Below are positions 1 to 64,000 of a stretch of 64,000 bases of DNA, piece by piece. The translations under genes and the position numbers were made by a program. Source of the stretch: an uncultured Schlesneria sp. (GTDB taxonomy: Bacteria > Planctomycetota > Planctomycetia > Planctomycetales > Planctomycetaceae). Location of the stretch: NCBI GenBank assembly GCA_903858935.1, contig CAIOKO010000191.1:62001-126000 (forward strand), in the 5' to 3' direction. The notes beneath the pieces were generated by a model. That model was not told the DNA's origin. It ran no database searches and was given only the letters and a program-made list of their open reading frames with translations. Numbering within the stretch: position 1 is the stretch's first letter; each line of letters begins with the position of its first letter.

Positions 1-1022
1 AATGACTGCTGTAACCGATCCTCAATCATCAGCCTCGCCGCATCCGCATCAATGCCTGACAAGTGGATCGAGAATTGCCGGATGCGATCCCAACTCGATT
101 GGGACATCAGTTTTTGCCGTGTCCACTGGATAAGCGTGTCGTCGACGCCGCTGGTGACAACCAGCAAACGAGGGCAAATATCAAGTAGGGCGTGCGTGGT
201 TGCAGACCAGCTTTGCACCTGTGCTTCGGTCAGCGTATCAACCTGATCAAAACAGAGGATGAACGACCGATTTCGAAACCCTGCAAATTGACATAAGGCT
301 CGCAGGACCTCTTTCATCTGTTCCACGTCGAGCGAACATCCATCGTCCGAAACGGCCGAGACTTTTAAATCTAATTGCCGGGCTTCGTCTGGATCAAGAT
401 ATCCACCCGAAAGCCAGCGTTTCGCTAGTTCAGCCCGTCCATTGGGTTGATGGCCATGAGTTTGATGCAGAATGTCCGCAAACAACAACCACATGACATT
501 GTAGATCGAGGGGTCACCTTTCATGCGATTTAAGACGACGCTGTAAGCTCGATGAGCCGTTGGCAAGTCGACTTGTTCTGTGATTCCCTGAGTGGCCATC
601 GCGTGATTCAGCGTCGCACAGACCAGTCGGTACAACCTTGTCTGCCCCGGCGACTTTGTCATTCCTCTGGTCAGAATACTGATCGACGTTCGCAGAATCG
701 TCCGAAGAATATCGTTTGGCCCCGCCTGAAGGTTAAGCAGATAGACAAACGGGTATTTTTCGCTACGAGCCCAGTCTCCAAACCGCGCCAACAGGTGACT
801 TTTTCCGACTCCTGGGGACCCGGTCACGACAATGCCGCAACCCATTTCTTTATTTTGAGCGGCTTTCCTCGCACGGCTCGTTAATTCATCGAACGCAACC
901 GCATGAATCTGAGGAATATCACTCGTCAGCGAATCCGTCTGCGTAACGCGGTTTTCGTCGAACGGATTCGTGTATCGAACATGATCGGCGAACATCTCTA
1001 AAGTCAGAGCCGACGGGGACAT
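1..1022 (-). CDS. P-loop ATPase (AAA+/STAND-like), 3' end cut by window edge
   Basis: The open frame runs from ATG at 1022 off the left edge; 340 codons are visible with no stop. A Walker A motif GSPGVGKSH lies at residues 68-76. A Walker B-like strand FILCFDQVD lies at 254-262, and a sensor-like strand LLVVTSG follows at 286-292. This order fits an NTPase of the AAA+/STAND type that senses or remodels something rather than an ABC or kinase. A purine-rich stretch (GGAAAG) sits upstream of the ATG. It lies 51 bp downstream of the unrecognised 428-residue gene on the same strand, so the two are probably co-transcribed. The effector end, if any, lies outside the window. Similar DQVD-type ATPases occur in phage-defence and DNA-transaction modules, but nothing here proves that role. 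Confidence 0.8.
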   Translation of the reverse strand, partial: MSPSALTLEMFADHVRYTNPFDENRVTQTDSLTSDIPQIHAVAFDELTSRARKAAQNKEMGCGIVVTGSPGVGKSHLLARFGDWARSEKYPFVYLLNLQAGPNDILRTILRTSISILTRGMTKSPGQTRLYRLVCATLNHAMATQGITEQVDLPTAHRAYSVVLNRMKGDPSIYNVMWLLFADILHQTHGHQPNGRAELAKRWLSGGYLDPDEARQLDLKVSAVSDDGCSLDVEQMKEVLRALCQFAGFRNRSFILCFDQVDTLTEAQVQSWSATTHALLDICPRLLVVTSGVDDTLIQWTRQKLMSQSSWDRIRQFSIHLSGIDADAARLMIEDRLQQS

Positions 1023-1073
1023 CACATAAACTTTCCGGGGGATTCGTGACAAGGTGATTCTTAACGAGTTCAG

Positions 1074-2360
1074 TTATTTTCGATGAACGAGTAAATGCGG
1101 AACATGATCAACTACAAGGCATGCCGACCTTTCCTCGTCGGTCAGTCCAAATCGGCCTTCAACCAGGCTTAAGGAATACCGTCCAGATCGTCGAAGTGTG
1201 AGTAATTCCCTGTCAAAAATCTCGCGCGGATATTTATTCAGGGCCGGGCGCAAATCGACCAGGCTGGCGTAACGTGGCAAACCAAGTTTTCCATCGAGAC
1301 TGGAAAAAGCTGAGTCAAAGTCGCTTACAAAATCCGCCGCGTCGAAAACGGCCTGAGTGCCAGGTGTCGCGTTGACAGCGACGTTGCCAACCACATCCGA
1401 TAATCGAAAAATCGACCACTTTCTCCCAATCTTCAATGCACCCAAATCTGAAGGAATGCGATTCTCGGAGATGTTTCGTTCGATCGATGATTGAAAATAC
1501 GGTCTTACTGCTGAATGAATCCCCTTGCACTTCACAATTTTGTCGACGGCAAGCACCTGGCTAGAATCCGTTCGAAGCTTTTCGAACGCAATCGAAAGCA
1601 GGTTTGGAGAACCGGCCAGGATGACTTCGTCGCCTACTAGCGCAACGTCGGCTTCTGGATCACCTTCAAATGAGACGATCGCTTGAGAACTAAACGGCTC
1701 AGACCTGATCGCTTTCTCGCGAATGGCTTGAGTTGTGGTACTCCCTGTCGATTCAAGAAGGGCGGGTAAGCCAGCTGGATAGGAATGTTTGCCCGCTGCT
1801 TTCAGACGCTTTAATTCATCTACTAACTTTCGACTCAGTTCCACTTCTGGTAAGGGAAATCGCTCGTCGTGAATCGCGAACAGTTTTTTCCGGCCGCTGA
1901 TCACGATAACCGGCAATAACCCTGCTGGCAGTTGCTGCGTATGGGTCGGCCAATAATTGTCGACCAGCTTTTTCAGTGGTTTGTCGAGAGACTGAGTTAA
2001 CTCGGCCAGCGCCTTAACAGGTACTTCTGCCGAACAACCTTTTTCGACAAGTGACTTCAGTAACCCGAAGTCTTGAGACAGTGGTTCAAGCTCAGCTTTA
2101 AAGAGAACAAGGCTATTCGAATCGGACTTACTGGCCAGCATCGCTTGTTGTTTTGCCGGAGCTTTCCGCAACGCTGCCTGAGCCACTTCAAACGTCAGCC
2201 CAGGAGTTTGCTCGATCAACTGCGAAAGCGTAAGCCACCCGGAACTTGTTAACTTTCGTGCTTGCAACGTCTCGACAATAGAGTTTGACGCCAAACTGAC
2301 GGGATCAGGTCGTTTTGGAGACCGAGTTTTCTTCATTGTTGTCTGAGTTACATCCACCAT
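1074..2360 (-). CDS. Conserved-looking protein of unknown function, partner of the ATPase
   Basis: A 428-residue soluble protein with no signal peptide or membrane segment and no family I recognise. The N-terminus is basic (KKTRSPKRP, residues 10-18). Residues about 25-100 read as alternating short helices (WLTLSQLIEQTPG, FEVAQAALRKAP) that could be winged-helix-like. A hydrophobic strand LPVIVISGRKKLFAIHDE follows near 148-166. The C-terminal third again looks like helix-turn-strand units. It is the first gene of a minus-strand pair whose second member is a P-loop ATPase 51 bp downstream. A DNA-binding or adaptor role for that ATPase is an inference from the pairing only. Confidence 0.75.
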   Translation of the reverse strand: MVDVTQTTMKKTRSPKRPDPVSLASNSIVETLQARKLTSSGWLTLSQLIEQTPGLTFEVAQAALRKAPAKQQAMLASKSDSNSLVLFKAELEPLSQDFGLLKSLVEKGCSAEVPVKALAELTQSLDKPLKKLVDNYWPTHTQQLPAGLLPVIVISGRKKLFAIHDERFPLPEVELSRKLVDELKRLKAAGKHSYPAGLPALLESTGSTTTQAIREKAIRSEPFSSQAIVSFEGDPEADVALVGDEVILAGSPNLLSIAFEKLRTDSSQVLAVDKIVKCKGIHSAVRPYFQSSIERNISENRIPSDLGALKIGRKWSIFRLSDVVGNVAVNATPGTQAVFDAADFVSDFDSAFSSLDGKLGLPRYASLVDLRPALNKYPREIFDRELLTLRRSGRYSLSLVEGRFGLTDEERSACLVVDHVPHLLVHRK

Positions 2361-2526
2361 GATTTCCGTATCTTACTTGGGAATTTGCCCGATTCTTCAA
2401 TCCGTAAGTTGATCAAAATCTATCTTGCTCGGACAGCGCCACCGCAGTCAAGAGGCACTCATCACAATACGCTGTCGAACTGAAAACAGTCGTCATCGTC
2501 GAAACTGAACCGTGAATGTCACATCA

Positions 2527-2551
2527 AAATCGCATGAAGTTGTTGCGATTT
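2527..2551. promoter_or_regulatory. Inverted repeat upstream of the DUF1501 gene
   Basis: AAATCGCA (2527-2534) and TGCGATTT (2544-2551) form a perfect 8-bp inverted repeat with a 9-nt spacer. It lies 66 nt before the GTG start at 2618 and inside the divergent gap shared with the gene starting at 2360. It could be an operator for either gene or a small hairpin; nothing distinguishes these. Confidence 0.35.
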
Positions 2552-2617
2552 AGGATCCCTTCAAGGTAACTTCTTTTGAGTTAGGTTCGAATCGAACTAC
2601 TCCCCTGGAGACGGCAC

Positions 2618-4048
2618 GTGACAGCAGGTATGCTCCATCGTCCCCTCTCACGGCGACAATTGTTGCAGGTGGGCGGAATCGGCACCTTGGGACTGTCGTT
2701 GCCAGGTTTGTTGAAAGCTGGAGAACCGCGAACGGGACAGGGAAGTCTTGCCGGAACACAAGACCTCGAACGATCGTGTCTCTTCATTGTGCAATATGGT
2801 GGTGCGAGTCAGATTGACAGCTTCGACCCCAAGCCAGTGGCTCCTGAAGATATCCGAGGGCCCTATCAACCGATTGCGACTCGAACACCCGGCTTGGAGA
2901 TTTGCGAACTCTTGCCGCAACTGGCTCTGAAGTCGGATAAGTTCACGGTCGTCCGTTCGATGACACATGGGAACGGCGGACACGATGGCGGGATGCACGT
3001 CGCGATGACTGGCCATTCGAATCCGAAGGTGGATACGCCCTATTTTGGTTCGGTTGTTTCGCGGGTTCGACCGTCAACCCGGAATATGCCTTCGTACGTC
3101 TGGCTGCAAAATCTGGCGGGCGATGTAGAACCTCGGTATCTCAAAGGAGGATTCCTTGGTACCGCATACAGCCCGCTACGCGTCGGGAACGATTTGGATA
3201 ACCCGAGTGTTCCCGAATTTCGTTTTTCGGCATTTGACCCTCCGGCAGGAACGTCGACGGAAAAACTCTTGCTAAGAAAAAAGTTACTTCAACGAATTGA
3301 GAACTCGATCCATTCCGCAGAATTCAAGAACGGAACGAGTATCGAGGACTCGACGAACAGATCGTTTGCTGAATTCGGTCGATTTCAAGAGAGGGCTGTC
3401 GATCTTGTGACGGGGGCGAAAGCACGGGCTGCATTCGATGTGACACGTGAGTCAGACAAAGTCCGTGACCGTTACGGTCATCACCCGTTGGGGCAAAATC
3501 TCTTAATGGCCCGTCGATTGATCGAAGCAGGAGTGCGACTGGTCACCGTCACTGCCTGGTGTGGACTCGCCGAAGGGGAAAAATTCACCAACGTTCAGAC
3601 ATGGGATATGCATGGACCGGGAGCCGCTGCACACCTCGGAAGTATTTTTGGAAACGGTTCATACGGTTTAGGATTCGCTCTGCCGCGAATCGATCAGTCG
3701 GTTTCGGCGCTGCTTGAGGATCTCGATGACCGGGGGCTATTTGAGAGCACGCTTGTGGTGTTGGTCGGTGAATTTGGTCGTTCGCCAAAAGTCAGCAACC
3801 AGGGTAGAGATCATTGGCCTGCCTGCTATTCGGCACTCCTGGCAGGGGCCGGAATCCGTTGTGGAACCGTTTATGGCTCGTCCGATTTACACGGGGCGTA
3901 CGTTAAAGAAAAACCCGTTTCACCTGAAGATTTCAGCGCCACGCTATATCGAGCCATAGGAATCAATCCCGGCACGCGACTTGGTCCGGACGGTTTCACT
4001 CACCCTGCCAGCGCAGGCCAGTCGATCGAAGAATTGCTGAACTGTTGA
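2618..4048 (+). CDS. DUF1501 family protein, Tat-exported
   Basis: A 476-residue member of the DUF1501 family, planctomycete-rich proteins of the alkaline phosphatase/sulfatase fold whose substrate is unknown. A twin-arginine signal (SRRQLLQVGG, residues 11-20) followed by a hydrophobic stretch predicts export of the folded protein. The family hallmark GEFGRSP...GRDHW appears in the last quarter, with AGAGI after it. GTG at 2618 has a GGAG box at 2607-2610 with a 7-nt gap, better placed than the ATG at 2630; either start keeps the Tat motif. DUF1501 genes usually follow a PSCyt1/DUF1549/DUF1553 gene. Here the only such gene in the window is 23 kb away, so this copy stands alone. Confidence 0.88.
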   Translation: MTAGMLHRPLSRRQLLQVGGIGTLGLSLPGLLKAGEPRTGQGSLAGTQDLERSCLFIVQYGGASQIDSFDPKPVAPEDIRGPYQPIATRTPGLEICELLPQLALKSDKFTVVRSMTHGNGGHDGGMHVAMTGHSNPKVDTPYFGSVVSRVRPSTRNMPSYVWLQNLAGDVEPRYLKGGFLGTAYSPLRVGNDLDNPSVPEFRFSAFDPPAGTSTEKLLLRKKLLQRIENSIHSAEFKNGTSIEDSTNRSFAEFGRFQERAVDLVTGAKARAAFDVTRESDKVRDRYGHHPLGQNLLMARRLIEAGVRLVTVTAWCGLAEGEKFTNVQTWDMHGPGAAAHLGSIFGNGSYGLGFALPRIDQSVSALLEDLDDRGLFESTLVVLVGEFGRSPKVSNQGRDHWPACYSALLAGAGIRCGTVYGSSDLHGAYVKEKPVSPEDFSATLYRAIGINPGTRLGPDGFTHPASAGQSIEELLNC

Positions 4049-4326
4049 GTGCAAAAGGAACCCGGGGAATGAAAGCTATTCAAGGTCGCCAGAAAGCCCA
4101 GCTGGCCGTTTTCCTAATAGCCCCGGCAGATATGTGACGCCCTTGCAGTCAACGTGGTTTCAATGTCCAATACGCACTCAGTTTCCAACGTCGTGACCGG
4201 CAGCTTAAAGAAGTTTGTCGCGCTGTCGATGAGTGAAAAATGCGAGAATCACGGACGCGAACGTCTGAATCACAATGTTGTTGATCCGAACGTGGTCGCA
4301 GTGATTACCTATTGAAAGTTGTTTAA

Positions 4327-5943
4327 ATGCCAGCGAGTGTTCGACGTGCTTTGATCAGTCTCAGCGACAAACAAGGTTTGATTCCATTTGCTCAAGGACT
4401 TGTCCGTCACGGTTTTGAATTGTTATCGACGGGAGGGACTCGGAAATCGCTGGAAGCGGCAGGAATACCGGTCATCGACGTCGCTCAATACACAGGTTTT
4501 CCCGAGATGATGGATGGGCGGGTCAAGACACTGCATCCCAAGGTGCACGGCGGATTGCTCGGTCGACCTGACCTGGCTGCCGATGCCAAGTCGATGAGCG
4601 AGCATGGCATCACTCCGTTTGAATTGGTCATCGTCAATCTTTATCCGTTTGTTGAAACGATTTCGAAGCCAGGTGTTTCGCCAGCGGAAGCAATCGAACA
4701 GATTGATATTGGTGGCCCCAGTATGCTTCGTTCGGCAGCCAAAAACCATAAATACGTCGGTGTTGTTACCAGTCCGGCACAATACGACAGGGTGTTAAGC
4801 GAACTTGCCGCTGGTCACCTCAGTCACGAGTTTCGCGTGGAACTCGCCGCCGCTGCATTTGAAATGACCGCTCGCTACGACAGAGCAATTTCTGATTACA
4901 TGCAAACACTGGTAACCTCAGCAGATCCGTCCCACAAATCCCAATTGTCACATTCTTCTGCCGAAAGTAATGAAGCATTCCCGCCAAAACTGACGTTGTC
5001 ATTCGAACGACGTTCATCGTTGCGTTACGGTGAAAACCCACACCAACGAGCTGCGTTCTATGTGGAATCATACCCGTTGCCATCAACGCTGGCGGCGGCT
5101 GAAATCCTGCACGGCAAGGAATTGTCCTACAACAATCTGCTGGATCTGGATGCGGCGATGCAGATCGTGCGTGAATTCCACCAACCTGCGGCAGTTGTCA
5201 TCAAGCACAACAATCCTTGTGGATGTGCCATGGCGGATCGTCTTTCAGATGCCTATCTCATGGCAGATGCTGGCGATCCTGTCAGTGCGTTCGGTTCGAT
5301 TCTGGGGTTCAATCGCGAAGTTGACGACGCGACTGCGGATCATTTGTGTGATCCTGGACATTTTATCGAATCAATTATCGCGCCTTCCTACACTCCGTCG
5401 GCATTTCAGAAATTAACGACTTTGCCAAAATGGAAAGCAAACGTTCGGCTGCTGAAGTGTCCAGGAATGCTCGACGCCCGGCCAATCAGCCAGGAGTTCC
5501 GCCGTGTGACAGGTGGCCTGCTTGTACAGGATCGGGACGAGGCCACCGATCAGAATTCGGAATGGAAAATCGTGACATCACGTCAACCGACGGATGTAGA
5601 ACGAGCCGATCTCGAATTTGCGTGGCTCGTTTGCAAGCACGTGAAATCGAATGCGATTCTGTTCGCCAAAGGAGGACAGGTCGTCGGAGTCGGCGCGGGT
5701 CAGATGAGTCGTCTCGATTCGTCATTCATCGCCGCATTCAAATCGAACGACCGTGCAAAGGGCGGCGTTTGCGCTTCGGACGCGTTCTTTCCGTTCCGCG
5801 ACGGGATTGACCAGATTCAAAAGGCGGGGATTACTGCCGTGATTCAGCCAGGAGGATCAAAGCGAGACGATGAAGTGATCGCGGCCTGTAACGAATACGG
5901 AATCGCAATGATTTTCACGGGTCAACGACATTTCCGGCACTGA
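4327..5943 (+). CDS. purH: Bifunctional AICAR formyltransferase / IMP cyclohydrolase
   Basis: Catalyses the last two steps of purine synthesis: formylation of AICAR by 10-formyl-THF, then ring closure to IMP in the cytoplasm. The N-terminal MGS-like cyclohydrolase domain (LLSTGGTRKSL, DGRVKTLHPKVHGG) occupies roughly residues 1-150. The transformylase domain carries RYGENPHQ, KELSYNNLLDLDAAM, the catalytic Lys-His pair in IKHNNPCG, and SDAFFPFRDG near the end. The length of 538 residues is typical. It is preceded by 278 bp with no recognisable purine riboswitch. It converges with the next gene with only 8 bp between stops, and no terminator hairpin is visible there. Confidence 0.97.
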   Translation: MPASVRRALISLSDKQGLIPFAQGLVRHGFELLSTGGTRKSLEAAGIPVIDVAQYTGFPEMMDGRVKTLHPKVHGGLLGRPDLAADAKSMSEHGITPFELVIVNLYPFVETISKPGVSPAEAIEQIDIGGPSMLRSAAKNHKYVGVVTSPAQYDRVLSELAAGHLSHEFRVELAAAAFEMTARYDRAISDYMQTLVTSADPSHKSQLSHSSAESNEAFPPKLTLSFERRSSLRYGENPHQRAAFYVESYPLPSTLAAAEILHGKELSYNNLLDLDAAMQIVREFHQPAAVVIKHNNPCGCAMADRLSDAYLMADAGDPVSAFGSILGFNREVDDATADHLCDPGHFIESIIAPSYTPSAFQKLTTLPKWKANVRLLKCPGMLDARPISQEFRRVTGGLLVQDRDEATDQNSEWKIVTSRQPTDVERADLEFAWLVCKHVKSNAILFAKGGQVVGVGAGQMSRLDSSFIAAFKSNDRAKGGVCASDAFFPFRDGIDQIQKAGITAVIQPGGSKRDDEVIAACNEYGIAMIFTGQRHFRH

Positions 5944-5951
5944 TCACGGAG

Positions 5952-6947
5952 TCAGTCGTTCGCCCAGTCGTCACTGCTTTTATTCACATCGCTGTCCGAC
6001 GACGAATTGAAGTGATCCCATGCCTCGTCGCCTCGGGCTTCCTCTTCAACGTCGTTGTTAAGTGGTTCGGCATTGGACTCATGTCGTGGATCTAATAGTC
6101 CCGGTTCATCGAAATCTGCTGCTTGTTGAGTGAAACTGGCCGTGACGACCTTTTGAGAGGGTGCGTCAGCAACAGCGTTCACCTGCTGAATAATTGGGGG
6201 GGACGCTGATGTGGCTCGTGGGGTTGGTCTGTTTTCGAAATTGGTAGCGACATCCGATGTCGGGAGTAGCGGTGCAAAAACATCAGGTTGCGGATGACGT
6301 TTTTCGAGTTCGGCGAGGGCCGTCGTCGCGTATTTCAGTTTCGGGTTGATTTCAAGAGCTTCGCGATATCGTTGTTCTGCCTGCCTCGTTTCACCCCTTT
6401 GTGCGTGGATATAGGCCAAGCTGGCAAGTGCGTTGGCATCGCTTGAGACCTCACGCAGGAGAGCAAGACTTTCTTCCATGTTTCCACGAGCACCCACGAC
6501 TAGCGCCAGGTTATTGGTCGTTCGCGGATCGCTTGGCTTGAGTCGGAGTGCGTCACGCAAGATCTGTTCTGCTCCGGGCAGGTCTCCGATCAGGTAGGCT
6601 GTATAGCCGATGTCTGCGAGCAGGCGCACGTTTTTCGGATCGAGTTTCCGTGCCTGCTCAAAATAACTGCTGGCTTCGCCAATACGTTGCAATCGAGTAT
6701 TCACGACGGCCAAGCGATGCAGATATTCGGGATTCTTCGGATGTTTTTCGTGTAGTTGCTGGTAAAGCTCACGCGCCTTTTCGAGTTTCCCCTGAGTCTC
6801 AAACTGATTTGCTGCAACGTATTCCGACACGATTTGATCGTTGTAGGCTCGTAATCGTTTTGGCGTCGCCACTGGTGTCAGCATTGATGCACAGCCGACT
6901 TGCAAAAGCAACCCAGTCACGAGGGAAGTGATCGTGAAAATCCGCAT
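5952..6947 (-). CDS. TPR-repeat lipoprotein
   Basis: A 331-residue protein with a short hydrophobic signal and the lipobox LQVGC (cysteine 19), so probably a lipid-anchored envelope protein. Residues about 38-210 contain four to five tetratricopeptide-like repeats (ARELYQQLHEKHPKNPEYLHRL, ASSYFEQARKLDPKN, AEQILRDALRLKPSD, AEQRYREALEINPKL), a scaffold for protein contacts. The last 110 residues are low-complexity, rich in Pro, Ser, Asn and Asp, and probably disordered. The repeat pattern is like PilF/NlpI-type lipoproteins, but no specific partner can be named. The region upstream is a 420-bp gap shared with the divergent gene at 7368. Confidence 0.85.
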   Translation of the reverse strand: MRIFTITSLVTGLLLQVGCASMLTPVATPKRLRAYNDQIVSEYVAANQFETQGKLEKARELYQQLHEKHPKNPEYLHRLAVVNTRLQRIGEASSYFEQARKLDPKNVRLLADIGYTAYLIGDLPGAEQILRDALRLKPSDPRTTNNLALVVGARGNMEESLALLREVSSDANALASLAYIHAQRGETRQAEQRYREALEINPKLKYATTALAELEKRHPQPDVFAPLLPTSDVATNFENRPTPRATSASPPIIQQVNAVADAPSQKVVTASFTQQAADFDEPGLLDPRHESNAEPLNNDVEEEARGDEAWDHFNSSSDSDVNKSSDDWAND

Positions 6948-7231
6948 AGCCTAATTCCTTGAATCAGGTTGGCTGAGGTGTCTCGATGGCTGAAGAACCA
7001 GCATGAAGTGATTGTGAGACGGACTCAATCTCCTGTATCAATCAACATCGGCAGGTTGTCTGGGCATCCTTAGTCAAAATTAAGGTTTCCCAGATGTTTT
7101 TTAAAGTTTTGTCACGAAGACGCAATGGTTCGTTCTTGTAATCTGGGCTTTATCACGCACAAGTTATTGTGGTGCAATTGCTTAAGCCGCCGTTACCGCT
7201 GGTGGCTTGCCATTTAAAATTTGCGAAAACT

Positions 7232-7259
7232 GAAATTCACCGTAGGTGATTTCGATTTT
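7232..7259 (+). terminator. Hairpin with T-tract in the leader of the isomerase-like gene
   Basis: GAAATTCACC (7232-7241) pairs with GGTGATTTC (7245-7253) around a 3-nt loop with one bulged T, followed by GATTTT. It lies about 110 nt before the ATG at 7368. It could stop readthrough or act as an attenuator in that gene's leader. The short T-run makes the call tentative. Confidence 0.35.
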
Positions 7260-7285
7260 CTCGTTGCTCAAATTGTCAGGAATTC

Positions 7286-7303
7286 TGAATCTCGCGAGAT
7301 TCA
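7286..7303. promoter_or_regulatory. 18-bp perfect palindrome, candidate operator
   Basis: TGAATCTCGCGAGATTCA is identical to its reverse complement over all 18 bases, with no loop. It lies 64 nt before the ATG at 7368. A gapless palindrome of this length just upstream of a start suggests the binding site of a dimeric repressor; no regulator gene is adjacent. Confidence 0.5.
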
Positions 7304-7367
7304 TTCTGCATCGCTTACGCCATATCCTATTGCGGTCGCAGACTCTTTCTATTTTAGAGGAATCATC

Positions 7368-8396
7368 ATGTCTGATTTGAACCCGTCTCAGGATTCGCGT
7401 GGCCTCAGTCGCCGGACGGTTTTGGGAACAGCATTGTCTGCAGCCGGGGCTGCGACTGCTGTCATGCGAGGTCCCTGGGGATTGGCGTCGGCGGCTGATC
7501 CATCAGGCGTCGTTTCGAATCGGGGCAAAAAATATGAAATGAAAAAATCGATTAACCTCTGGGCGTTTCCGTACCCGGACAAAATGTCGCTCGAGCAGTG
7601 TTTGCGGTTAGCAAAAGATGCCGGCTTCGACGGAATTGAACTGAACTTCGATTTGGACAGTGAACTGTCACCGAAGTCAGGAACTGCGGAATTCACAGCA
7701 ATCCGAAAACTGGCAGAAAAGATCGGTATTGCAGTGAGCGGTCTTTGTTCATTCCTGTTCTGGCCGTATCCGCTGACTAGTAACGATCCTGAAAAGCGGG
7801 CACGAGCACTTGAATTGGCTGGATTGATGACGCGAGCCGCAAGTGATCTGGGTACCGACAATTTGCTGGTTGTCCCTGGTGCGGTTCACATTCCATGGCG
7901 AACCGATTACGAACCAGTCCCCAACGACGTCTGTGATCGACGAGCGAAAGAGGCGATTGCCAAATTGCTTCCGCAGGCCGAGAAGCTGAAAATCCATATG
8001 AACATAGAGAATATTTTCTTTAACGGGTACCTGATGACTCCGATGGAAATGGCCACGTTCGTCGACGAATTTCACTCAGAATTCGTCCACGTTCATTTCG
8101 ATACCGGGAACATCATGCAGTACCAGTTCCCAGAGCACTGGATCGCCTACCTGGGAAAACGAATTCGAAACGTCCACTTGAAAGAGTTCACTAAGAAGGG
8201 GACCGATTCCTCGCTGGAAGCCTTTCGACCGCTACTGGACGGCACAACGAACTGGCCAGCCGTGCTTGAAGCGCTCGATGAGAGCGGCTACCAGCGGTAT
8301 TTGACCTTTGAATATTTCCATCCCTACCAGCACTGGCCCGAGGCTTTGATTTATCAAACCGGTGATTCGCTGGATCGCATGCTGGGGAGAAAATAA
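7368..8396 (+). CDS. Tat-exported sugar phosphate isomerase/epimerase-like protein
   Basis: A 342-residue xylose isomerase-like TIM-barrel protein. ATG 7368 is chosen over the longer frame because AGAGGAATC stands just upstream and a twin-arginine signal (SRRTVLGTALSAAGAA) follows near residue 15. Metal or substrate positions typical of the family are visible as GIELNFD, NIENIFF, HVHFDTGNI, RNVHLKEF and TFEYFHP. In this family these Glu, Asp and His residues bind a divalent metal and move protons in ketose-aldose interconversion or epimerisation. The substrate is unknown. Export places the activity in the periplasm, which is common for planctomycete homologues. The upstream palindrome suggests specific regulation. 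Confidence 0.88.
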   Translation: MSDLNPSQDSRGLSRRTVLGTALSAAGAATAVMRGPWGLASAADPSGVVSNRGKKYEMKKSINLWAFPYPDKMSLEQCLRLAKDAGFDGIELNFDLDSELSPKSGTAEFTAIRKLAEKIGIAVSGLCSFLFWPYPLTSNDPEKRARALELAGLMTRAASDLGTDNLLVVPGAVHIPWRTDYEPVPNDVCDRRAKEAIAKLLPQAEKLKIHMNIENIFFNGYLMTPMEMATFVDEFHSEFVHVHFDTGNIMQYQFPEHWIAYLGKRIRNVHLKEFTKKGTDSSLEAFRPLLDGTTNWPAVLEALDESGYQRYLTFEYFHPYQHWPEALIYQTGDSLDRMLGRK

Positions 8397-8419
8397 GCAA
8401 CAACACTTAAGCCAGCAAT

Positions 8420-8761
8420 TCATTTACTGGCGACATTCGATGGGGTCGGGGCAGGCGGGATGGTTTGAGTTGGTTGTCTTGAGTTGTTCCCGATGAGACT
8501 CGAGTTGGCATACAACCCTGAGTTCGTCCTGTAATAAATGGGACTTCGCTCACCGGGTCGCCGGCAGCTACAACCACGGAACCAGCCACCCAGATAGTGA
8601 TCGCCACCTCCGGCTTGAAGGCTCCCATAACCAGGTTTGTAGGGGATCGTTGGCGGGCTCAAACGCAGGCCGGTCCATTCATTTGCGCAGCAGGGTGTGC
8701 CTGACAGCATGACGGCGACCGATAATATGTTGACGCTGTACAAAATCCATTTTCGAAGCAT
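8420..8761 (-). CDS. Small secreted Cys/Gly/Pro-rich protein, unknown
   Basis: A 113-residue product with a clear signal peptide (KWILYSVNILSVAVMLSG, cleavage near CCANE). The mature part is rich in Gly, Tyr, Pro and Ser, with a CSC pair in GWFRGCSCRRPG. No family is recognised. It converges with the gene ending at 8396. Short exported proteins of this composition are common in planctomycetes, so it is probably real, but the only support is the signal peptide and the absence of a better frame. Confidence 0.55.
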   Translation of the reverse strand: MLRKWILYSVNILSVAVMLSGTPCCANEWTGLRLSPPTIPYKPGYGSLQAGGGDHYLGGWFRGCSCRRPGERSPIYYRTNSGLYANSSLIGNNSRQPTQTIPPAPTPSNVASK

Positions 8762-8988
8762 CGTGACGCGCCTTGACTCAGTTGAATGAGATCCGGAGAC
8801 AACGAAACTATTGTTCTCGTAAAACTTCGCATCTGACCGTTTGACAAAATCAGGGTTCTTGTCATTCGTCGTCGAATTACGCGGTTACAGACAAATTAAT
8901 CGTTGAATCCAGCAAACTCTCGAAAATCCTTGGCGCGAACAATCCGCGGACGTTTCTCTGCCGCTCACCAATAGAATTGTCACACGTC

Positions 8989-9009
8989 GCCGATGCTGGC
9001 AGCATCGGC
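8989..9009. repeat. Perfect 9-bp hairpin
   Basis: GCCGATGCT (8989-8997) and AGCATCGGC (9001-9009) pair perfectly around a GGC loop. No T-run follows on either strand, so it does not look like a simple terminator. It could be a structured RNA fragment or a protein-binding dyad. Confidence 0.5.
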
Positions 9010-9286
9010 AACGGTCGTAGACACAACCAGCGTCGGAAGCAATACACAACGTGCTTCATGAGTAACGTCCAACATTAAGGAAGTATTCCCATCCTGCTCT
9101 TGACTGACAGTATACGTTTTTTGAGTTTAAATAAACCGATAGAAATTAAACGACCTGTGAGAACTATAAGTGAGGTACTCACAACGGTGTTTTTTCCGAG
9201 AACAGTTGGAACCGCGTGAAAGCCTCTGATGCTTGAAATAGCTTAAACCTCGTAAAAGTGCTCATTCTGGTGACGATGCGCCTATG

Positions 9287-9320
9287 AAAAAGTCCCTTGG
9301 TTCCGGCCAAGGGACTTTTC
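9287..9320. terminator. Bidirectional intrinsic terminator
   Basis: AAAAGTCCCTTGG (9288-9300) pairs with CCAAGGGACTTTT (9307-9319) around TTCCGG, a 13-bp stem with A/T tracts on both sides. It sits 36 nt past the stop of the thioredoxin-family gene at 9356 and reads as that gene's terminator on the minus strand. Confidence 0.85.
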
Positions 9321-9355
9321 ATGCACGTACTTCGTAAACGAACGCTATGACCGAA

Positions 9356-10543
9356 TCATTTTTTGGGCTTCACAGGTACGTTGTCCACGTTGTCCTTCTC
9401 CTTTGACGCATCCAAGGCCTTTTTGTACTGACGCAATCGCTTCTTCAGACCGGGGTCAGCTTCCATTTGCGTGCCAGCGGCCAGTTCAATTACTCGTTCT
9501 TGCGTTTTGACAGCATTCGCCAGTTCGCCATTGTCGAAATAGGCCTTGGCCAAAGTATCGGCGATTGAAGCAGCGATTGAGGGATCTTCCTCTCCAGCCA
9601 ATTTGTCCGCTTTGGCGGCAATCTTTAATGCGAATTTCAATAGTTTGGCATCCGCTTTTGTTTCCCGTGACGGATCGACGATAATCCAGGCGATGCCATT
9701 TAGCAGCTGGAAATCTTTTCCCTGTTCGGAATCAACGATTTTGTTACCGAGCGCCACGGCATCGTCCGCATGATCTTTAGCGAGCGACAGCACTTGAAAC
9801 CGGACGAGTTGAAAGTCGTCGGCTTTTTCAGGTATCTCTTCTGTCGCCGCATCCAATGCAGTCAGCAATTCTTTGGCATCGCCGTCTTCGGTGAATTGCT
9901 TAAATAACTGTTGCAGCTTCCCGAACGTGGCGGCGAGCTTCTTCTGCATTGCCCGGGCTTCTTTCTGAGCGGCCTTTACCTCGGCCATTTTTTCGGTTGC
10001 GGCAGCCAGATCCCACGAGCCATCGACGATCTTTTCAAGTGGTTCTTCCATCTCACCCGGGTGTCCGATCCAGGCAATTTTTCCTTCGCCATTGATGATG
10101 AACGCCGTCGGAATACCCTCTTGCTCGGAAGGTTTCATCCAATTGGTGACAACTTTCCCGTCCATAGGATCGCCCTCTTCAGGAACGAGGTCGATGGCAA
10201 CCCGATAGTCCATTTTCTTACCCATTTCTTCGACGAAATCGGGTACAAAAGTCTGATCTTCCTCCATGATCGCCACGCCAATGATCGTGACGTCTTTATG
10301 CTTCTTTTGCAGGTCGGTCAGATGGGGAATCGTAGTTCGGCATGGTCCGCACCACGTGGCCCAAAGTTCGACGACGTAGATTTTCCCTTTTTCGAAGCTC
10401 TTGACTTCGTCGCCTTTGATGAATTTTTTCACTTCAAGCTTTGGGGCTTTGGAACCAACCGTCAATTCTTGAGCGGAAACAGCTTGTGTCTGTGTCACTG
10501 TCAGTGCGATAACCAAACCAGACGCAATAAGAGTCTTAAACAT
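9356..10543 (-). CDS. Secreted TlpA-like thioredoxin-fold protein with helical C-terminus
   Basis: A 395-residue exported protein. A signal peptide occupies about residues 1-24 (VIALTVTQTQAVSAQ). A TlpA/AlkC-type redoxin domain follows with the active-site WCGPC (Cys65, Cys68) and GIPTAFIINGEGKIAWIGHPG, whose cis-proline loop is typical. This predicts thiol-disulfide exchange outside the cytoplasm. From about residue 185 onward the protein is helical and charged, with TPR-like segments near the end (ASIADTLAKAYFDNGELANAV). That extension roughly doubles the usual TlpA length and may bind a client. A strong terminator lies just downstream, and it is divergent from the foldase gene at 10914. 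Confidence 0.9.
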   Translation of the reverse strand: MFKTLIASGLVIALTVTQTQAVSAQELTVGSKAPKLEVKKFIKGDEVKSFEKGKIYVVELWATWCGPCRTTIPHLTDLQKKHKDVTIIGVAIMEEDQTFVPDFVEEMGKKMDYRVAIDLVPEEGDPMDGKVVTNWMKPSEQEGIPTAFIINGEGKIAWIGHPGEMEEPLEKIVDGSWDLAAATEKMAEVKAAQKEARAMQKKLAATFGKLQQLFKQFTEDGDAKELLTALDAATEEIPEKADDFQLVRFQVLSLAKDHADDAVALGNKIVDSEQGKDFQLLNGIAWIIVDPSRETKADAKLLKFALKIAAKADKLAGEEDPSIAASIADTLAKAYFDNGELANAVKTQERVIELAAGTQMEADPGLKKRLRQYKKALDASKEKDNVDNVPVKPKK

Positions 10544-10913
10544 TGAGGAGTAGAACCTGCCTTTCCGGGGGGATACCGGACCACGTCACGGAACGTAGTC
10601 TCAACGGCGCTAGATCAGAGATTAGCGGTCTGACAATTAGCGAACAAGGTGAGCTTTCTCGGAGGGGCGTCTCTGGTCGCGGGAAAATCGATCTTGCTAC
10701 GAAAACCGAACTGCGATTACAACCCTCAGTCGCTTCGTCAGTATCACTTCAAATTCATGTCAGACTTGCGCCGGTCTACACACCCACCGATAAAGGGGGA
10801 CAGGCACTTTGAAACCGCGATATTTCCCAGAGACCGCTACGGCTCGACGGAGTCACTGCCGCTGTTTCAAAAAGCTGACGGATCACGTTTTCTTCCAGGA
10901 AATTGTCTGCATC
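10544..10913. other. Divergent intergenic region
   Basis: 370 bp between the thioredoxin-family gene and the foldase lipoprotein gene. Frames extending upstream of 10914 lack a signal and a ribosome binding site and are treated as noncoding. Both promoters must lie here, but no consensus element stands out. Confidence 0.5.
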
Positions 10914-12164
10914 ATGCGTCAAGGGCTGCTTTGGTTGCTGATTCTGTCATGCCTGGACGTAACAGGTTGTAATAGCATTCAAAAAAAGCACGATAATCCC
11001 GTGATGGTGCAGGCCCCACGACGAGTCGATCGTGTTGAATCAGACGAAAATACTGAGGAAGTCGCCGACGTCCCGTCAAACCCGAAAGAAGATGACGGTT
11101 CGGACATCATGCTTGTCAAATCCACACTCGAAAAGAACCCGTGGAAGAATTGGGTTGACGATACGACAATCTTCAATTCTCAGGTCGCAGCGACGGTCAA
11201 TGGAGCCCCGATCCTTAACGGTGACGTGCTTGATCGTTATGCCGGATATCTGATCAGTGTTCGTGAACAGATGCAGAAGATGGCGTTAGACCCAAAAGTT
11301 TTGCCGCCGGGACAGCCAATTCCGACGCCCGACGACTTTGAACGATTCCGCTATTCGCTGATTCAACGTGATATTTCGAGCTTCATTCAAAAGAAACTGC
11401 TTTATGAGCGAATGAAGGGAAGCCTGAAGCCCGAGCAAATGAAGCAGATGAATGCTCATATTGATCAACTGTTCGAAAAAGAAATCGATCGTTTGAAGAG
11501 AGAGATGAAGGTCACGAACAAGACAGAGCTGGAACTAGAGCTGAACAAGAAGGGATCGACGCTTGCAAACGTGAAAGACAGCTTCTCGCTCGATCGCCTG
11601 TCGGTGGAGTATTTCGTGGCGAAGTCTGAAAAGCCAGATCCGATCGAACGTCCCGATCTGGTAGCGTACTACCAGTCCAATCCAGACAAATTTACGGTTA
11701 ATGCCAAAGTGAAATGGCAGCAGATTCAAGTCTCAATCACGCCTGAAGTCAGTAAATCCGAAGCGCGTAAGAAGATTGATCAAGCCATCGCAGAATTGAA
11801 CCAGGGAGTGTCATTCGACAAGGTTGCCAAGACATACTCCGACGGGCCAACTGCCAAGGAAGGCGGAGTTTGGGATTGGATGGAAGCGGGTAATCTTGCC
11901 GATACCAAACTTGAACAGAAGTTGTTCACGATGCCAGTCAATAAACTGAGCGAAGTCCACGAAGGTAAAGAGACACTCTGTGTCGTTCGTGTGATCGATC
12001 GAAATGAAGCCGGTCGCCAACCTTTCAAAGACGTCCAGGAAGAAATCCGGGCGATCCTGACCGAAGAACAGAACAAGAACCGCCCCAAGAAACTGCTGAA
12101 AGACCTCTTCTCGAAAGCAGTCATCGAAACTCAGTACTCCCTCCCCCAATTCGTCCCCGAATGA
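10914..12164 (+). CDS. Parvulin-type peptidyl-prolyl isomerase lipoprotein (SurA/PrsA-like)
   Basis: A 416-residue foldase. ATG 10914 is chosen because a lipoprotein signal with lipobox VTGC (cysteine 19) follows directly; the longer frame would bury it. An N-terminal SurA-like helical region (VAATVNGAPILNGDVLDRYAGYL, then long charged helices) precedes a PpiC-type rotamase domain. That domain begins near KWQQIQVS and includes FDKVAKTYSDGPTAKEGGVWDWM and the ending VRVIDRNEAGRQPF. This is the architecture of chaperones that fold exported proteins at the membrane. It stands alone upstream of the secreted protein at 12396, separated by 231 bp. Confidence 0.9.
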   Translation: MRQGLLWLLILSCLDVTGCNSIQKKHDNPVMVQAPRRVDRVESDENTEEVADVPSNPKEDDGSDIMLVKSTLEKNPWKNWVDDTTIFNSQVAATVNGAPILNGDVLDRYAGYLISVREQMQKMALDPKVLPPGQPIPTPDDFERFRYSLIQRDISSFIQKKLLYERMKGSLKPEQMKQMNAHIDQLFEKEIDRLKREMKVTNKTELELELNKKGSTLANVKDSFSLDRLSVEYFVAKSEKPDPIERPDLVAYYQSNPDKFTVNAKVKWQQIQVSITPEVSKSEARKKIDQAIAELNQGVSFDKVAKTYSDGPTAKEGGVWDWMEAGNLADTKLEQKLFTMPVNKLSEVHEGKETLCVVRVIDRNEAGRQPFKDVQEEIRAILTEEQNKNRPKKLLKDLFSKAVIETQYSLPQFVPE

Positions 12165-12395
12165 TTTTTAACGCGCGATGATGCGTTGGTGGGTGGATTG
12201 TCGGTTTCGCGTTGTTGCCTGGTATTGTTGATAAGGCGTCGGGTGCTACTCGTTGTCTTCCTGGCAAAAAGGGATTGGTCTCGTTCGCTCGCAGGCCTCG
12301 TCAGACGATTCGTCTTGCAGAAACTGCCGATTCCGGGCAAACTCCGCGCCTTTCATGGAACGTGGGGAACGAATTTCAGCCAGGAGGGCGAAGTG

Positions 12396-13493
12396 ATGCG
12401 TAATCGATGGATGGCATTCGTGCTGTTTGGGCTCGGCATGGCAGCAGGGCCGGTGGTGCTTCATCTGGGTGACTCGTTGCCCAAGCCAGCTTGGGCCGAA
12501 GACAAGATTTTTGTCCAACAAGACGTAAAAGGACAATCAACGCCAGTGCCTTACGCTTTGGACCTAATTGGTTCGGATCTTACTGGCTTTAATCGACGAA
12601 AACTCGTTCCCTCGGAACAACGCAAGATCCACACGACCGGAGACGCATCGGTCGGTTACGTCATTTTTTCAGGCGATGGAAAAGATTCTGTTACGATCTC
12701 GCAATTAAACTTTTGTGAGAAGGTTAAAGGTGTTGGTTTTGACAAGGAAAACGACGTCAATTTCGCTGAGACGATTAAGATTTTTGATGGTGCATACAAC
12801 GTTTTTACATCGACTGTACCAGCGATGATGCTCACAACGATGACACCTGGTGATGGAACCACAATCTTGGGGCTCGTACCCCAGTTCGTACAGATCGCAT
12901 CGGGCGATGGTAACCCGATAAATTGTTGCGATCAGCGACCAGCATCGGCGACCCTTTGTGACTATCCTAAAGTGAACGTTCCTGGGGTGGGCACCGTTCC
13001 GATCGCAATTGGGTGGGATTGTCCTGTCATTGTTGGTGAAGGGGATGCGACGACGAATCTTATTGGTGTTTCGGGAGTGATCACGTCCGGTGGTGCGGTC
13101 ACTTTTAATGGTGGGACCGGTTATGGAATTGTTCTGACGGCCAACACAATTCAGAACGCTGAAGCACTGCCTGAAACCGGGGAACAATGTGCTTCCGACT
13201 TAACTGCGAAATACCTCGAACTGTCTCAGGAATTGGCCAGGCGGAAACTGCAACGGCTAACCTTTCTTGAATTGACTGAGCGGATCGAAGAGCTTAAGCA
13301 AGAAATCGCGAACGATGAGGCGATGACTAAGTTAGTCGAAGCTCGAAAGCACTTGAAGGATCTGATGGACAAGCACCCGGATAGCCCCGCCGCTCAAAGC
13401 GCAAAAAGGATGCTGGACGCTGATCAATCGAAACCAGAGCCTACCGAGTTTCAGCTGACACCTGTCGATTCACTGCAGCCTTCATCATATTGA
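12396..13493 (+). CDS. Secreted protein of unknown function with C-terminal coiled coil
   Basis: A 366-residue product. ATG 12396 has AGGAGG at 12382-12387 with an 8-nt gap and is followed by a signal peptide (AFVLFGLGMAAGPVVLHLG, cleavage near AWAED). A GTG three bases earlier is also possible. The central region (about 50-240) is Gly-, Thr- and Val-rich and looks like beta structure, with several cysteines (NCCDQR, TLCDYP, GWDCP) that could form disulfides. The last 100 residues are strongly helical (ELARRKLQRL, RIEELKQEI) and end in a TPR-like segment. No family is recognised. A small membrane protein follows 22 bp downstream, probably in the same operon. Confidence 0.75.
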   Translation: MRNRWMAFVLFGLGMAAGPVVLHLGDSLPKPAWAEDKIFVQQDVKGQSTPVPYALDLIGSDLTGFNRRKLVPSEQRKIHTTGDASVGYVIFSGDGKDSVTISQLNFCEKVKGVGFDKENDVNFAETIKIFDGAYNVFTSTVPAMMLTTMTPGDGTTILGLVPQFVQIASGDGNPINCCDQRPASATLCDYPKVNVPGVGTVPIAIGWDCPVIVGEGDATTNLIGVSGVITSGGAVTFNGGTGYGIVLTANTIQNAEALPETGEQCASDLTAKYLELSQELARRKLQRLTFLELTERIEELKQEIANDEAMTKLVEARKHLKDLMDKHPDSPAAQSAKRMLDADQSKPEPTEFQLTPVDSLQPSSY

Positions 13494-13515
13494 TCGTTGC
13501 GATGGGGTTCGTGAA

Positions 13516-13824
13516 ATGGCGATAGTCTCACGGCTTCTATTTTGGGTCGGCATTCTGTGGGTTGCCGTGTTCTTCTACCCGTCGATGTGGCACGAAAAAA
13601 TTCCGAATGGCCGAATAGATCGACTCACAGTTGGGTTACCTGCCAGTCCCTGGTATGACAAGAAAGTGACGGTCACAGAGCAGGGGCTTGCGCGCAGCGG
13701 CGTCCAAATGGTTCACGAAGTCCATGATATCAATACCAACTTTTATCAATGGTCCACGCTGTTTCCCGTCCTGGGAATTGTGCTGATTGTGGCTGATCGA
13801 TATTTCAAGCGACCGAGACCGTAA
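13516..13824 (+). CDS. Small two-helix membrane protein
   Basis: A 102-residue protein with an N-terminal transmembrane helix (LLFWVGILWVAVFFYP) and a C-terminal one (TLFPVLGIVLIVADRYF). About 55 residues between them lie on one side of the membrane. No family is recognised. The 22-bp gap to the secreted protein upstream and the shared terminator at 13829-13865 suggest a two-gene operon. Confidence 0.7.
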   Translation: MAIVSRLLFWVGILWVAVFFYPSMWHEKIPNGRIDRLTVGLPASPWYDKKVTVTEQGLARSGVQMVHEVHDINTNFYQWSTLFPVLGIVLIVADRYFKRPRP

Positions 13825-13828
13825 CGAA

Positions 13829-13865
13829 AAACGGAGCCGAGGGGTATCAGCCCTTAGCTCCGTTT
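13829..13865. terminator. Bidirectional terminator between convergent genes
   Basis: AAACGGAGC (13829-13837) pairs with GCTCCGTTT (13857-13865), with an inner AGGGG/CCCTT pairing. It follows the stop at 13824 and precedes the stop of the convergent HEAT gene at 13949. Confidence 0.75.
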
Positions 13866-13948
13866 CATTGAAATGCTTGTTCGCAACCAATCGTACGAGC
13901 AGGGGAGTTGTCCCCGGCTCGTATGATTGATCGATTGTTGTTGGAGAT

Positions 13949-16108
13949 CTACTTCTTTTCCTTTGGAAACGGCAGGATGATCAAGGCATTTTCCGGCAGG
14001 GCAACATCGGCCGATTTGTCGTTGATCTTGTATTGCACTTTCAGTTGCTTCGCCGCATTTGGAGCAGGGTCTCCGCCGAAAGCTTCATTGTAACTGGCGG
14101 TCGACAAAGTGATGAGTGGCGTATCATTCGCTCGTTTCTGCAGGATCTCGGTGACATCCTTCTGAGATGCGCCCGAACCGTATTCCGCTTTGATGATTTC
14201 CAGCTTCACTTTGTTGAGTTCAATACTGCCAAGAAGCTCTCTGGCTTCGGGTGATTTATCGGCAATCTTCTGTGCAATGACCAAGGCCGCTGCGGCAGCA
14301 TCTTCTTTCAACTCTGGATTCTGATACGCTTTCACGGCCAGCTTGAGCGTTTCCAGATTTGGATAACGCTTCAGGACTTCGACGACGAGCTTCTTCTCTG
14401 GAATACGTTGAGCGGCTTCAGTCGCCAGCTTGCACATTTCGATTCGTTCCGGCTCGGACATCGTGAATTGTCTGGCGACTTTGATGTATCCTCGCATGGC
14501 TCGAATCTGGAATTTTTCGGCAGGCGCGTTCTTTGCGAGATCAAGCAATACGGGAGCTGCATCGATCGTCATCCAATCGCCCAGTAATTCACTGGCAACG
14601 TCTTGAAGTTGGGGATCATTGTTCTTTGCTGCAGCGCCGATGGTTTGCAGTGCTTTCGTCCCACTAACCGCTCCGAGGATTTTCAACAGGGCGATCTTCG
14701 TGGGGACAGGCGCACGTTCCAATGCCGCTGCTAATTCAGTGGAACAAGCGTCTCGATCCGGCATTCGAACGCACGCGGTCTTGAGTGCTTGCTGTGCTAA
14801 TGGTGCGTCGTCGGCGATTTTTGGTGTGATAACTTGCTTGATCAGCACTGCGAGCTTATCGGCCGGAACCGTATTTCCGAGGGAGGTTAGAGCCGCGCTA
14901 CGAATAGACTTGTCACTGTTTTCGACAGCTTTTAGGAGTGTTGGCAAGGCATCAATGCGACGGTTGCCGATCAATTCGATTAGTAGTACGTAAAGTTTCG
15001 GATCCGGTTTGGCGAGCCGGGTCACGATCTCTTTGTCGATACTTTCCCCGGGTAGCTCTGCCAGGGCCTTTTTCGCTGTCTGTGAAATTGCAGGGTCGAT
15101 TTCGATGCCCGATTCGAGCAGAGTTGACAGGCAGGTCGTGTTGCCGACCCGTCCGAGCGCTTCAAGTGCCGAGGTTCGAACTTGTTTTGGTCCACTTTTC
15201 GCTGCTTTTAGAATTGCGGGCAAGACTACGGTGTTTGGTCGATCAGCCATGGCTGTCACGATTAACGCCGCACGGTCAGGCGCTTCTGTCGTCGTACGAG
15301 CCAATTCCGTAGCTAAGGCCTCGTCTATGTCACTTCCAGGAAATTCACGCGCCGTGCTGAGGGCGATGTTGAACAGGCCTTTATTTGGCGACTTGAATTG
15401 TTCGAGCAGCAGAGGAATTCCATTCTTCTTTCGGGCAAGAATCGCACCACGGGTCGCTTCGAGTATTCGTTGCTCGGGAACTTCAGCCTTGCGAACCAAG
15501 TCGTAAAGTGCGATGGATTCGGTTTCGAGGCCATCCACCTGAAATCTTTCGGCACACAGCACCAATCCCTCTGCGACCGCAGAACGAACCTGAACAGGGG
15601 AGGCTGCCAACACGCTGTGGAGCGACTTGGAAGCAGCAGGCGATCCGATCCGTCCGAGTGCGACAGCAGCAGCCGAAGCGACTTCCGGGTCCGGGTCTTG
15701 CAAGCGAGTTGCCAAGAGATCAACGGCACTGGTATCGCGGCGAACGCCAATCGAATTGATTGTTCCAACGAGCAGTAGTCCCTTCAAGTTACCGACAGCG
15801 GTTCGTAATGCTTCATCAGCTTCTGATCCAGGAATGGCTTCGAGAGCGATCCGTGACCAAGAAGAAAGTTGTTCGTTACTGAGCAGCTTGGCCAATTCAG
15901 GAACGGCTCTTCCGGAGCCGTAAATCGCCAGGTTCTTGCAGGCGATCGCCTTTTCGGATGCTGGCGCCTCGGATGTCAGAATCGAGATCAGTTCCGCCTC
16001 TTTTTCAGGTGAAGTGGCAGGACCGTCTGCTCGAACCGAAGAAAATGGAGAGAAAAGGATTAGCGCTAAGGGGATCAAGGTGCTTACGAATCGTCGAGTG
16101 AAATTCAT
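13949..16108 (-). CDS. Secreted HEAT-repeat protein
   Basis: A 719-residue exported protein with a signal peptide (STLIPLALILFSPFSSVRADG). Nearly the whole mature chain consists of HEAT-like helical pairs (ALEALGRVGNTTCLSTLLES, SIRSAALTSLGNTVPADKL, VASAAAVALGRIGSPAASKSL). Such an alpha-solenoid binds other proteins and has no enzyme motif. The C-terminus (KQLKVQYKINDKSADVALPENALIILP) looks like a short beta domain. Planctomycetes encode many solenoids of this kind; in other family members they are attached to heme or dehydrogenase domains, which are absent here. It is transcribed after the exported oxidoreductase gene on the same strand, but a 297-bp gap with a hairpin separates them. Confidence 0.85.
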   Translation of the reverse strand: MNFTRRFVSTLIPLALILFSPFSSVRADGPATSPEKEAELISILTSEAPASEKAIACKNLAIYGSGRAVPELAKLLSNEQLSSWSRIALEAIPGSEADEALRTAVGNLKGLLLVGTINSIGVRRDTSAVDLLATRLQDPDPEVASAAAVALGRIGSPAASKSLHSVLAASPVQVRSAVAEGLVLCAERFQVDGLETESIALYDLVRKAEVPEQRILEATRGAILARKKNGIPLLLEQFKSPNKGLFNIALSTAREFPGSDIDEALATELARTTTEAPDRAALIVTAMADRPNTVVLPAILKAAKSGPKQVRTSALEALGRVGNTTCLSTLLESGIEIDPAISQTAKKALAELPGESIDKEIVTRLAKPDPKLYVLLIELIGNRRIDALPTLLKAVENSDKSIRSAALTSLGNTVPADKLAVLIKQVITPKIADDAPLAQQALKTACVRMPDRDACSTELAAALERAPVPTKIALLKILGAVSGTKALQTIGAAAKNNDPQLQDVASELLGDWMTIDAAPVLLDLAKNAPAEKFQIRAMRGYIKVARQFTMSEPERIEMCKLATEAAQRIPEKKLVVEVLKRYPNLETLKLAVKAYQNPELKEDAAAAALVIAQKIADKSPEARELLGSIELNKVKLEIIKAEYGSGASQKDVTEILQKRANDTPLITLSTASYNEAFGGDPAPNAAKQLKVQYKINDKSADVALPENALIILPFPKEKK

Positions 16109-16331
16109 GGTGTCTATCCAGATTTCTGAGATGTCAGTGAATTAATGTTTTCATTTAAACCCACTCCACCGGATCTCCCCCGGTCGTTAATGGGCCGTTG
16201 TTCGAAACCGTCGAAAAACGGAATCGCAAATTGTGAACCAGCGATTCTCAGTTGAAAATGGTGCAGGTTAAATGCCGACACCATGACACGACTTCAATTA
16301 GCCGTGCAGGATGCCATGAGTAAACAATTCT

Positions 16332-16378
16332 GGAAGAACCACTGCATTTCCAAAAAGTTGATGCAGTGGCAATCTTCC
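16332..16378. repeat. Hairpin, half copy of the dispersed paired-hairpin element
   Basis: CCACTGCAT (16339-16347) pairs with ATGCAGTGG (16361-16369), and an outer GGAAGA/TCTTCC stem (16332-16337, 16373-16378) closes it. Read on the minus strand it begins TGCCACTGCATC and ends CAGTGG, matching the first hairpin of the element at 36670. It lies just past the stop of the exported oxidoreductase gene and could also act as its 3' end, though no T-run follows. Confidence 0.6.
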
Positions 16379-16405
16379 GTTTGCAACTAACTCCGAACCA
16401 ATCTC

Positions 16406-17689
16406 TTACAGACGCCATGGTTCACGAAGTGCCTCTGAACGTAGGCGATTGGCTTGTTCATCGTTGATGAACTCGTTTGTTTTGGGATCGAGTTTTACCT
16501 GTCGTCCCAAGTGCAGCGCGATGTTAGCGGCATGGCACGCAATGTGTGCGTTGCAAGCGGCTTCGGCGTTCCCCTTAGGTTGACTGCGTGACTTCACGCA
16601 GTCGAGGAAGTCGCGAACGTGGAATGTTGCTGGGTATTCGGCGATCTCAGCCACCGTTCGTCCGGCAAGTAGCGTCGGGGAACTGAGGACGAGCTTCCCG
16701 CTATCGCCTGTTTCTACCCAGCCCGTTTCCCCTTCAAATCGGACGGGGCAAGAACCGAGCGGAATCCAGCCAGTTTCACGGAAGATCAACTCTACACCGT
16801 CGGCATATCGGGCGACGAGCTGCCCGTTCTTCGGTGGGTCGTATTCGATCGGCGCCGGAACATCGTTTACAGCCCATTGGCAGAGGTCAACACAATGTGA
16901 ACCCCATTCGAGAACCCCACCACCGACCAGTCCACCCCCTTTTTCAAAATTGAACCCGTCGAGAAGCTTGGCGTTAAACGGCCGCCAAGCTGCCGGGCCG
17001 AGGTACATATTCCAGTCGACAACTTCCGCGTTTGGTTCCGTTTCAGGAATCAACCAGCCACTCATCATAGCCTGCATCCCTGCTGGATGAGCGTAGACTT
17101 TCTTGAGTTTTCCAAGTTTACCCGTGCGAGCCAGTTCGCAGGCAAAGGCAAAGTGGGGCAGGTTTCGACGTTGGGTTCCAGCCTGAAACACACGTCCCGT
17201 TCGGCGAATCGTATCCTTCAGAATGACGCTTTGAGCGATATTCTTCGTGCAAGGCTTTTCACAATACATATCCTTGCCAGCCTTGGCGGCCTGCATTGCG
17301 GCAGTACAGTGCCAATTCGGTCCCGTGGCGATCAGTACCGCATCGATGTCCTTGCGGTCGAGTAGTTCGCGGAAGTCGCGATAGGTGGCACAGTTTTCAT
17401 TTTTATTGTGATCATCAGCTCGCTTTTTGATCGCAATACGTTGCTTTTCTTTGATGTCACAAACAGCGACGAATTGAACGTCTTTTTGCTCCAGGAAACA
17501 ACCAAGGTCATACGTTCCACGATTCCCGATTCCGATGCCACCAACAACGACTCGCTCGCTTGGTGGAACGGCACCATCGAGGCCCAAAACAGAGCTTGGG
17601 ATAATCATGGGCGCGGCAAAAACAGCACTCGCCGAAAGGGATGTCTTCAAAAACTGACGCCGATGAAGCTGCGTAACGTTTTTCGACAT
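16406..17689 (-). CDS. Tat-exported Gfo/Idh/MocA family oxidoreductase
   Basis: A 427-residue NAD(P)-dependent sugar or inositol oxidoreductase-like protein. ATG 17689 has GGAGAG about 6 nt upstream and opens a Tat signal (HRRQFLKTSLSASAVFAAP). The Rossmann motif GIGIGNRG is near residue 52, and the family motif EKP with its conserved lysine is near residue 135 (CEKPCTKN). A C-terminal beta-sheet substrate domain follows (GGGLVGGGVLEWGSHCVDLCQW). Exported Gfo/Idh/MocA proteins carry a tightly held cofactor in other bacteria; the substrate here is unknown. The last 30 residues (DEQANRLRSEALREPWRL) are typical of the planctomycete subfamily. Confidence 0.9.
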   Translation of the reverse strand: MSKNVTQLHRRQFLKTSLSASAVFAAPMIIPSSVLGLDGAVPPSERVVVGGIGIGNRGTYDLGCFLEQKDVQFVAVCDIKEKQRIAIKKRADDHNKNENCATYRDFRELLDRKDIDAVLIATGPNWHCTAAMQAAKAGKDMYCEKPCTKNIAQSVILKDTIRRTGRVFQAGTQRRNLPHFAFACELARTGKLGKLKKVYAHPAGMQAMMSGWLIPETEPNAEVVDWNMYLGPAAWRPFNAKLLDGFNFEKGGGLVGGGVLEWGSHCVDLCQWAVNDVPAPIEYDPPKNGQLVARYADGVELIFRETGWIPLGSCPVRFEGETGWVETGDSGKLVLSSPTLLAGRTVAEIAEYPATFHVRDFLDCVKSRSQPKGNAEAACNAHIACHAANIALHLGRQVKLDPKTNEFINDEQANRLRSEALREPWRL

Positions 17690-17833
17690 GACTGCTCTCC
17701 TGACTGTGGTTGATGGGATGACTGCCGAGGCTGAGACCAAGCGAGTCGGGAACCTACGGAATTCCGAACAGCATACCTTTGATATGTCGTTAAATGCTAC
17801 CCATAAGGCAAGTTTGCTTCGTACGAATCGGGT

Positions 17834-19243
17834 TCAGTAACCGAGGTCTTTCAGCTCTATTCCCGAAAAATAATGCCGAATGATCTCTGCACTGGTACGA
17901 CCCGCTTCGGCCTGACCCTTGGCTCCCCACTGGCAGAAGCCAACTCCGTGACCGTGACCGCGGCCGTCAAATAAGACCCGATCCTTTTCCAGTTTGATCT
18001 GAAAGTGAGGGCTGTGCAACGTCCCAGGGGGCAGTCGATCACGGAGTTCGATTCCACTGACGGACGGACGTTCTTTGCCAGCGTCGAGCTCGAACCGGGA
18101 AATCACACCAGTTCCTGTCGGGGACGTTTGCCGGACCGAACGTATCGGAATGGCTTTTTTCCCGCTTGTGTTATTACTGGTTGCACGTTGTTGAAATACG
18201 TCGCGAGACAGTTCCGTCGTCCAGCGGTAATGAGGTGACTCGCGGCACCACTCGCATGGCACGGATTTCAGAGCGTCGGTTGCATCTTTGAATACTTCGT
18301 CGCCATTGATCGTTCTTCCTCCGCAAACGGCTGAGTAATATGTACAGAACAACTCATTTCGCAGAGTGCAAACGACACCTCGAGTTTCTTTAACAACGCG
18401 CCGACTGCTCTCACTTTCTCCCGCCAGCCGCCGACCTGAATTATCGACGTATTCTACGCCGAGATATTTTTGGCTCCGCTGCGAAGACAGCAGGTCAAAT
18501 ACAGATTTCGGGTCGGCTAGCCTGACTTGATACAAGGCGTAAGTTCTTGCCACGATTGCTTGGGCCTGTCGGGCTGCCTCAGGGAATTTCGTCGGCATCT
18601 CAGAATCGACCACGCTTGCAAGGTACTCTTCGATGGGCAACACGTTGACAGCCGAAATCAGTCCATCTGCGCGACGAAACAACCTCATTCGGCCCCGATA
18701 AAGGTGACCATCAACGCGGATTGAAGGTGATTGATCCGGCTGGATTTCAATCTGTTTTGTGGCGTACTGGCGCGATCCCAGTTTGAGTCCTTTCGCCGTG
18801 GATGTCACCATGATTCGACTAAGGTCGGTTTCAGATGCCAGTTCTTCATTTGTCTCAAGCGAACTTAACCGGCATCGTCCACGAACATCAAGTTGAAACG
18901 ACTGGACACCACCGGGTGTGACGTTCACGCGAATATCAGGCTCGGTGGCTTTTGCTCGTTGACGAGTTGTTTTGGGTGGAAGGGCAGGGGGCGTTGAACG
19001 CTGCTTGGCGAACGTCTGCAGAGGTGGTGGTGCCTGATGAATTACGGGTGCTGTTTGTACGGCTGCGACCGCAATCAATAGCGCAAGGACCGGTAATGCA
19101 ATGATCCATACCCCTTTGCCCTTCGGCGAAGGAGTTTGTTCGACACTTGAGGAAAACAAACGAGGCTGCGCAGCGGGTTCGCTGTCAGCCTCGTTTGGTG
19201 AGTTATTCACGCTGCGGTCTCCGGCACGCGTGTCATACGACAT
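17834..19243 (-). CDS. SpoIID/LytB-domain protein, membrane anchored
   Basis: A 469-residue protein with one N-terminal transmembrane helix (WIIALPVLALLIAVAAVQ, about residues 45-63) and a Pro-rich linker. The SpoIID domain contains NVLPIEEYLASVVDSEMP, whose Glu matches the catalytic glutamate of SpoIID lytic transglycosylases, followed by ARQAQAIVARTYAL, YYSAVCGGRT and the signature RGHGHGVGFCQWGAKG. SpoIID cleaves denuded glycan strands of peptidoglycan. In a non-sporulating diderm this implies a wall-remodelling or division role. It lies 28 bp downstream of the TPR-alphaCTD gene and is probably co-transcribed with it. Confidence 0.9.
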   Translation of the reverse strand: MSYDTRAGDRSVNNSPNEADSEPAAQPRLFSSSVEQTPSPKGKGVWIIALPVLALLIAVAAVQTAPVIHQAPPPLQTFAKQRSTPPALPPKTTRQRAKATEPDIRVNVTPGGVQSFQLDVRGRCRLSSLETNEELASETDLSRIMVTSTAKGLKLGSRQYATKQIEIQPDQSPSIRVDGHLYRGRMRLFRRADGLISAVNVLPIEEYLASVVDSEMPTKFPEAARQAQAIVARTYALYQVRLADPKSVFDLLSSQRSQKYLGVEYVDNSGRRLAGESESSRRVVKETRGVVCTLRNELFCTYYSAVCGGRTINGDEVFKDATDALKSVPCEWCRESPHYRWTTELSRDVFQQRATSNNTSGKKAIPIRSVRQTSPTGTGVISRFELDAGKERPSVSGIELRDRLPPGTLHSPHFQIKLEKDRVLFDGRGHGHGVGFCQWGAKGQAEAGRTSAEIIRHYFSGIELKDLGY

Positions 19244-19271
19244 GGACTACCGTGTCCATGAATTCATGTTT

Positions 19272-20642
19272 TCAGTCGTTACGCAGTTTCAGGCCAATCT
19301 CACCCAATTGCTGTCGAATTTCGTTCAATGATGTCACGCCGAAGTTTTTGGTCGCCAGCAATTCATCCGGGGTCCTCTGGACCAATTCAGAAAGGCTGGT
19401 AATTCCAAGACGCGCCATACACTTTCGCGCACGAACAGACAGATTCAAGTCGGAGACTGACCGAGCCAGCATCGCCTGTTCCTGAGGGGACAGGTCTGTT
19501 GGCAGGATCGCGTAAGAGGCTGCATTTGAGTTCGCAGTTGGCCCCTGCCACGCCCCTGCATCTTTCGGTTTGGCCGGTGCGAGGTTCTGGCCGATTCTGA
19601 GACCATGGGCCTGCATCAGTTCGCGAATTTCAACGAGTGACGTCTCGCCAAAGTTCTTCCCTTGAAGCAAATCTGGTTCAGTAATTTTTGTCAGATCGCC
19701 CAGCGTCTGAATATCCATACTGGCAAGGCAATTTCGGCTGCGAACGGAAAGTTCGAAGTCGGTGACTGGACGACTGAGCAGTTGCTCGAGTCGTGCTTCG
19801 TTCTTTGCCATATCGTCGTCGTAATACATTTCGTTCGTTGCTTCAATGTCCTTCATGTACATCAAAGCACGGGCGTGATTCTGGTCATGTTGAAGCACTC
19901 TTCGGAAACAGAATGCCGCTGCGGAGTAGTTCCCTTTGTCTTCGTAAAGCAAGCCGAGGTTCAGCAGTCCCCCAATATAAAACGGAGCTTTGCTGAGACC
20001 TTGCTCATACAGACGGATTGCTTCGTTGTCGTTACCGTAAAGGGCGTTTTCACCCGCCAGACGAAACAGGGCCTGCGAGTGATGCGGGTCCATATCAACT
20101 GCACGTTCAAAGTACTCAATCGCGCCGTAGGTATCGCCACGATCTGCGAGTATGCATCCCATTTGGTACGAATAGTCGGCACGTCGGGCCCCTTCCATAC
20201 CGGCCTGCTTGAGCGTCGTTTCCGCTTCGTCCAGCCGTCCTTGCAGTCGAATTGCTCCGGCTTTTTTCATAGTGCATTCAACGGGATCATACCCTGCCTT
20301 TGCGGCAGCAGCGAACTTCGCTTCGGCATCGTCGTATTTTTCCAGCGACATGCAGACCAAGCCGTGCACATAGTACGCAACGCCATCGCCACTCGCACCT
20401 GATAGAAGACGCTCGGCAAGTGTGTGTTGCGCAAGCAAGTAGGCGCCAATTCCGGCGCGAACCGATTGACTCGACGCCCCACCGCTTTCAATTTCTCGCA
20501 GTAGAGTTTCGATCTCTTGCCGGGTCGTTGCGACCTGATCAGACGCGACCGCGCGTCTTAACTGGCTGAACTCGTCAGCCGTCATGTGTCCCTTGGATTG
20601 AAGAATACCACGAATATTAACTGGTTCAGCCGTCTTGATCAC
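19272..20642 (-). CDS. TPR protein with two RNA polymerase alpha-CTD-like domains
   Basis: A 456-residue soluble protein. Residues about 60-265 are tetratricopeptide-like repeats (AIEYFERAVDMDPHHSQALF, AIRLYEQGLSKAPFY, AAAFCFRRVLQHDQNHARAL). They are followed by two copies of the alpha-subunit C-terminal fold at about 291-355 and 394-456. Copy 1 keeps the DNA-contact residues of the E. coli domain (VRSRNCL: Arg301 equals R265 and Asn304 equals N268; Gly332 and Ser335 equal G296 and S299). Copy 2 keeps the arginine (Arg404), glycine and serine but has Lys407 in the asparagine position. There is no alpha N-terminal dimerisation domain, so this is not rpoA. A role in DNA or RNA polymerase binding is an inference. 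SpoIID follows 28 bp downstream. Confidence 0.88.
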   Translation of the reverse strand: MIKTAEPVNIRGILQSKGHMTADEFSQLRRAVASDQVATTRQEIETLLREIESGGASSQSVRAGIGAYLLAQHTLAERLLSGASGDGVAYYVHGLVCMSLEKYDDAEAKFAAAAKAGYDPVECTMKKAGAIRLQGRLDEAETTLKQAGMEGARRADYSYQMGCILADRGDTYGAIEYFERAVDMDPHHSQALFRLAGENALYGNDNEAIRLYEQGLSKAPFYIGGLLNLGLLYEDKGNYSAAAFCFRRVLQHDQNHARALMYMKDIEATNEMYYDDDMAKNEARLEQLLSRPVTDFELSVRSRNCLASMDIQTLGDLTKITEPDLLQGKNFGETSLVEIRELMQAHGLRIGQNLAPAKPKDAGAWQGPTANSNAASYAILPTDLSPQEQAMLARSVSDLNLSVRARKCMARLGITSLSELVQRTPDELLATKNFGVTSLNEIRQQLGEIGLKLRND

Positions 20643-20899
20643 AGTCAGTTCAGCCCTTTCTGGAGGGTACTGGCAGCACCACGAAAACTTGCGAGGAATT
20701 TCAGCTTGGTTACACCTTGCTGATTGTTACAATCTGGTCGCCAGACAATTTCTCGAACACCGATTGCCAGCGGTGAAATGTCAAAGTCGGGTCAAATTAT
20801 GATCTCGACACAGATTGAACTTGCCCTCAATAACGAATCGTGCATTATATCGATAGAGTTTGGTTCTGCAACGCCATCGATTTTCACGAGATGTGAACT

Positions 20900-21871
20900 A
20901 TGCGACTTCTGCGAATCTGCCTGATATTTGCGGTCGTCTCCGCCGGGAATAGAGGCTTTGCTGACGAACCGGTTTCGGCTGATGCCTGGGTGCCGGAGCA
21001 TTTGCGCCGCCCGATTTCGGAACTCGATCATCCTGATTTCGACCGGCGCGAGGCGGCAGTCAAGCAATTATCGTCACTGGGGGCCGGTGCGATCCCCGCG
21101 TTAATGGTCGCTACAGAAGCGGGGTCTCCTGAAGCTTCAGTCCGTGCATTCGAAGTTTTACAGCAGCTTTATCGCGGCGACGACGAGGCGGCATTTGAGA
21201 TGGTAGAAGTTGTGTTACGGCGTCTCAAGGCTAGTGAACACCTCGGTGTAGCAGCGAGGGCTGAGCGAGCATTCGACAGCGGGGCAGAAAACCGCCAGAA
21301 GCGTGCAATCGCCAAGCTTGAGCGCCTGGGGGGGATCATCCACTTTACTGATCCGGTGGCAGATCGGCAGCCACTTGGACGACCTTCTGTCGATTATGTG
21401 ATGCTCGGTCGTGACTGGGTTGGCGAGGAAGCCGATTTGCGGTTACTTGCGCGGATCGAAGATCTCCGCCTTTCCATGGCTCAACTGTATATTATTCGTG
21501 GAATCGAAGTTTCAGAAAGAACTTTATTTGATCTCACAACGGAATTGCCGTTCTTGAAAATCGAGCGACGCGGTCCGGCTCGACTGGGTATTCGAGGCAG
21601 GACAAGCGATGATGGCTGCGTAATTCACGCAATCGATCCGGGGTCTGCTGCGGAGGAAGCAGGGATGAAGATTCGGGATGAAGTCGTCGAAATCGATGGA
21701 CTTCCCGTCGATTCCTTTGAAAAACTGATCGAGATCATCGGCGAGAAGGAACCGGGCGAGAAAGTCCCAATCGTCTTTCGACGTGGTGACGAGATACACA
21801 AGGTTACCGCAAAGCTGACTGCATGGGCCAAACCCGCTGCGGCCAACGTTCCTCCTCAACCACGACCCTGA
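20900..21871 (+). CDS. Secreted PDZ-domain protein
   Basis: A 323-residue protein with a signal peptide (LLRICLIFAVVSAGNRGFAD). Residues about 35-150 contain HEAT-like helices (FDRREAAVKQLSSLGAGAIPALM). The C-terminal quarter is a PDZ domain (ARLGIRGRTSDDGCVIHAIDPGSAAEEAGMKIRDEVVEIDG through EKVPIVFRRGDE) of the HtrA-associated type that binds peptide C-termini. No protease domain is present, so it is a scaffold or regulator rather than an enzyme. The next gene starts 23 bp downstream and is probably co-transcribed. Confidence 0.85.
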   Translation: MRLLRICLIFAVVSAGNRGFADEPVSADAWVPEHLRRPISELDHPDFDRREAAVKQLSSLGAGAIPALMVATEAGSPEASVRAFEVLQQLYRGDDEAAFEMVEVVLRRLKASEHLGVAARAERAFDSGAENRQKRAIAKLERLGGIIHFTDPVADRQPLGRPSVDYVMLGRDWVGEEADLRLLARIEDLRLSMAQLYIIRGIEVSERTLFDLTTELPFLKIERRGPARLGIRGRTSDDGCVIHAIDPGSAAEEAGMKIRDEVVEIDGLPVDSFEKLIEIIGEKEPGEKVPIVFRRGDEIHKVTAKLTAWAKPAAANVPPQPRP

Positions 21872-21894
21872 TTCACCGCGTAGGTCACACGTCG

Positions 21895-22956
21895 ATGGTT
21901 CGTTGCTCGATTCAAGCCGCCGCTTTTCACTTGCTCGCTATCGCGACCATGGCTTGGACTTTATCGGCGACGGCGCAGGATCGAGTTCTGGTCCAGCAAC
22001 CCGGTGGAAGCCGATTTCCGATGTCGGGATATATCGAGGACTATACGGGACGGGAGATCTCACTTCGTATCAAGCCCAGCGAACCGGTTCGTCATTACCC
22101 GCGCGGGGACGTCATCGAAGTCACAACGGAGTATACGCCGCATCATGATCGAGGACGCAAGTTGTTCGCCAGCGGCAAGATTGCCGAATCACGCGACGAA
22201 TTCACTGCCGCATTAGACGACGAAGATCGCCCTTGGGTTCGGCGGGAGATTCTCGCGAATCAGGTGAGATGTGCCCTGTGGAACGGAGATTATTTTGGCG
22301 CGGTTTCTCGGTTTATCCCGATTGTCCAGTCAGATGTCGAAACGTTTCACTATGGGTTGGTGCCGTTGAATTGGACGGATGACCAGCCCGCGGAAAACCT
22401 CAGGTTTGATGCAAGGGAATGGATCGGGCCGAAAGCAACTCCGCTTGCGCGACTGATTGGGGCGAGTTGGCTTTTGTCGGTCGCTGACGGGACTGTCGAA
22501 GCTCAAGGGACACTTAAGAAGCTCGCGCGTGAGCCCGATATACGTATACAGCGTTTGGCACAAATGCAGTTGTGGCGAATCAAGTTGAAAGGATCGGCCC
22601 AACTTGATCCAGACGAGATCACCGGTTGGGAAAAATTCGTCGAAGACCTGTCGATCGAGTTACGGGGTGGCGCGTACTTCGTGATAGGCCAAGCATGGAA
22701 GCAGCGGAAGGAACACGAAAAAGGAGCAAGAGCGTTTTTATGGCTACCGCTGGTTTACGACGCCGATCGCTGGCTGAGCAGTCGGGCCTGTTTTGAGGCC
22801 GCAGATTTGCTCAGCATCGCGGGCGACCGTACCGAAGCAGTTAAACTCTACAGCGAAGTCGTTTTCCGTTACGGTGATACACCGTGGGGACCTGAAGCCG
22901 AAGCCGCCTGGAATGCGTTGCGTCAGCCGAATACGACTGAAATGAAAAATCGTTAA
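21895..22956 (+). CDS. Secreted TPR-like protein, unknown function
   Basis: A 353-residue product. ATG 21895 is chosen because a signal peptide follows (AAAFHLLAIATMAWTLSATAQ); a longer frame begins inside the upstream gene. The mature N-terminus has a small beta segment (FPMSGYIEDYTGREISLRIK). TPR-like helical pairs follow (GRKLFASGKIAESRDEFTAAL, and EAVKLYSEVVFRYGDTPWGPEAEAAW at the end, which resembles the BamD/YbgF type). No enzyme motif is seen. It is probably translated with the PDZ protein upstream as a pair of envelope scaffolds. Confidence 0.8.
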   Translation: MVRCSIQAAAFHLLAIATMAWTLSATAQDRVLVQQPGGSRFPMSGYIEDYTGREISLRIKPSEPVRHYPRGDVIEVTTEYTPHHDRGRKLFASGKIAESRDEFTAALDDEDRPWVRREILANQVRCALWNGDYFGAVSRFIPIVQSDVETFHYGLVPLNWTDDQPAENLRFDAREWIGPKATPLARLIGASWLLSVADGTVEAQGTLKKLAREPDIRIQRLAQMQLWRIKLKGSAQLDPDEITGWEKFVEDLSIELRGGAYFVIGQAWKQRKEHEKGARAFLWLPLVYDADRWLSSRACFEAADLLSIAGDRTEAVKLYSEVVFRYGDTPWGPEAEAAWNALRQPNTTEMKNR

Positions 22957-23009
22957 TACGCACTTTATTCAGTTTTCAAATGCGGATACTGGTGGATTTC
23001 TTTTGGGGT

Positions 23010-24713
23010 TCATTCCCCTTTCTTCGCGTCGCTCACGTCGAGGCAAACGGCTTCAGAAGCATTGCGGACGAGTAACTTTCCTCGAACAAGGACAGGATGG
23101 TTCCAGCAGAACCCGCTATCGAACACTTTGAAGGTCGCAATGGTCTCGGGCTTTGCTGGAGTTGCTGGAACCAGTAGCAGATCACCATCCTCCGTGATGA
23201 TCAGCATAATGTCATCGACCAGGAGTAATTGGCCGTAACCGTATCGTCCGGACTTCCATTTGACCTTTCCGTTTTCAACGTCAAGACAAGCAAGCGTGCC
23301 GTCGTCCAATCCGTAAGCGTAGCCATCGCGAACGAAGAAGTCGTTGAACTTCGGGCGGAATCTGTTCGACTGCCACCGTTGCTTTGCTGTCCATTCGTGG
23401 CCATCGCCATTTGCAATATCAAGCCGAACTGAACCGACCCCGTAACCCGTTCCGAACAGCAATGAACTATCGTCAAGCATCCACGGCATTGCGGAATTGA
23501 CGTTTGGAGAGTTTTCCAGAGGAAAAAACCATAACTCGTTTCCCCCGTCCAATGAATGAGCTGAAAGTCCATTTGCGTTGGGGATCAACAATTGCCTCAT
23601 ACCTCCGATGACTTCCAATCGCGGGCTACCATAGCTCGCTTGACGTTTACCAGCAGACCAGACGCGTTGGCCTGATTTTTTGTCGTATGCAGCGACACCT
23701 TGATCAAAGCCGGGAGTACCTTCTTTCGCATTCCCGCCCGGGACGACAATCACCATGTCGTCGACAATCAAGGGAGACGCGGTCATTCCCCACTCAATAT
23801 TCGGGGCGGCGACTTTCCCATCCCCGGCATCCTTGAGAATATTCGTTGACCAGACTGGATTTCCCGTCGACGCGTCAAGACAGTTCAACACGCCGGTACC
23901 ACCAAGAGTGTACAAAAGACCACTATCGAACTGCGGAGTCGCGTGCGGGCCTGGTCCACCGTTCGGATCGACGATTGAGAGAATGGTTTTGTCCTGATGG
24001 GCCCATAATTCAGAGCCTGTCTCAATGTCGTAGGCTACTACACATTCAAATTCATCACGCTGCTCCTGCGTGAAAGCATGGCTTCCGACCACAGCGAATG
24101 AAGACCATGCGCGCCCCAGCGGATGTCGCCAGATCTGTTTGGGTGGTACGGACTGCCAATCTCGTCGTAATGATCCATTTCGAACGATTCCATCTCGTTG
24201 AGGACCCCGAAATCCAGTCCAATCTCCCTCCGTGGCAACCAGCGGCAACGGATCGCCTTTCTGCGAATCGTCGCTGGTCGCCTTCTTTTCGGCTACGTTT
24301 GCAGAGGCCAGTTGCTGTTTTCGATATTGGCGTGCGACTTCTTCAGGTGTCGGCTTTGAACGCAAAATAAAACGGCGTGGGATCATTCCACCGTCCCATT
24401 CCAGCCGATAAAGACTAAAAAATCCTAAAACCATCGTGGCGATTGCTCCGACTGCTCCCAGCCGGATTCGCCATGACCATCCCGAAAAGAAGGTCCACCA
24501 CATCGCTAACGCGAACAAGGCGGCAGGCCAGACAAACAGCACTGACATCGCGAAATAGGTGGGATCTTCCCACCACTTGGCCCACAGAACACTTTGAGCG
24601 ATACAGGCAATAGCAAGAATCCCCGCAGCCCAGACCCATCGGCCACGCATGTCAGCCTTGGTTGAAGTCGCTGTCTCAGGATCGGAAGTCTCAGTCGGTC
24701 GGGGAATGCTCAC
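23010..24713 (-). CDS. Membrane-anchored PQQ-like beta-propeller protein
   Basis: A 567-residue protein opening with a GTG at 24713. Three transmembrane helices lie at about residues 28-105 (WAAGILAIACIAQSVLWA, AMSVLFVWPAALFALAMWW, GAVGAIATMVLGFFSLY). An external eight-bladed propeller of the PQQ/BamB type follows, with blade motifs such as VVAYDIETGSELWAHQ, LNCLDASTGNPVWSTN, VAAYDKKSGQRVWSAG and LACLDVENGKVKWKSG. No PQQ-dehydrogenase catalytic set is visible, so a binding or assembly role is more likely than alcohol oxidation. It converges with the gene ending at 22956. Confidence 0.87.
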   Translation of the reverse strand: MSIPRPTETSDPETATSTKADMRGRWVWAAGILAIACIAQSVLWAKWWEDPTYFAMSVLFVWPAALFALAMWWTFFSGWSWRIRLGAVGAIATMVLGFFSLYRLEWDGGMIPRRFILRSKPTPEEVARQYRKQQLASANVAEKKATSDDSQKGDPLPLVATEGDWTGFRGPQRDGIVRNGSLRRDWQSVPPKQIWRHPLGRAWSSFAVVGSHAFTQEQRDEFECVVAYDIETGSELWAHQDKTILSIVDPNGGPGPHATPQFDSGLLYTLGGTGVLNCLDASTGNPVWSTNILKDAGDGKVAAPNIEWGMTASPLIVDDMVIVVPGGNAKEGTPGFDQGVAAYDKKSGQRVWSAGKRQASYGSPRLEVIGGMRQLLIPNANGLSAHSLDGGNELWFFPLENSPNVNSAMPWMLDDSSLLFGTGYGVGSVRLDIANGDGHEWTAKQRWQSNRFRPKFNDFFVRDGYAYGLDDGTLACLDVENGKVKWKSGRYGYGQLLLVDDIMLIITEDGDLLLVPATPAKPETIATFKVFDSGFCWNHPVLVRGKLLVRNASEAVCLDVSDAKKGE

Positions 24714-24973
24714 AGAACAAATTCCTTGTCAGGAAACCACCTGGCGGTCTTTTCGAAATCGATACACTCTCAACTCACGGCAGGTATTATTGCAGCTCGA
24801 CCAGAAATATCTTCACTCCGACATCGAAAATGGACTACTCGTTTCAAATCCACAATTTTTGAAGTCACGGGCCGAACGAATCAAAACTGACTCAATGTCC
24901 TTGTCCCCTGTGCGCCATCGTCTTAGAATTTCAAGATCGATCCCCAAACTTTCGCCGAACATTCAAAGTACAC

Positions 24974-25927
24974 ATGGCAGACGACTACTACAAAATATTA
25001 GGTGTTTCGAAAACTGCGACTGCGGACGAGATCCGTAAAGCGTATCGCAAACTCGCACGGGTGAATCATCCGGACGCGAAGCCCAACGACGCTAAAGCCG
25101 CCGAAAAGTTTAAACAAATTCAAGACGCATACGACGTCTTGAACGATGAAACAAAACGGAAGCAATACGATCAGTTCGGTCCCGACTTCGCGCGAATGGG
25201 TCAACAAGGACCCTTCGGACCCGGAGGATCAGGGGGGGCTGGCGGCTTTGGTGGTGGAGCTGGCCCGATCGATCTGAGTGAATTATTCGGCAACGGCGGG
25301 ATCGATCTCGGCGATTTCTTTAGTGGAGGCATGGGAGGCGGCACCGCTTCTCCCGGTGGACGTCGGAGTAAGAGAGCTTCCGCACGAGGCGAAGACGCTC
25401 GCGCAACAGTCAAGGTAGATTTCGAAACGGCAGTCAATGGCGGCTCTGTCGATGTCCGTATTGAACGTGGTGGTACTGTTGAAACGCTCGGCGTCAAGGT
25501 TCCTGCAGGCGTGAGTGAAGGTCAGGTCATTCGACTGGCAGGGCAGGGGAATCCCGGCTCGCGTGGTGGAACCCCAGGAGATTTGTTGCTGCGTATCGAA
25601 ATCCTGCCACACCCTTATTTTCGCCGCGAGGGCTCAAACCTTTTGTTGGATGTTCCCATCTCGCCTCCAGAAGCGGCTCTCGGTACAAAAGTCGATGTCC
25701 CGACTCTGTCCGAAGGTCGTGTGGTTGTGAAGATTCCGCCGGGCACATCCAGTGGCATGAAGCTTCGATTACGTGGTAAAGGTGTGTTGGATCCTCAGAC
25801 GAAACAGGTCGGCGATCAATTCGTTGTGATCAAAATCGTCTTGCCAAAGACAATTTCCGACCGTGACAGAGCACTCTATCAACAACTTGCCGAGGAGGGG
25901 TCCTCGGTCCGCGAGGGACTCTGGTGA
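24974..25927 (+). CDS. DnaJ-family co-chaperone (CbpA-type, no zinc finger)
   Basis: A 317-residue Hsp40. The J domain (residues 1-70) holds the HPD triad at 32-34, which stimulates the DnaK ATPase. A Gly-rich linker (about 75-120) follows. The two C-terminal substrate-binding beta domains come next (VKVPAGVSEGQVIRLAGQG, VKIPPGTSSGMKLRLRGKG). The four CxxCxGxG zinc repeats of DnaJ are missing, so it matches the CbpA or type II subclass. The stop overlaps the start of the next gene by four bases, opening a translationally coupled chain that leads to rnpA and yidD. Confidence 0.92.
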   Translation: MADDYYKILGVSKTATADEIRKAYRKLARVNHPDAKPNDAKAAEKFKQIQDAYDVLNDETKRKQYDQFGPDFARMGQQGPFGPGGSGGAGGFGGGAGPIDLSELFGNGGIDLGDFFSGGMGGGTASPGGRRSKRASARGEDARATVKVDFETAVNGGSVDVRIERGGTVETLGVKVPAGVSEGQVIRLAGQGNPGSRGGTPGDLLLRIEILPHPYFRREGSNLLLDVPISPPEAALGTKVDVPTLSEGRVVVKIPPGTSSGMKLRLRGKGVLDPQTKQVGDQFVVIKIVLPKTISDRDRALYQQLAEEGSSVREGLW

Positions 25928-26385
25928 AACACCGCTCATGCTGGAACGCGAGGTCCGAAACCACATGGGTCCAAACCTGGACGATTCTCGCGATCTGCGC
26001 ATTGATGGCGGGAATCACGATGGCGCAAGAAAAAGTTCAACAGCCTGCTGAGACCGAAAAGAGATTGCTTGACGATAAATCCGTCTCCCCGGAACTGACG
26101 GTTCCCTCCGATGAGTCATCGACGATTGATGCTGAAAAAAAGAGAAAAGCGACCATTGGGCTTGCCGCCGTCGGAGCGATTGCCATTCTGGGTGTAAGTG
26201 TGATTGCCATGACGATGATTTGGGCTCGACGGTTGCGACGCCTGGCTCGCGATTCAGGTCCGATTCAAAAGACGGCGGGCAACGATTTCTGGTTTTTGAA
26301 ACCACCCAAGCCGAACGCGACTGATACTGAAATATCCACCATTCGTCGTCCACTGCTGGGAGAAATGCGAGACGATGATCCATGA
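25924..26385 (+). CDS. Small membrane protein between dnaJ-like and rnpA
   Basis: A 153-residue product starting with GTG that overlaps the previous stop (GTGA) and ends in ATGA shared with rnpA. It has an N-terminal hydrophobic segment (TWTILAICALMAGITMAQE, signal-like) and one clear transmembrane helix (TIGLAAVGAIAILGVSVIAMTMIW, near residues 76-99) followed by a basic stretch (RRLRRLAR). The tail is Pro- and Asp-rich. No family is recognised. The four-base overlaps on both sides argue that it is truly translated. Confidence 0.7.
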   Translation: MKHRSCWNARSETTWVQTWTILAICALMAGITMAQEKVQQPAETEKRLLDDKSVSPELTVPSDESSTIDAEKKRKATIGLAAVGAIAILGVSVIAMTMIWARRLRRLARDSGPIQKTAGNDFWFLKPPKPNATDTEISTIRRPLLGEMRDDDP

Positions 26386-26762
26386 CCCGATTCACCTTCA
26401 TAAAGGCTCAACACCTTCGGTCCAAATCTGATTTTGAGCGAGTTTACGCCTTGAAAAACAAGGCGGCTGACGGAGTGCTGTTAGTCTTTGCCGCCCGAAA
26501 TGAGGGGCCTGTCACGCGAATTGGACTGAGTGTTTCCAAAAAGCATGGTGGTGCCATCGTACGAAACCGGTTGAAGAGACTGTTGCGTGAGGCGTTCCGC
26601 CTGATGCAGCATCAGATTCCCGCAAGCCTTGACTTGATCGTCATCCCGCTCGCCAAGGACAAAGCCAGTCTGGTTGCGTACCAGGAATCCCTTGTGAAGG
26701 CCACTCGTCGCCTGATGCGTCGACTTGACCAACCGGCTACGAGGCGTGAGGCGGCGCCATGA
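26382..26762 (+). CDS. rnpA: Ribonuclease P protein component
   Basis: A 126-residue basic protein that assists the RNase P RNA in maturing the 5' ends of tRNA. The family signature is clear: SDFERVYA near residue 17, [28 protein letters not shown] in the middle with the RNR motif, and DLIVIPLAK. The start overlaps the preceding stop and the stop overlaps yidD by four bases. In most bacteria rnpA lies between rpmH and yidD/yidC near dnaA. Here rpmH is replaced by a dnaJ-like gene and an unknown membrane protein. Confidence 0.95.
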
Positions 26763-26995
26763 AAATTGTCAGGTGGTTTACAAGGCTTCCCGGACTCGTA
26801 CTCATCGGTGGCGTTCGATTCTATCAATTGGGCATCGGTCCGTTCCTGGGACAACACTGCCGCTACGATCCGTCATGCAGCAATTACTTCATACAGGCCG
26901 TGGAAAAATATGGTGCCGTGTTAGGTGCTTGGAAAGGTACTTTACGCATTTTTCGATGTCACCCATTTCATCCCGGCGGCTACGACCCGCCGTAG
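26759..26995 (+). CDS. yidD: Membrane protein insertion efficiency factor
   Basis: A 78-residue protein of the YidD family, a peripheral inner-membrane factor that helps YidC and Sec insert membrane proteins. The family core is intact: [52 protein letters not shown] with the three conserved cysteines. It begins with ATG inside the rnpA stop (ATGA). The usual downstream partner yidC is absent; the next gene converges from the other strand after 88 bp. Confidence 0.95.
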
Positions 26996-27083
26996 AGAGG
27001 GTAGAAAGATTGCACCAACTGCCGGTTGCATTCCACGGAACGAATGCTCAAACGCCCGATCAACTCATTCCTGTCAAGTACGC

Positions 27084-30000
27084 TTAGTCCACAAATAAGA
27101 ATTCCGACGAATTCCACAACGCTCGACAAAATGCGGGGAGGCCACGCCTGTTAATGAAATCGACACTGAGCGTGGATTCTTTCTCATCAGGTCGGCGACT
27201 GTAAAGCAGCAAAAACGCGTCCGTGATTTGATCGTCTAATGAGCGCGATGCGGCTGTCAGATGGTCCGCGAATCGATCCGCCATTCGCAAACTGAATGAA
27301 TGGTTCAACAGAGACAACGCTTGCAGCGGCGTCACCGTAGCAGATCTGCGCGGAGTCGTTGTGGATGGGTCTGGACAATCGAAATTGTCGAGGAATGGGC
27401 TACGACCGCCACGCGCTCCCATTCGATACAGCGTGCGGCGATTGTTGGCATAACCGATGGGATCGATTGGATCGTAGAATTGCGTCCCTTTGAAAAAGTA
27501 AGAATTCACGTCGGTATATCCTTTGCCACCGACTTCCGTATTCAATTCTCCTGAAACCAAAAGCATGGCGTCTCGAACAGCCTCGGCTTCTAACCGATGC
27601 GGGTTCATTCGCCACAGAAGCCGATTGTTCGAGTCAACCTTCGCCGCCTCGTCATTGAATTTCGATGACTGACGATAGGTTGCCGAACTGACAACCAAAC
27701 GGTGCATTCGCTTCAGCGAAAACGGTTCGCTGCTTTCGTAGAAAGCTTCGCCTGAGGAGGTCTGTTGGCGTCGGCCACCGAATTCCCGGGAAAGCCATTC
27801 GAGCAAATCGGGGTGACTTGGAAGTCCCGCGTGAAAACCAAGGTCGTTGGGCGAGTCGACCAGGCCAACCCCAAAATGATAATGCCAGATCCGATTCGTC
27901 ATCACTCGCGTAAACAGCGGGTTTCGGGGGTCGGTAATCCATTCAGCCAGTTTACGACGTCGATGCGATTCAATCGCATCGGGTCGAAGCTCAAACCGGG
28001 GACTTAACCCTGAAATGGCCGCCAAACCTGCCGGTTCGACTTCGTCGCCAAGCGATACGACACTCCCTCGCTTGTGAATCTTCATGGGGGGGGATTGCGT
28101 CGCGATGGCGGTGTAAACTGTTAATGGTCCCCGTTTTGTCAGGTTGGCATGTTGCTGTCGCAATTGCTTCAATTCGTTCCGTCGGGTAACCCGCACCAAC
28201 TGTTCTTCGCGGTTGAGCTTCGAAGCGATTTCGGCTTCAGTCACGAATGTGTTCGTTGCATCTGCCGAAACAGCGACTTCTTCGGGTGACAGGGCTTTAC
28301 CATATAGCTTCGCGGAGACGATCGTTCCCTTCAGCGATCGATTACCACCGATGTCAGTTCCGTGCCGGAGACCAAACAAGACTTGCGCCTTTCCGGCCTC
28401 GTATTTGACTGCGGCATCCTTGCGGATTGGACTTCCGTATGGCAGGCCATTTCGATACGCGACGATTGTTCCATCGGCCTGATGAACTTGTGTCATCACA
28501 ACCGGTTCCTTGTCGGCATGATCTTCGGCGGTGGCACGAAACGATAATGTCCGCTGAAATCCGTTGCTGCCTGGCATCCAACGAGCCGCTTCGAGTTCAC
28601 CAAAGACGATCGCATCGAAGGTGTGACCATCAGCCGTTTGCAGACTGATGGCTCCGCCGCCTGATTGTTGAAGCGTTTGCAAACGGACGCGAACTTCGAG
28701 TGTTTTTTCGAATACATCTTGAGCCAACGGTGATGAGATTGCGAACGAGGCCCCGTCGACGACCAACCCTTCTGATAAGCGTTTTGCGGGGCCGACGAGT
28801 TTCACATGCATGTCCCCAATCTGGTCATGCAGATCTTTTGTAAAATCCCAGACAGCCAACGGTGTTGGGCCGCGGAATGTCTGGGAAAGTTGTCCTTCGG
28901 CAGCGGCCCGTTCCGCGAGAATCGATTCTCGAATCGGAGTCTCTTGATCACGCAACTCTTTTGACAAGGAATTGATTTTCGAATGCCAGGCTTCGAGCTG
29001 ACGGACAACGTCCGGCGGAGTGAACTCACGCTCGCCATGGTCGATCCCGGCGAGAGCCGAGGCAATCTGGTAATACTCGCGCGTGGTGATCGGATCGAAT
29101 TTGTGATCGTGACACCGGGCACAATTCACAGTCAGCCCCAGAAATGTCTGGCCGACGGTTCCGACGATGTCTTCCAGTTCATCCTGCCGCATCATCGCCC
29201 GCATCCTGTCGACGACGGGAACAACCGTATCATGGGCACCCGCCACAAGGAACCCAACCGCCTTGATCGCTTCAATGTTCTCAGGCGCCAGCAGGTCTCC
29301 TGCCAGTTGCCAGCGGACGAATTCGTCGTAGGGCATGTCACGGTTCAGGGCACCAATGACCCAGTCTCGATAAGGCCAGGCATTCGGCCGAGGGAGATCC
29401 CTCTCAAATCCGTTGCTTTCACCGAAGCGAACAACATCCAGCCAGTGTCGAGCCCAACGTTCGCCGTAATGCGGCGAAGCAAGTAATTCATCCACCAATC
29501 GCTCGACGGCATCGGGCCGCTCATCATGAACAAACTGATTGACCAGTTCTGGGGTAGGGGGCAGGCCGATAAGATTGAACGAAAGCCGACGGATGAAAAC
29601 TCGTCGCGTCGCTTCCGGCGACATCTTCAAGTTTCGTTCCTCCAGCTTTTCCGCAATAAAGTCATCTACCGGTTGGCGTCGTTCGACGAGCGATTTTGAC
29701 TTTGGAATAGGAACCTGTCGCAACGGTTGAAGTGACCACCAATCGAGTCCCGCGCGATGTTCTGAAGAGACTGCCAACGGATCAATCGCACCACCCGACC
29801 AGATCGCACCAACCGTGACCCAGTCTTTTAACAGACGTTTTTCATCCGCCGAGAGAGGATGCTTAGGCGGCATCTCGTTTTGCTCGACTCGCAGCCAGAT
29901 CGGGCTTTTGTCAGGTGAATTCAAATCGAGTGCGGGGCCTGACTCGCCACCGGCAATCAGCTTTTCGCGTGATGTCAGGTCAAGTTTTCCTTTGGCATCG

Positions 30001-30155
30001 TCACCGCTATGACATGAAATACATTTATGCACGAGTAATGATTTCGCAGGAGACTTAGCAAGATCGTCAGGGAACGCATCACTGTCCATAACAATACAGA
30101 GCGCGAGGCAGAGCCAACCGCTGAACTTCGTCGAGCCTTTTGCAATCCGTCTCAT
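27084..30155 (-). CDS. PSCyt1-DUF1549-LamG-DUF1553 (PSD1) planctomycete cytochrome-like protein
   Basis: A 1023-residue exported protein. The N-terminal heme domain has CISCH at residues 45-49 and a possible axial methionine in NEMPPKHPL (about 94-102). The DUF1549 domain follows (DDFIAEKLEERNL, RRLSFNLIGLPPTPE, YGERWARHWLDVVRF) and contains a second CARCH at 345-349. A concanavalin-like LamG segment lies at about 430-640, and the DUF1553 domain closes the protein (RIWHYHFGVGLVDSPNDLG, LDNFDCPDPSTTTPRRSATVTPLQALSLLN). The family's reaction is unknown, but it is often next to DUF1501, sulfatase or carbohydrate genes. No DUF1501 gene is adjacent here. Confidence 0.92.
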   Translation of the reverse strand: MRRIAKGSTKFSGWLCLALCIVMDSDAFPDDLAKSPAKSLLVHKCISCHSGDDAKGKLDLTSREKLIAGGESGPALDLNSPDKSPIWLRVEQNEMPPKHPLSADEKRLLKDWVTVGAIWSGGAIDPLAVSSEHRAGLDWWSLQPLRQVPIPKSKSLVERRQPVDDFIAEKLEERNLKMSPEATRRVFIRRLSFNLIGLPPTPELVNQFVHDERPDAVERLVDELLASPHYGERWARHWLDVVRFGESNGFERDLPRPNAWPYRDWVIGALNRDMPYDEFVRWQLAGDLLAPENIEAIKAVGFLVAGAHDTVVPVVDRMRAMMRQDELEDIVGTVGQTFLGLTVNCARCHDHKFDPITTREYYQIASALAGIDHGEREFTPPDVVRQLEAWHSKINSLSKELRDQETPIRESILAERAAAEGQLSQTFRGPTPLAVWDFTKDLHDQIGDMHVKLVGPAKRLSEGLVVDGASFAISSPLAQDVFEKTLEVRVRLQTLQQSGGGAISLQTADGHTFDAIVFGELEAARWMPGSNGFQRTLSFRATAEDHADKEPVVMTQVHQADGTIVAYRNGLPYGSPIRKDAAVKYEAGKAQVLFGLRHGTDIGGNRSLKGTIVSAKLYGKALSPEEVAVSADATNTFVTEAEIASKLNREEQLVRVTRRNELKQLRQQHANLTKRGPLTVYTAIATQSPPMKIHKRGSVVSLGDEVEPAGLAAISGLSPRFELRPDAIESHRRRKLAEWITDPRNPLFTRVMTNRIWHYHFGVGLVDSPNDLGFHAGLPSHPDLLEWLSREFGGRRQQTSSGEAFYESSEPFSLKRMHRLVVSSATYRQSSKFNDEAAKVDSNNRLLWRMNPHRLEAEAVRDAMLLVSGELNTEVGGKGYTDVNSYFFKGTQFYDPIDPIGYANNRRTLYRMGARGGRSPFLDNFDCPDPSTTTPRRSATVTPLQALSLLNHSFSLRMADRFADHLTAASRSLDDQITDAFLLLYSRRPDEKESTLSVDFINRRGLPAFCRALWNSSEFLFVD

Positions 30156-30519
30156 ACCCGTCCCTCTGCAAGCTCAAGTAAATCATTCCCAAATTCTACG
30201 TCATTGGTTCAAAGCCTGCGATCCAACGGAGCGGATAAACCAGTTCGGGCCATGAATTCAAACCAGGCCCACAAACAACCGTGCGAGTTGGTGATGTACC
30301 CCCCCCAAAAAAAAAACGTCTTTTTGTATTTCGTTGAGCTCCATCTTCAATCTTGTGCCCTTTGGGTAGCCGATCTCTTCAAACGTTGGTGCTCTGCTTG
30401 AAAAACCAACCGCAATGGCCAAACGAGCGATGATGGCTCGGTCTTGTCAATGCTGCCGGTGTGTTCGTTTCTCTGCGACGCGCGTTCAAACCGTGAATTC
30501 GATCACTGGCCGTTATGAT
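30156..30519. other. Intergenic region with C8-A10 run
   Basis: 364 bp with no supportable gene. It contains an abrupt homopolymer junction, eight C (30299-30306) followed by ten A (30307-30316), then CGTCTTTTT. Such runs are slippage-prone. Nothing else recognisable was seen. Confidence 0.5.
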
Positions 30520-31449
30520 TCAGTTCTTCACAAGTCGAATTGGTCGCCTGCCTTGGGTCTTGGGTTCCACCGTCGGTTCCGGCGTCTCGACAAGACTGGC
30601 TTCAGCTGCTCGCTGTTTTGCCTGAGCGATCAGTTCTTCGGCGGCGAGGATTTGGCTGCGGGAAAAATCGGGGGGGTGTGTCAGAGCACCCAAAGGGGTG
30701 TTCATTTTCTCGGCTAATTGCTGGAACGACATTTTATTGGCCAGGTGCCATGCTGCTGCCTGGCCGGCTTTCGTGTCGACTTTTCCCGATCCGACTACGG
30801 TCAAAAGCTGATAGAGCACAGGATCGCGACTGATTTTTGACACTGGGGCGAGTGTGTATTTGCTGTTCGGACCCGGCTCGGGCTTTCCGTGTTCCAGGCA
30901 AACTGAGTTAAAATTGAGAGAGATAATTTGTTCTGCAGGAATCGAGAAGAAGCCCTGGCCGATTCCCGGTGCGTTTCCCTGGCCATTTCCGAAGGGCTGG
31001 CCATTTCCCAGCCCCTGTGCAGGTCCGATTCCTCCACCAATTTTTTGCGGGCCGTTTTGGCCGTTACCCAGACCGGCGTTGTTACCTGGTCCCTGATTTC
31101 CCAGTCCTAGATTGCCTGCTGCACCGAAATTGCCGAATTGCGAGTGGACCGAGACTCCCACGACCGCATCGGGGATTTTGACTGTCAGGGGCTTATCGGT
31201 CTTGTTTTCGATCAAGACATTACCCCCGATCGCGTTCCTGGGGATCAATCTGACGGTGACTTGTCCGGCATCGACCGCATCGAAAATGTCAACCTGTTCT
31301 GCCGACGGGTCGAATTTTGGATTCTTAATCGGCTTCTTGAAGGTCTGTCCGGTTTTACTTGCGGCTGCCAGATGAGTCGGAAGCGACGTGACGACGACTA
31401 ATACCAGAGAAGTCAGTCCACAAAGTACCGCGATTGTACGCCGAGTCAT
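30520..31449 (-). CDS. Secreted Gly/Asn/Gln-rich protein, unknown function
   Basis: A 309-residue product. ATG 31449 has AAGGAAC upstream and is followed by a signal peptide (IAVLCGLTSLVLVVVTSLPTHLAAA). A short beta domain at about residues 50-105 (VTVRLIPRNAIGGNVLIENKTDKPLTVKIPDAVVG) looks like an Ig or C2-type sandwich strand pattern. The middle (about 108-165) is low-complexity Gly-Asn-Gln-Pro with the step GLGNGQ/FGNGQG. The helical C-terminus contains WHLANKMSFQQLAEK and resembles a repeat seen in other planctomycete secreted proteins, but I cannot name the family. Confidence 0.75.
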   Translation of the reverse strand: MTRRTIAVLCGLTSLVLVVVTSLPTHLAAASKTGQTFKKPIKNPKFDPSAEQVDIFDAVDAGQVTVRLIPRNAIGGNVLIENKTDKPLTVKIPDAVVGVSVHSQFGNFGAAGNLGLGNQGPGNNAGLGNGQNGPQKIGGGIGPAQGLGNGQPFGNGQGNAPGIGQGFFSIPAEQIISLNFNSVCLEHGKPEPGPNSKYTLAPVSKISRDPVLYQLLTVVGSGKVDTKAGQAAAWHLANKMSFQQLAEKMNTPLGALTHPPDFSRSQILAAEELIAQAKQRAAEASLVETPEPTVEPKTQGRRPIRLVKN

Positions 31450-31779
31450 CGGGTGTTCCTTTTGAAACGAGGGCCAGAAGAAGCGCGAGATGGGAGGCGC
31501 ATTGTAAGCCTGCCGTTCGCGAAAGAACAAACACGACTTTTTCAGATGACGTTCTTTTAAGCTCATCGTTGCTCGTGCGTCACCACATTATTTTGTCGCT
31601 TCCTAGCTCTCGCTGGGAAACGAGGAACATCGGAACGAGCCAACGTGGTTCGTTGTTTGCTTTACGACTAGAATTCTCATGATGTACGACGGACAGGTCG
31701 GTCTGGGATCACATTCGTGATGTTCCAGAACCACGACGATGTTTCTTTTGTTGAAGCTATTTTTTGAAAGAGGAGTTTC
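31450..31779. other. Divergent intergenic region with a small hairpin
   Basis: 330 bp between the secreted Gly/Asn-rich protein and the peroxiredoxin. TTCCTAGC (31600-31607) and GCTGGGAA (31612-31619) form a stem with one mismatch around TCTC. Frames through the region have no support. The peroxiredoxin promoter must lie here. Confidence 0.45.
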
Positions 31780-32322
31780 ATGACGGTTCGAATTGGCCAA
31801 CCGGCCCCTAATTTTGAAGTCGAGGCATACGATCGAACAAAGAACGATACCGAACAACAGTTTTCAACCGTAAAGTTGAGTGATTTCAGCGGCAAATGGG
31901 TCTGCCTTTTCTTTTATCCGCTCGATTTCACGTTCGTCTGTCCAACAGAAATCTCGGCATTTAACGGCAGCGTGGCAGCATTCGCAGAACGCAATTGCGT
32001 GCTTCTGACCGCCAGCACAGACAGCGTTTATTCGCACAAGGGCTGGTGCGACAGCCATCCAGAGCTTGAGAAACTCAAGTACTTGATGCTCTCGGATCTG
32101 ACGCACAAGTTCGCAACCGCGTATGACGTATATGACGAGGAAAAGGGTTTGGCGAACCGCGGTATTTTCCTGATCGATCCAAAGGGAATCGTCCGTTGGC
32201 TCGCGATTCATGATCTCAGCGTCGGTCGCAACGTCACGGAAGTCCTGCGAGTGCTTGACGCACTGCAGACGGATCGGCTCGTTCCTTGTAACTGGAAGCC
32301 AGGGGACAAAACTCTGAACTGA
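31780..32322 (+). CDS. 2-Cys peroxiredoxin (AhpC/TSA family)
   Basis: A 180-residue cytoplasmic peroxidase that reduces H2O2 and organic hydroperoxides. The peroxidatic cysteine is Cys54 in FYPLDFTFVCPTE. A second cysteine in LVPCNWKPG near the C-terminus matches the resolving cysteine of typical 2-Cys enzymes. Other family markers are TASTDSVYSHKGW and LMLSDLTHKFATAYDVYDEEKGLANRGIFLIDPKG. Start ATG 31780 has AAAGAGGAG 5-14 nt upstream. It is a single-gene unit with its own terminator at 32372-32415. No reductase gene is nearby. Confidence 0.94.
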   Translation: MTVRIGQPAPNFEVEAYDRTKNDTEQQFSTVKLSDFSGKWVCLFFYPLDFTFVCPTEISAFNGSVAAFAERNCVLLTASTDSVYSHKGWCDSHPELEKLKYLMLSDLTHKFATAYDVYDEEKGLANRGIFLIDPKGIVRWLAIHDLSVGRNVTEVLRVLDALQTDRLVPCNWKPGDKTLN

Positions 32323-32371
32323 AACTGAATGAAGCAACCCATTCGAGCTCAGAACGTCAAAGTCGCACGGT

Positions 32372-32415
32372 CCCCGGGTCACTCGTAATGCGCGTGGCTC
32401 GGGGCTTTGTTGTTA
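32372..32415 (+). terminator. Intrinsic terminator after the peroxiredoxin gene
   Basis: CCCCGGGTCAC (32372-32382) pairs with GTGGCTCGGGG (32394-32404) through 11 pairs including two G-U pairs, followed by CTTTGTTGTT. It is 50 nt past the stop of the peroxiredoxin gene. Confidence 0.8.
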
Positions 32416-32545
32416 CTTTCTCGGTTTCAAACACCTGGTTGAGAATAAGAACTTAATTGCGGCATAGTGGGCGAGTTCCTTGCCGGTCGTTAGAGTGCTG
32501 GGGATCTAAGCGCTCCCCTAACTTACCGACTTGATTTGCTCATCC

Positions 32546-35233
32546 ATGACGACTACGCCCGAACGTGCTCCTACCCCCGCGATGCAGCGGTATCTGGAAG
32601 TGAAGGCCCAGCATCCTCAGGCCATTCTTTTATTCCGGATGGGGGATTTTTATGAACTTTTCTATGAAGACGCAGTCCTTGCTTCGAAGGCGGTTGGACT
32701 GACACTCACCAGCCGAGACAAGGGGTCGCCGAATCCGATCCCTATGGCGGGGTTTCCGTATCATCAGTTGGATGGCTACCTGCAAAAACTTGTCCGAGCG
32801 GGTTACCGAGCGGCCATCTGTGAACAGATGGAAGATCCGAAGCTCGCCAAAGGACCGGTCAAACGTGACGTGACTCGCGTAGTGACTCCCGGGACACTGA
32901 CCGAAGATTCGCTGCTTGATCCTCGTGAGAGTAATTTTCTGGCGTGTGTCTTCCCCACAAAAGACGTTTGCGGATTGGCCTGGCTGGAAGTGTCGACCGG
33001 ACGCTTCGTGATGGCGGATCTTGCCAGCGATCATGTTATCGATGAAATTGCTCGAATCCGACCGGCGGAATGTCTTGTTCCTGACAATTCGCACGATCTG
33101 CCACTGGTTCAAATGCTGATGCAGATGACTGGGATGCTGGTCAGCGACCGACCACCGTGGTCGTTTGCCGTGGATCAATGCAAACGAACTCTGCTGGATC
33201 AGTTCCAGACTCGATCCCTTTCCGGTTTTGATATCGACGACGACACTCCGGGTGTCACTGCTGCAGGGGCGCTGCTGGAATATGTCCGTGAAACTCAGAA
33301 GAGTGGTCTGGGACATATCACTCGGCTCGAACCATATCGACGAGGATCAAGCCTGTTGATCGATGAAGCGACTCGTCGCAGCCTGGAATTGACGCGAACC
33401 CTGCGGGACGGACAGCGGGAAGGGAGCCTGCTTGCCGTGATCGATGAAACGGTGACTCCAATGGGTGCCCGGCTGCTGGGTGAATGGCTTTCCAATCCGC
33501 TGACTGATCCGGTTCGGATTAACCTGCGTCTGGATGCAGTTGAAGAATTGACGACCGATGCCGTGTTCTGTCGCGATCTACGTGAACAACTTCAAGAGGC
33601 ATACGACTTACAGCGACTGACGGCACGGGTGGCGACTGGCCGATGTTCCCCGCGAGACCTGTCATGTCTGGCTCGGACGCTCGCACTGCTTCCCAAGTTG
33701 AAGGCGAAACTGTCTGGCCGAAGAGCACGTCGACTGGTGGAGCTGGAAGAACGACTGGACTTGTGCCCTGAAATTCGCAGTGACATTGAAATGTCTCTGG
33801 TCGACGAGCCGCCGATGCTGACAAGCGATGGAGGGATGATTCGCGAAGGTTTTCATGCACAGCTTGACGAATGGCGAGACCTGGCGCGTGGAGGCAAAGA
33901 CTGGATCGCGCGATATCAGGCCGAGGAAATCGAGCGGACTGGCATTCCGAACTTGAAAGTGGGCTTCAATCGCGTATTCGGGTACTACCTGGAATGTACT
34001 GCAGTTCAAGCAGAAAAAGTCCCGGCTGACTATATTCGCAAACAGACGCTGAAAAACAACGAACGATTTATCACTCCGCAATTGAAAGAGTACGAAGAGA
34101 AAGTCTTACGGGCGGAAGGGCAGGCGATCCAACTTGAACAAGAGTTGTTTAACGCGCTTCGAGAACGGATCGCAGTGCAATCGGCTCGACTTCGAGAGAT
34201 CGCTGAAGTGCTGGCGGAAGTCGACACATTAGCGGGTCTCGCAACGCTGGCGGTCAGTGCTGGTTACTGTCGGCCTGAGATTACAACCGAGCCTGTGCTG
34301 GATATTCGTGAAGGACGCCATCCAGTCCTTGACCGCCTGAAACCGAGTGGCGAGTTTGTGCCGAATGATGTGCGGATGGGGAAGGGGCGTACGGGCAACT
34401 CGAAGACCGTAGCGCCAGAGGCATTAGCGGAACCTGAAGAATCGCAAACGATGAATGGTTCTGGCGGCATGATGCAGTTGATCACCGGGCCGAACATGGC
34501 AGGAAAGAGTACTTATATCCGCCAGGCGGCCTTATTGACGGTGATGGCCCAAATGGGTTCGTTTGTCCCCGCAAAAGCCGCCTGGATCGGGATTGCTGAT
34601 CGAGTGTTTGCCCGGGTCGGTGCGAGTGATGAACTCGGCAAGGGGCAGAGTACATTCATGGTCGAGATGACCGAAACGGCGCGGATTCTGAACGCGGCGA
34701 CGAAGCAAAGTCTGGTGATTCTCGATGAAATCGGACGGGGGACAAGTACTTACGACGGTATTTCGCTGGCCTGGGCAATCACAGAATACCTGCACGACGT
34801 GACCGGTTGCCGTACGATGTTTGCGACTCATTACCACGAATTGACTCAATTGACGGAGTCATTGAAAGAGTGTGTCAATTGGAACGTCGCCGTTCGTGAA
34901 GATGCCGATGATGTTATCTTCCTGCACAAGATCATTCCTGGTTCCGCAGATAAGAGTTATGGAATCCACGTGGCGCAATTAGCGGGCGTTCCCCGAACAG
35001 TGCTTGATCGAGCCAAGGTGATATTGAAGACGTTGGAAAACGATCACGTTGACGAGTCTGGCCGAACAAAGATTCCGGTACGGAAAACAAAAAAGAAGAA
35101 CGAAAAACAACTGGCCCTGTTTGAAGAGGAAGAGCACCCGATCATTGATGAGCTGCGCCAGTTGAACGTCAACGAGATGACCCCCATGGCCGCGTTACAA
35201 GAGTTGCATCGGTTACGTGAACGATTGAAGTGA
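32546..35233 (+). CDS. mutS: DNA mismatch repair protein MutS
   Basis: A 895-residue mismatch sensor. ATG 32546 is preferred over the TTG five codons earlier. The mismatch-reading Phe-Tyr-Glu triplet is at residues 35-37 (GDFYELF), diagnostic of MutS1. The connector, lever and clamp domains follow, including [12 protein letters not shown]. The ATPase has Walker [10 protein letters not shown] at 648-656, then [20 protein letters not shown], Walker [13 protein letters not shown] and the ATHYHEL histidine switch. A C-terminal tail ([17 protein letters not shown]) matches the tetramerisation region. It stands alone; no mutL is in the window. Confidence 0.97.
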
Positions 35234-35502
35234 AAGTTCGTATCGAAGGATTCCGGCCGCTTTAATGGGTTTGACCGTTCGCGTTCGCAACGTTTAACCG
35301 CGTCTCGAAGAGAAGCGAGGCCGCCGGATTCGCTGAGAAACCCGAGGCGTCATTTTTCGTTTGGCAATTGCACCTCTCTTTTTTGCGCTGTCGCTCGAAG
35401 TTCCGCAACGAAGCTCAGCGATATTCGCAGAGATTGACTGAACGCCGATCCGCCTGCGCCGATTGCTTCGGGTTAAACTAAAAGCGATGAAAAAAGCTCG
35501 CG

Positions 35503-36597
35503 CTATTGTGGTTTGATTTGCGGTGATCGGGAAAACCACCATAGGGCCATGGGAAGAGCAATGAGTATTATGGTCCCAACGACCGTCCAGTCGATGTTGA
35601 TGAATTGAGTTTCGTCTCTGGTTGGGGTGATCGTCAGTGGATATGTTTTGGTATCCGGTTTGACTTCGGATTTCGACCGGCGATCCACTCCGTCAAGAAA
35701 CCCTTTCAGGCCATCGACCAGTTTGTCTTGGTCTTTCGACCAGGAATAGACGTCGTTGTGGTCGGTTTGGGGCATAAAGATCTGTTGTTTTGCGATCCCT
35801 TGAGAGGAAGTTTCCAGGGCAGCGTCGAATAGTTTTTGGCCGATCCAGAACGGAACGATTGTGTCTTGCTGGCCATGAATTTGCAGAATCGGGCAAGTCA
35901 CTTCTTTAATCCGCCGGTCCGACGGGTATCGATCAACTAGTAGCCATGAAACAGGGACGACAGGAAGATGTGCCTGAGTGACGGCAACGAGTGAACTAAA
36001 CGTTGACTGAATAATCAGTCCGCCCGGTTCGATTCCTTCCTGGCACAACTCGCTGGCTAATCGAGTCGCGACTCCGCCACCTAATGACTCGCCATAAATG
36101 ACAATTCGTTGCGGCGGGACACCTAATTCCTGGGTCAGATGGTTCCAGATCGACCTGGCGTCTTTGGCAAAGTTTGTCTCTGAGGGCTTGCCGGGGTTGT
36201 CGGCGTATCCTCGATAATCAACCAGCAGAACATGTGCGTTCAGCGATCCGAGCGTGTCGAATTGGATGCCTCGATTCGAGCGATTACCTGCGTTTCCAGG
36301 GAAAAACAACACGACGGGTTGTCCGGCAGCTAATTCCTGTTTGACATCAACGGAGTCTTCACGCCGCGACGTTCCAATGAGGCTGAGCCAGCCATGCAAC
36401 TCCAGTCCATCGTGCGAACGGACAGCAATATCGGCATTGTTCGCCAATAAACGCTCACATCGATTGGGGTGGTAAATCATCGATCGTTGAAAAAATCTAA
36501 TCGGCGCGAGACAGAGCAGGTAGACTCGCAAAGCCAACTGGAACAGATGACGAGTCGTTGCGGCGAGCGCTTTTGGTGGAGGTGGAGTTTCCGACAT
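35503..36597 (-). CDS. Alpha/beta hydrolase, membrane associated (BEM46-like)
   Basis: A 364-residue serine hydrolase-fold protein. ATG 36597 has AAAGGAATCCC directly upstream. An N-terminal hydrophobic stretch (ALRVYLLCLAPIRFF) and a C-terminal helix (TVVGTIILIALPMALWWF) suggest two membrane contacts. The fold carries VLFFPGNAGNRS (oxyanion strand), the nucleophile elbow YGESLGGG, and PILQIHGQQDTIVPF with the acid residue; the final His lies in QTDHNDVYSW. This pattern is that of the BEM46/ABHD13 hydrolases, whose physiological ester or thioester substrates are poorly known. It follows trpG/pabA on the same strand across a 187-bp gap that holds a repeat. Confidence 0.85.
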   Translation of the reverse strand: MSETPPPPKALAATTRHLFQLALRVYLLCLAPIRFFQRSMIYHPNRCERLLANNADIAVRSHDGLELHGWLSLIGTSRREDSVDVKQELAAGQPVVLFFPGNAGNRSNRGIQFDTLGSLNAHVLLVDYRGYADNPGKPSETNFAKDARSIWNHLTQELGVPPQRIVIYGESLGGGVATRLASELCQEGIEPGGLIIQSTFSSLVAVTQAHLPVVPVSWLLVDRYPSDRRIKEVTCPILQIHGQQDTIVPFWIGQKLFDAALETSSQGIAKQQIFMPQTDHNDVYSWSKDQDKLVDGLKGFLDGVDRRSKSEVKPDTKTYPLTITPTRDETQFINIDWTVVGTIILIALPMALWWFSRSPQIKPQ

Positions 36598-36669
36598 GGG
36601 ATTCCTTTGCCCCGACGAGCGAGGGACGAACGTTGCCGAGAGAGATCCCACTTCCGAATTCGGATTCTA

Positions 36670-36762
36670 TGCCACTGCATCGGAGTCTTCGGAGAATCAG
36701 TGGCTTTTCCGTATGAATGTCAAACAGCACTTCTTCGCCGAAGACGGTCAAGAAGTGGCACC
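36670..36762. repeat. Dispersed paired-hairpin element, copy 1
   Basis: A 93-nt element with outer inverted ends TGCCACT (36670-36676) and AGTGGCA (36754-36760). It contains two hairpins: GCCACTG/CAGTGGC (36671-36677 with 36698-36704) and CACTTCTT/AAGAAGTG (36728-36735 with 36750-36757). The same sequence occurs inverted at 53912-54010. The two copies share a 19-nt exact block, GCATCGGAGTCTTCGGAGA, and a gapless 36-nt block with 29 identities. It sits between trpG/pabA and the hydrolase gene. Confidence 0.85.
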
Positions 36763-36784
36763 AATCCTAAAAGCGTCAACGTTG

Positions 36785-37378
36785 TCAGATCTCACCTGAG
36801 ATTTTCAAAAAGTTCTTTAGCAGTTCGATCCCTGATTCGGTCAAAAAACTTTCCGGATGGAATTGAACTCCGTGGATCGGATATTTGCGATGTTGCAGTC
36901 CCATGATCTCGCGAGCGTGTCCAGGAAACTCTGCCCACGCAGTGACTTCCAGTTCCGGGCTAAGTGTTGCTTCCGGGACGCACAGGCTGTGATATCGCGT
37001 TGCTGTGAAGGGGTTTGGCAGGCCAGCGAAGACGCCAGTCCCGGTATGATTAATTGCCGAGACCTTTCCGTGCATCAATCGCTCGGCACGAACGACTGGC
37101 GACTGAAAGACTTCGGCCATTGACTGATGGCCGAGGCAAACACCAAGAATCGGAATCTTCGGGCCGAGTTGCCGAATTAATTCCATCGAGATTCCCGCCT
37201 CGTGAGGAGTACACGGACCTGGCGAGACGACGATTCCCTTCGGCTGCATAGCTTCGATTTCGGTAATCGTGACTTGATCGTTGCGGGCGATTTTGACGTC
37301 CAGTCGCGCATCGATCTCGCCAAACCGCTGGACGAGGTTGTAAGTAAACGAATCGTAGTTATCGAGTATGAAGAGCAT
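36785..37378 (-). CDS. trpG/pabA: Glutamine amidotransferase component II (anthranilate or aminodeoxychorismate synthase)
   Basis: A 197-residue class I glutaminase that releases ammonia from glutamine for anthranilate (tryptophan) or aminodeoxychorismate (folate) synthesis. The start ILDNYDSFTYNL at the N-terminus is the family hallmark, so ATG 37378 is chosen over the longer frame. The nucleophile is in ILGVCLGHQS, and the His-Glu pair is in GVQFHPESFLTESG. PGPCTP and YHSLCVP are also typical. No synthase component I lies nearby, so TrpG and PabA cannot be separated and the protein may serve both. Confidence 0.93.
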   Translation of the reverse strand: MLFILDNYDSFTYNLVQRFGEIDARLDVKIARNDQVTITEIEAMQPKGIVVSPGPCTPHEAGISMELIRQLGPKIPILGVCLGHQSMAEVFQSPVVRAERLMHGKVSAINHTGTGVFAGLPNPFTATRYHSLCVPEATLSPELEVTAWAEFPGHAREIMGLQHRKYPIHGVQFHPESFLTESGIELLKNFLKISGEI

Positions 37379-37447
37379 TGAAGATTTATCGCGGCAAGGA
37401 TCGTTCGGAGCGCGGACGCCCGGGTCCACATTCGTTAAAGTTCAGTC

Positions 37448-37486
37448 CAGTGGCTGAACATGCTGTCGCCACGGCAGTTTCCACTG
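37448..37486. repeat. Hairpin in the divergent gap
   Basis: CAGTGG (37448-37453) and CCACTG (37481-37486) bracket a partly self-complementary interior (CTG...CAG). The ends resemble those of the 36670 element, but the interior does not match, so kinship is uncertain. A second small stem, GTTCAG/CTGAAC, overlaps it on the left. Confidence 0.3.
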
Positions 37487-37614
37487 ATGATCATGCGAAG
37501 TAAACTGTGCGAACGAGTTTTTTCGTGGGAACGCCTGAAGTCCGACGAATTGTTTACTTTTTTTGCGATTCGATATTTTCGTAAACCATACGATTTCTAA
37601 CGAAAGTGATTCAC

Positions 37615-38577
37615 ATGTCGATGTCTCTTTCCCGCCGAAATTTTTTTGCGACCTCGGCTGCGGCAGCCGCTGCAGCGACGTCACTTGCTGTACCAGAGCG
37701 GATTGAAGCGGCTCCGAGTTCTGCTATTCCGTTCCGGCTGTGTCTGAACACGAGTACGGTTCGGGAGTGTCAGTACAAGGGGAATAAGATCGATATTCTG
37801 GGGGGAGTTGAGGTCGCGTCGAAAGCAGGCTACAGCGGCATTGAGCCTTGGATTGGTGAAATCGATACCTACGTCAAGGGAGGTGGAACGCTGGCCGATT
37901 TACGCAAGCGGATTTCCGATGCTGGCCTGACCGTTGAAAGCGCGATTGGTTTTGCGGCGTTCCTCGCCGAAGACGAACAAGAGCGACAGAAAGGTCTGGA
38001 AGAAGCCAAACGCTGCATGGGACTTGTGCGGGAAATCGGCGGGACCCGGATTGCGGCACCTCCCGTTGGTGTGACTGACAAAACCGGGCTTGATCCACTG
38101 AAGCTGGCCGCCAGATATCGGGCCTTGTGTGAACTGGGGCAAAAAGAAGGGGTTCTGCCACAACTGGAGCTTTGGGGATTCGCGAAAACGTTGTGTCGGA
38201 TGGGAGAAGTTGCGTACGTCGGCATCGAAGCGGCTCATCCGGCGGCCTGCTTTCTGCTTGACGTTTATCACATTTTTAAAGGAGGGTCTGACTTCGAAGG
38301 TCTGGCGATGTTTGCCGGGTCACGGATGCATAACTTCCATGTGAATGACTATCCTTCCAACCCACCTCGTGAAACAATCAATGATTCTCACCGGGTTTAC
38401 CCTGGCGACGGGATTGCTCCGCTGGACAAGATTTTCAGGACACTGCGAGACAATGGCTATCGAGGCGTTGTCTCTCTGGAGCTTTTCAACCGCGACTACT
38501 GGAAGCAGGACGCCTTCGAAGTTGCAAAGACTGGTTTTGAAAAGACGAAAGCAGCACTCGATAAAGCGTTTGCTTGA
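37615..38577 (+). CDS. Exported TIM-barrel sugar isomerase/epimerase-like protein
   Basis: A 320-residue xylose isomerase-like protein with a Tat-type signal (SRRNFFATSAAAAAAATSLA) right after ATG 37615; a GTG three codons earlier is the alternative. Barrel motifs include GYSGIEPWIGE, RIAAPPVGVTD, PQLELWGFAK, CFLLDVYHIFKGG, HNFHVNDYPS and GVVSLELFNRDYW, which supply the metal-binding Glu, Asp and His residues of the hydroxypyruvate isomerase/IolE-like group. It is a second member of this family in the window, only distantly similar to the one at 7368. The substrate is unknown. It stands upstream of the Rieske gene, 85 bp away. Confidence 0.88.
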   Translation: MSMSLSRRNFFATSAAAAAAATSLAVPERIEAAPSSAIPFRLCLNTSTVRECQYKGNKIDILGGVEVASKAGYSGIEPWIGEIDTYVKGGGTLADLRKRISDAGLTVESAIGFAAFLAEDEQERQKGLEEAKRCMGLVREIGGTRIAAPPVGVTDKTGLDPLKLAARYRALCELGQKEGVLPQLELWGFAKTLCRMGEVAYVGIEAAHPAACFLLDVYHIFKGGSDFEGLAMFAGSRMHNFHVNDYPSNPPRETINDSHRVYPGDGIAPLDKIFRTLRDNGYRGVVSLELFNRDYWKQDAFEVAKTGFEKTKAALDKAFA

Positions 38578-38662
38578 ATCTTTCTTATCGAAACAATCGG
38601 GGCTTGCGGGTTTTATGGGACCTGGTAAATCCCTTCGGACCAATCAGTTCAGGAGGTGACTT

Positions 38663-38974
38663 TTGAGTCGACATCGAATTGCTGCGGTTTCTGACATACC
38701 GCCCGGTGCAGGGCGTGAATTCGTCGCTGGCGGTAAGATCGTGGCCGTTTTTAATGTGGAAGGTGCTTTCCATGCATTGGATGGAATCTGCCCCCATGCA
38801 GGCGGTCCGATCGCAAAAGGTGTTGTTACCGGCCAGGTTGTGACGTGTCCGTGGCACGGGTGGCAATTCGACGTTGCTTCAGGTCATCATTGTTTAAATA
38901 CTCAATTGAAGCAGCCCTGTTTTCCTGTAACGGTTGAAGACGATTCGATTTGGATTGAATTACCGACGGGATGA
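38663..38974 (+). CDS. Rieske [2Fe-2S] ferredoxin, TTG start
   Basis: A 103-residue protein of the Rieske family, like the small ferredoxin subunits of dioxygenases and nitrite reductase (NirD type). The cluster ligands are CPHAGG (Cys-x-His) and CPWHGWQF (Cys-x-x-His). The start is TTG at 38663, with a full Shine-Dalgarno sequence AGGAGGTGA at 38651-38659 and 3 nt to the start; no ATG in frame could replace it. No oxygenase or reductase gene is adjacent, so its electron partner is not visible. Confidence 0.92.
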   Translation: MSRHRIAAVSDIPPGAGREFVAGGKIVAVFNVEGAFHALDGICPHAGGPIAKGVVTGQVVTCPWHGWQFDVASGHHCLNTQLKQPCFPVTVEDDSIWIELPTG

Positions 38975-39131
38975 AAACGCCGAATAAATAGTGCTGCTTT
39001 TTCGAAGTGCGAATTAACATTTTCAGAGAAGTGTTTTCCTGTATTTCTGGTGATGGATTCTGTAGACCGCAGCGAGTAAAACTGGCGGCGAATTGTTTTG
39101 ATCCTTAATCGGACCTCGCAGGAGCCTTCCC

Positions 39132-40100
39132 ATGTCAGAATCAGCCTCACAACTCGAACAACTTAAGAAAGTCACGGTCGTCGTGGCGGATACTGGTGAC
39201 TTCGAGTCGATGAAGCAATATCAGCCACGGGATGCGACAACCAATCCATCACTCATTCTTGCCGCGGCATCCAAGCCTGAATACGCGTATCTTGTGGATA
39301 AGGCTGTCGCTGAGAGGAAATCTTCGGGGCTGGTCGGTGCCAAACAGATCGACGACATCATCGATCACGTTCTGGTGAATTTCGGGATGGAAATCTTGAA
39401 AATTGTCCCAGGCCGAGTTTCGACCGAGACTGATGCGCGACTTTCGTTTGATACTGCAGGGACACTCGCGAAAGCCCGTCAATTGATCGGACTTTACGAA
39501 AAAAACGGAATCTCGCGCGACCGTGTCCTGATTAAGATCGCATCGACCTGGGAAGGGATTAAAGCGGCAGAGGTGCTGGAACGTGAAGGGATTCACTGTA
39601 ACCTGACGCTGTTGTTTTCGTTCGCACAGGCTGTCGCTTGTGCCGAGGCGGGGGTCAGGCTGATTTCTCCGTTCGTGGGACGGATTCTCGATTGGTACAA
39701 AGCCACAATGAAACGCGATTACGCTCCGACCGGAGATCCCGGTGTGAAGTCTGTCACGCAGATTTTTGAGTATTACAAGAAATTTGGTTACAAGACCGAA
39801 ATCATGGGGGCCAGTTTTCGAAATAAAGGTGAGATCACAGAGCTTGCCGGCTGCGATCTTCTGACAATCAGTCCCGCGTTGCTGGGCGAACTGGCCAGTT
39901 CCACCGAACATTTGCCGAAGAAACTGGATGCCGGTGCGGCCGCGTCCTCGAAGTGGGACAAGATCACGCTCGACGAAAAATCGTTCCGTTTTCAGTTGAA
40001 TGAAGATGCGATGGCGACCGAGAAGACCGCAGAAGGGATTCGAAAATTCTCGGCAGACATCGTGAAACTGGAAGAAATGATCCGCTCAAAAATACAGTAA
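39132..40100 (+). CDS. tal: Transaldolase
   Basis: A 322-residue class I aldolase of the non-oxidative pentose phosphate pathway. It moves a dihydroxyacetone unit from sedoheptulose 7-phosphate to glyceraldehyde 3-phosphate. The early motif ATTNPSLI and the Schiff-base lysine in [16 protein letters not shown] are diagnostic. [27 protein letters not shown] completes the TalB-type signature. The length matches the E. coli enzyme. A TPR gene and kdsB follow on the same strand with short gaps. Confidence 0.96.
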
Positions 40101-40136
40101 GGCCGATCTCGCTGTCCTCATGAGTTTGGTTTCGTT

Positions 40137-40661
40137 ATGGCGCTCAATCCTGAGAGAATTTTAACACGTCATCTTTTGGCCGCCGAGGGCTATGTGACGC
40201 TCAACATGCCAGATCATGCATTGCGTGAGTTGAGCCAAACTCAGGATCTCGGTGACAAACGTTACGCGGCGTGCATGCTGCGTGGTGAAGCCCTGTTGTT
40301 AAAAAATGACCTGCGGAAGGCTTTAGATGCCTTCCGCGAAGCTCACATTGAGAGATCAACAGAATTAGATGCCTTGATGCGAATGGCATGGTGCTTTAAA
40401 CGGATTGATCAGCTTCCACAAGCCATTGATGCAATGAAATTGGCGTACCAGTTCCATAAGGATGTTCCAGTCGTGTTGTATAATCTGGCATGTTATTATT
40501 CGCTGGCGGGCGAGAAAGAAGACGCGCTTTCGTGGTTGGGACGAGCATTCCGGATGGATCGTCAGTTACTGAAACTGATTGAGAACGAGACCGATTTTGA
40601 TCCGCTTCGGAACGATGTCGATTTTCAACATCTGCTTCAGCTGACAAGCAGTCAAAAGTAA
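40137..40661 (+). CDS. TPR-repeat protein
   Basis: A 174-residue cytoplasmic protein with no signal peptide, built from about four tetratricopeptide-like repeats (EGYVTLNMPDHALRELSQTQD, GEALLLKNDLRKALDAFREAH, MAWCFKRIDQLPQAIDAMKLAY, YNLACYYSLAGEKEDALSWLGRAF). It lies between transaldolase (36 bp before) and kdsB (8 bp after) and is probably co-transcribed with both. The partner protein is unknown. Confidence 0.85.
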   Translation: MALNPERILTRHLLAAEGYVTLNMPDHALRELSQTQDLGDKRYAACMLRGEALLLKNDLRKALDAFREAHIERSTELDALMRMAWCFKRIDQLPQAIDAMKLAYQFHKDVPVVLYNLACYYSLAGEKEDALSWLGRAFRMDRQLLKLIENETDFDPLRNDVDFQHLLQLTSSQK

Positions 40662-40669
40662 AAGGTACC

Positions 40670-41422
40670 ATGAACGTTTACGGCATCATCCCCGCCCGAT
40701 TGCAATCGACACGCCTGCCTCGAAAATTACTGCTGGCTGAGACCGGCCGACCCCTTATCGAATATACATGGCGATCAGCGTCGCGAGCACAACGGCTTCA
40801 TCAGTTGATTGTTGCAGCAGACAGTGACGAAATCGCCAAAACCGTGAAAGGTTTCGGTGGTCGATGCGAATTGACCGGCGAACATCCCAGCGGAACAGAT
40901 CGTATCGCCGAGATTGCTCGTCGATGCTGTCCGGACGGTGAGATATTCGTCAATATTCAAGGAGACGAGCCGGAAATCGATCCCGCGAATATTGATGCGG
41001 TCGTGCAGGCGTTAATCGACTGTCCGACAGCTAAAATGGCGACGTTAGGGACGCCGATGAGGTCACTAGATCAAGTGCAAGCCTCGTCCTGCGTTAAGGT
41101 TGTGGCTGGAAAGGATGGAAGGGCTCTTTACTTCAGCCGCGCTCCAATCCCGTTTTGCCGCGACCGCGATCCTGCCGAAATCTTGTCAACCGAACATCCG
41201 TGGATGCTGCATATCGGTATCTATGCGTACAGACGGGAGTTTTTGCTGGAATTGACTCAGCTTCCTCCTTCTCGACTTGAACAACTTGAGAAGCTGGAGC
41301 AATTACGCGCTCTCGAAGCAGGTGCTCGGATTCAAGTTGCGATTGTCGAACATCACTCGGTTGGCATCGACACGCCTGAGGACTATGCTCGGTTTGTTGC
41401 AAGGTTGAAGGCAGAAGGATGA
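40670..41422 (+). CDS. kdsB: CMP-Kdo synthetase
   Basis: A 250-residue nucleotidyltransferase that activates Kdo as CMP-Kdo for lipopolysaccharide inner core. The opening IIPARLQSTRLPRKLL, followed by EHPSGTDRIAE, NIQGDEPEIDP, YFSRAPIPF and HIGIYAYRREFL, is the full KdsB signature. Its presence implies a Kdo-containing outer membrane lipid. It starts 8 bp after the TPR gene. kdsA and kdsD are not in the window. Confidence 0.97.
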   Translation: MNVYGIIPARLQSTRLPRKLLLAETGRPLIEYTWRSASRAQRLHQLIVAADSDEIAKTVKGFGGRCELTGEHPSGTDRIAEIARRCCPDGEIFVNIQGDEPEIDPANIDAVVQALIDCPTAKMATLGTPMRSLDQVQASSCVKVVAGKDGRALYFSRAPIPFCRDRDPAEILSTEHPWMLHIGIYAYRREFLLELTQLPPSRLEQLEKLEQLRALEAGARIQVAIVEHHSVGIDTPEDYARFVARLKAEG

Positions 41423-41514
41423 CGGATGAATAAAGTGCGATACCGTATTGGTTCATTTCGAGATCTGATTTCTGAAATCCTCATTCCTCTTTTGTCTCCA
41501 TCCAAAGTTCAATA

Positions 41515-43134
41515 ATGACCAAGCAGACCAAGCACATTTTTGTCACGGGCGGTGTTGTCAGTTCTCTCGGCAAAGGACTGACGTCAGCTTCGATCGGGAC
41601 GATTCTGGAACGTCGCGGATTGAAAGTCCGCATGCAGAAACTCGACCCCTATATCAATGTTGATCCAGGAACGATGAGTCCGTTTCAACATGGCGAGGTT
41701 TATGTCCTGGATGACGGGGCCGAGACGGACCTCGATCTGGGGCACTATGAACGGTTTACGAACAGCCCGTTGACTCGTGATTCGAATTACACATCTGGCC
41801 GCATTTATTCAAAGGTGATTTCGAAAGAGCGTGATGGGAAATATCTTGGCAAAACGGTCCAAGTGGTTCCCCATATTACGGATGAAATCAAGGCTGCGGT
41901 TCGGGGACTCGGAGGTCCTGATGTCGATGTCGTGATTACCGAACTAGGTGGCACTGTCGGCGATATTGAGGGATTGCCGTTTTTTGAGGCCATTCGTCAA
42001 TTGCCGCTGGATATAGGCCGTGAGAACTGCCTGTTCATTCACTTAACACTGGTCCCTTATTTGAAGGCTGCGAAAGAACTGAAGACCAAGCCGACGCAGC
42101 ACAGCGTTCAGCAGTTACGGCAGATCGGTATTCAGCCGGACATTTTGATTGTGCGGACGGAGCGGGACCTGGGTCAGGAAAACGCCGACAAGATTGCTCT
42201 GTTTTGTAATCTCGAGAAACGCGCCGTCATCGTCGAAAAGGATAAAGAGTTTTCGATTTACGAGGTCCCCTCCGGACTCGTCGAATATGGGCTGGACAAG
42301 CTGATTCTGGAAAAACTGCATCTGCCTGAAGGCCCATCGGACATGGACGATTGGGATGATCTTGTTCATCGGATTAAGAATCCTGTCCATGACGTCAATA
42401 TTGCTGTGGTCGGTAAGTACATCGAGCATCGAGACGCCTACAAATCGATTTATGAAGCACTCGACCATGCTGGCTTCTCGCATTCGACCCGAGTCATCGT
42501 AAAGCGAATCGAGGCCGAGTCGCTGGAAAGTCAGGAAGCGGCATCCGTCCTCGCGGGAATCGACGGGTTGCTTGTCCCCGGCGGATTTGGACACCGCGGA
42601 ATTGAAGGAAAGATTCAGGCCGTGCGATACGCCAGGGAACACAAGATCCCCTATTTTGGGATTTGCCTTGGAATGCAGGTCGCCGTCATTGAATATGGTC
42701 GACATGTCATTGGACTTGATGAGGCCAACAGCACCGAATTCGACGCTGCGACTCCACACCCCGTCATCTGTTTGCTTGAAGAACAGAGAACGGTGGAAAA
42801 GAAGGGCGCATCGATGCGACTGGGGGCTCAGCCGTGCATTCTTACCGAAGGATCGCTGATGGCGAGCATTTACGAAAGCGCGGAAATATCCGAGCGGCAT
42901 CGCCACCGCTACGAGTTCAATCCGGAGTATCGCGAGCGTTTTGAGAAGGGGGGAATGTTACTTTCGGGTAACAGCCCAAGCGGCAAACTGGTTGAGGCAA
43001 TTGAACTGCCAGACCATCCCTGGTTTGCCGCGGTGCAGTTTCATCCCGAATTCAAATCGAAGCCAAATCTTCCGCATCCACTCTTTAAGAGTTTCATTAA
43101 TGCCGCGTTGAAGCGACATCAGGAACGGACATAA
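41515..43134 (+). CDS. pyrG: CTP synthase
   Basis: A 539-residue enzyme making CTP from UTP, ATP and glutamine. The amidoligase domain begins [23 protein letters not shown] with the P-loop and has [17 protein letters not shown]. The glutaminase domain holds the nucleophile in FGICLGMQ and the His-Glu pair in FHPEFKSKP. The CTP made also feeds KdsB, its neighbour upstream. A short dyad, GATTTC-T-GAAATC, is at 41467-41479 in the 92-bp gap before it. The stop converges with phosphofructokinase, 12 bp away. Confidence 0.98.
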
Positions 43135-43146
43135 TGCTTTAACTCG

Positions 43147-44526
43147 TTAAATGAGGGTTTCGATTCGGCGTTGAATATCTATATTAACGCTTTGATACCG
43201 AGTCGAAAGCTTGCCGGGGCTGAACATGTCGGCACGGATTTGTTCGACGTCTTCGGTCCCGATCGCACCCGTCAGGACCGAGCGGAGATAGTTCTTACCC
43301 AGCAGCGACGGCTGAAATCGTTGATGGTCATAAAACGAAGGGTGAACGTGTCGAGGGTGAATTTTTCCCCATTGATCACGTAGCTTATTCGCTCCAAGAG
43401 AATCGAGGAAGAACCCTTTATCCTGTGACCATTGCAGTGTCGCGATCGTGTTGTTTTGCCCTTCGACCAAAAGATCGACGGCCTTTCCGCCGAGTTGCAC
43501 GGCATGAAACCGGTCGAACTTGATGGGAAAACCACCTCTTTGAGTGTGTCCGACTTTCCGCGTGAAAATAGCGGAATCAGCGGATTCGTGTTTTCGACGC
43601 GTGCCAAAATAGTCGTCACCAAACCGTTTGCAGAGCAACTGCTTCAGCTCCTCAGCCGCGCCGTTGAAAATAATGTTTCCCGCCGGATCGTAACTTTTCG
43701 TGGCGGCCCCCAGTTGTCGTCCATTCTGATCGACGACCCCTTCGCCGACCACAATCACGACGTGCTTCTGAAGTTCGTAAAGTTCTGCAATCCGATGCTC
43801 AAGCCGATCCATATCAAGCGGTGCTTCAGGAATGAGAATAATATCTGGCTGGCCATAGGCGGAACCGAGTGGGATGAACCCCGAGTCACGACCCATCACT
43901 TCGATAATCGCGATTCGCCTGTGGCTTTCTGCGGTCGTACGAATTCGTTCGATACCTTGCACGACAACAAAAACCGCCGTGGCAAAGCCTGGAGTCACGT
44001 AATTGACAATTTCGTCCAGGCCAATCGTTGGGCGTACCAGTGACGTGCCGTGCCTGCGATGACCTCTGTTCTCGCTCTCGTCCATCATCAATTCATTGAC
44101 TTCATCGAGATAGTTAAGTCCGAGATCATTATCGATCGTTTTCGGCGCCAATACGCATGGGAAAAACTCACAGAGGGGCTGCATTCCATTGATTGTGCCG
44201 TCACCACCAATACAGATCATTCCGTCAACTTTGAGGGTTTGAAGTCGCTGTTTGATTTCGGACATAATGTCAGCCTGACCGCGATCGATATAGGTGCGCG
44301 ATGCTCCCAGCAACGTCCCACCCATGTTTGGGGTGAGTTCGGGAATTGTAGAAAAGAGGGGATTCAGGCGGACGTGAGGTACTCGTGGGTCGAGGATTCC
44401 CGCAAATCCACGAATAAGTCCAACCATCTCAATCTTGAGGGCATTCGCTCGCTCGACCGCTCCGTAGATCGTGGCGTTCAGCGCCGGTGTATCACCGCCT
44501 GCAGTTAAGATTGCAAATCGAGTCAT
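43147..44526 (-). CDS. pfkA: 6-phosphofructokinase
   Basis: A 459-residue phosphofructokinase phosphorylating fructose 6-phosphate. The donor-site loop reads GGDGT (107-111) and the second loop PKTIDND (128-134), with the catalytic Asp in TIDND. PPi-dependent enzymes usually have Asp in the fourth position of GGDD and Lys in PKTIDND. Here the first loop has Gly, as in ATP enzymes, and the second Lys, as in PPi and plant or trypanosome ATP enzymes, so ATP is the likelier donor but this is not settled. MGRDSGF and GHTQRGG are also conserved. It lies 14 bp downstream of a dihydrodipicolinate synthase-like gene. Confidence 0.93.
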   Translation of the reverse strand: MTRFAILTAGGDTPALNATIYGAVERANALKIEMVGLIRGFAGILDPRVPHVRLNPLFSTIPELTPNMGGTLLGASRTYIDRGQADIMSEIKQRLQTLKVDGMICIGGDGTINGMQPLCEFFPCVLAPKTIDNDLGLNYLDEVNELMMDESENRGHRRHGTSLVRPTIGLDEIVNYVTPGFATAVFVVVQGIERIRTTAESHRRIAIIEVMGRDSGFIPLGSAYGQPDIILIPEAPLDMDRLEHRIAELYELQKHVVIVVGEGVVDQNGRQLGAATKSYDPAGNIIFNGAAEELKQLLCKRFGDDYFGTRRKHESADSAIFTRKVGHTQRGGFPIKFDRFHAVQLGGKAVDLLVEGQNNTIATLQWSQDKGFFLDSLGANKLRDQWGKIHPRHVHPSFYDHQRFQPSLLGKNYLRSVLTGAIGTEDVEQIRADMFSPGKLSTRYQSVNIDIQRRIETLI

Positions 44527-44540
44527 AATATTAAGCTTTG

Positions 44541-45500
44541 TTAAATCTGTTTCGTCATGACGTTCAATCGATGACCGATCTCTCGAAGGATTTCAAGATC
44601 TGATTCGGGTCTGTGAACGCTCGCTGTGTGAGTGCGATCCGTACCGATCCAGCCACGCAGTTTGAGGAACTGTGCGGCGGAGTGTTTATAGCCCGGGGAC
44701 GGGCTGCGAAAGGCGAAGTGGCCGAGATACTGCAACTGATCGTTCAGTTCGTAGAACCTTGAATCGCCGGCTTCCCAATATTTGTCTCGAAGAGCGAACA
44801 GATCTGGAGCGAACGTGCTCAGTCCAAGCAGGTAATCGCTGCCGTACATAATCATGTCGATGGCGAAGTCGTTTCCCGTGAAAACGACAAAATCGGGCCT
44901 GAAACGATTTCGAAGTAGAAGGCGTTGCCATTCTGGCTCGCGATGAAATGACGAATGTTTGACACCGACGCACTGTCGAATCGACATCAGTCCCGCAAAC
45001 GTGTCAAGATCGTAAATTGCACCGAATCGAGCCAGATCCGTCGTGAGTTCAAAGCCGAGGAATTGATCGCAGTCGTTCGCCAGTTGCTGATAGCTGGAAA
45101 CGATTTCCGGGCCTGGCTGTCGGGTGAGTCCATACGACTGGAATACGATTGGCGTTCCACCCCGTTCCTGAATCGCTGCCATCTGTTTGAGGTAAACATC
45201 TCGCTGGAAGGTATCGCCATCGCGATCAGAGACGAAAGCTCCCGCGACGAATTTTCGGCCACTAAGAATGTCATTCGTTCGCTCGAGAACCTGATCTCTT
45301 GTTGGCTGATCGATCAGATTGACAAACCCCGTGTCCATATTCACTGCTGGGGTGAGACCTGCATCGATGGTTCTTTTTATGTGCTGATCAAAAGATTTCC
45401 AGTCGATTTTGCCCTTTTCCGTGAACGGAAGTAAGATCGCGGAAATACCGGTCACCTTTCGGCAACGTTGAATCATCGAGTTCGGGTCAATTGGACTCAT
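44541..45500 (-). CDS. Dihydrodipicolinate synthase/N-acetylneuraminate lyase family protein
   Basis: A 319-residue TIM-barrel aldolase of the DapA superfamily. The Schiff-base lysine is in CVGVKHSS. The usual GTTGE loop is replaced by AVNMDTGFVNLI, and the tyrosine position is VFQSYGL, so it is unlikely to be the true lysine-pathway DapA; an aldolase or lyase on a different keto acid is more likely. The family also includes pyruvate-independent members. It is transcribed first, with phosphofructokinase 14 bp downstream, which suggests a sugar-related role. Confidence 0.88.
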   Translation of the reverse strand: MSPIDPNSMIQRCRKVTGISAILLPFTEKGKIDWKSFDQHIKRTIDAGLTPAVNMDTGFVNLIDQPTRDQVLERTNDILSGRKFVAGAFVSDRDGDTFQRDVYLKQMAAIQERGGTPIVFQSYGLTRQPGPEIVSSYQQLANDCDQFLGFELTTDLARFGAIYDLDTFAGLMSIRQCVGVKHSSFHREPEWQRLLLRNRFRPDFVVFTGNDFAIDMIMYGSDYLLGLSTFAPDLFALRDKYWEAGDSRFYELNDQLQYLGHFAFRSPSPGYKHSAAQFLKLRGWIGTDRTHTASVHRPESDLEILREIGHRLNVMTKQI

Positions 45501-45597
45501 GAACCTGTTTCAAAAGAGACTTTCTGATGAACTGTTTCAGCCCTTTTCGAGAATCCGCTGATTCTCATACTGTGACTGTCGAATCCGATCTTGAAAT

Positions 45598-48135
45598 TCA
45601 GGCGCTTTTGCCCTTTCGCCAGTCGCGACGATTTCTGCGGTTTCTCTTTATCTCTGCTGAGTTGTCGCCAGAAGCTGTCTCCGAGTCCAAATCGTTGATC
45701 GACTGATCTGTGTTTGGGATGTCGGAAGCGTCGTATGACAAAGATTCGTCTGAACCGTTGTCATGCAAGTGCCGGTCGAAACCTGACGATGACGGAAGCG
45801 AAAAGGAGACTGTCTCGCGATCAGCCCGATCGAACGTTGGATGATGATCAACATGACTTTCATGTGTGAGGTCAGCAACAGTTTCCTGGTGCCTCTGTTC
45901 TCGCTCGAATATCGATTGATCCTCGGCAATTTGTGACGCGATCGCTTTCTCCGACTCTTGATCACCGAAGGGATTGATCGCTCGAACATCAGTCTTATGG
46001 CTGGTCATCCTGGCGATTTCGTCTTCGTACTCCGCCAACCTGGTCGCTTCGTATGCGATGTGATCGGGATCGTAAGTGACCTCAGGGACTGGACGAATCG
46101 TCGAGTGAGTAGATGGTTCACTCCGAACATGGTTTGTCGGCAAGATCGGGTGTTTGTGGTACGTTGCTCGGCTACTTTGCGTTTCTTTGATATCCGCCGG
46201 TCGGTCAAGTACGTTTTCAGCAGGGTCAAGGGTGTTCGAGTTCAGTTCGTCAACGGGATCGTCACGTTCAGTCTGAGTTTCCGTCTGGGCTTCGCGTAGA
46301 GCATCGATTTCCGCCTGAGCCGCTTGTTTTCGTGCGGCCCAGCTTTGGAGGGCTCCTGTCTGCTTTCGATGCTGACGTTGAGTCTCTTCGTTGAGGATCT
46401 GACGCGACTTGGAGTAATCATGTACGGCGTGTTCGAGAGCAGCCTGTCGCGAAAAGAGAGGTCCATAAGCACCGCTGACGGCCAATTCCCGGTCCCGTTC
46501 AGCCAGTTGCCTGAGGGATTCTTCAACAGAGATCGTTTCGGGAAGGTGAATACCAACGAACGAAGGCTGTGGATTTCGCTGAAGCCGTTGCATTTCAGTC
46601 CGCGATGCACGGCCGTCGCCGATGGCGAATCCGACAACTGTAACGAGCAGTGCCAGTCCGACTGCCATGATTGCGCTGGTCATATACGGAAGTATTCCAG
46701 ACGTCAGTGGAATTCCGTTCGGCATCGGATTGATGTTGATTCGCCTGGCGAGCAATGTCGGAGCGATATGAACTCCCCCGTTCGAATGATAGCCTTCTCG
46801 TTTGAAGAAATAACCCGTGATCCGAACCGGTTTCCGGAGGTTCTCACCCGGTTCAATTCCGTTTGGCAGACTCGTGCAAACGATCCGATAGGGGTGGTGA
46901 CTTGAATCACCGGTAAAGACCCAGCCTTCATATACCTTGGTGACACCATACTTATTTCGACCCGCTTCAAATTCGTAAAGTCGAAATAAATCACCTTCAA
47001 TCGTGACCGGCTCACCTCGATATCGATCGGGTTCGGTCATCAGATTGATGTACTGAACTTCGCGATCCGAAGCTCGTTGCAGTGTTGCGGCGGGAACGCG
47101 TCGGGCGTGATCGAGCAACCAATAGAACACCTCAGCTTCGTCACGACGAACACCGATGGTGTTGTCCTTAACGATATCGAGATACCGCTTGTCGATTCGA
47201 ACCGTCGCAATCTCGTCTGTTGTGGATTGTGCTTCGTAATTTGAATGGTTTCGCGTGAAATTATCACGTCGCCGCAGGTCAATTGGTGGTTGACGGTTTT
47301 GGTTGTCGAACAGGGTTTGGTCCTGATCAACATCGTTGACGTACGGTACTTCTTTCCGATGACGTTTGGGAGCCGGTCTTTCGCGGGCGATTTCCTTTTC
47401 GGTGAAATTAAACTCATCGCGCACTGGAGGTATTTCGTTCGTTTCTACGCGATGAGGACGAACTGGTTCAGGCGTCTCATCGAACAGGGTGTTTGCTGCA
47501 TTATTGTGTCGTATTGTTGTGGGCCGCTCAGAAGAGCGCTGTTTGGGTACGGGTTCACGTTCCTCTACGACGGTCGTTGGAAGCGGATCTGAATTCCAAT
47601 CGTCGTCATCCCTGGAGGCGACATCGGCAGGAATTCGGTTGAATTCGTTAACCGATTGCGGACGCAAACTCGGTTCCTCGTCAAACGGTACTTGATCACT
47701 CGCTGCCAAGCCGTTGTCCGAAAAAGTCGATTGTTCGATTGGTTTCGAGGTCGAAGTACGGCGACGGAAAAATTGATCGGCGGAATGTTCTTCACGACTT
47801 CGCTCTTTGCTGCGAGGTACAAATAACTCGCGTTCTTGAGTCGTGTAATCTGCGCGTACGCGGGGAGATTGTCCGCGTATCCCATCGTTATTGGAGTCCG
47901 GGATCACGAACTCGCCCGGTTTGAGGTCTCGCTCTTCGCGGCGCACTTCAAAGACCAGTGAATCTGGCGATATGGCTGCCTGCTGTTGTGATCCAGTCTC
48001 ATTTGCCGCCGGACGGTAGTTCAATGCACTGAGCGTGAACATGGTGATTGCGATCATTCCAACGAACGAATGCATTCGAAGTTGAAAGCGGCGATCAAGA
48101 TAAGCTGGCGTGGTTTGCGAAGTTTCGAAGCGCAT
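45598..48135 (-). CDS. Large membrane-associated protein of unknown function
   Basis: An 845-residue product; ATG 48135 (AGGGTGGG just upstream) is preferred to a TTG seven codons earlier. A transmembrane helix follows near residues 22-40 (FVGMIAITMFTLSALNY). A long, charged, disordered region runs to about residue 320. A beta-rich domain comes next (QYINLMTEPDRYRGEPVTIEGDLFRL through GIHLP) that resembles an OB-fold. A second transmembrane helix is near residue 500 (MTSAIMAVGLALLVTVVGFAIG). The last 280 residues are helical, then Asp/His/Ser-rich. The architecture is recurrent in planctomycetes, but the function is unknown. Arg-rich C-terminal residues (KRNRRNRRDWRKG) end the chain. Confidence 0.78.
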   Translation of the reverse strand: MRFETSQTTPAYLDRRFQLRMHSFVGMIAITMFTLSALNYRPAANETGSQQQAAISPDSLVFEVRREERDLKPGEFVIPDSNNDGIRGQSPRVRADYTTQERELFVPRSKERSREEHSADQFFRRRTSTSKPIEQSTFSDNGLAASDQVPFDEEPSLRPQSVNEFNRIPADVASRDDDDWNSDPLPTTVVEEREPVPKQRSSERPTTIRHNNAANTLFDETPEPVRPHRVETNEIPPVRDEFNFTEKEIARERPAPKRHRKEVPYVNDVDQDQTLFDNQNRQPPIDLRRRDNFTRNHSNYEAQSTTDEIATVRIDKRYLDIVKDNTIGVRRDEAEVFYWLLDHARRVPAATLQRASDREVQYINLMTEPDRYRGEPVTIEGDLFRLYEFEAGRNKYGVTKVYEGWVFTGDSSHHPYRIVCTSLPNGIEPGENLRKPVRITGYFFKREGYHSNGGVHIAPTLLARRININPMPNGIPLTSGILPYMTSAIMAVGLALLVTVVGFAIGDGRASRTEMQRLQRNPQPSFVGIHLPETISVEESLRQLAERDRELAVSGAYGPLFSRQAALEHAVHDYSKSRQILNEETQRQHRKQTGALQSWAARKQAAQAEIDALREAQTETQTERDDPVDELNSNTLDPAENVLDRPADIKETQSSRATYHKHPILPTNHVRSEPSTHSTIRPVPEVTYDPDHIAYEATRLAEYEDEIARMTSHKTDVRAINPFGDQESEKAIASQIAEDQSIFEREQRHQETVADLTHESHVDHHPTFDRADRETVSFSLPSSSGFDRHLHDNGSDESLSYDASDIPNTDQSINDLDSETASGDNSAEIKRNRRNRRDWRKGKSA

Positions 48136-48333
48136 ACCCACCCTATCGAAATTCAAGGTGAAATGAGGCCGGAAATCAGGGCATCCTTACCGTGATTTAA
48201 TCGGCGTCGCGTAGTTTAACAGCTTTCGCCAAACTCACAATGTGATTCTTGAAAGTACTACGACAGTGTTTCCTCCCCCCAACGGCAAGATCGACCGACG
48301 ATAAAGTTAGAGTACTTTCACGAAGAGGTTCGG

Positions 48334-49401
48334 CTACAAAGGTGCTTCCATGCCAACGTGAGCGGCGGCGTGACGAACTTTGTCGATCACATCTTGCGGA
48401 AGAAAAATACCCTCAGCTTCGGACTTTCGGCGTTGAGCCCATTCTCTCTCGCCCGGTAGCAGAACTCGTTCGACACCGTCTGCTGTCGGCGTCGCATGAA
48501 TTTCATCAATCAGACGCTGCAAACGTTGTTCGAATGCTTCCAGCGGAACCATTGCACCAACATCGATCGCGATGAACGATGCGTTGTGATATGACGGACA
48601 AGCTGGATCGTCGAAGATCCAGCTTCCGACCTGCCAAGTCATATGACCGCCGGGAATGATGGCTGACAGGATTTCGCACCAGAGCCCGAATCCGTAACCC
48701 TTGTGACCTGCCATCGGTGCCAGTGCCGCTTTCGCCGGATAAAGGGATCCATCGGTGGTGGGTTTGCCGTCATGGTCGATCAGCCACGTGGGCGGAATTG
48801 GTTCGCCACGTTGAATTGCTGCGTAGATTTTGCCACCTGCAACCGCAGCTGTTGCCATATCGAGTAGGATTGGGTCGCCGTTACCGACCGGGATGCCATA
48901 AGCGATGGGATTGCTGCCGAGAACAGCACCGCGCGAGCCGGGTGCAGCAACGCTTGGAATGTCGTTGCCAGTCACCATGCCGATGAAGCCGGCTCGGGCG
49001 GCTGTCGCTGCGTAGTAACCTGCCGCGCCGATATGTCCGGTATTTTTCAGGCCGACATATGCGATTCCTACGTTCCGGGCTTTGGCCATCGCAGTTCGCA
49101 TTGCGAAATCACTGCCAACCAGACCAAGAGCAGATTCGCCATTGATAATTGCCCAGCCCGCGCCTTCTCGCTCGATGCGTGGCGTGGCTGTTGCTCGATA
49201 TCCGCCTGCTTTCAGCTTATTCAGATATCCTGCCAATGCCTTCGTGCCATGCGTGAAGACACCCATTGCGTCAGTTGTCACCAGGATCGTTGCGGCCGTT
49301 ACGGCGTCGGTGCGAGACAATCCAACGCGAGCGAACGCTTCAACGCAGAAGTTCGTTAGAGAATCAATAGAAATCGATTTTGTTGCATTGTCATTGGTCA
49401 T
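48334..49401 (-). CDS. Ldh2/malate-type NAD(P)-dependent dehydrogenase
   Basis: A 355-residue member of the malate/L-lactate/L-sulfolactate/ureidoglycolate dehydrogenase family, which has its own fold rather than the classical Rossmann type. Diagnostic stretches are THGTKALAGYLNKLKAGGY, KNTGHIGAAGYYA (with the catalytic His), GSNPIAYGIP and MAGHKGYGFGLWCEILSAIIPGG. The substrate within the family cannot be fixed by sequence. It lies 5 bp downstream of the epimerase-type gene on the same strand and is probably translated with it. Confidence 0.88.
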   Translation of the reverse strand: MTNDNATKSISIDSLTNFCVEAFARVGLSRTDAVTAATILVTTDAMGVFTHGTKALAGYLNKLKAGGYRATATPRIEREGAGWAIINGESALGLVGSDFAMRTAMAKARNVGIAYVGLKNTGHIGAAGYYAATAARAGFIGMVTGNDIPSVAAPGSRGAVLGSNPIAYGIPVGNGDPILLDMATAAVAGGKIYAAIQRGEPIPPTWLIDHDGKPTTDGSLYPAKAALAPMAGHKGYGFGLWCEILSAIIPGGHMTWQVGSWIFDDPACPSYHNASFIAIDVGAMVPLEAFEQRLQRLIDEIHATPTADGVERVLLPGEREWAQRRKSEAEGIFLPQDVIDKVRHAAAHVGMEAPL

Positions 49402-49406
49402 ATGAA

Positions 49407-50351
49407 TTATTTCTTTCGGTAAAACTCGACAGTCCTACGGACTCCATCTTCCAGAGTCACGGGTTGCCAATCAGGGAAGAGTGACGAGATAAAATGCGGT
49501 TTCGGAGGGATGTTCGAAGGGATTTCCGGTCCGTCCACCGAGATTCGCGAGCCAGAGCCCGGAACTACTCGGTCGATGATTTCGACAAAATCTTCAGTTG
49601 TGGCGAGTTGGCTCGGAAGATCGACGACGGTCGAACCGGGGGGCGTCTCCAGAGCCGAACGAACGAAGGCCAACGCGACATCTTCGACATAATCGTAGCC
49701 GACACGACCTCGGTAATTGATCGTATATGGTTCGCCGACAGCCGCTGCTCGGGCTGCTTGCGACGGGCCGGCAGTCAGCCCAACCGTCCGTTCTGGTCCA
49801 TAGGCGACATGGGGCCGAATTCCGACCGAAGCAATTTGAAAATGACGCCAATATTGTTCAGCGATCAAGTCAAATGCCATCTTGAATGCACCGTAAAACG
49901 ACGGCGGCCGGTTATCGGCTGCGGTCAATCCCAGCGAATTCAAGTTATCGTCTGCTTCGGGACCATAAACTGCATACGAACTGGCATACGAAATCCCCTT
50001 GATTTGTCCCGCGTTGATCCTCGCCAATTCGAATAAACCAACGCTTCCCATGATGTTAACTTCACAGCCCACATACGGGTCTTGCTGGCAATCAGGAGTC
50101 AACAACGCAGCAAGATGAATGATATGTGAGACATGCTGATGCGTGACGACGCGAGAAAGTAGATCGCGATCAAGTAAACTTCCCGCAACAAATTGAACTT
50201 TGGACGCATCATCACCGAGAATGCTTTTCCATCGTTCGGCATTGATTTGCCGATCAAAAGCAACAGGCTCAAGTCCGCGAGATAACAATTCCCTGATGAC
50301 CCAAGTTCCAATAAATCCGCCGCCGCCTGTGACCAGGACCGTATTGCTCAT
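49407..50351 (-). CDS. NAD-dependent epimerase/dehydratase family protein
   Basis: A 314-residue extended short-chain dehydrogenase. The cofactor motif is VTGGGGFIG at the N-terminus, and the catalytic pair is YGAFK near residue 153 with a Ser in SYASSYAVYG. The substrate domain is small (GRVGYDYVEDVALAFVRSAL). Closest in pattern to UDP-sugar or aldose-type epimerases, but the exact substrate is unclear. It starts 130 bp after a D-2-hydroxyacid dehydrogenase gene that has its own terminator, and the Ldh2-type gene follows after 5 bp, so the two form one unit. Confidence 0.88.
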   Translation of the reverse strand: MSNTVLVTGGGGFIGTWVIRELLSRGLEPVAFDRQINAERWKSILGDDASKVQFVAGSLLDRDLLSRVVTHQHVSHIIHLAALLTPDCQQDPYVGCEVNIMGSVGLFELARINAGQIKGISYASSYAVYGPEADDNLNSLGLTAADNRPPSFYGAFKMAFDLIAEQYWRHFQIASVGIRPHVAYGPERTVGLTAGPSQAARAAAVGEPYTINYRGRVGYDYVEDVALAFVRSALETPPGSTVVDLPSQLATTEDFVEIIDRVVPGSGSRISVDGPEIPSNIPPKPHFISSLFPDWQPVTLEDGVRRTVEFYRKK

Positions 50352-50415
50352 CGTGTCGTTTGCCTCTTTCTGTCGCTGAAGTGAGTTTTTCTATCGATTC
50401 CGCATAGTCAGCGAT

Positions 50416-50458
50416 CAAATTGAAAAATGAGATCGGGGCGTTCGCGATGCCCGATCTC
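50416..50458 (-). terminator. Intrinsic terminator after the D-2-hydroxyacid dehydrogenase
   Basis: On the minus strand GAGATCGGG (50458-50450) pairs with CCCGATCTC (50437-50429) around a 12-nt loop and is followed by ATTTTTC. It lies 24 nt past the stop at 50482 and separates that gene from the next two. Confidence 0.75.
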
Positions 50459-50481
50459 ACCACGTCCATTCTCAGACGGTG

Positions 50482-51447
50482 TTAATTCCGAACGCCATTG
50501 ACGACGCTTGGCAATTTCTCGCCACGCAGAGCCATCACAGCAAGATTTGCGGCAGTTTCTCGCAGCTTTCGCACGGCAGGTACGCTGCACGAAGCGATGT
50601 GTGCCGAGGCGATGACCTGGCTCATTTTTAAAATCGGGTGATCGGCAGGGATTGGTTCCGGAGCAAAAACGTCAAGCGCCGCCGCAGCGACATGACCGTT
50701 TTGAAGAGCTTCAGTCAATGATGACGAATCAATCAGGTCTCCACGAGACAGGTTGACGATAAAGACTCCGCGCTTCGTGGTTGCGAGCGATTCGCGATTG
50801 ATCATACCTCTGGTTTGTGCCATGGATGGGCAGTGCAGTGTGATCACGTCAGAAGTAGAAAGAAGCTCGTTTAATGCGACTGGAACAGACCCGGATCGCT
50901 CGATATCTTCGGCGGCGACAACGGGGTCATGGACAATGACTTTACATTTGAAGGCCCGCAGACGAGCGGCAACTTCACGGCCGATCCGGCCAAAGCCGAC
51001 GACTCCAACCGTCAGATCGCGCATTGCTTTCATTTGGTCGAGTGGTGTTGCCAGACCCCATCTTCCTTCGCGAAGTAGCACACAGTTGGCGACGACCTGT
51101 CGAGTTGTCGCGAGGATGAAAGCGAGTGTATGGTCGGCCACTTCATCGACACAGTAGTCGGGAACGTTGCAAACTGGGATTCCTCGAGTTTTCGCGGCAT
51201 CAAGATCGACATTATCCACACCGATCCCGTACCGGACGATAACCTTAGCGTGTTTCATACTGTCAATCACTTCGGCGTTAACGGGCGCGAACTGAGTGAT
51301 GACCGCATCCGCGTCAGCAACTAGTTGAGTCAATTCTGTCGCAGGCCTTTTTTCTTTCCATGCCACCAAATCGTAACCCAATGGCTTAAGGATCCCCTCT
51401 TCCACATCGAGGTTCGGAAACGAATAGTCTGTGATCACGATTTTCAT
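50482..51447 (-). CDS. D-2-hydroxyacid dehydrogenase (CtBP/SerA-like)
   Basis: A 321-residue NAD-dependent oxidoreductase of the D-isomer-specific 2-hydroxyacid family. The cofactor motif VGVVGFGRIGREVAA is near residue 147. The catalytic set is visible: Arg in VNLSRGDLID, Glu near FAPEPIPADHPI and His in ASAHIASCS. The N-terminal IVRYGIGVDNVDLDAAKTRGIPVCNVPDY is typical of the CtBP/phosphoglycerate dehydrogenase group. The substrate could be phosphoglycerate, glyoxylate or another D-2-hydroxyacid. It has its own downstream terminator. Confidence 0.9.
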   Translation of the reverse strand: MKIVITDYSFPNLDVEEGILKPLGYDLVAWKEKRPATELTQLVADADAVITQFAPVNAEVIDSMKHAKVIVRYGIGVDNVDLDAAKTRGIPVCNVPDYCVDEVADHTLAFILATTRQVVANCVLLREGRWGLATPLDQMKAMRDLTVGVVGFGRIGREVAARLRAFKCKVIVHDPVVAAEDIERSGSVPVALNELLSTSDVITLHCPSMAQTRGMINRESLATTKRGVFIVNLSRGDLIDSSSLTEALQNGHVAAAALDVFAPEPIPADHPILKMSQVIASAHIASCSVPAVRKLRETAANLAVMALRGEKLPSVVNGVRN

Positions 51448-51688
51448 TATGAGCCGGCTTTCATGAGATCTTGCAGAAGTTCTGAGTGGTGTCGACCGGA
51501 AGGGTCAAGGCTTGATGCCGCGTATTATGACTGCGGAACAACCGGGTTTCACTACCGCACGGGAAATTCTTGCGAGAAATAAATTCTACATCCTTAAACA
51601 AAGGGAGCGGCATCGAGCGATTGGCCATTCATATCGCTGTTCGCCATAATCAAGGGATCTTTGTCCGTCTTTCACCCCGAGGTTCGAC

Positions 51689-52651
51689 ATGCTGGCCTAT
51701 CTTCAATTGCTTCGGCTTCCGACGGTCTTTACCGCGATGGCCGACATCGTGTTAGGGTTTGTGCTGACGCACCGATTCATCTATGGTCCATTGAATCCTT
51801 TGGGGAATGAGTTCGCCGAACAGGCGATCGACTGGAACGAACCTGGTCAATTCTTTGGGCTGCTCGCCGCATCGTGTTGCCTTTATCTTTCGGGAATGGT
51901 GTTCAACGATGTTTTTGACTCAAGGCAAGATGCTGCAGAACGTCCCGCTCGTCCGATTCCCTCTGGGCGTGTTTCACTGAAGGCCGCGACGATACTCGGA
52001 GCCACGCTGATGGTTGTGGGTGTTTCTGCAGCCGCGACGGTAGGTCAGGTTTCCCTGCAAGTTTCTTTGTTGCTTGTCGCTGCGATTCTAGGCTACGACA
52101 GCATTCTGAAACGAACGCCAATTGGTCCGGTCGCCATGGGAAGCTGCCGATTCCTGAATGTCCTGCTGGGAGGCAGCGCGCAATTTGAATGGCTGCCAGG
52201 TTTGTTCAGTCTACCTCTATTTGCTGCTGCGATCGGTCTCGGGCTGTATATCACCGGGGTCACTTTGTTTGCTCGTACCGAGGCACGCGTCAGTAACCGC
52301 TGGCAACTCGGATTGGCGCAATTGATTATGAACGTCGGTTTTGCAGTACTCGTCTGGTTGATGGTCACATGGCCCAATCGTTCGCCGGTCGACGTCACGT
52401 TAGCGATGCTGGGAGTGGTTGCATTCACCATCAATCGTCGAGCCATTGAGGCCCTGAAACATCCCACACCGAAAACTGTTCAAGGGAGCATCAAAGTCAT
52501 GCTGTTGTCGATCGTGATTATTGACGCAACATTGATTTACTGGTTCCTGAATACTCCTGACAGTATTGGCTATGGCAGGGCACATGCTCTGGCGACAGCG
52601 GCCCTGGTAATCCCGGCATTGTTGTTAAGTCGCGTCATCCCCATGACGTGA
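51689..52651 (+). CDS. UbiA-family prenyltransferase
   Basis: A 320-residue integral membrane enzyme with about eight to nine helices. The first Asp-rich motif NDVFDSRQDAAERPARPIPSG binds prenyl diphosphate through Mg2+ and is diagnostic of UbiA. The second motif, YDSILKRTPIGPVAMGSCRFLNVLLG, corresponds to the usual DxxxD loop with one Asp. Family members attach prenyl groups to quinone, chlorophyll, heme or polyprenyl-lipid acceptors. The planctomycete branch is uncharacterised and the acceptor cannot be deduced. It is 178 bp upstream of purM with no sign of an operon. Confidence 0.9.
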   Translation: MLAYLQLLRLPTVFTAMADIVLGFVLTHRFIYGPLNPLGNEFAEQAIDWNEPGQFFGLLAASCCLYLSGMVFNDVFDSRQDAAERPARPIPSGRVSLKAATILGATLMVVGVSAAATVGQVSLQVSLLLVAAILGYDSILKRTPIGPVAMGSCRFLNVLLGGSAQFEWLPGLFSLPLFAAAIGLGLYITGVTLFARTEARVSNRWQLGLAQLIMNVGFAVLVWLMVTWPNRSPVDVTLAMLGVVAFTINRRAIEALKHPTPKTVQGSIKVMLLSIVIIDATLIYWFLNTPDSIGYGRAHALATAALVIPALLLSRVIPMT

Positions 52652-52828
52652 GTTGGCCAGCAGCATTACGAGATCGTGAATCAGTTGAATTGAGAGACTT
52701 GTCAAGTTGTTCCGTGAGATCTGCCTCCGGGAATTGGCGGTCGAACTGACAACCGACTCGTCGAACGCTATCATCCAGCCCGGCTGGTTTTGTCTTTTTG
52801 CCCCTTCGTTGCGAAAGTTTTTTCGAGC

Positions 52829-53893
52829 ATGGCGAACGTCACCTACAAGTCCGCGGGTGTTGATCTTGAGCTTTACGATGAAGCCATGCGGCGATTGCCC
52901 AGCATGATGCAGCGGACCTTCACGCCGCGAGTGATTCCGGTCGCAGACGCTTTTGCTGGTTTAATGCGGTTGAACCATTCCAGCCGACCTGGAGCAGCGT
53001 CTTATCAGGATCCTGTTCTGGTTTCTGGAACCGACGGTGTCGGAACCAAGCTAAAAGTGGCTCAGTTGGTTGGCAAATTCGATACTGTCGGAATCGATCT
53101 GGTTGCCATGTCCGTCAACGATGTTTTATGTCTGGGTGCTGAACCACTGCTGTTTCTCGACTACCTGGCACTCGGGAAGGATAATCCCGACTTGATCGGT
53201 GCATTGGTCAAAGGTGTCAGCGACGGTTGCGTTGAATGTGGGGCCGCTCTTTTAGGTGGCGAAACGGCCATCATGCCCGATATTTACCATGATGGCGATT
53301 TTGACATGGCGGGTTTTTGTGTCGGCGTGGCCGAGCGAACTCGTCTGATCGATGGAAAGGCGATTCGTCCCGGTGACGTTGTCATCGGGCTTCCTTCAAG
53401 CGGTTTTCACTCCAACGGTTATAGCCTGATCCGTAAAGTTGTTTTCGGGATGGCGGGATTGTCAGTCGATCAGCAGATTCCTGAGTTGGGAAAGACCGTT
53501 GGCGAGGTCCTGCTCGAGCCGACACGACTTTACCCTCGATTGATTTTGAACATCCTGAAGTCTTACCGGGTGAAGGTCGCCATTTCTGGACTGGCCCACA
53601 TTACCGGCGGGGGCTTGAAAGACAACATCGAACGATTGCTGCCGGATGGCTGTCGACTGCAACTCGACCGGAAAGCGGTGCCGGTACCTGCGTTGTTTAC
53701 ATGGCTGCAGGGTCTGGCAAATATCGATCGTGACGAGATGTATCACGTATTCAATATGGGAATCGGTTTTACGCTCATCGTCAGGCCTCAATTCGTTGAC
53801 AGCATTCGTCGTCAATTGACGCGAGCTGGAAGTGAGAATTGGATTGTTGGAACGGTAAAGTCGGGAACTCGCGGCGTGGATTACATTTCGTAG
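52829..53893 (+). CDS. purM: Phosphoribosylformylglycinamidine cyclo-ligase (AIR synthase)
   Basis: A 354-residue enzyme closing the imidazole ring to give AIR in purine synthesis. ATG 52829 opens the family N-terminus (VTYKSAGVDLE), so it is preferred to a start 13 codons upstream. Markers are LVSGTDGVGTKLKVAQ, VAMSVNDVLCLGAEPLLFLDYLA, LLGGETAIMPD, GLPSSGFHSNGYSLIRKV and HITGGGLKDNIERLLP. The other purine gene here, purH, is 46 kb away. The 3' side holds a dispersed hairpin element. Confidence 0.97.
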   Translation: MANVTYKSAGVDLELYDEAMRRLPSMMQRTFTPRVIPVADAFAGLMRLNHSSRPGAASYQDPVLVSGTDGVGTKLKVAQLVGKFDTVGIDLVAMSVNDVLCLGAEPLLFLDYLALGKDNPDLIGALVKGVSDGCVECGAALLGGETAIMPDIYHDGDFDMAGFCVGVAERTRLIDGKAIRPGDVVIGLPSSGFHSNGYSLIRKVVFGMAGLSVDQQIPELGKTVGEVLLEPTRLYPRLILNILKSYRVKVAISGLAHITGGGLKDNIERLLPDGCRLQLDRKAVPVPALFTWLQGLANIDRDEMYHVFNMGIGFTLIVRPQFVDSIRRQLTRAGSENWIVGTVKSGTRGVDYIS

Positions 53894-53911
53894 TACTGAG
53901 CAAAAACTTTG

Positions 53912-54010
53912 GGTGCCACTGCATGATCGTCTTCGGTCACGCAGTGCTCTTCGATCGCAATAAGAATCGTGAAGGCACTGCGTCTCCGAAGACTCCGATG
54001 CCGTGGCGCC
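53912..54010. repeat. Dispersed paired-hairpin element, copy 2 (inverted)
   Basis: A 99-nt near-palindrome. GGTGCCACTGCAT (53912-53924) pairs with ATGCCGTGGCGCC (53998-54010) with one mismatch and one G-U pair. Inside it, 53930-53947 pairs with 53975-53992 over 16 of 18 positions. Read on the minus strand it aligns along nearly its full length with the element at 36670-36762. It lies 18 bp past the purM stop and 32 bp before the ABC-2 permease gene. Confidence 0.88.
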
Positions 54011-54042
54011 TCAACCACTGACCCAAGTGAGAGCATTCGTTG

Positions 54043-54861
54043 ATGGCAGCCGCTCGTCAGTATCGCCGTGTGTTTGCGACTTTCTTTCGTAATTCGCTGA
54101 TGCGCGAACTCGCGTTTCGCGGCAATTTTTTGATCACGCTGGTCACTCGCGGCTTTTGGTTCTCTATACAAGTCGTAATGTTTGACTTGATCTTTCGAAA
54201 CGTGAGTCAAATCAATGACTGGAGCCGGGAAGAGTATTTTGGCTTCATGGCCACGGGGATGCTGGTCAATGCGATCGTTGAAACGTTTTTCATGCCCAAT
54301 TGTGCCCGCTTTAGCGAGTTAATCCGAACCGGGGATCTTGATTTTGTCTTGTTGAAGCCAATCGACACTCAGTTTCTCGTATCACTGGAAAAAATGGAAT
54401 TGGCGATGGTCTCGCAGATGGCGTTCTCGCTTGGATTACTTTTTTATTCTCTCAGAGGCGCAAATCACCAGGTCACGATCACAGAGGTGGTCATCTATTT
54501 ACTCTTGATCGTCGCCGGAGTGACTTTTTTTTATAGTCTTATGATCGGGCTGGCGGCGACAAGCATTTTCTTCGGGCGTAATCAGGGGCTGCTCGACTTT
54601 TGGTTCTACGTCACAATCTTCGCTCGTTATCCGAGCGACATATACAGCGGTTCGCCAACCGCTGAGGTCTTTCGGTTTCTATTTTCGTACGTATTGCCAA
54701 TTCTACTTGTGATTACGGTACCCGCACATGTGATATTGGGGAAAGTGCTGGCACCAAGCTGGTTAGGACTGTATACGCTTGCCGCAGCAGCCATCTCTTT
54801 CGTCGTTGCGAGAGCCGTGTTCCACTGGTCTCTCAAGCATTACCGAAGTGCAAGCAGTTGA
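54043..54861 (+). CDS. ABC-2 type transport permease
   Basis: A 272-residue membrane protein with about six helices of the ABC-2 permease class (COG3694-like). The signature is YFGFMATGMLVNAIVETFFMPNCARFSELIRTGDLDFVLLKPIDTQFLVSLEK. ATG 54043 is used; a TTG one codon earlier is possible. These permeases normally work with an ATPase and often a second permease encoded beside them; neither is adjacent here. The substrate is unknown. Confidence 0.88.
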   Translation: MAAARQYRRVFATFFRNSLMRELAFRGNFLITLVTRGFWFSIQVVMFDLIFRNVSQINDWSREEYFGFMATGMLVNAIVETFFMPNCARFSELIRTGDLDFVLLKPIDTQFLVSLEKMELAMVSQMAFSLGLLFYSLRGANHQVTITEVVIYLLLIVAGVTFFYSLMIGLAATSIFFGRNQGLLDFWFYVTIFARYPSDIYSGSPTAEVFRFLFSYVLPILLVITVPAHVILGKVLAPSWLGLYTLAAAAISFVVARAVFHWSLKHYRSASS

Positions 54862-54868
54862 AAAAGTC

Positions 54869-55348
54869 TTATTTCTTCTTCTTTTTCGATTTTGGCTTAA
54901 CTTCTTCCTCTTCTTCATCGAGGTCGAAGTCTTCAAACGCATCGTCGCTGTCTTGCGCCACGATTTCTTCGCTTGAGTCAGCAAGGTCAAAGTCCGAGGC
55001 CGCTTCGACGGCATCATCATCATCATCATCATCATCATCGAGAGCCTCGATCGTCTCACTCGGTTCATCAGAGACTTCAACGTCGTCATCGACCTCTTCG
55101 ATATCGTCACCAGTTGATTTTTTCGCATCTGCCTTTGGTGCGGCTGGTTTGCGGCTACCGCCAAACATCACGCCGAACGGTATTAGCAATGCGGTCGCAG
55201 CAGCGAGCAAAGTCAATCCCATTACGACGTATGCGATGGTTGAAAGGCTTTCGGAGTAGGAAAGCATCGCCATGACCAATACGTAGATAAGATACGCAGC
55301 GGGAATCGCAGCGACCAATGACGTCAACATTCGTTGCAATTTTGTCAC
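54869..55348 (-). CDS. Small membrane protein with long acidic tail
   Basis: A 159-residue protein with two transmembrane helices (LVAAIPAAYLIYVLVMAML and IAYVVMGLTLLAAATALLIPFGVMF) and a tail of about 85 residues dominated by Asp, Glu and Ser. The tail includes nine consecutive Asp encoded by a GAT microsatellite and a C-terminal lysine block. The tail is probably disordered and cytoplasmic, though the orientation is not certain. No family is recognised. It converges with the ABC-2 permease gene, 7 bp apart. Confidence 0.75.
   Translation of the reverse strand: MTKLQRMLTSLVAAIPAAYLIYVLVMAMLSYSESLSTIAYVVMGLTLLAAATALLIPFGVMFGGSRKPAAPKADAKKSTGDDIEEVDDDVEVSDEPSETIEALDDDDDDDDDAVEAASDFDLADSSEEIVAQDSDDAFEDFDLDEEEEEVKPKSKKKKK
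55012..55038. repeat. Trinucleotide microsatellite (CAT)9
   Basis: Nine uninterrupted CAT units (GAT on the coding strand) encode nine Asp in the acidic tail of the small membrane protein. Slippage here changes the tail by whole residues without shifting the frame. Confidence 0.9.
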
Positions 55349-55710
55349 GGCAGGGATTCCAAAAGATTAAAACGGACTTCTCAGGAAGAAGTGACTCTAT
55401 CAGTGTCGTCAAAGTTCTCTGGATACATCAAGCAACAGCTCCTGGTGAGCCGCTTGCGGTGGCCTTGGAGCAACTTGATTTATCGTAATGACCTCTACCA
55501 ATCGGTCACAAGATCGGCTTGAGGGAATCCGCGACCCCACTCGAATTCCTTTTCCGCGATTTCTCACTGTCAAGGTTCGCCAGTTGTAACGATTTTATCG
55601 ATTAGTATGGCCCCATATCGATGCCGACAGGAGTTTTTCGATCGGAGATGGACCATTAGACGTTGGGAAGACTGAGGTTTAACATTGACTTAATACCCGT
55701 GAATGCGGGG
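55349..55710. other. Intergenic region containing one copy of the 84-bp-type repeat
   Basis: 362 bp between divergently ending units. It holds copy C of the repeat (55402-55488), described separately. The remaining 220 bp show nothing recognisable. Confidence 0.5.
55402..55488 (+). repeat. Copy C of the VVKV-type repeat
   Basis: Read in frame from 55402 it gives SVVKVLWIHQATAPGEPLAV then ALEQLDLS and a TAA stop at 55486. It matches the two units upstream of the acyltransferase at 16 or more of about 25 residues, with VVKV, APGEPLA and ALE..L in register. No start codon with a ribosome binding site precedes it, so it is treated as a repeat or a gene remnant, not a gene. Confidence 0.7.
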
Positions 55711-56847
55711 TTAAGCGGCATTTCGCTCGACTTCGATGGAACTGGAATTTGTCTCGAGTGCGATTGAGGCAGGGGGCGGTTGCTGATCAAAGCCGGTTTT
55801 ATGAACTTTCATCGATACCGCGGGGCTTTCAATCAACCACCATGACAGGATAGCGCAAACAACCGTGACCAGGGTGACCAGACCTAGATGCCATGAGTCG
55901 TGCTTCCAGCCAAGTTGTACTAGTGCGTTAATTGCCAGCCCATGATAGAGGTAGACTCCGTACGAAATATCATTGCCTCGCAAAACGAATTCACTTAGCG
56001 AACGCCATGAGAAGGCAAAAGACAGTACGGTCATCGCCAGTAAAAGCCGCGCCAACAACACGGAAGTTGGCGATGATGAGAGCGTTGCTGGCCCCCAGGG
56101 ATTGAGCAGCACCATGCATGCGGAAAATCCGGCAAACCAAAATGCGATACGATTTTCGAGTAATGGCCGAAGGCTTTCAAAATTTCGCTGCAACATGATC
56201 CCTAGCAGAAACATGTAAAGATGCGGTATCGGTGTTACCATCTGCAGCTTGGTCCAGTTACTATCGGGGTCGGCGTACTGCGACAACTGGAACCAGTATG
56301 CAAACGAAGCCAACGCTAATGCTGCCAGACCAAAGTCGGCCCAGCGTCGACTCACTCGATTCACAAATCCCACGTAGAGAATTGGAAGTGACACATAGAA
56401 ACCTAATTCAACGGGGATCGTCCAAAGGCTTCCGTTTAAAACACCGAGACCGAATCCTCGCATGAACGCGGGATTGTAGACCTGCACGAATGTGGACTGT
56501 GCGATGATCCAAAGCCCAAAAGACAGACTGGTCGCGATGGAGGGGGTGATCGTACCAAACGAGGTTGCAACCAGTACTCCGACGGCCAATTGGACCCACA
56601 ATGCCGGATAAATCCTCAATACGCGTTTCGTGGCGTAGTCTCGCCAGTTGTCCGATCGTTCCCACGACCGCGAGATCAAAAATCCGCTGATTGTGAAAAA
56701 AATCGGAACTCCTGGAAACCAGTGAATGAAATTGGAGAGCGTCGGATCACCGATTCCCGTCGTAATCCCCAAGTGCCAGCAGGTATGGCAATAAACCACT
56801 TGTAATGCGGCCAGAAGTCGAATGAGATCGAAGTTGTTTGGACGCAT
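55711..56847 (-). CDS. Acyltransferase 3 family membrane protein (OafA/YrhL-like)
   Basis: A 378-residue protein with about ten transmembrane helices. The N-terminus FDLIRLLAALQVVYCHTCWH carries the conserved Arg and His of the Acyl_transf_3 family, which O-acetylates surface sugars from cytoplasmic acetyl-CoA. GVPIFFTISGFLISRSW and SYGVYLYHGLAINALV are further hallmarks. The charged C-terminal tail is not conserved. It opens the visible polysaccharide cluster on the minus strand. Its promoter region is occupied by the 84-bp tandem repeat, whose first bases overlap its own 5' end. Confidence 0.92.
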   Translation of the reverse strand: MRPNNFDLIRLLAALQVVYCHTCWHLGITTGIGDPTLSNFIHWFPGVPIFFTISGFLISRSWERSDNWRDYATKRVLRIYPALWVQLAVGVLVATSFGTITPSIATSLSFGLWIIAQSTFVQVYNPAFMRGFGLGVLNGSLWTIPVELGFYVSLPILYVGFVNRVSRRWADFGLAALALASFAYWFQLSQYADPDSNWTKLQMVTPIPHLYMFLLGIMLQRNFESLRPLLENRIAFWFAGFSACMVLLNPWGPATLSSSPTSVLLARLLLAMTVLSFAFSWRSLSEFVLRGNDISYGVYLYHGLAINALVQLGWKHDSWHLGLVTLVTVVCAILSWWLIESPAVSMKVHKTGFDQQPPPASIALETNSSSIEVERNAA

Positions 56848-56861
56848 TCTTACTTCTTTCT

Positions 56862-57047
56862 CTCGAGGAACTTGACATTTTAGCTGTCGTAAAAGTTCCT
56901 TGGGTTCATGGAGCGGAAGCTCCCGGTAAACCGCTTGCAGCGGCTCTCGAGGAGCTTGAAATTTTATGTGTTGTAAAAGTTCCTCGAGTTCATGGAGCCG
57001 GAGTTCCTGGCGAACCGCCTGCTGCGGCTGGCCAGGAACTTATCTAA
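56862..57047 (+). repeat. 84-bp tandem repeat, units A and B
   Basis: Unit A is 56862-56945 and unit B 56946-57029, each 84 bp (28 codons), followed by the start of a third unit to the TAA at 57045-57047. In one frame they read LEELDILAVVKVPWVHGAEA and LEELEILCVVKVPRVHGAGV, then PGKPLAAA and PGEPPAAA. Many differences are at third codon positions, as expected for protein-level selection, yet no ATG or ribosome binding site opens the frame (only a TTG at 56838 that overlaps the acyltransferase start). It may be a gene fragment or a mobile repeat. Confidence 0.8.
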
Positions 57048-57059
57048 TAATCGGTCTGC

Positions 57060-58337
57060 TTATGCCGCTCGGCTTTTTTCGGTTATCGTTGTTGGAGTGA
57101 GCTCTTTCTTAGAGGCGACGTTCATGACTTTCTGAATCGCCCGTGCTGTCTCTTCAATTTCTGTGACCCTGAGAGTCGGGTGGACCATGAACATCAGACT
57201 TGTCTCGCCCAGTTCACGAGCGACTGGAAGACGATCTTTTGGTCGCAGTCCTGGTTGATCGAAGGCTTTTTCCAGATAGATTTCGCTGCATGAACCGGGA
57301 CCGCAAGAGACCCCTTCCGCTTGAAGATTCTGGACAATCCGATCACGCGTCCAACCAGCATTTAAATACTCTGGCCGCACAAAGGCGTAGTACTTGTAAT
57401 AGCTGTGCGACATGTGAGCTGGCGCCTGAGGGATCCGCAACGCGGGGATTGTCGCCAGTGAGCTGGTGAGCATGGAGGCGTTTTTGCGCCTCGCTTCAAT
57501 CCATTCAGGCAATCGCTTTAACATTACACGGCCCATAGCGGATTGCATTTCGGTCAAACGCCAATTCGTACCGAAGCTTTCGTGCAGCCAGCGGAATAGA
57601 TGCGGTTGATGTGGTTTTTGAATTGCCGACAGGCTTTTGCCGTGATCTTTGAGGCTCCAGCACTTATTCCATAGTTCGCGGTCATTGGTGGTCATTAACC
57701 CACCTTCGCCACCAGTCGTCATGATTTTGTCCTGGCAGAACGAAAATGCGCCGACGTGTCCAATCGTACCAACGTGGCGACCTTTGTACGTCGCATGGTG
57801 AGATTGAGCACAGTCTTCGATGACCTTGATTCCATAAGTCCGCGCCAGATCCATAATTGGGTCCATATCGCAAGGCCAGCCCGCCAGGTGGACTGCGACG
57901 ATCGCGCGGGTTCGGTGTGTCATCGCGGCCCGAATTGTGTCAACTGACAAAGTCTGGCTGTCTCGATCGACATCTGCGACGACTGGTTTAGCACCGCGCA
58001 TGACGGCACAACTGGCAGAAGCGATGAATGTACGACTGGGGACGATGACTTCATCTCCCGCTCCAATTCCCAACCCGTATAGCGCCAGCTCCAGTGCAAC
58101 CGTTCCGTTCGTCAAGGCGATTGCGTGTTTTGAGCCAATGGCTTCAGCGTACTCTTTTTCGAAGAGTTTTCCTTCTTCTCCTGTCCAGTAATTGACCTTG
58201 TTGGAGCGAAGGACTTTGGTTGAAGCTTCGATGATTTCTTCATCAAAATAAGGCCAGGGTGAGAAAGTTCCCTGTCGAACGGGTTTTCCACCTTCCAGGG
58301 CCAAAACGTGATCATCAAAATTGACCGTCTTCGACAT
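57060..58337 (-). CDS. DegT/DnrJ/EryC1/StrS sugar aminotransferase
   Basis: A 425-residue PLP enzyme that transaminates a keto-sugar nucleotide. The PLP lysine is Lys204 in SFCQDKIMTTGGEGG, and the pyridine-binding Asp is in VIEDCAQSHHATY (Asp175). The N-terminal WPYFDEEIIEASTKVLRSNKVNYWTGEEGKLFE is typical. The neighbouring PglC-PglD fusion gives a pathway reading: this enzyme may make the UDP-4-amino sugar that PglD acetylates. The required 4,6-dehydratase is not in the window. A dyad AACGTA-AA-TACGTT lies at 58406-58419 upstream. Confidence 0.92.
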   Translation of the reverse strand: MSKTVNFDDHVLALEGGKPVRQGTFSPWPYFDEEIIEASTKVLRSNKVNYWTGEEGKLFEKEYAEAIGSKHAIALTNGTVALELALYGLGIGAGDEVIVPSRTFIASASCAVMRGAKPVVADVDRDSQTLSVDTIRAAMTHRTRAIVAVHLAGWPCDMDPIMDLARTYGIKVIEDCAQSHHATYKGRHVGTIGHVGAFSFCQDKIMTTGGEGGLMTTNDRELWNKCWSLKDHGKSLSAIQKPHQPHLFRWLHESFGTNWRLTEMQSAMGRVMLKRLPEWIEARRKNASMLTSSLATIPALRIPQAPAHMSHSYYKYYAFVRPEYLNAGWTRDRIVQNLQAEGVSCGPGSCSEIYLEKAFDQPGLRPKDRLPVARELGETSLMFMVHPTLRVTEIEETARAIQKVMNVASKKELTPTTITEKSRAA

Positions 58338-58502
58338 CGAGAATCCTTCCGGCGCGAGATTGGTTGGTTTAGTTTATTTCTGAGTGAAGCGATTTCAAAT
58401 AGCGTAACGTAAATACGTTCCCGTGATTTCTTGTCTTCTTCCCGACGCTGACACCATTCAGGTCCCTGGTTTCAAAAAAATGTGGTAAATCTTTTTAGTC
58501 GC

Positions 58503-59756
58503 CTAAGCCGACCTATTCAGTTCGACAGGTTCTGCATGACGAACGATTCGGGGTGATGGTCCCACCAAGGTACAGCCGCGAGGCACGTTGTTGATGACAA
58601 CGGTACCGGCTCCGACTGTGACATCCGTTTCGATCCGAATATTTGGAATCACACTGCTACCGGTGCCCAATAAACTGCGGTCGTCTACACAAACAGTCCC
58701 GGACAAATGTGCTCCAGGTCCGATACCAACATAATCCCCAATCTGACAGTCATGGTCGATCGATGCTGATGTGTTCACAATAACGTGGCAGCCGACGGAA
58801 ACATGGGGCTGGACCACAGCCCCAGCGAATACGACTGTTCCGGCTCCCAGTTTGGCAGAGTGATGAACGAACGCACGAGGATGAATGGCTGTGATCCATT
58901 CGATCGGTAGCGATTCAACAAGTTTCTGTCGAATTCGAGCATCGCCGATTCCGACGATTCCTGAAAACCGATGAGGTGTTGCCCTCACATCAGCGATCGG
59001 GCCACGAACCGGAATTCCCAGGATCTGTGTGCCCCAGAGTTGTGAGTTGTCATCATAAACCGCTTCGACAGCAACACCGGCTGCCTGCAACGTGCTCACG
59101 ACGACCTTCCCATGACCGCCAGCCCCGATGACGACGACTTGCTTAGAGCCTTCGAAGTCCGGCATGGAAACGTGGCCTTCAGCTGTGATGCCTTTGCGAC
59201 CGAAAACCGCAGCAAACGTCTTCCAAAGGATTTGTACATCCAGCCAGAAACTTTGATTGTCGACGTACCAGACGTCGAGTTGGAATCGTTCGTCCCATCC
59301 GACCGCGTTACGACCGTTCACTTGCGCCCAACCGGTGATGCCAGGCGTGACATCGTGTCGTCGAGCTTGTTCCGAAGAGTACATTGGCAGATACCGAACC
59401 TTGAGCGGACGAGGTCCGACGAGGCTCATCTGGCCGATCAAGACATTCCAAAGTTCTGGAAGCTCGTCCAGGCTGCTGGCACGCAGAAATTTACCGAATG
59501 CTGTCAGCCTCAAATCATCGTAAAGCAATGCGCCGTTTGCATCCCGTGCGTCGGTCATCGATCTGAATTTGCAGATTTTAAACAGCATTCCTCCACGTCC
59601 AGGGCGTTCCTGACGAAACAGCACGGGCGAACCGAGGAAAACACGCACAAGGACTGCCGTCACAGCCAGGAGAGGCGCAAACAGAATCAGTGCGGGTACA
59701 GCGACTGAGAGATCAAACAGCCGTTTGCCGAATCTGCGATAAAAGCCTTTCGACAT
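58503..59756 (-). CDS. PglC-PglD fusion: sugar-1-phosphate transferase plus sugar N-acetyltransferase
   Basis: A 417-residue fusion; ATG 59756 follows the previous stop after one base. Residues 1-195 are a monotopic phosphoglycosyl transferase: an N-terminal membrane helix (VAVPALILFAPLLAVTAVLV), FRQERPGRGG, KICKFRSM, the catalytic Asp97-Glu98 in SLDELPELWNVL and SLVGPRPL. Residues 205-417 are a PglD/NeuD-type acetyltransferase: VVIGAGGHGK, hexapeptide turns, and the catalytic His335 in SIDHDCQIGD. The same order occurs in Neisseria PglB, which acetylates the amino sugar and then loads it onto undecaprenyl phosphate. The exact sugar here is an inference. Confidence 0.92.
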   Translation of the reverse strand: MSKGFYRRFGKRLFDLSVAVPALILFAPLLAVTAVLVRVFLGSPVLFRQERPGRGGMLFKICKFRSMTDARDANGALLYDDLRLTAFGKFLRASSLDELPELWNVLIGQMSLVGPRPLKVRYLPMYSSEQARRHDVTPGITGWAQVNGRNAVGWDERFQLDVWYVDNQSFWLDVQILWKTFAAVFGRKGITAEGHVSMPDFEGSKQVVVIGAGGHGKVVVSTLQAAGVAVEAVYDDNSQLWGTQILGIPVRGPIADVRATPHRFSGIVGIGDARIRQKLVESLPIEWITAIHPRAFVHHSAKLGAGTVVFAGAVVQPHVSVGCHVIVNTSASIDHDCQIGDYVGIGPGAHLSGTVCVDDRSLLGTGSSVIPNIRIETDVTVGAGTVVINNVPRGCTLVGPSPRIVRHAEPVELNRSA

Positions 59757-59757
59757 A

Positions 59758-60978
59758 TCAGGCGACCTTTTTATTGCCGATCTGTTGGACCAGTTCACCA
59801 AATTGCAGAGCTTGCTTATTGCGATCGAAGAATTTGATCACGTAGTCGCGAGCGGACCGACCCATCTGTTCGCTTCGCGGTCGATTAGAAAAAAGTGTCC
59901 GGACGGCATTTGCCATCGCTTGAGGATTTCCCGGAGGAACAGGAATACCGCCGTCAGCTGCTTCAATGACCTGGCGGATGACGCCATCGATTGCCAAGAC
60001 GACGGGCCGCGATGCCGCCATGTAATCAAACACCTTGTTTGGATAGGTCGTGCGAAACATCGGGATGTCGCGAAGCACAGCCAGACAAACGTCAGACTCG
60101 GCCAGAATCTCTGGCATTTGCGATTTAGGTCGCGACCCGGTGAATGTCACATTTTTAACATTCATTTCACGAGCGAGTTCTTCGAGTTTCGGTCGGTCTT
60201 TTCCATCGCCAACCATCAGGAAGTGAACGTCAGGAACGTCACAGAGCATGGTCGCCGCTTCCAGGACGACTTCGAGGTTGTTGGCCATTCCCATGGCACC
60301 GGCATACGTCACAAGATATTTGCCGTGGAGCTTGAATTCTTCACGCAGGCCACCCGCCGAGGGTTTGACTTGGAACATGTCAGGATCAACTCCGTTGGCA
60401 ATAAAGCTGATTTTTGCTGCGGGAATCCCGAGACCAATCAAATAATCACGATACGCCGGTGAATTCACGAGCAGGTGATTCGCCCGGGCATAAAGAAAAC
60501 GTTCCAGCCTTCGTGCCATCCAGATCAAAACCGGATTCTTCAAGACGCCCATGTCAACCGCGAATTCAGGCCACAGATCTCGAATTTCCAACAGAAAGGG
60601 TCGCCATTTGACGACAGAGATGACCCAGGCAGAGACGGCCTGGAAAATCGGTGGCGATGTGCCAATCACCAGGTCCACGTTCTTGACCTTGAGTGCAGTC
60701 CAGACCGAACTGACCATGAACGATAGAAACGAAACGATTCGCCACATGAAACTGCGGTGCAGGGCTGAATACGTCCACGCCCGCTGAACCTTCACTCCGT
60801 CAAAATCTTGAACTCTTTCATCCGCAGCGCACTTCTTCCCGCTGAGATAACTCAGGTCACTCGCCACGATCGAGAACGCATGTCCTCCGTCGACGAACCG
60901 CCGCGCCAACTCATAATGTCGCGTTCCACCGGCATCGTCGGGTGAGACAAACGCTTGATGGATTAACAGGACGTGCAT
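59758..60978 (-). CDS. Glycosyltransferase family 4 (WcaI-like)
   Basis: A 406-residue GT-B fold glycosyltransferase. The opening LLIHQAFVSPDDAGGTRHYELARRF is the acceptor-side motif of WcaI/WbuB-like enzymes. The donor-binding end has KYLVTYAGAMGMANNLEVVLEAA, the EILAESDVCLAVLRDIPMFRTTYPNKVFDYMAASRPVVLAIDG region with the conserved Glu-like cluster, and GGIPVPPGNPQAMANAV. WbuB-type enzymes transfer L-fucosamine-like sugars in O-antigen. It overlaps the upstream lyase stop by 16 nt, and its stop is one base before the PglC-PglD start, so the three are translationally coupled. Confidence 0.93.
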   Translation of the reverse strand: MHVLLIHQAFVSPDDAGGTRHYELARRFVDGGHAFSIVASDLSYLSGKKCAADERVQDFDGVKVQRAWTYSALHRSFMWRIVSFLSFMVSSVWTALKVKNVDLVIGTSPPIFQAVSAWVISVVKWRPFLLEIRDLWPEFAVDMGVLKNPVLIWMARRLERFLYARANHLLVNSPAYRDYLIGLGIPAAKISFIANGVDPDMFQVKPSAGGLREEFKLHGKYLVTYAGAMGMANNLEVVLEAATMLCDVPDVHFLMVGDGKDRPKLEELAREMNVKNVTFTGSRPKSQMPEILAESDVCLAVLRDIPMFRTTYPNKVFDYMAASRPVVLAIDGVIRQVIEAADGGIPVPPGNPQAMANAVRTLFSNRPRSEQMGRSARDYVIKFFDRNKQALQFGELVQQIGNKKVA

Positions 60979-63356
60979 CTGCGAAACTCCGGAATCAAAT
61001 GTGGCAGTAAATGGTTGAGGGCAGGGAGGTTCTTTTCGAGCGAACCGTCAGCATGGACGGATGCCACTAATGGCATTCCTTTGGCGTTGATGAGATTGAG
61101 TGACGCGGCGGCATTCCATTCCGAACCGCGCACATGAACGAGATCGCGATCGATCGATACACTTTGAGCATCCGGGCCCAGCAATGTCGCAAAGACAATT
61201 TCAGCCGATGTCGACTCGACACAGGCTGATAAAGCAGGCTCGACCGAATGGTAGTAAGTTGATCGCCAACCAAGCGCGGAGTCAGTTGCCGCTCGAGTCA
61301 CAGTGAATTTCACTGACGAGGACGACGACGCGATGGCAAGGCGATAGGGTCCCTTAGGCGTCTGTACTTCAATTGAGGTTTCAGCCTGATCCGTTTTGAA
61401 TGGTCCATCAGCGAGTAACCAGTGCAGGCGATAATCATGGGGTTGGCGGCCGCTCAGCGAATCGACAACCAGCCAGTGTTCGGCACCCAATCGGACGAGT
61501 CCACGACGATGCGTCACAGGGTCAGGCAAACGACGATAGCCATCGTGCTCACCATTCCAGCATGAAACATCACCCTGACACGTAACCTTTCGCCCGTAGG
61601 ACTTTCCTTTCAGCCAGGGCAGCCATAGAAAGCGACTTGCGCGGTCCATCTGGTCCTTGTTGTCGACGGTGACCGTATTGTGAAAAGATGTATGCGCGAA
61701 AGGATTATTCCACGGTGGCGGTGAGTTATAGCTATAGGTTCCCGGGTCGATAACGATGTTCTCGCCTCGCCACCAGATATCAACGTGCAGCATATCCGCT
61801 TGCGAAGGACGATGATGGAACGTCGCGGCACGAGTCACCGCATACCCATCGGATGCCCGTATCGAAACATAGCCGCCGACAGGTGCTTCAAAGTCCGACC
61901 GAGAAGTGGTTTCGGGATCGCAGATGGAACCCGATTGTGAAGACCGCAATTCACCGACGCCAGATCGGACGTCTCGAACTTTCTGGTTTGAGGTCTTTTT
62001 GACACCGAACAGCCAGAGTAAATCTTCATCCCAAGGGCCTGAGTCATATCGACATTGGCCTGTTGTGAGGAAACTGGTCGCCTGAACGACCGGACGATAG
62101 TCACGATAGTCCAGATTGTTCAGAGGCAGAATTAACGCTCCGTCGTCCTGTCCATAACAGGGGACGCGGCCGGTCAATTCGTCCTGAAGCTGAAAGACAA
62201 ATTCGCCCGCCTTCGCAATACGATCGCGAAGTGAGTCTGAGAACGGTTGCTGTAACACATCACCCAGCCGGATTGACCAGATGTAATCATGTAACATGAC
62301 TCGATGGTAATTCATGGAGTGTTGCGAGAACGCACCATCTTCGTAGATCAATTCTACGGCCTGACTCTCCAACAGTTTTTTTCCGCTTGCGGCCCATCGT
62401 TTTGAATCAACGAATTCAGGGAACAATGAACCGATTGTCCAGAGTCCCATCGCCTCACTCAGCCCGTGATTATTCCGTTGGCTGAGTGCATAGCCGATAT
62501 TGGATTCGATTCGCAGTCCGGACACCGCAATCATTTGAGCCAGCATCGCCAGTCGAGCTGGTGTCGACGCCGCGCTGGCTCCAAACCCGTAAATCCCAAA
62601 ACACCATGCTATCACGCGCAGACTGATCTCTTGCCCGCACTTCCAATTCACGCCAGTTTCGGGTGGATTCGCTTCTCGCCAGCTTTCGATGAGTTGCCAG
62701 AAGTGTTCCGCGTACTGTTCATTTCCTGTCCGCCAGAACGCTCGCACAAGTGGAAACACAAAGGCGAAGCGATTGGTTTCCCAAACAAGCTTGATGTCAC
62801 CAGCCCCGAAATCGCTAATCTGACTCCAATGTCGATTTTCGGGAAATTCCTGGTCGTGGATCGGATCAGCGTGCCAGCGAGGAGGGAACCCGATATTCAA
62901 CCGGTCGTGAGAAAAAAACGAAATGAAACCCCGGCCAATATCGTCCGCCGCAGTGACCGGCGATCCACTTGAAATATCCCATGTATCGAAAACAGCGCGA
63001 AACGCTTCTCGTTCTTCTGGATCAAAGAAGAATCGCGGGGCTGAGTTCCGCCGATACTCGCAATATCGCTTGGGATCGGCAAGTAATCGATCGGTAAGGA
63101 ACCTTGCAAGGGGCTGCTCTTCCCATGTCGTGGCAGGAAGTTGAAGCCGAACGAATCCACTTTTCAAGCGCATCGCATGCCATGTCCGATACATCAGCCA
63201 CTGAGGGCCGAAATATCGCAGCAGCTGCGAACAACGATGAAGGTGGGAGACATTCACTTCGTCGGAATCCTTCGAGTTCGAAATCGGACTCGCTGGGCTG
63301 AGTTTTAAAAAAGACGTGAGCCTAAGCGGCACGCCGTTGCGGAATGGCTTCAACAT
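60963..63356 (-). CDS. Heparinase II/III family polysaccharide lyase-like protein
   Basis: A protein of up to 797 residues. The N-terminal alpha-toroid includes the Tyr-His region SQHSMNYHRVMLHDYIW, and the C-terminal Hep_II_III beta domain has HVDIWWRGENIVIDPGTYSYN. Such proteins cleave uronic acid-containing polysaccharides and are common inside exopolysaccharide gene clusters, where they trim the product. The first codon at 63356 is TTG; GTG at 63332 and GTG at 63257 (with AAGGA 10 nt upstream) are credible alternatives, and the last best fits the domain start. The longest version overlaps the stop of wecB by 35 nt. No signal peptide is evident. Confidence 0.88.
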   Translation of the reverse strand: MLKPFRNGVPLRLTSFLKLSPASPISNSKDSDEVNVSHLHRCSQLLRYFGPQWLMYRTWHAMRLKSGFVRLQLPATTWEEQPLARFLTDRLLADPKRYCEYRRNSAPRFFFDPEEREAFRAVFDTWDISSGSPVTAADDIGRGFISFFSHDRLNIGFPPRWHADPIHDQEFPENRHWSQISDFGAGDIKLVWETNRFAFVFPLVRAFWRTGNEQYAEHFWQLIESWREANPPETGVNWKCGQEISLRVIAWCFGIYGFGASAASTPARLAMLAQMIAVSGLRIESNIGYALSQRNNHGLSEAMGLWTIGSLFPEFVDSKRWAASGKKLLESQAVELIYEDGAFSQHSMNYHRVMLHDYIWSIRLGDVLQQPFSDSLRDRIAKAGEFVFQLQDELTGRVPCYGQDDGALILPLNNLDYRDYRPVVQATSFLTTGQCRYDSGPWDEDLLWLFGVKKTSNQKVRDVRSGVGELRSSQSGSICDPETTSRSDFEAPVGGYVSIRASDGYAVTRAATFHHRPSQADMLHVDIWWRGENIVIDPGTYSYNSPPPWNNPFAHTSFHNTVTVDNKDQMDRASRFLWLPWLKGKSYGRKVTCQGDVSCWNGEHDGYRRLPDPVTHRRGLVRLGAEHWLVVDSLSGRQPHDYRLHWLLADGPFKTDQAETSIEVQTPKGPYRLAIASSSSSVKFTVTRAATDSALGWRSTYYHSVEPALSACVESTSAEIVFATLLGPDAQSVSIDRDLVHVRGSEWNAAASLNLINAKGMPLVASVHADGSLEKNLPALNHLLPHLIPEFRRCTSC

Positions 63357-64000
63357 TCAGGACAACATCTGCAATACGTTCCGAAGCAGATCCATCCCAT
63401 AACGGTGGAATACGTCCACCCTTCCCATGTCCCGCCAGAATCTGAGAAACCTCACGGCTTAACAGTTCCATATCCGTACCGACGAGCGTGTTGGTACCGT
63501 GTGTCACGGTGACGGGCCGTTCGGTGTTTTCTCGGACCGTCAAGCAGGGAATGCCTAAGGCGGTCGTTTCTTCCTGAAGTCCGCCCGAATCAGTGATGAC
63601 GACAGTCGCTCGCTGTTGCAATGCGAGACATTCGAGGTAACCCGTCGGCGGAATTGCAAAGAACCTCGTCGAATCCTCAAAGTGGTAGCCGAGACTTTCA
63701 ATTCGAGCTTTCGTTCGAGGATGAACTGGGAACACAATTTGAAGTCGATCGCTGATTGATGTTAATGTCGCCAGGATGCGTTTCAGTGTTGCCGGGTCGT
63801 CGACGTTGGACGGACGGTGCAGTGTGACCAAAGCAAAGTCATCGCTCAGATTTCGAATCTCTGGCATTCGCGCCTGCGGCAGTAAAGTCCGTAGCGTGTC
63901 GATCATGACATTTCCGACAAAATAGATCTTCTCACGAGCGACCCCTTCGCGAAGAAGGTTCCCTTCCGCCTCTTCCGACGGAATCAGCAACATGTCAGCC
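63322..64000 (-). CDS. wecB: UDP-N-acetylglucosamine 2-epimerase, 5' end outside window
   Basis: The C-terminal part (226 codons visible, still open at 64000) of the non-hydrolysing epimerase converting UDP-GlcNAc to UDP-ManNAc for surface glycans. Visible hallmarks are ADMLLIPSEEAEGNLLREG, FVGNVMIDTL, VTLHRPSNVDD, and the active-site stretch VITDSGGLQEETTALGIPCLTVRENTERP followed by VTHGTNTLVG. The frame runs straight through the window edge, so the methionine at 63993 is internal. It heads the visible polysaccharide operon, whose upstream genes are not seen. Confidence 0.95.
   Translation of the reverse strand, partial: ADMLLIPSEEAEGNLLREGVAREKIYFVGNVMIDTLRTLLPQARMPEIRNLSDDFALVTLHRPSNVDDPATLKRILATLTSISDRLQIVFPVHPRTKARIESLGYHFEDSTRFFAIPPTGYLECLALQQRATVVITDSGGLQEETTALGIPCLTVRENTERPVTVTHGTNTLVGTDMELLSREVSQILAGHGKGGRIPPLWDGSASERIADVVLNVEAIPQRRAA

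What the first reader, a model, noticed from the sequence alone, without database searches (positions are those of the whole stretch)
55402..57047. 84-bp coding-like repeat flanks the acyltransferase gene on both sides
Units A and B (56862-57029) are tandem 84-bp copies upstream of the acyltransferase, and unit C (55402-55488) lies downstream of it. In one frame all three give VVKV...W/R-x-H...A/VPGxPxA-type peptides and the series end at TAA. Unit differences cluster at third codon positions. Yet no convincing start exists. This may be a short mobile cassette, a decayed small-protein gene, or recombination ends that brought in the acyltransferase.
Basis: partly seen in the sequence, partly recalled or inferred. 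Interest (0 to 1): 0.65.

Follow-up and report, generated by a model that had tools for sequence, protein, structure and literature searches.

The report
Mobile 84-bp hairpin element invading proteins
The repeat is one of about 80 copies of a small hairpin-rich jumping DNA element in a planctomycete bacterium; it lands mostly between genes, but also inside some proteins, where it adds 28 amino acids without breaking the reading frame.

Summary
The repeats are real, but they are neither a gene nor cassette ends. They belong to a dispersed 84-bp family: 79 copies in the window's genome at E<1e-3, and 72, 77 and 35 in three congeners; of the other 11 congeners, 10 have none and one has a single weak hit. 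All 35 named stretches found are uncultured Schlesneria (Planctomycetes). The unit folds into three hairpins with compensatory changes. Coding fails: over 34 gapless copies, differences fall 104/132/106 on codon positions 1/2/3, and in-frame stops match random mutation. Element-free orthologous sites show insertion. The target, about CTYWYNA, resembles the element's own 5' end, which would explain the head-to-tail tandems. Some copies sit in frame inside conserved genes (PilT-type ATPase, DnaE-type polymerase, beta-RFAP-synthase-like protein), adding 28 residues absent from orthologs. It behaves like Rickettsia palindromic elements, in a planctomycete, with its own target preference. What moves it is unknown: no Y1 transposase lies beside a copy; IS110 is not detected in two carriers. 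The acyltransferase is independent of it.

The parts
56860..56943 (+). Unit A, a full 84-bp element; begins 12 bp upstream of the start codon of the acyltransferase (minus strand)
56944..57027 (+). Unit B, a second full element directly head to tail with A; G004 has two units at this site, G001 and G005 one
57028..57044 (+). Remnant of the target site (CTGGCCAGGAACTTATC); relatives read CTCTTGAGGAACTTATC (G004) and CTCCCGAGGAACTGATC (G001), close to the element's own 5' end
55379..55462 (+). Copy C, an old diverged element; absent at the orthologous site in G001, G004 and G005
55463..55485 (+). Sequence after copy C resembling the start of another unit (target-like)
   Evidence: read by eye
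56838..57047 (+). 69-codon open frame through A and B; judged spurious
55711..56847 (-). Acyltransferase (PF01757) between the copies; not part of the element

Best explanation
The three units are copies of a non-autonomous palindromic mobile DNA element of 84 bp. Shown: about 80 dispersed copies with the same borders; three hairpins; insertion into sites that are element-free in relatives, with a net gain of 84 bp at the two cleanest; insertion directly 5' of a motif like CTYWYNA that matches the element's own first bases (CTCTTGAGGAAC). Shown: it is not itself a gene, but it is 28 codons long and its consensus is stop-free in one frame, so copies landing in sense on Leu-Glu/Asp codons insert 28 residues in frame; a second frame is used near some N-termini. 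Inferred: tandems such as A-B arise because a resident copy starts with the target motif. Inferred: an unidentified enzyme acting in trans recognises the folded element and the CTYGA motif. Inferred: copies between genes mostly drift, while in-gene copies come under mild protein-level constraint.
For: Copy number and distribution. Hairpins with compensatory changes: 29 double-change cells in 57 copies against a mean of 6.3 in shuffles, 0 of 500 as high. Coding tests negative. Element-free orthologs for 12 of 20 sites examined plus window site C. Target motif: C, T and A at downstream positions 1, 2 and 7 in 57, 57 and 59 of 69 copies, and present in element-free orthologs. In-frame insertions in Pfam/NCBIfam-recognised genes.
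Against: No mobilising enzyme found. Sliding the helix partners by a few columns still gives up to 19 double-change cells against 29, and 15 of the 29 sit at one pair. Many young copies lie inside a second dispersed repeat whose sequence supplies part of the downstream motif, so the 69 flanks are not independent. 3 of the 4 off-consensus empty sequences lack CT by one base or more, so the motif is a preference, not a rule. All assemblies but G002 are fragmented.
Confidence: 0.82

Rival explanations
1. The family spreads without a dedicated enzyme: a replicating strand switches at a CTYGA microhomology to an element copy, copies 84 bp to the next CTYGA, and returns to its own template.
For: Target resembles the element's 5' end; copies are followed by the motif; unit number changes between relatives at site A-B; no transposase found.
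Against: Restriction to 4 of 15 congeners and the same 84-bp borders nearly everywhere fit an active, specific mobiliser better.
Confidence: 0.2
2. A REP-type element moved by a REP-associated Y1 tyrosine transposase (RAYT).
For: Hairpin element in high copy; 13 Y1 genes in the genome.
Against: No element beside any of the 13 Y1 loci (best nhmmer E 0.33); Y1 genes are as common in non-carriers; direct tandems rather than inverted pairs.
Confidence: 0.1
3. A regulatory or terminator-like structured RNA whose copies are kept for function.
For: Hairpins with compensatory changes; A-B lie just upstream of the acyltransferase start.
Against: Few copies between convergent genes (4 of 53 with both neighbours called); no Rfam match; old copies lose their fold; G-U and A-C mismatches are balanced once pairs that are variable or G-U in the consensus are left out.
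Confidence: 0.05
4. A translated 28-residue repeat gene or its relic.
For: Open frame through A-B, also open in three relatives; 8 of 15 A/B differences at third positions.
Against: No third-position excess and no stop depletion over 34 copies; no conserved start.
Confidence: 0.02
5. The copies are the ends of a cassette that carried in the acyltransferase.
For: Copies on both sides; the gene is variable among congeners.
Against: Same gene beside the same DegT neighbour in element-free G002, G003 and G014; copy C missing in relatives that have the gene.
Confidence: 0.01

Closest known systems
Rickettsia palindromic elements (RPE)
   Same: Small palindromic repeats, between genes and fused in frame inside unrelated protein genes (passages of PMC10969869 and PMC2229807).
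   Different: 84 bp rather than about 150; a planctomycete host; the target resembles the element's own 5' end; exact head-to-tail tandems. No sequence comparison with RPEs was made.
Other small mobile sequences with fused frames (ERIC/RU-1, YPAL/RU-2, NEMIS)
   Same: Non-autonomous, under 200 bp, fused in frame to other genes, including a predicted signal peptide partly formed by an element (passages of PMC2229807).
   Different: Those are mostly described with terminal inverted repeats and target duplications; neither is seen here (ends read by eye).
REP elements with RAYT transposases
   Same: High-copy hairpin repeats, some inside genes, with REP types reported in Planctomycetes (passages of PMC3733652).
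   Different: Longer unit with three hairpins, no GTAG or CGTC at the hairpin borders of the consensus (by eye), no transposase beside a copy.

Membership tests
RPE-like protein-invading element (by behaviour) | Dispersed in many copies, mostly intergenic | tested here: met
   79 copies at E<1e-3; 66 of 77 intergenic by a codon-score heuristic
RPE-like protein-invading element (by behaviour) | In-frame insertion inside unrelated conserved protein genes, absent from orthologs | tested here: met
   PilT-type ATPase, DnaE-type polymerase, beta-RFAP-synthase-like protein
Rickettsia palindromic elements (by descent) | Sequence homology to an RPE family | not tested
   no RPE sequence was compared
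MITE | Terminal inverted repeats | tested here: not met
   consensus ends CTCTTGAGG and GCGGCGG are not complementary (by eye); hairpins are internal
MITE | Target-site duplication | tested here: not met
   left and right ends agree little more than shuffled pairs (4 bases: 13 of 69 against 9.3; 137 of 2000 shuffles as high)
REP/RAYT | GTAG or CGTC tag at one end of the palindrome | tested here: not met
   consensus, by eye
REP/RAYT | Y1 transposase flanked by the element | tested here: not met
   0 of 13 Y1 loci in G000
IS110-derived (bridge RNA) element | IS110 recombinase in every carrier | tested here: not met
   PF01548: G000 2, G001 1, G004 0, G005 0 (draft assemblies)
Known structured RNA | Match to an Rfam family | tested here: not met
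   0 at gathering scores in 8 sources; with a lax threshold only off-element hits in the one locus tried, L026
Protein-coding gene | Synonymous excess, stop depletion, conserved start | tested here: not met

The most novel reading that the evidence does not exclude
A mobile element that spreads by recognising its own 5' end (CTTGAG-like sites), and whose 28-codon stop-free unit makes sense-strand landings on Leu-Glu/Asp codons tolerable, so that it acts as a travelling protein-insertion module, possibly by template switching with no transposase at all.
Probability: 0.15. Interest if true: 0.8.

Novelty: new variant of a known kind. Interest (0 to 1): 0.57.

Why it matters
In-frame invasion of proteins by small palindromic elements is best known from Rickettsia, where a review calls its frequency unusual and a similar route elsewhere 'conceivable' (PMC10969869 passages). 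Here a planctomycete with an 8-Mb genome shows the same outcome, in a PilT-type and a DnaE-type gene among others, with filled and element-free sites in close relatives and a readable target motif. That makes it possible to test how such elements move and whether the inserted peptides stay neutral or become part of the protein.

Tried and rejected
Coding test over the family: negative. Rfam: nothing on the element. Viral contigs: 0 exact matches of one 24-letter pattern. Y1/RAYT link: negative. IS110: not in all carriers. Three G005 places with partial BLAST matches were examined as possible longer, autonomous versions; two were ordinary full copies and one was truncated. G-U against A-C cells as a sign of an RNA strand: 143 against 38 overall, but 42 against 36 (my subtraction of pairs 4-46, 5-45, 6-44 and 78-82), so no strand is favoured. 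Structure prediction of the PilT-type protein with the insert: mean pLDDT 47.3, a poor model; stretches of the N-terminal domain score 70-87 and residues 62-88, most of the insert, are below 50; only suggestive. My gene caller, a codon-score heuristic, counted the spurious 69-codon frame as a gene for A and B. N-terminal cases (L021, L017, L038, L138, L162, L166, L168) have undecided true starts.

Empty-site work: one search sliced the relatives wrongly and was redone. Of 20 sites, 12 gave an aligned element-free relative: L033, L014_2065, L036, L048, L035, L017, L039, L044, L043, L024, L046, and L023_4779 (only in G002 and G014); L017, L043 and L023_4779 align poorly. Of the other 8, L021 is rearranged, L014_7529 and L023_2111 align on one side only, and five (L019_1432, L031, L045, L038, L037) gave no alignment; by the coordinates, L031, L045 and L038 look filled in G001 and G004. 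For the in-gene copies in the PSD1-type protein, the PAS kinase, the glycosyltransferase and the membrane protein no clean element-free ortholog was obtained. In one search the L039 pair contains a 1-bp deletion and was scored across it; the intergenic groups were named by me.

Full report
WHAT IS THERE. Two adjoining units lie at 56860-56943 and 56944-57027 and a diverged third at 55379-55462. The 61-residue double unit has 63 tblastn matches at E<=10 in the window's own genome (7.93 Mb, 280 contigs). A DNA profile found 57 copies in the first loci fetched, nearly all with the same 84-bp borders, and 77 after more loci were fetched. A covariance model gave 84 matches at E<=1, of which 79 are below 1e-3; E-values from that model are rough.

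DISTRIBUTION. Of 59 genomes (the own one included), 11 have a match at E<=0.01: G000 77, G001 72, G004 77 and G005 35, and seven genomes one weak match each (E 2.4e-4 to 0.008). In the genus 4 of 15 are carriers, G008 has one weak match and 10 have none. An exact pattern scan of a collection of 84,980 species returned 35 stretches, all from three uncultured Schlesneria assemblies; contig numbers and lengths identify them with G004, G001 and G005 (for example). The scan may leave out the window's own genome. Viral contigs gave 0. That Schlesneria is free-living is recalled, not from a call.

NOT A GENE. In 34 gapless full-length copies (of 57; the rest have indels or were trimmed by the local alignment), differences from the consensus number 104, 132 and 106 at codon positions 1, 2 and 3. 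A versus B alone shows 8 of 15 at position 3. At the orthologous A-B sites the frame is open in G001, G004 and G005 too, but the TTG start is not conserved.

STRUCTURE. A and B fold at -32.3 and -30.6 kcal/mol (z -3.25 and -2.94); copy C and two old in-gene copies (L043, L033) do not beat shuffles. On 31 chosen copies (of 57) 93.4% of cells pair. On all 57 (53 distinct) 89.8% pair, with 29 double-change cells against 6.3 in shuffles and 0 of 500 shuffles as high; 15 of the 29 are at one pair, and slid control structures reach 19. Which strand matters is undecided.

IT MOVES. Site C is element-free in G001, G004 and G005; since C is the most diverged window copy, it is either an old insertion in the G000 line or was lost in the others. 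For 12 of 20 other copies at least one relative has an aligned element-free site; the two cleanest, L033 and L014_2065, show a net gain of 84 bp. Downstream of 69 copies not followed by another unit, position 1 is C in 57, position 2 is T in 57 and position 7 is A in 59; the first 12 bases match the element start at 5.8 positions on average against 3.0 at random places. These flanks are not independent, because many young copies lie in a second dispersed repeat. The motif pre-exists in element-free relatives: CTCTTGAGGAAT and CTCTTGAGGATT (L014_2065), CTCTCGTGAAGA (L036), CTCTTGATGAAC (L033); 10 of 14 sequences from 8 sites, with junctions set by me, begin with CT. Left and right ends do not covary clearly. 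A resident copy begins with the same motif, which would explain head-to-tail tandems (inference); site A-B has two units in G000 and G004 and one in G001 and G005.

INSIDE PROTEINS. By a codon-score heuristic 66 of 77 copies are intergenic, 3 overlap gene ends, 1 is antisense inside a gene and 7 are sense inside a gene, of which two are A and B in the spurious frame; 70% of the examined DNA was called coding. The clearest cases: in G004 a PilT/PilU-type ATPase (TIGR01420, 317.6 bits, just under its 319.1 cut-off) carries 28 extra residues after LRDLPEP, absent from orthologs in G000, G001, G005 and G002. In G005 a DnaE-type polymerase carries the unit at DWDCTLE, absent in G000, G001, G004, G014 and G002, in a stretch whose length also varies between them; each of the six genomes has a second DnaE-like frame at about 30% identity, so this may be the non-replicative paralogue (inference). 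A beta-RFAP-synthase-like protein (128.7 bits, below the 328 cut-off) has it in G000 and G001 and not in G004 and G005. Others, without a clean element-free ortholog: a PSD1-type cytochrome protein, a PAS histidine kinase, a group 1 glycosyltransferase, and a membrane protein shared by G000, G001 and G004; a PAP2 protein has it near the N-terminus in G000, G001 and G004 and not in G005. In a second frame the unit lies just after MRGL in what looks like a signal peptide (by eye), open in G000, G001, G004 and G005. The in-frame target codons in the PilT-type and DnaE-type genes of relatives read Leu-Asp and Leu-Glu.

CONSTRAINT AFTER INSERTION. Orthologous filled in-gene copies give pN/pS 0.41 (1 pair), 0.59 (3 pairs) and 0.72 (6 pairs, second frame); a fourth group has 0 synonymous and 4 nonsynonymous changes. 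Six groups treated as intergenic give 0.90, 0.60, 1.17, 1.27, 2.05 and 3.17. The direction fits drift between genes and mild constraint inside them, but the numbers are small and overlap.

THE ACYLTRANSFERASE. It lies between the DegT and the 159-residue gene in G002 and G003, and beside the DegT gene in G014 (63-71% identity), all without the element, and is missing from that place in G006 and G007. It is variable, but not because of the element.

WHAT MOVES IT. Y1 transposase genes occur in all 15 congeners searched, and none of the 13 in this genome has a copy beside it in the 1.6-3.3 kb fetched around each. IS110 recombinases were found in G000 and G001 but not in G004 and G005. I favour an unidentified enzyme in trans; template switching at CTYGA microhomology is the main rival.

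COMPARED WITH WHAT IS KNOWN. I saw passages of three papers. PMC10969869 describes RPEs of about 150 bp fused in frame in Rickettsia and calls a similar route elsewhere 'conceivable'. PMC2229807 covers RPE and other small mobile sequences, including a signal peptide partly formed by an element. PMC3733652 covers REPs, including in-gene copies and REP types in Planctomycetes. Searches for Planctomycetes or Schlesneria with palindromic, MITE or REP terms listed no paper whose title or abstract start describes this element; only open-licence papers are held and most hits were seen as listings only.

Noticed in passing
L026:1805-1925 and 4721-4850; L060:2615-2748: Other dispersed palindromes built from short repeated words (GTTGACAAAGTTGGCAAAG..., TGATCGAACTGCGTCGAACTT...) in the same intergenic islands as 84-bp copies.
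   Followed up: no
L026:2307-2345 and 2371-2419; similar after copies in L018, L013 and L028: A second dispersed repeat (CTCTCGACTCACTCATAACGACTTTCTGCCGCTTCGGC...) directly follows many young copies and supplies a CTCTCGA-like target.
   Followed up: partly
L060:3525-3621: Inverted repeat with arms TTAACCACGGATAGCACTGATGGACATGGATAA, 82% complementary.
   Followed up: no
window 54869-55348 (-): A 159-residue predicted membrane protein ends in a long acidic tail with a run of nine Asp and a final run of Lys; the gene is kept in relatives with or without the acyltransferase.
   Followed up: no
L091 (G007) and L092 (G006): The acyltransferase is missing between the DegT and 159-residue genes in these congeners, so it is a variable gene at a fixed place.
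   Followed up: partly
L166:403-4896 (G005): A well-preserved copy (93% peptide identity in the second frame) lies near the N-terminal end of a 1498-codon frame with PVC-type heme-binding domains, a candidate recent N-terminal extension.
   Followed up: partly
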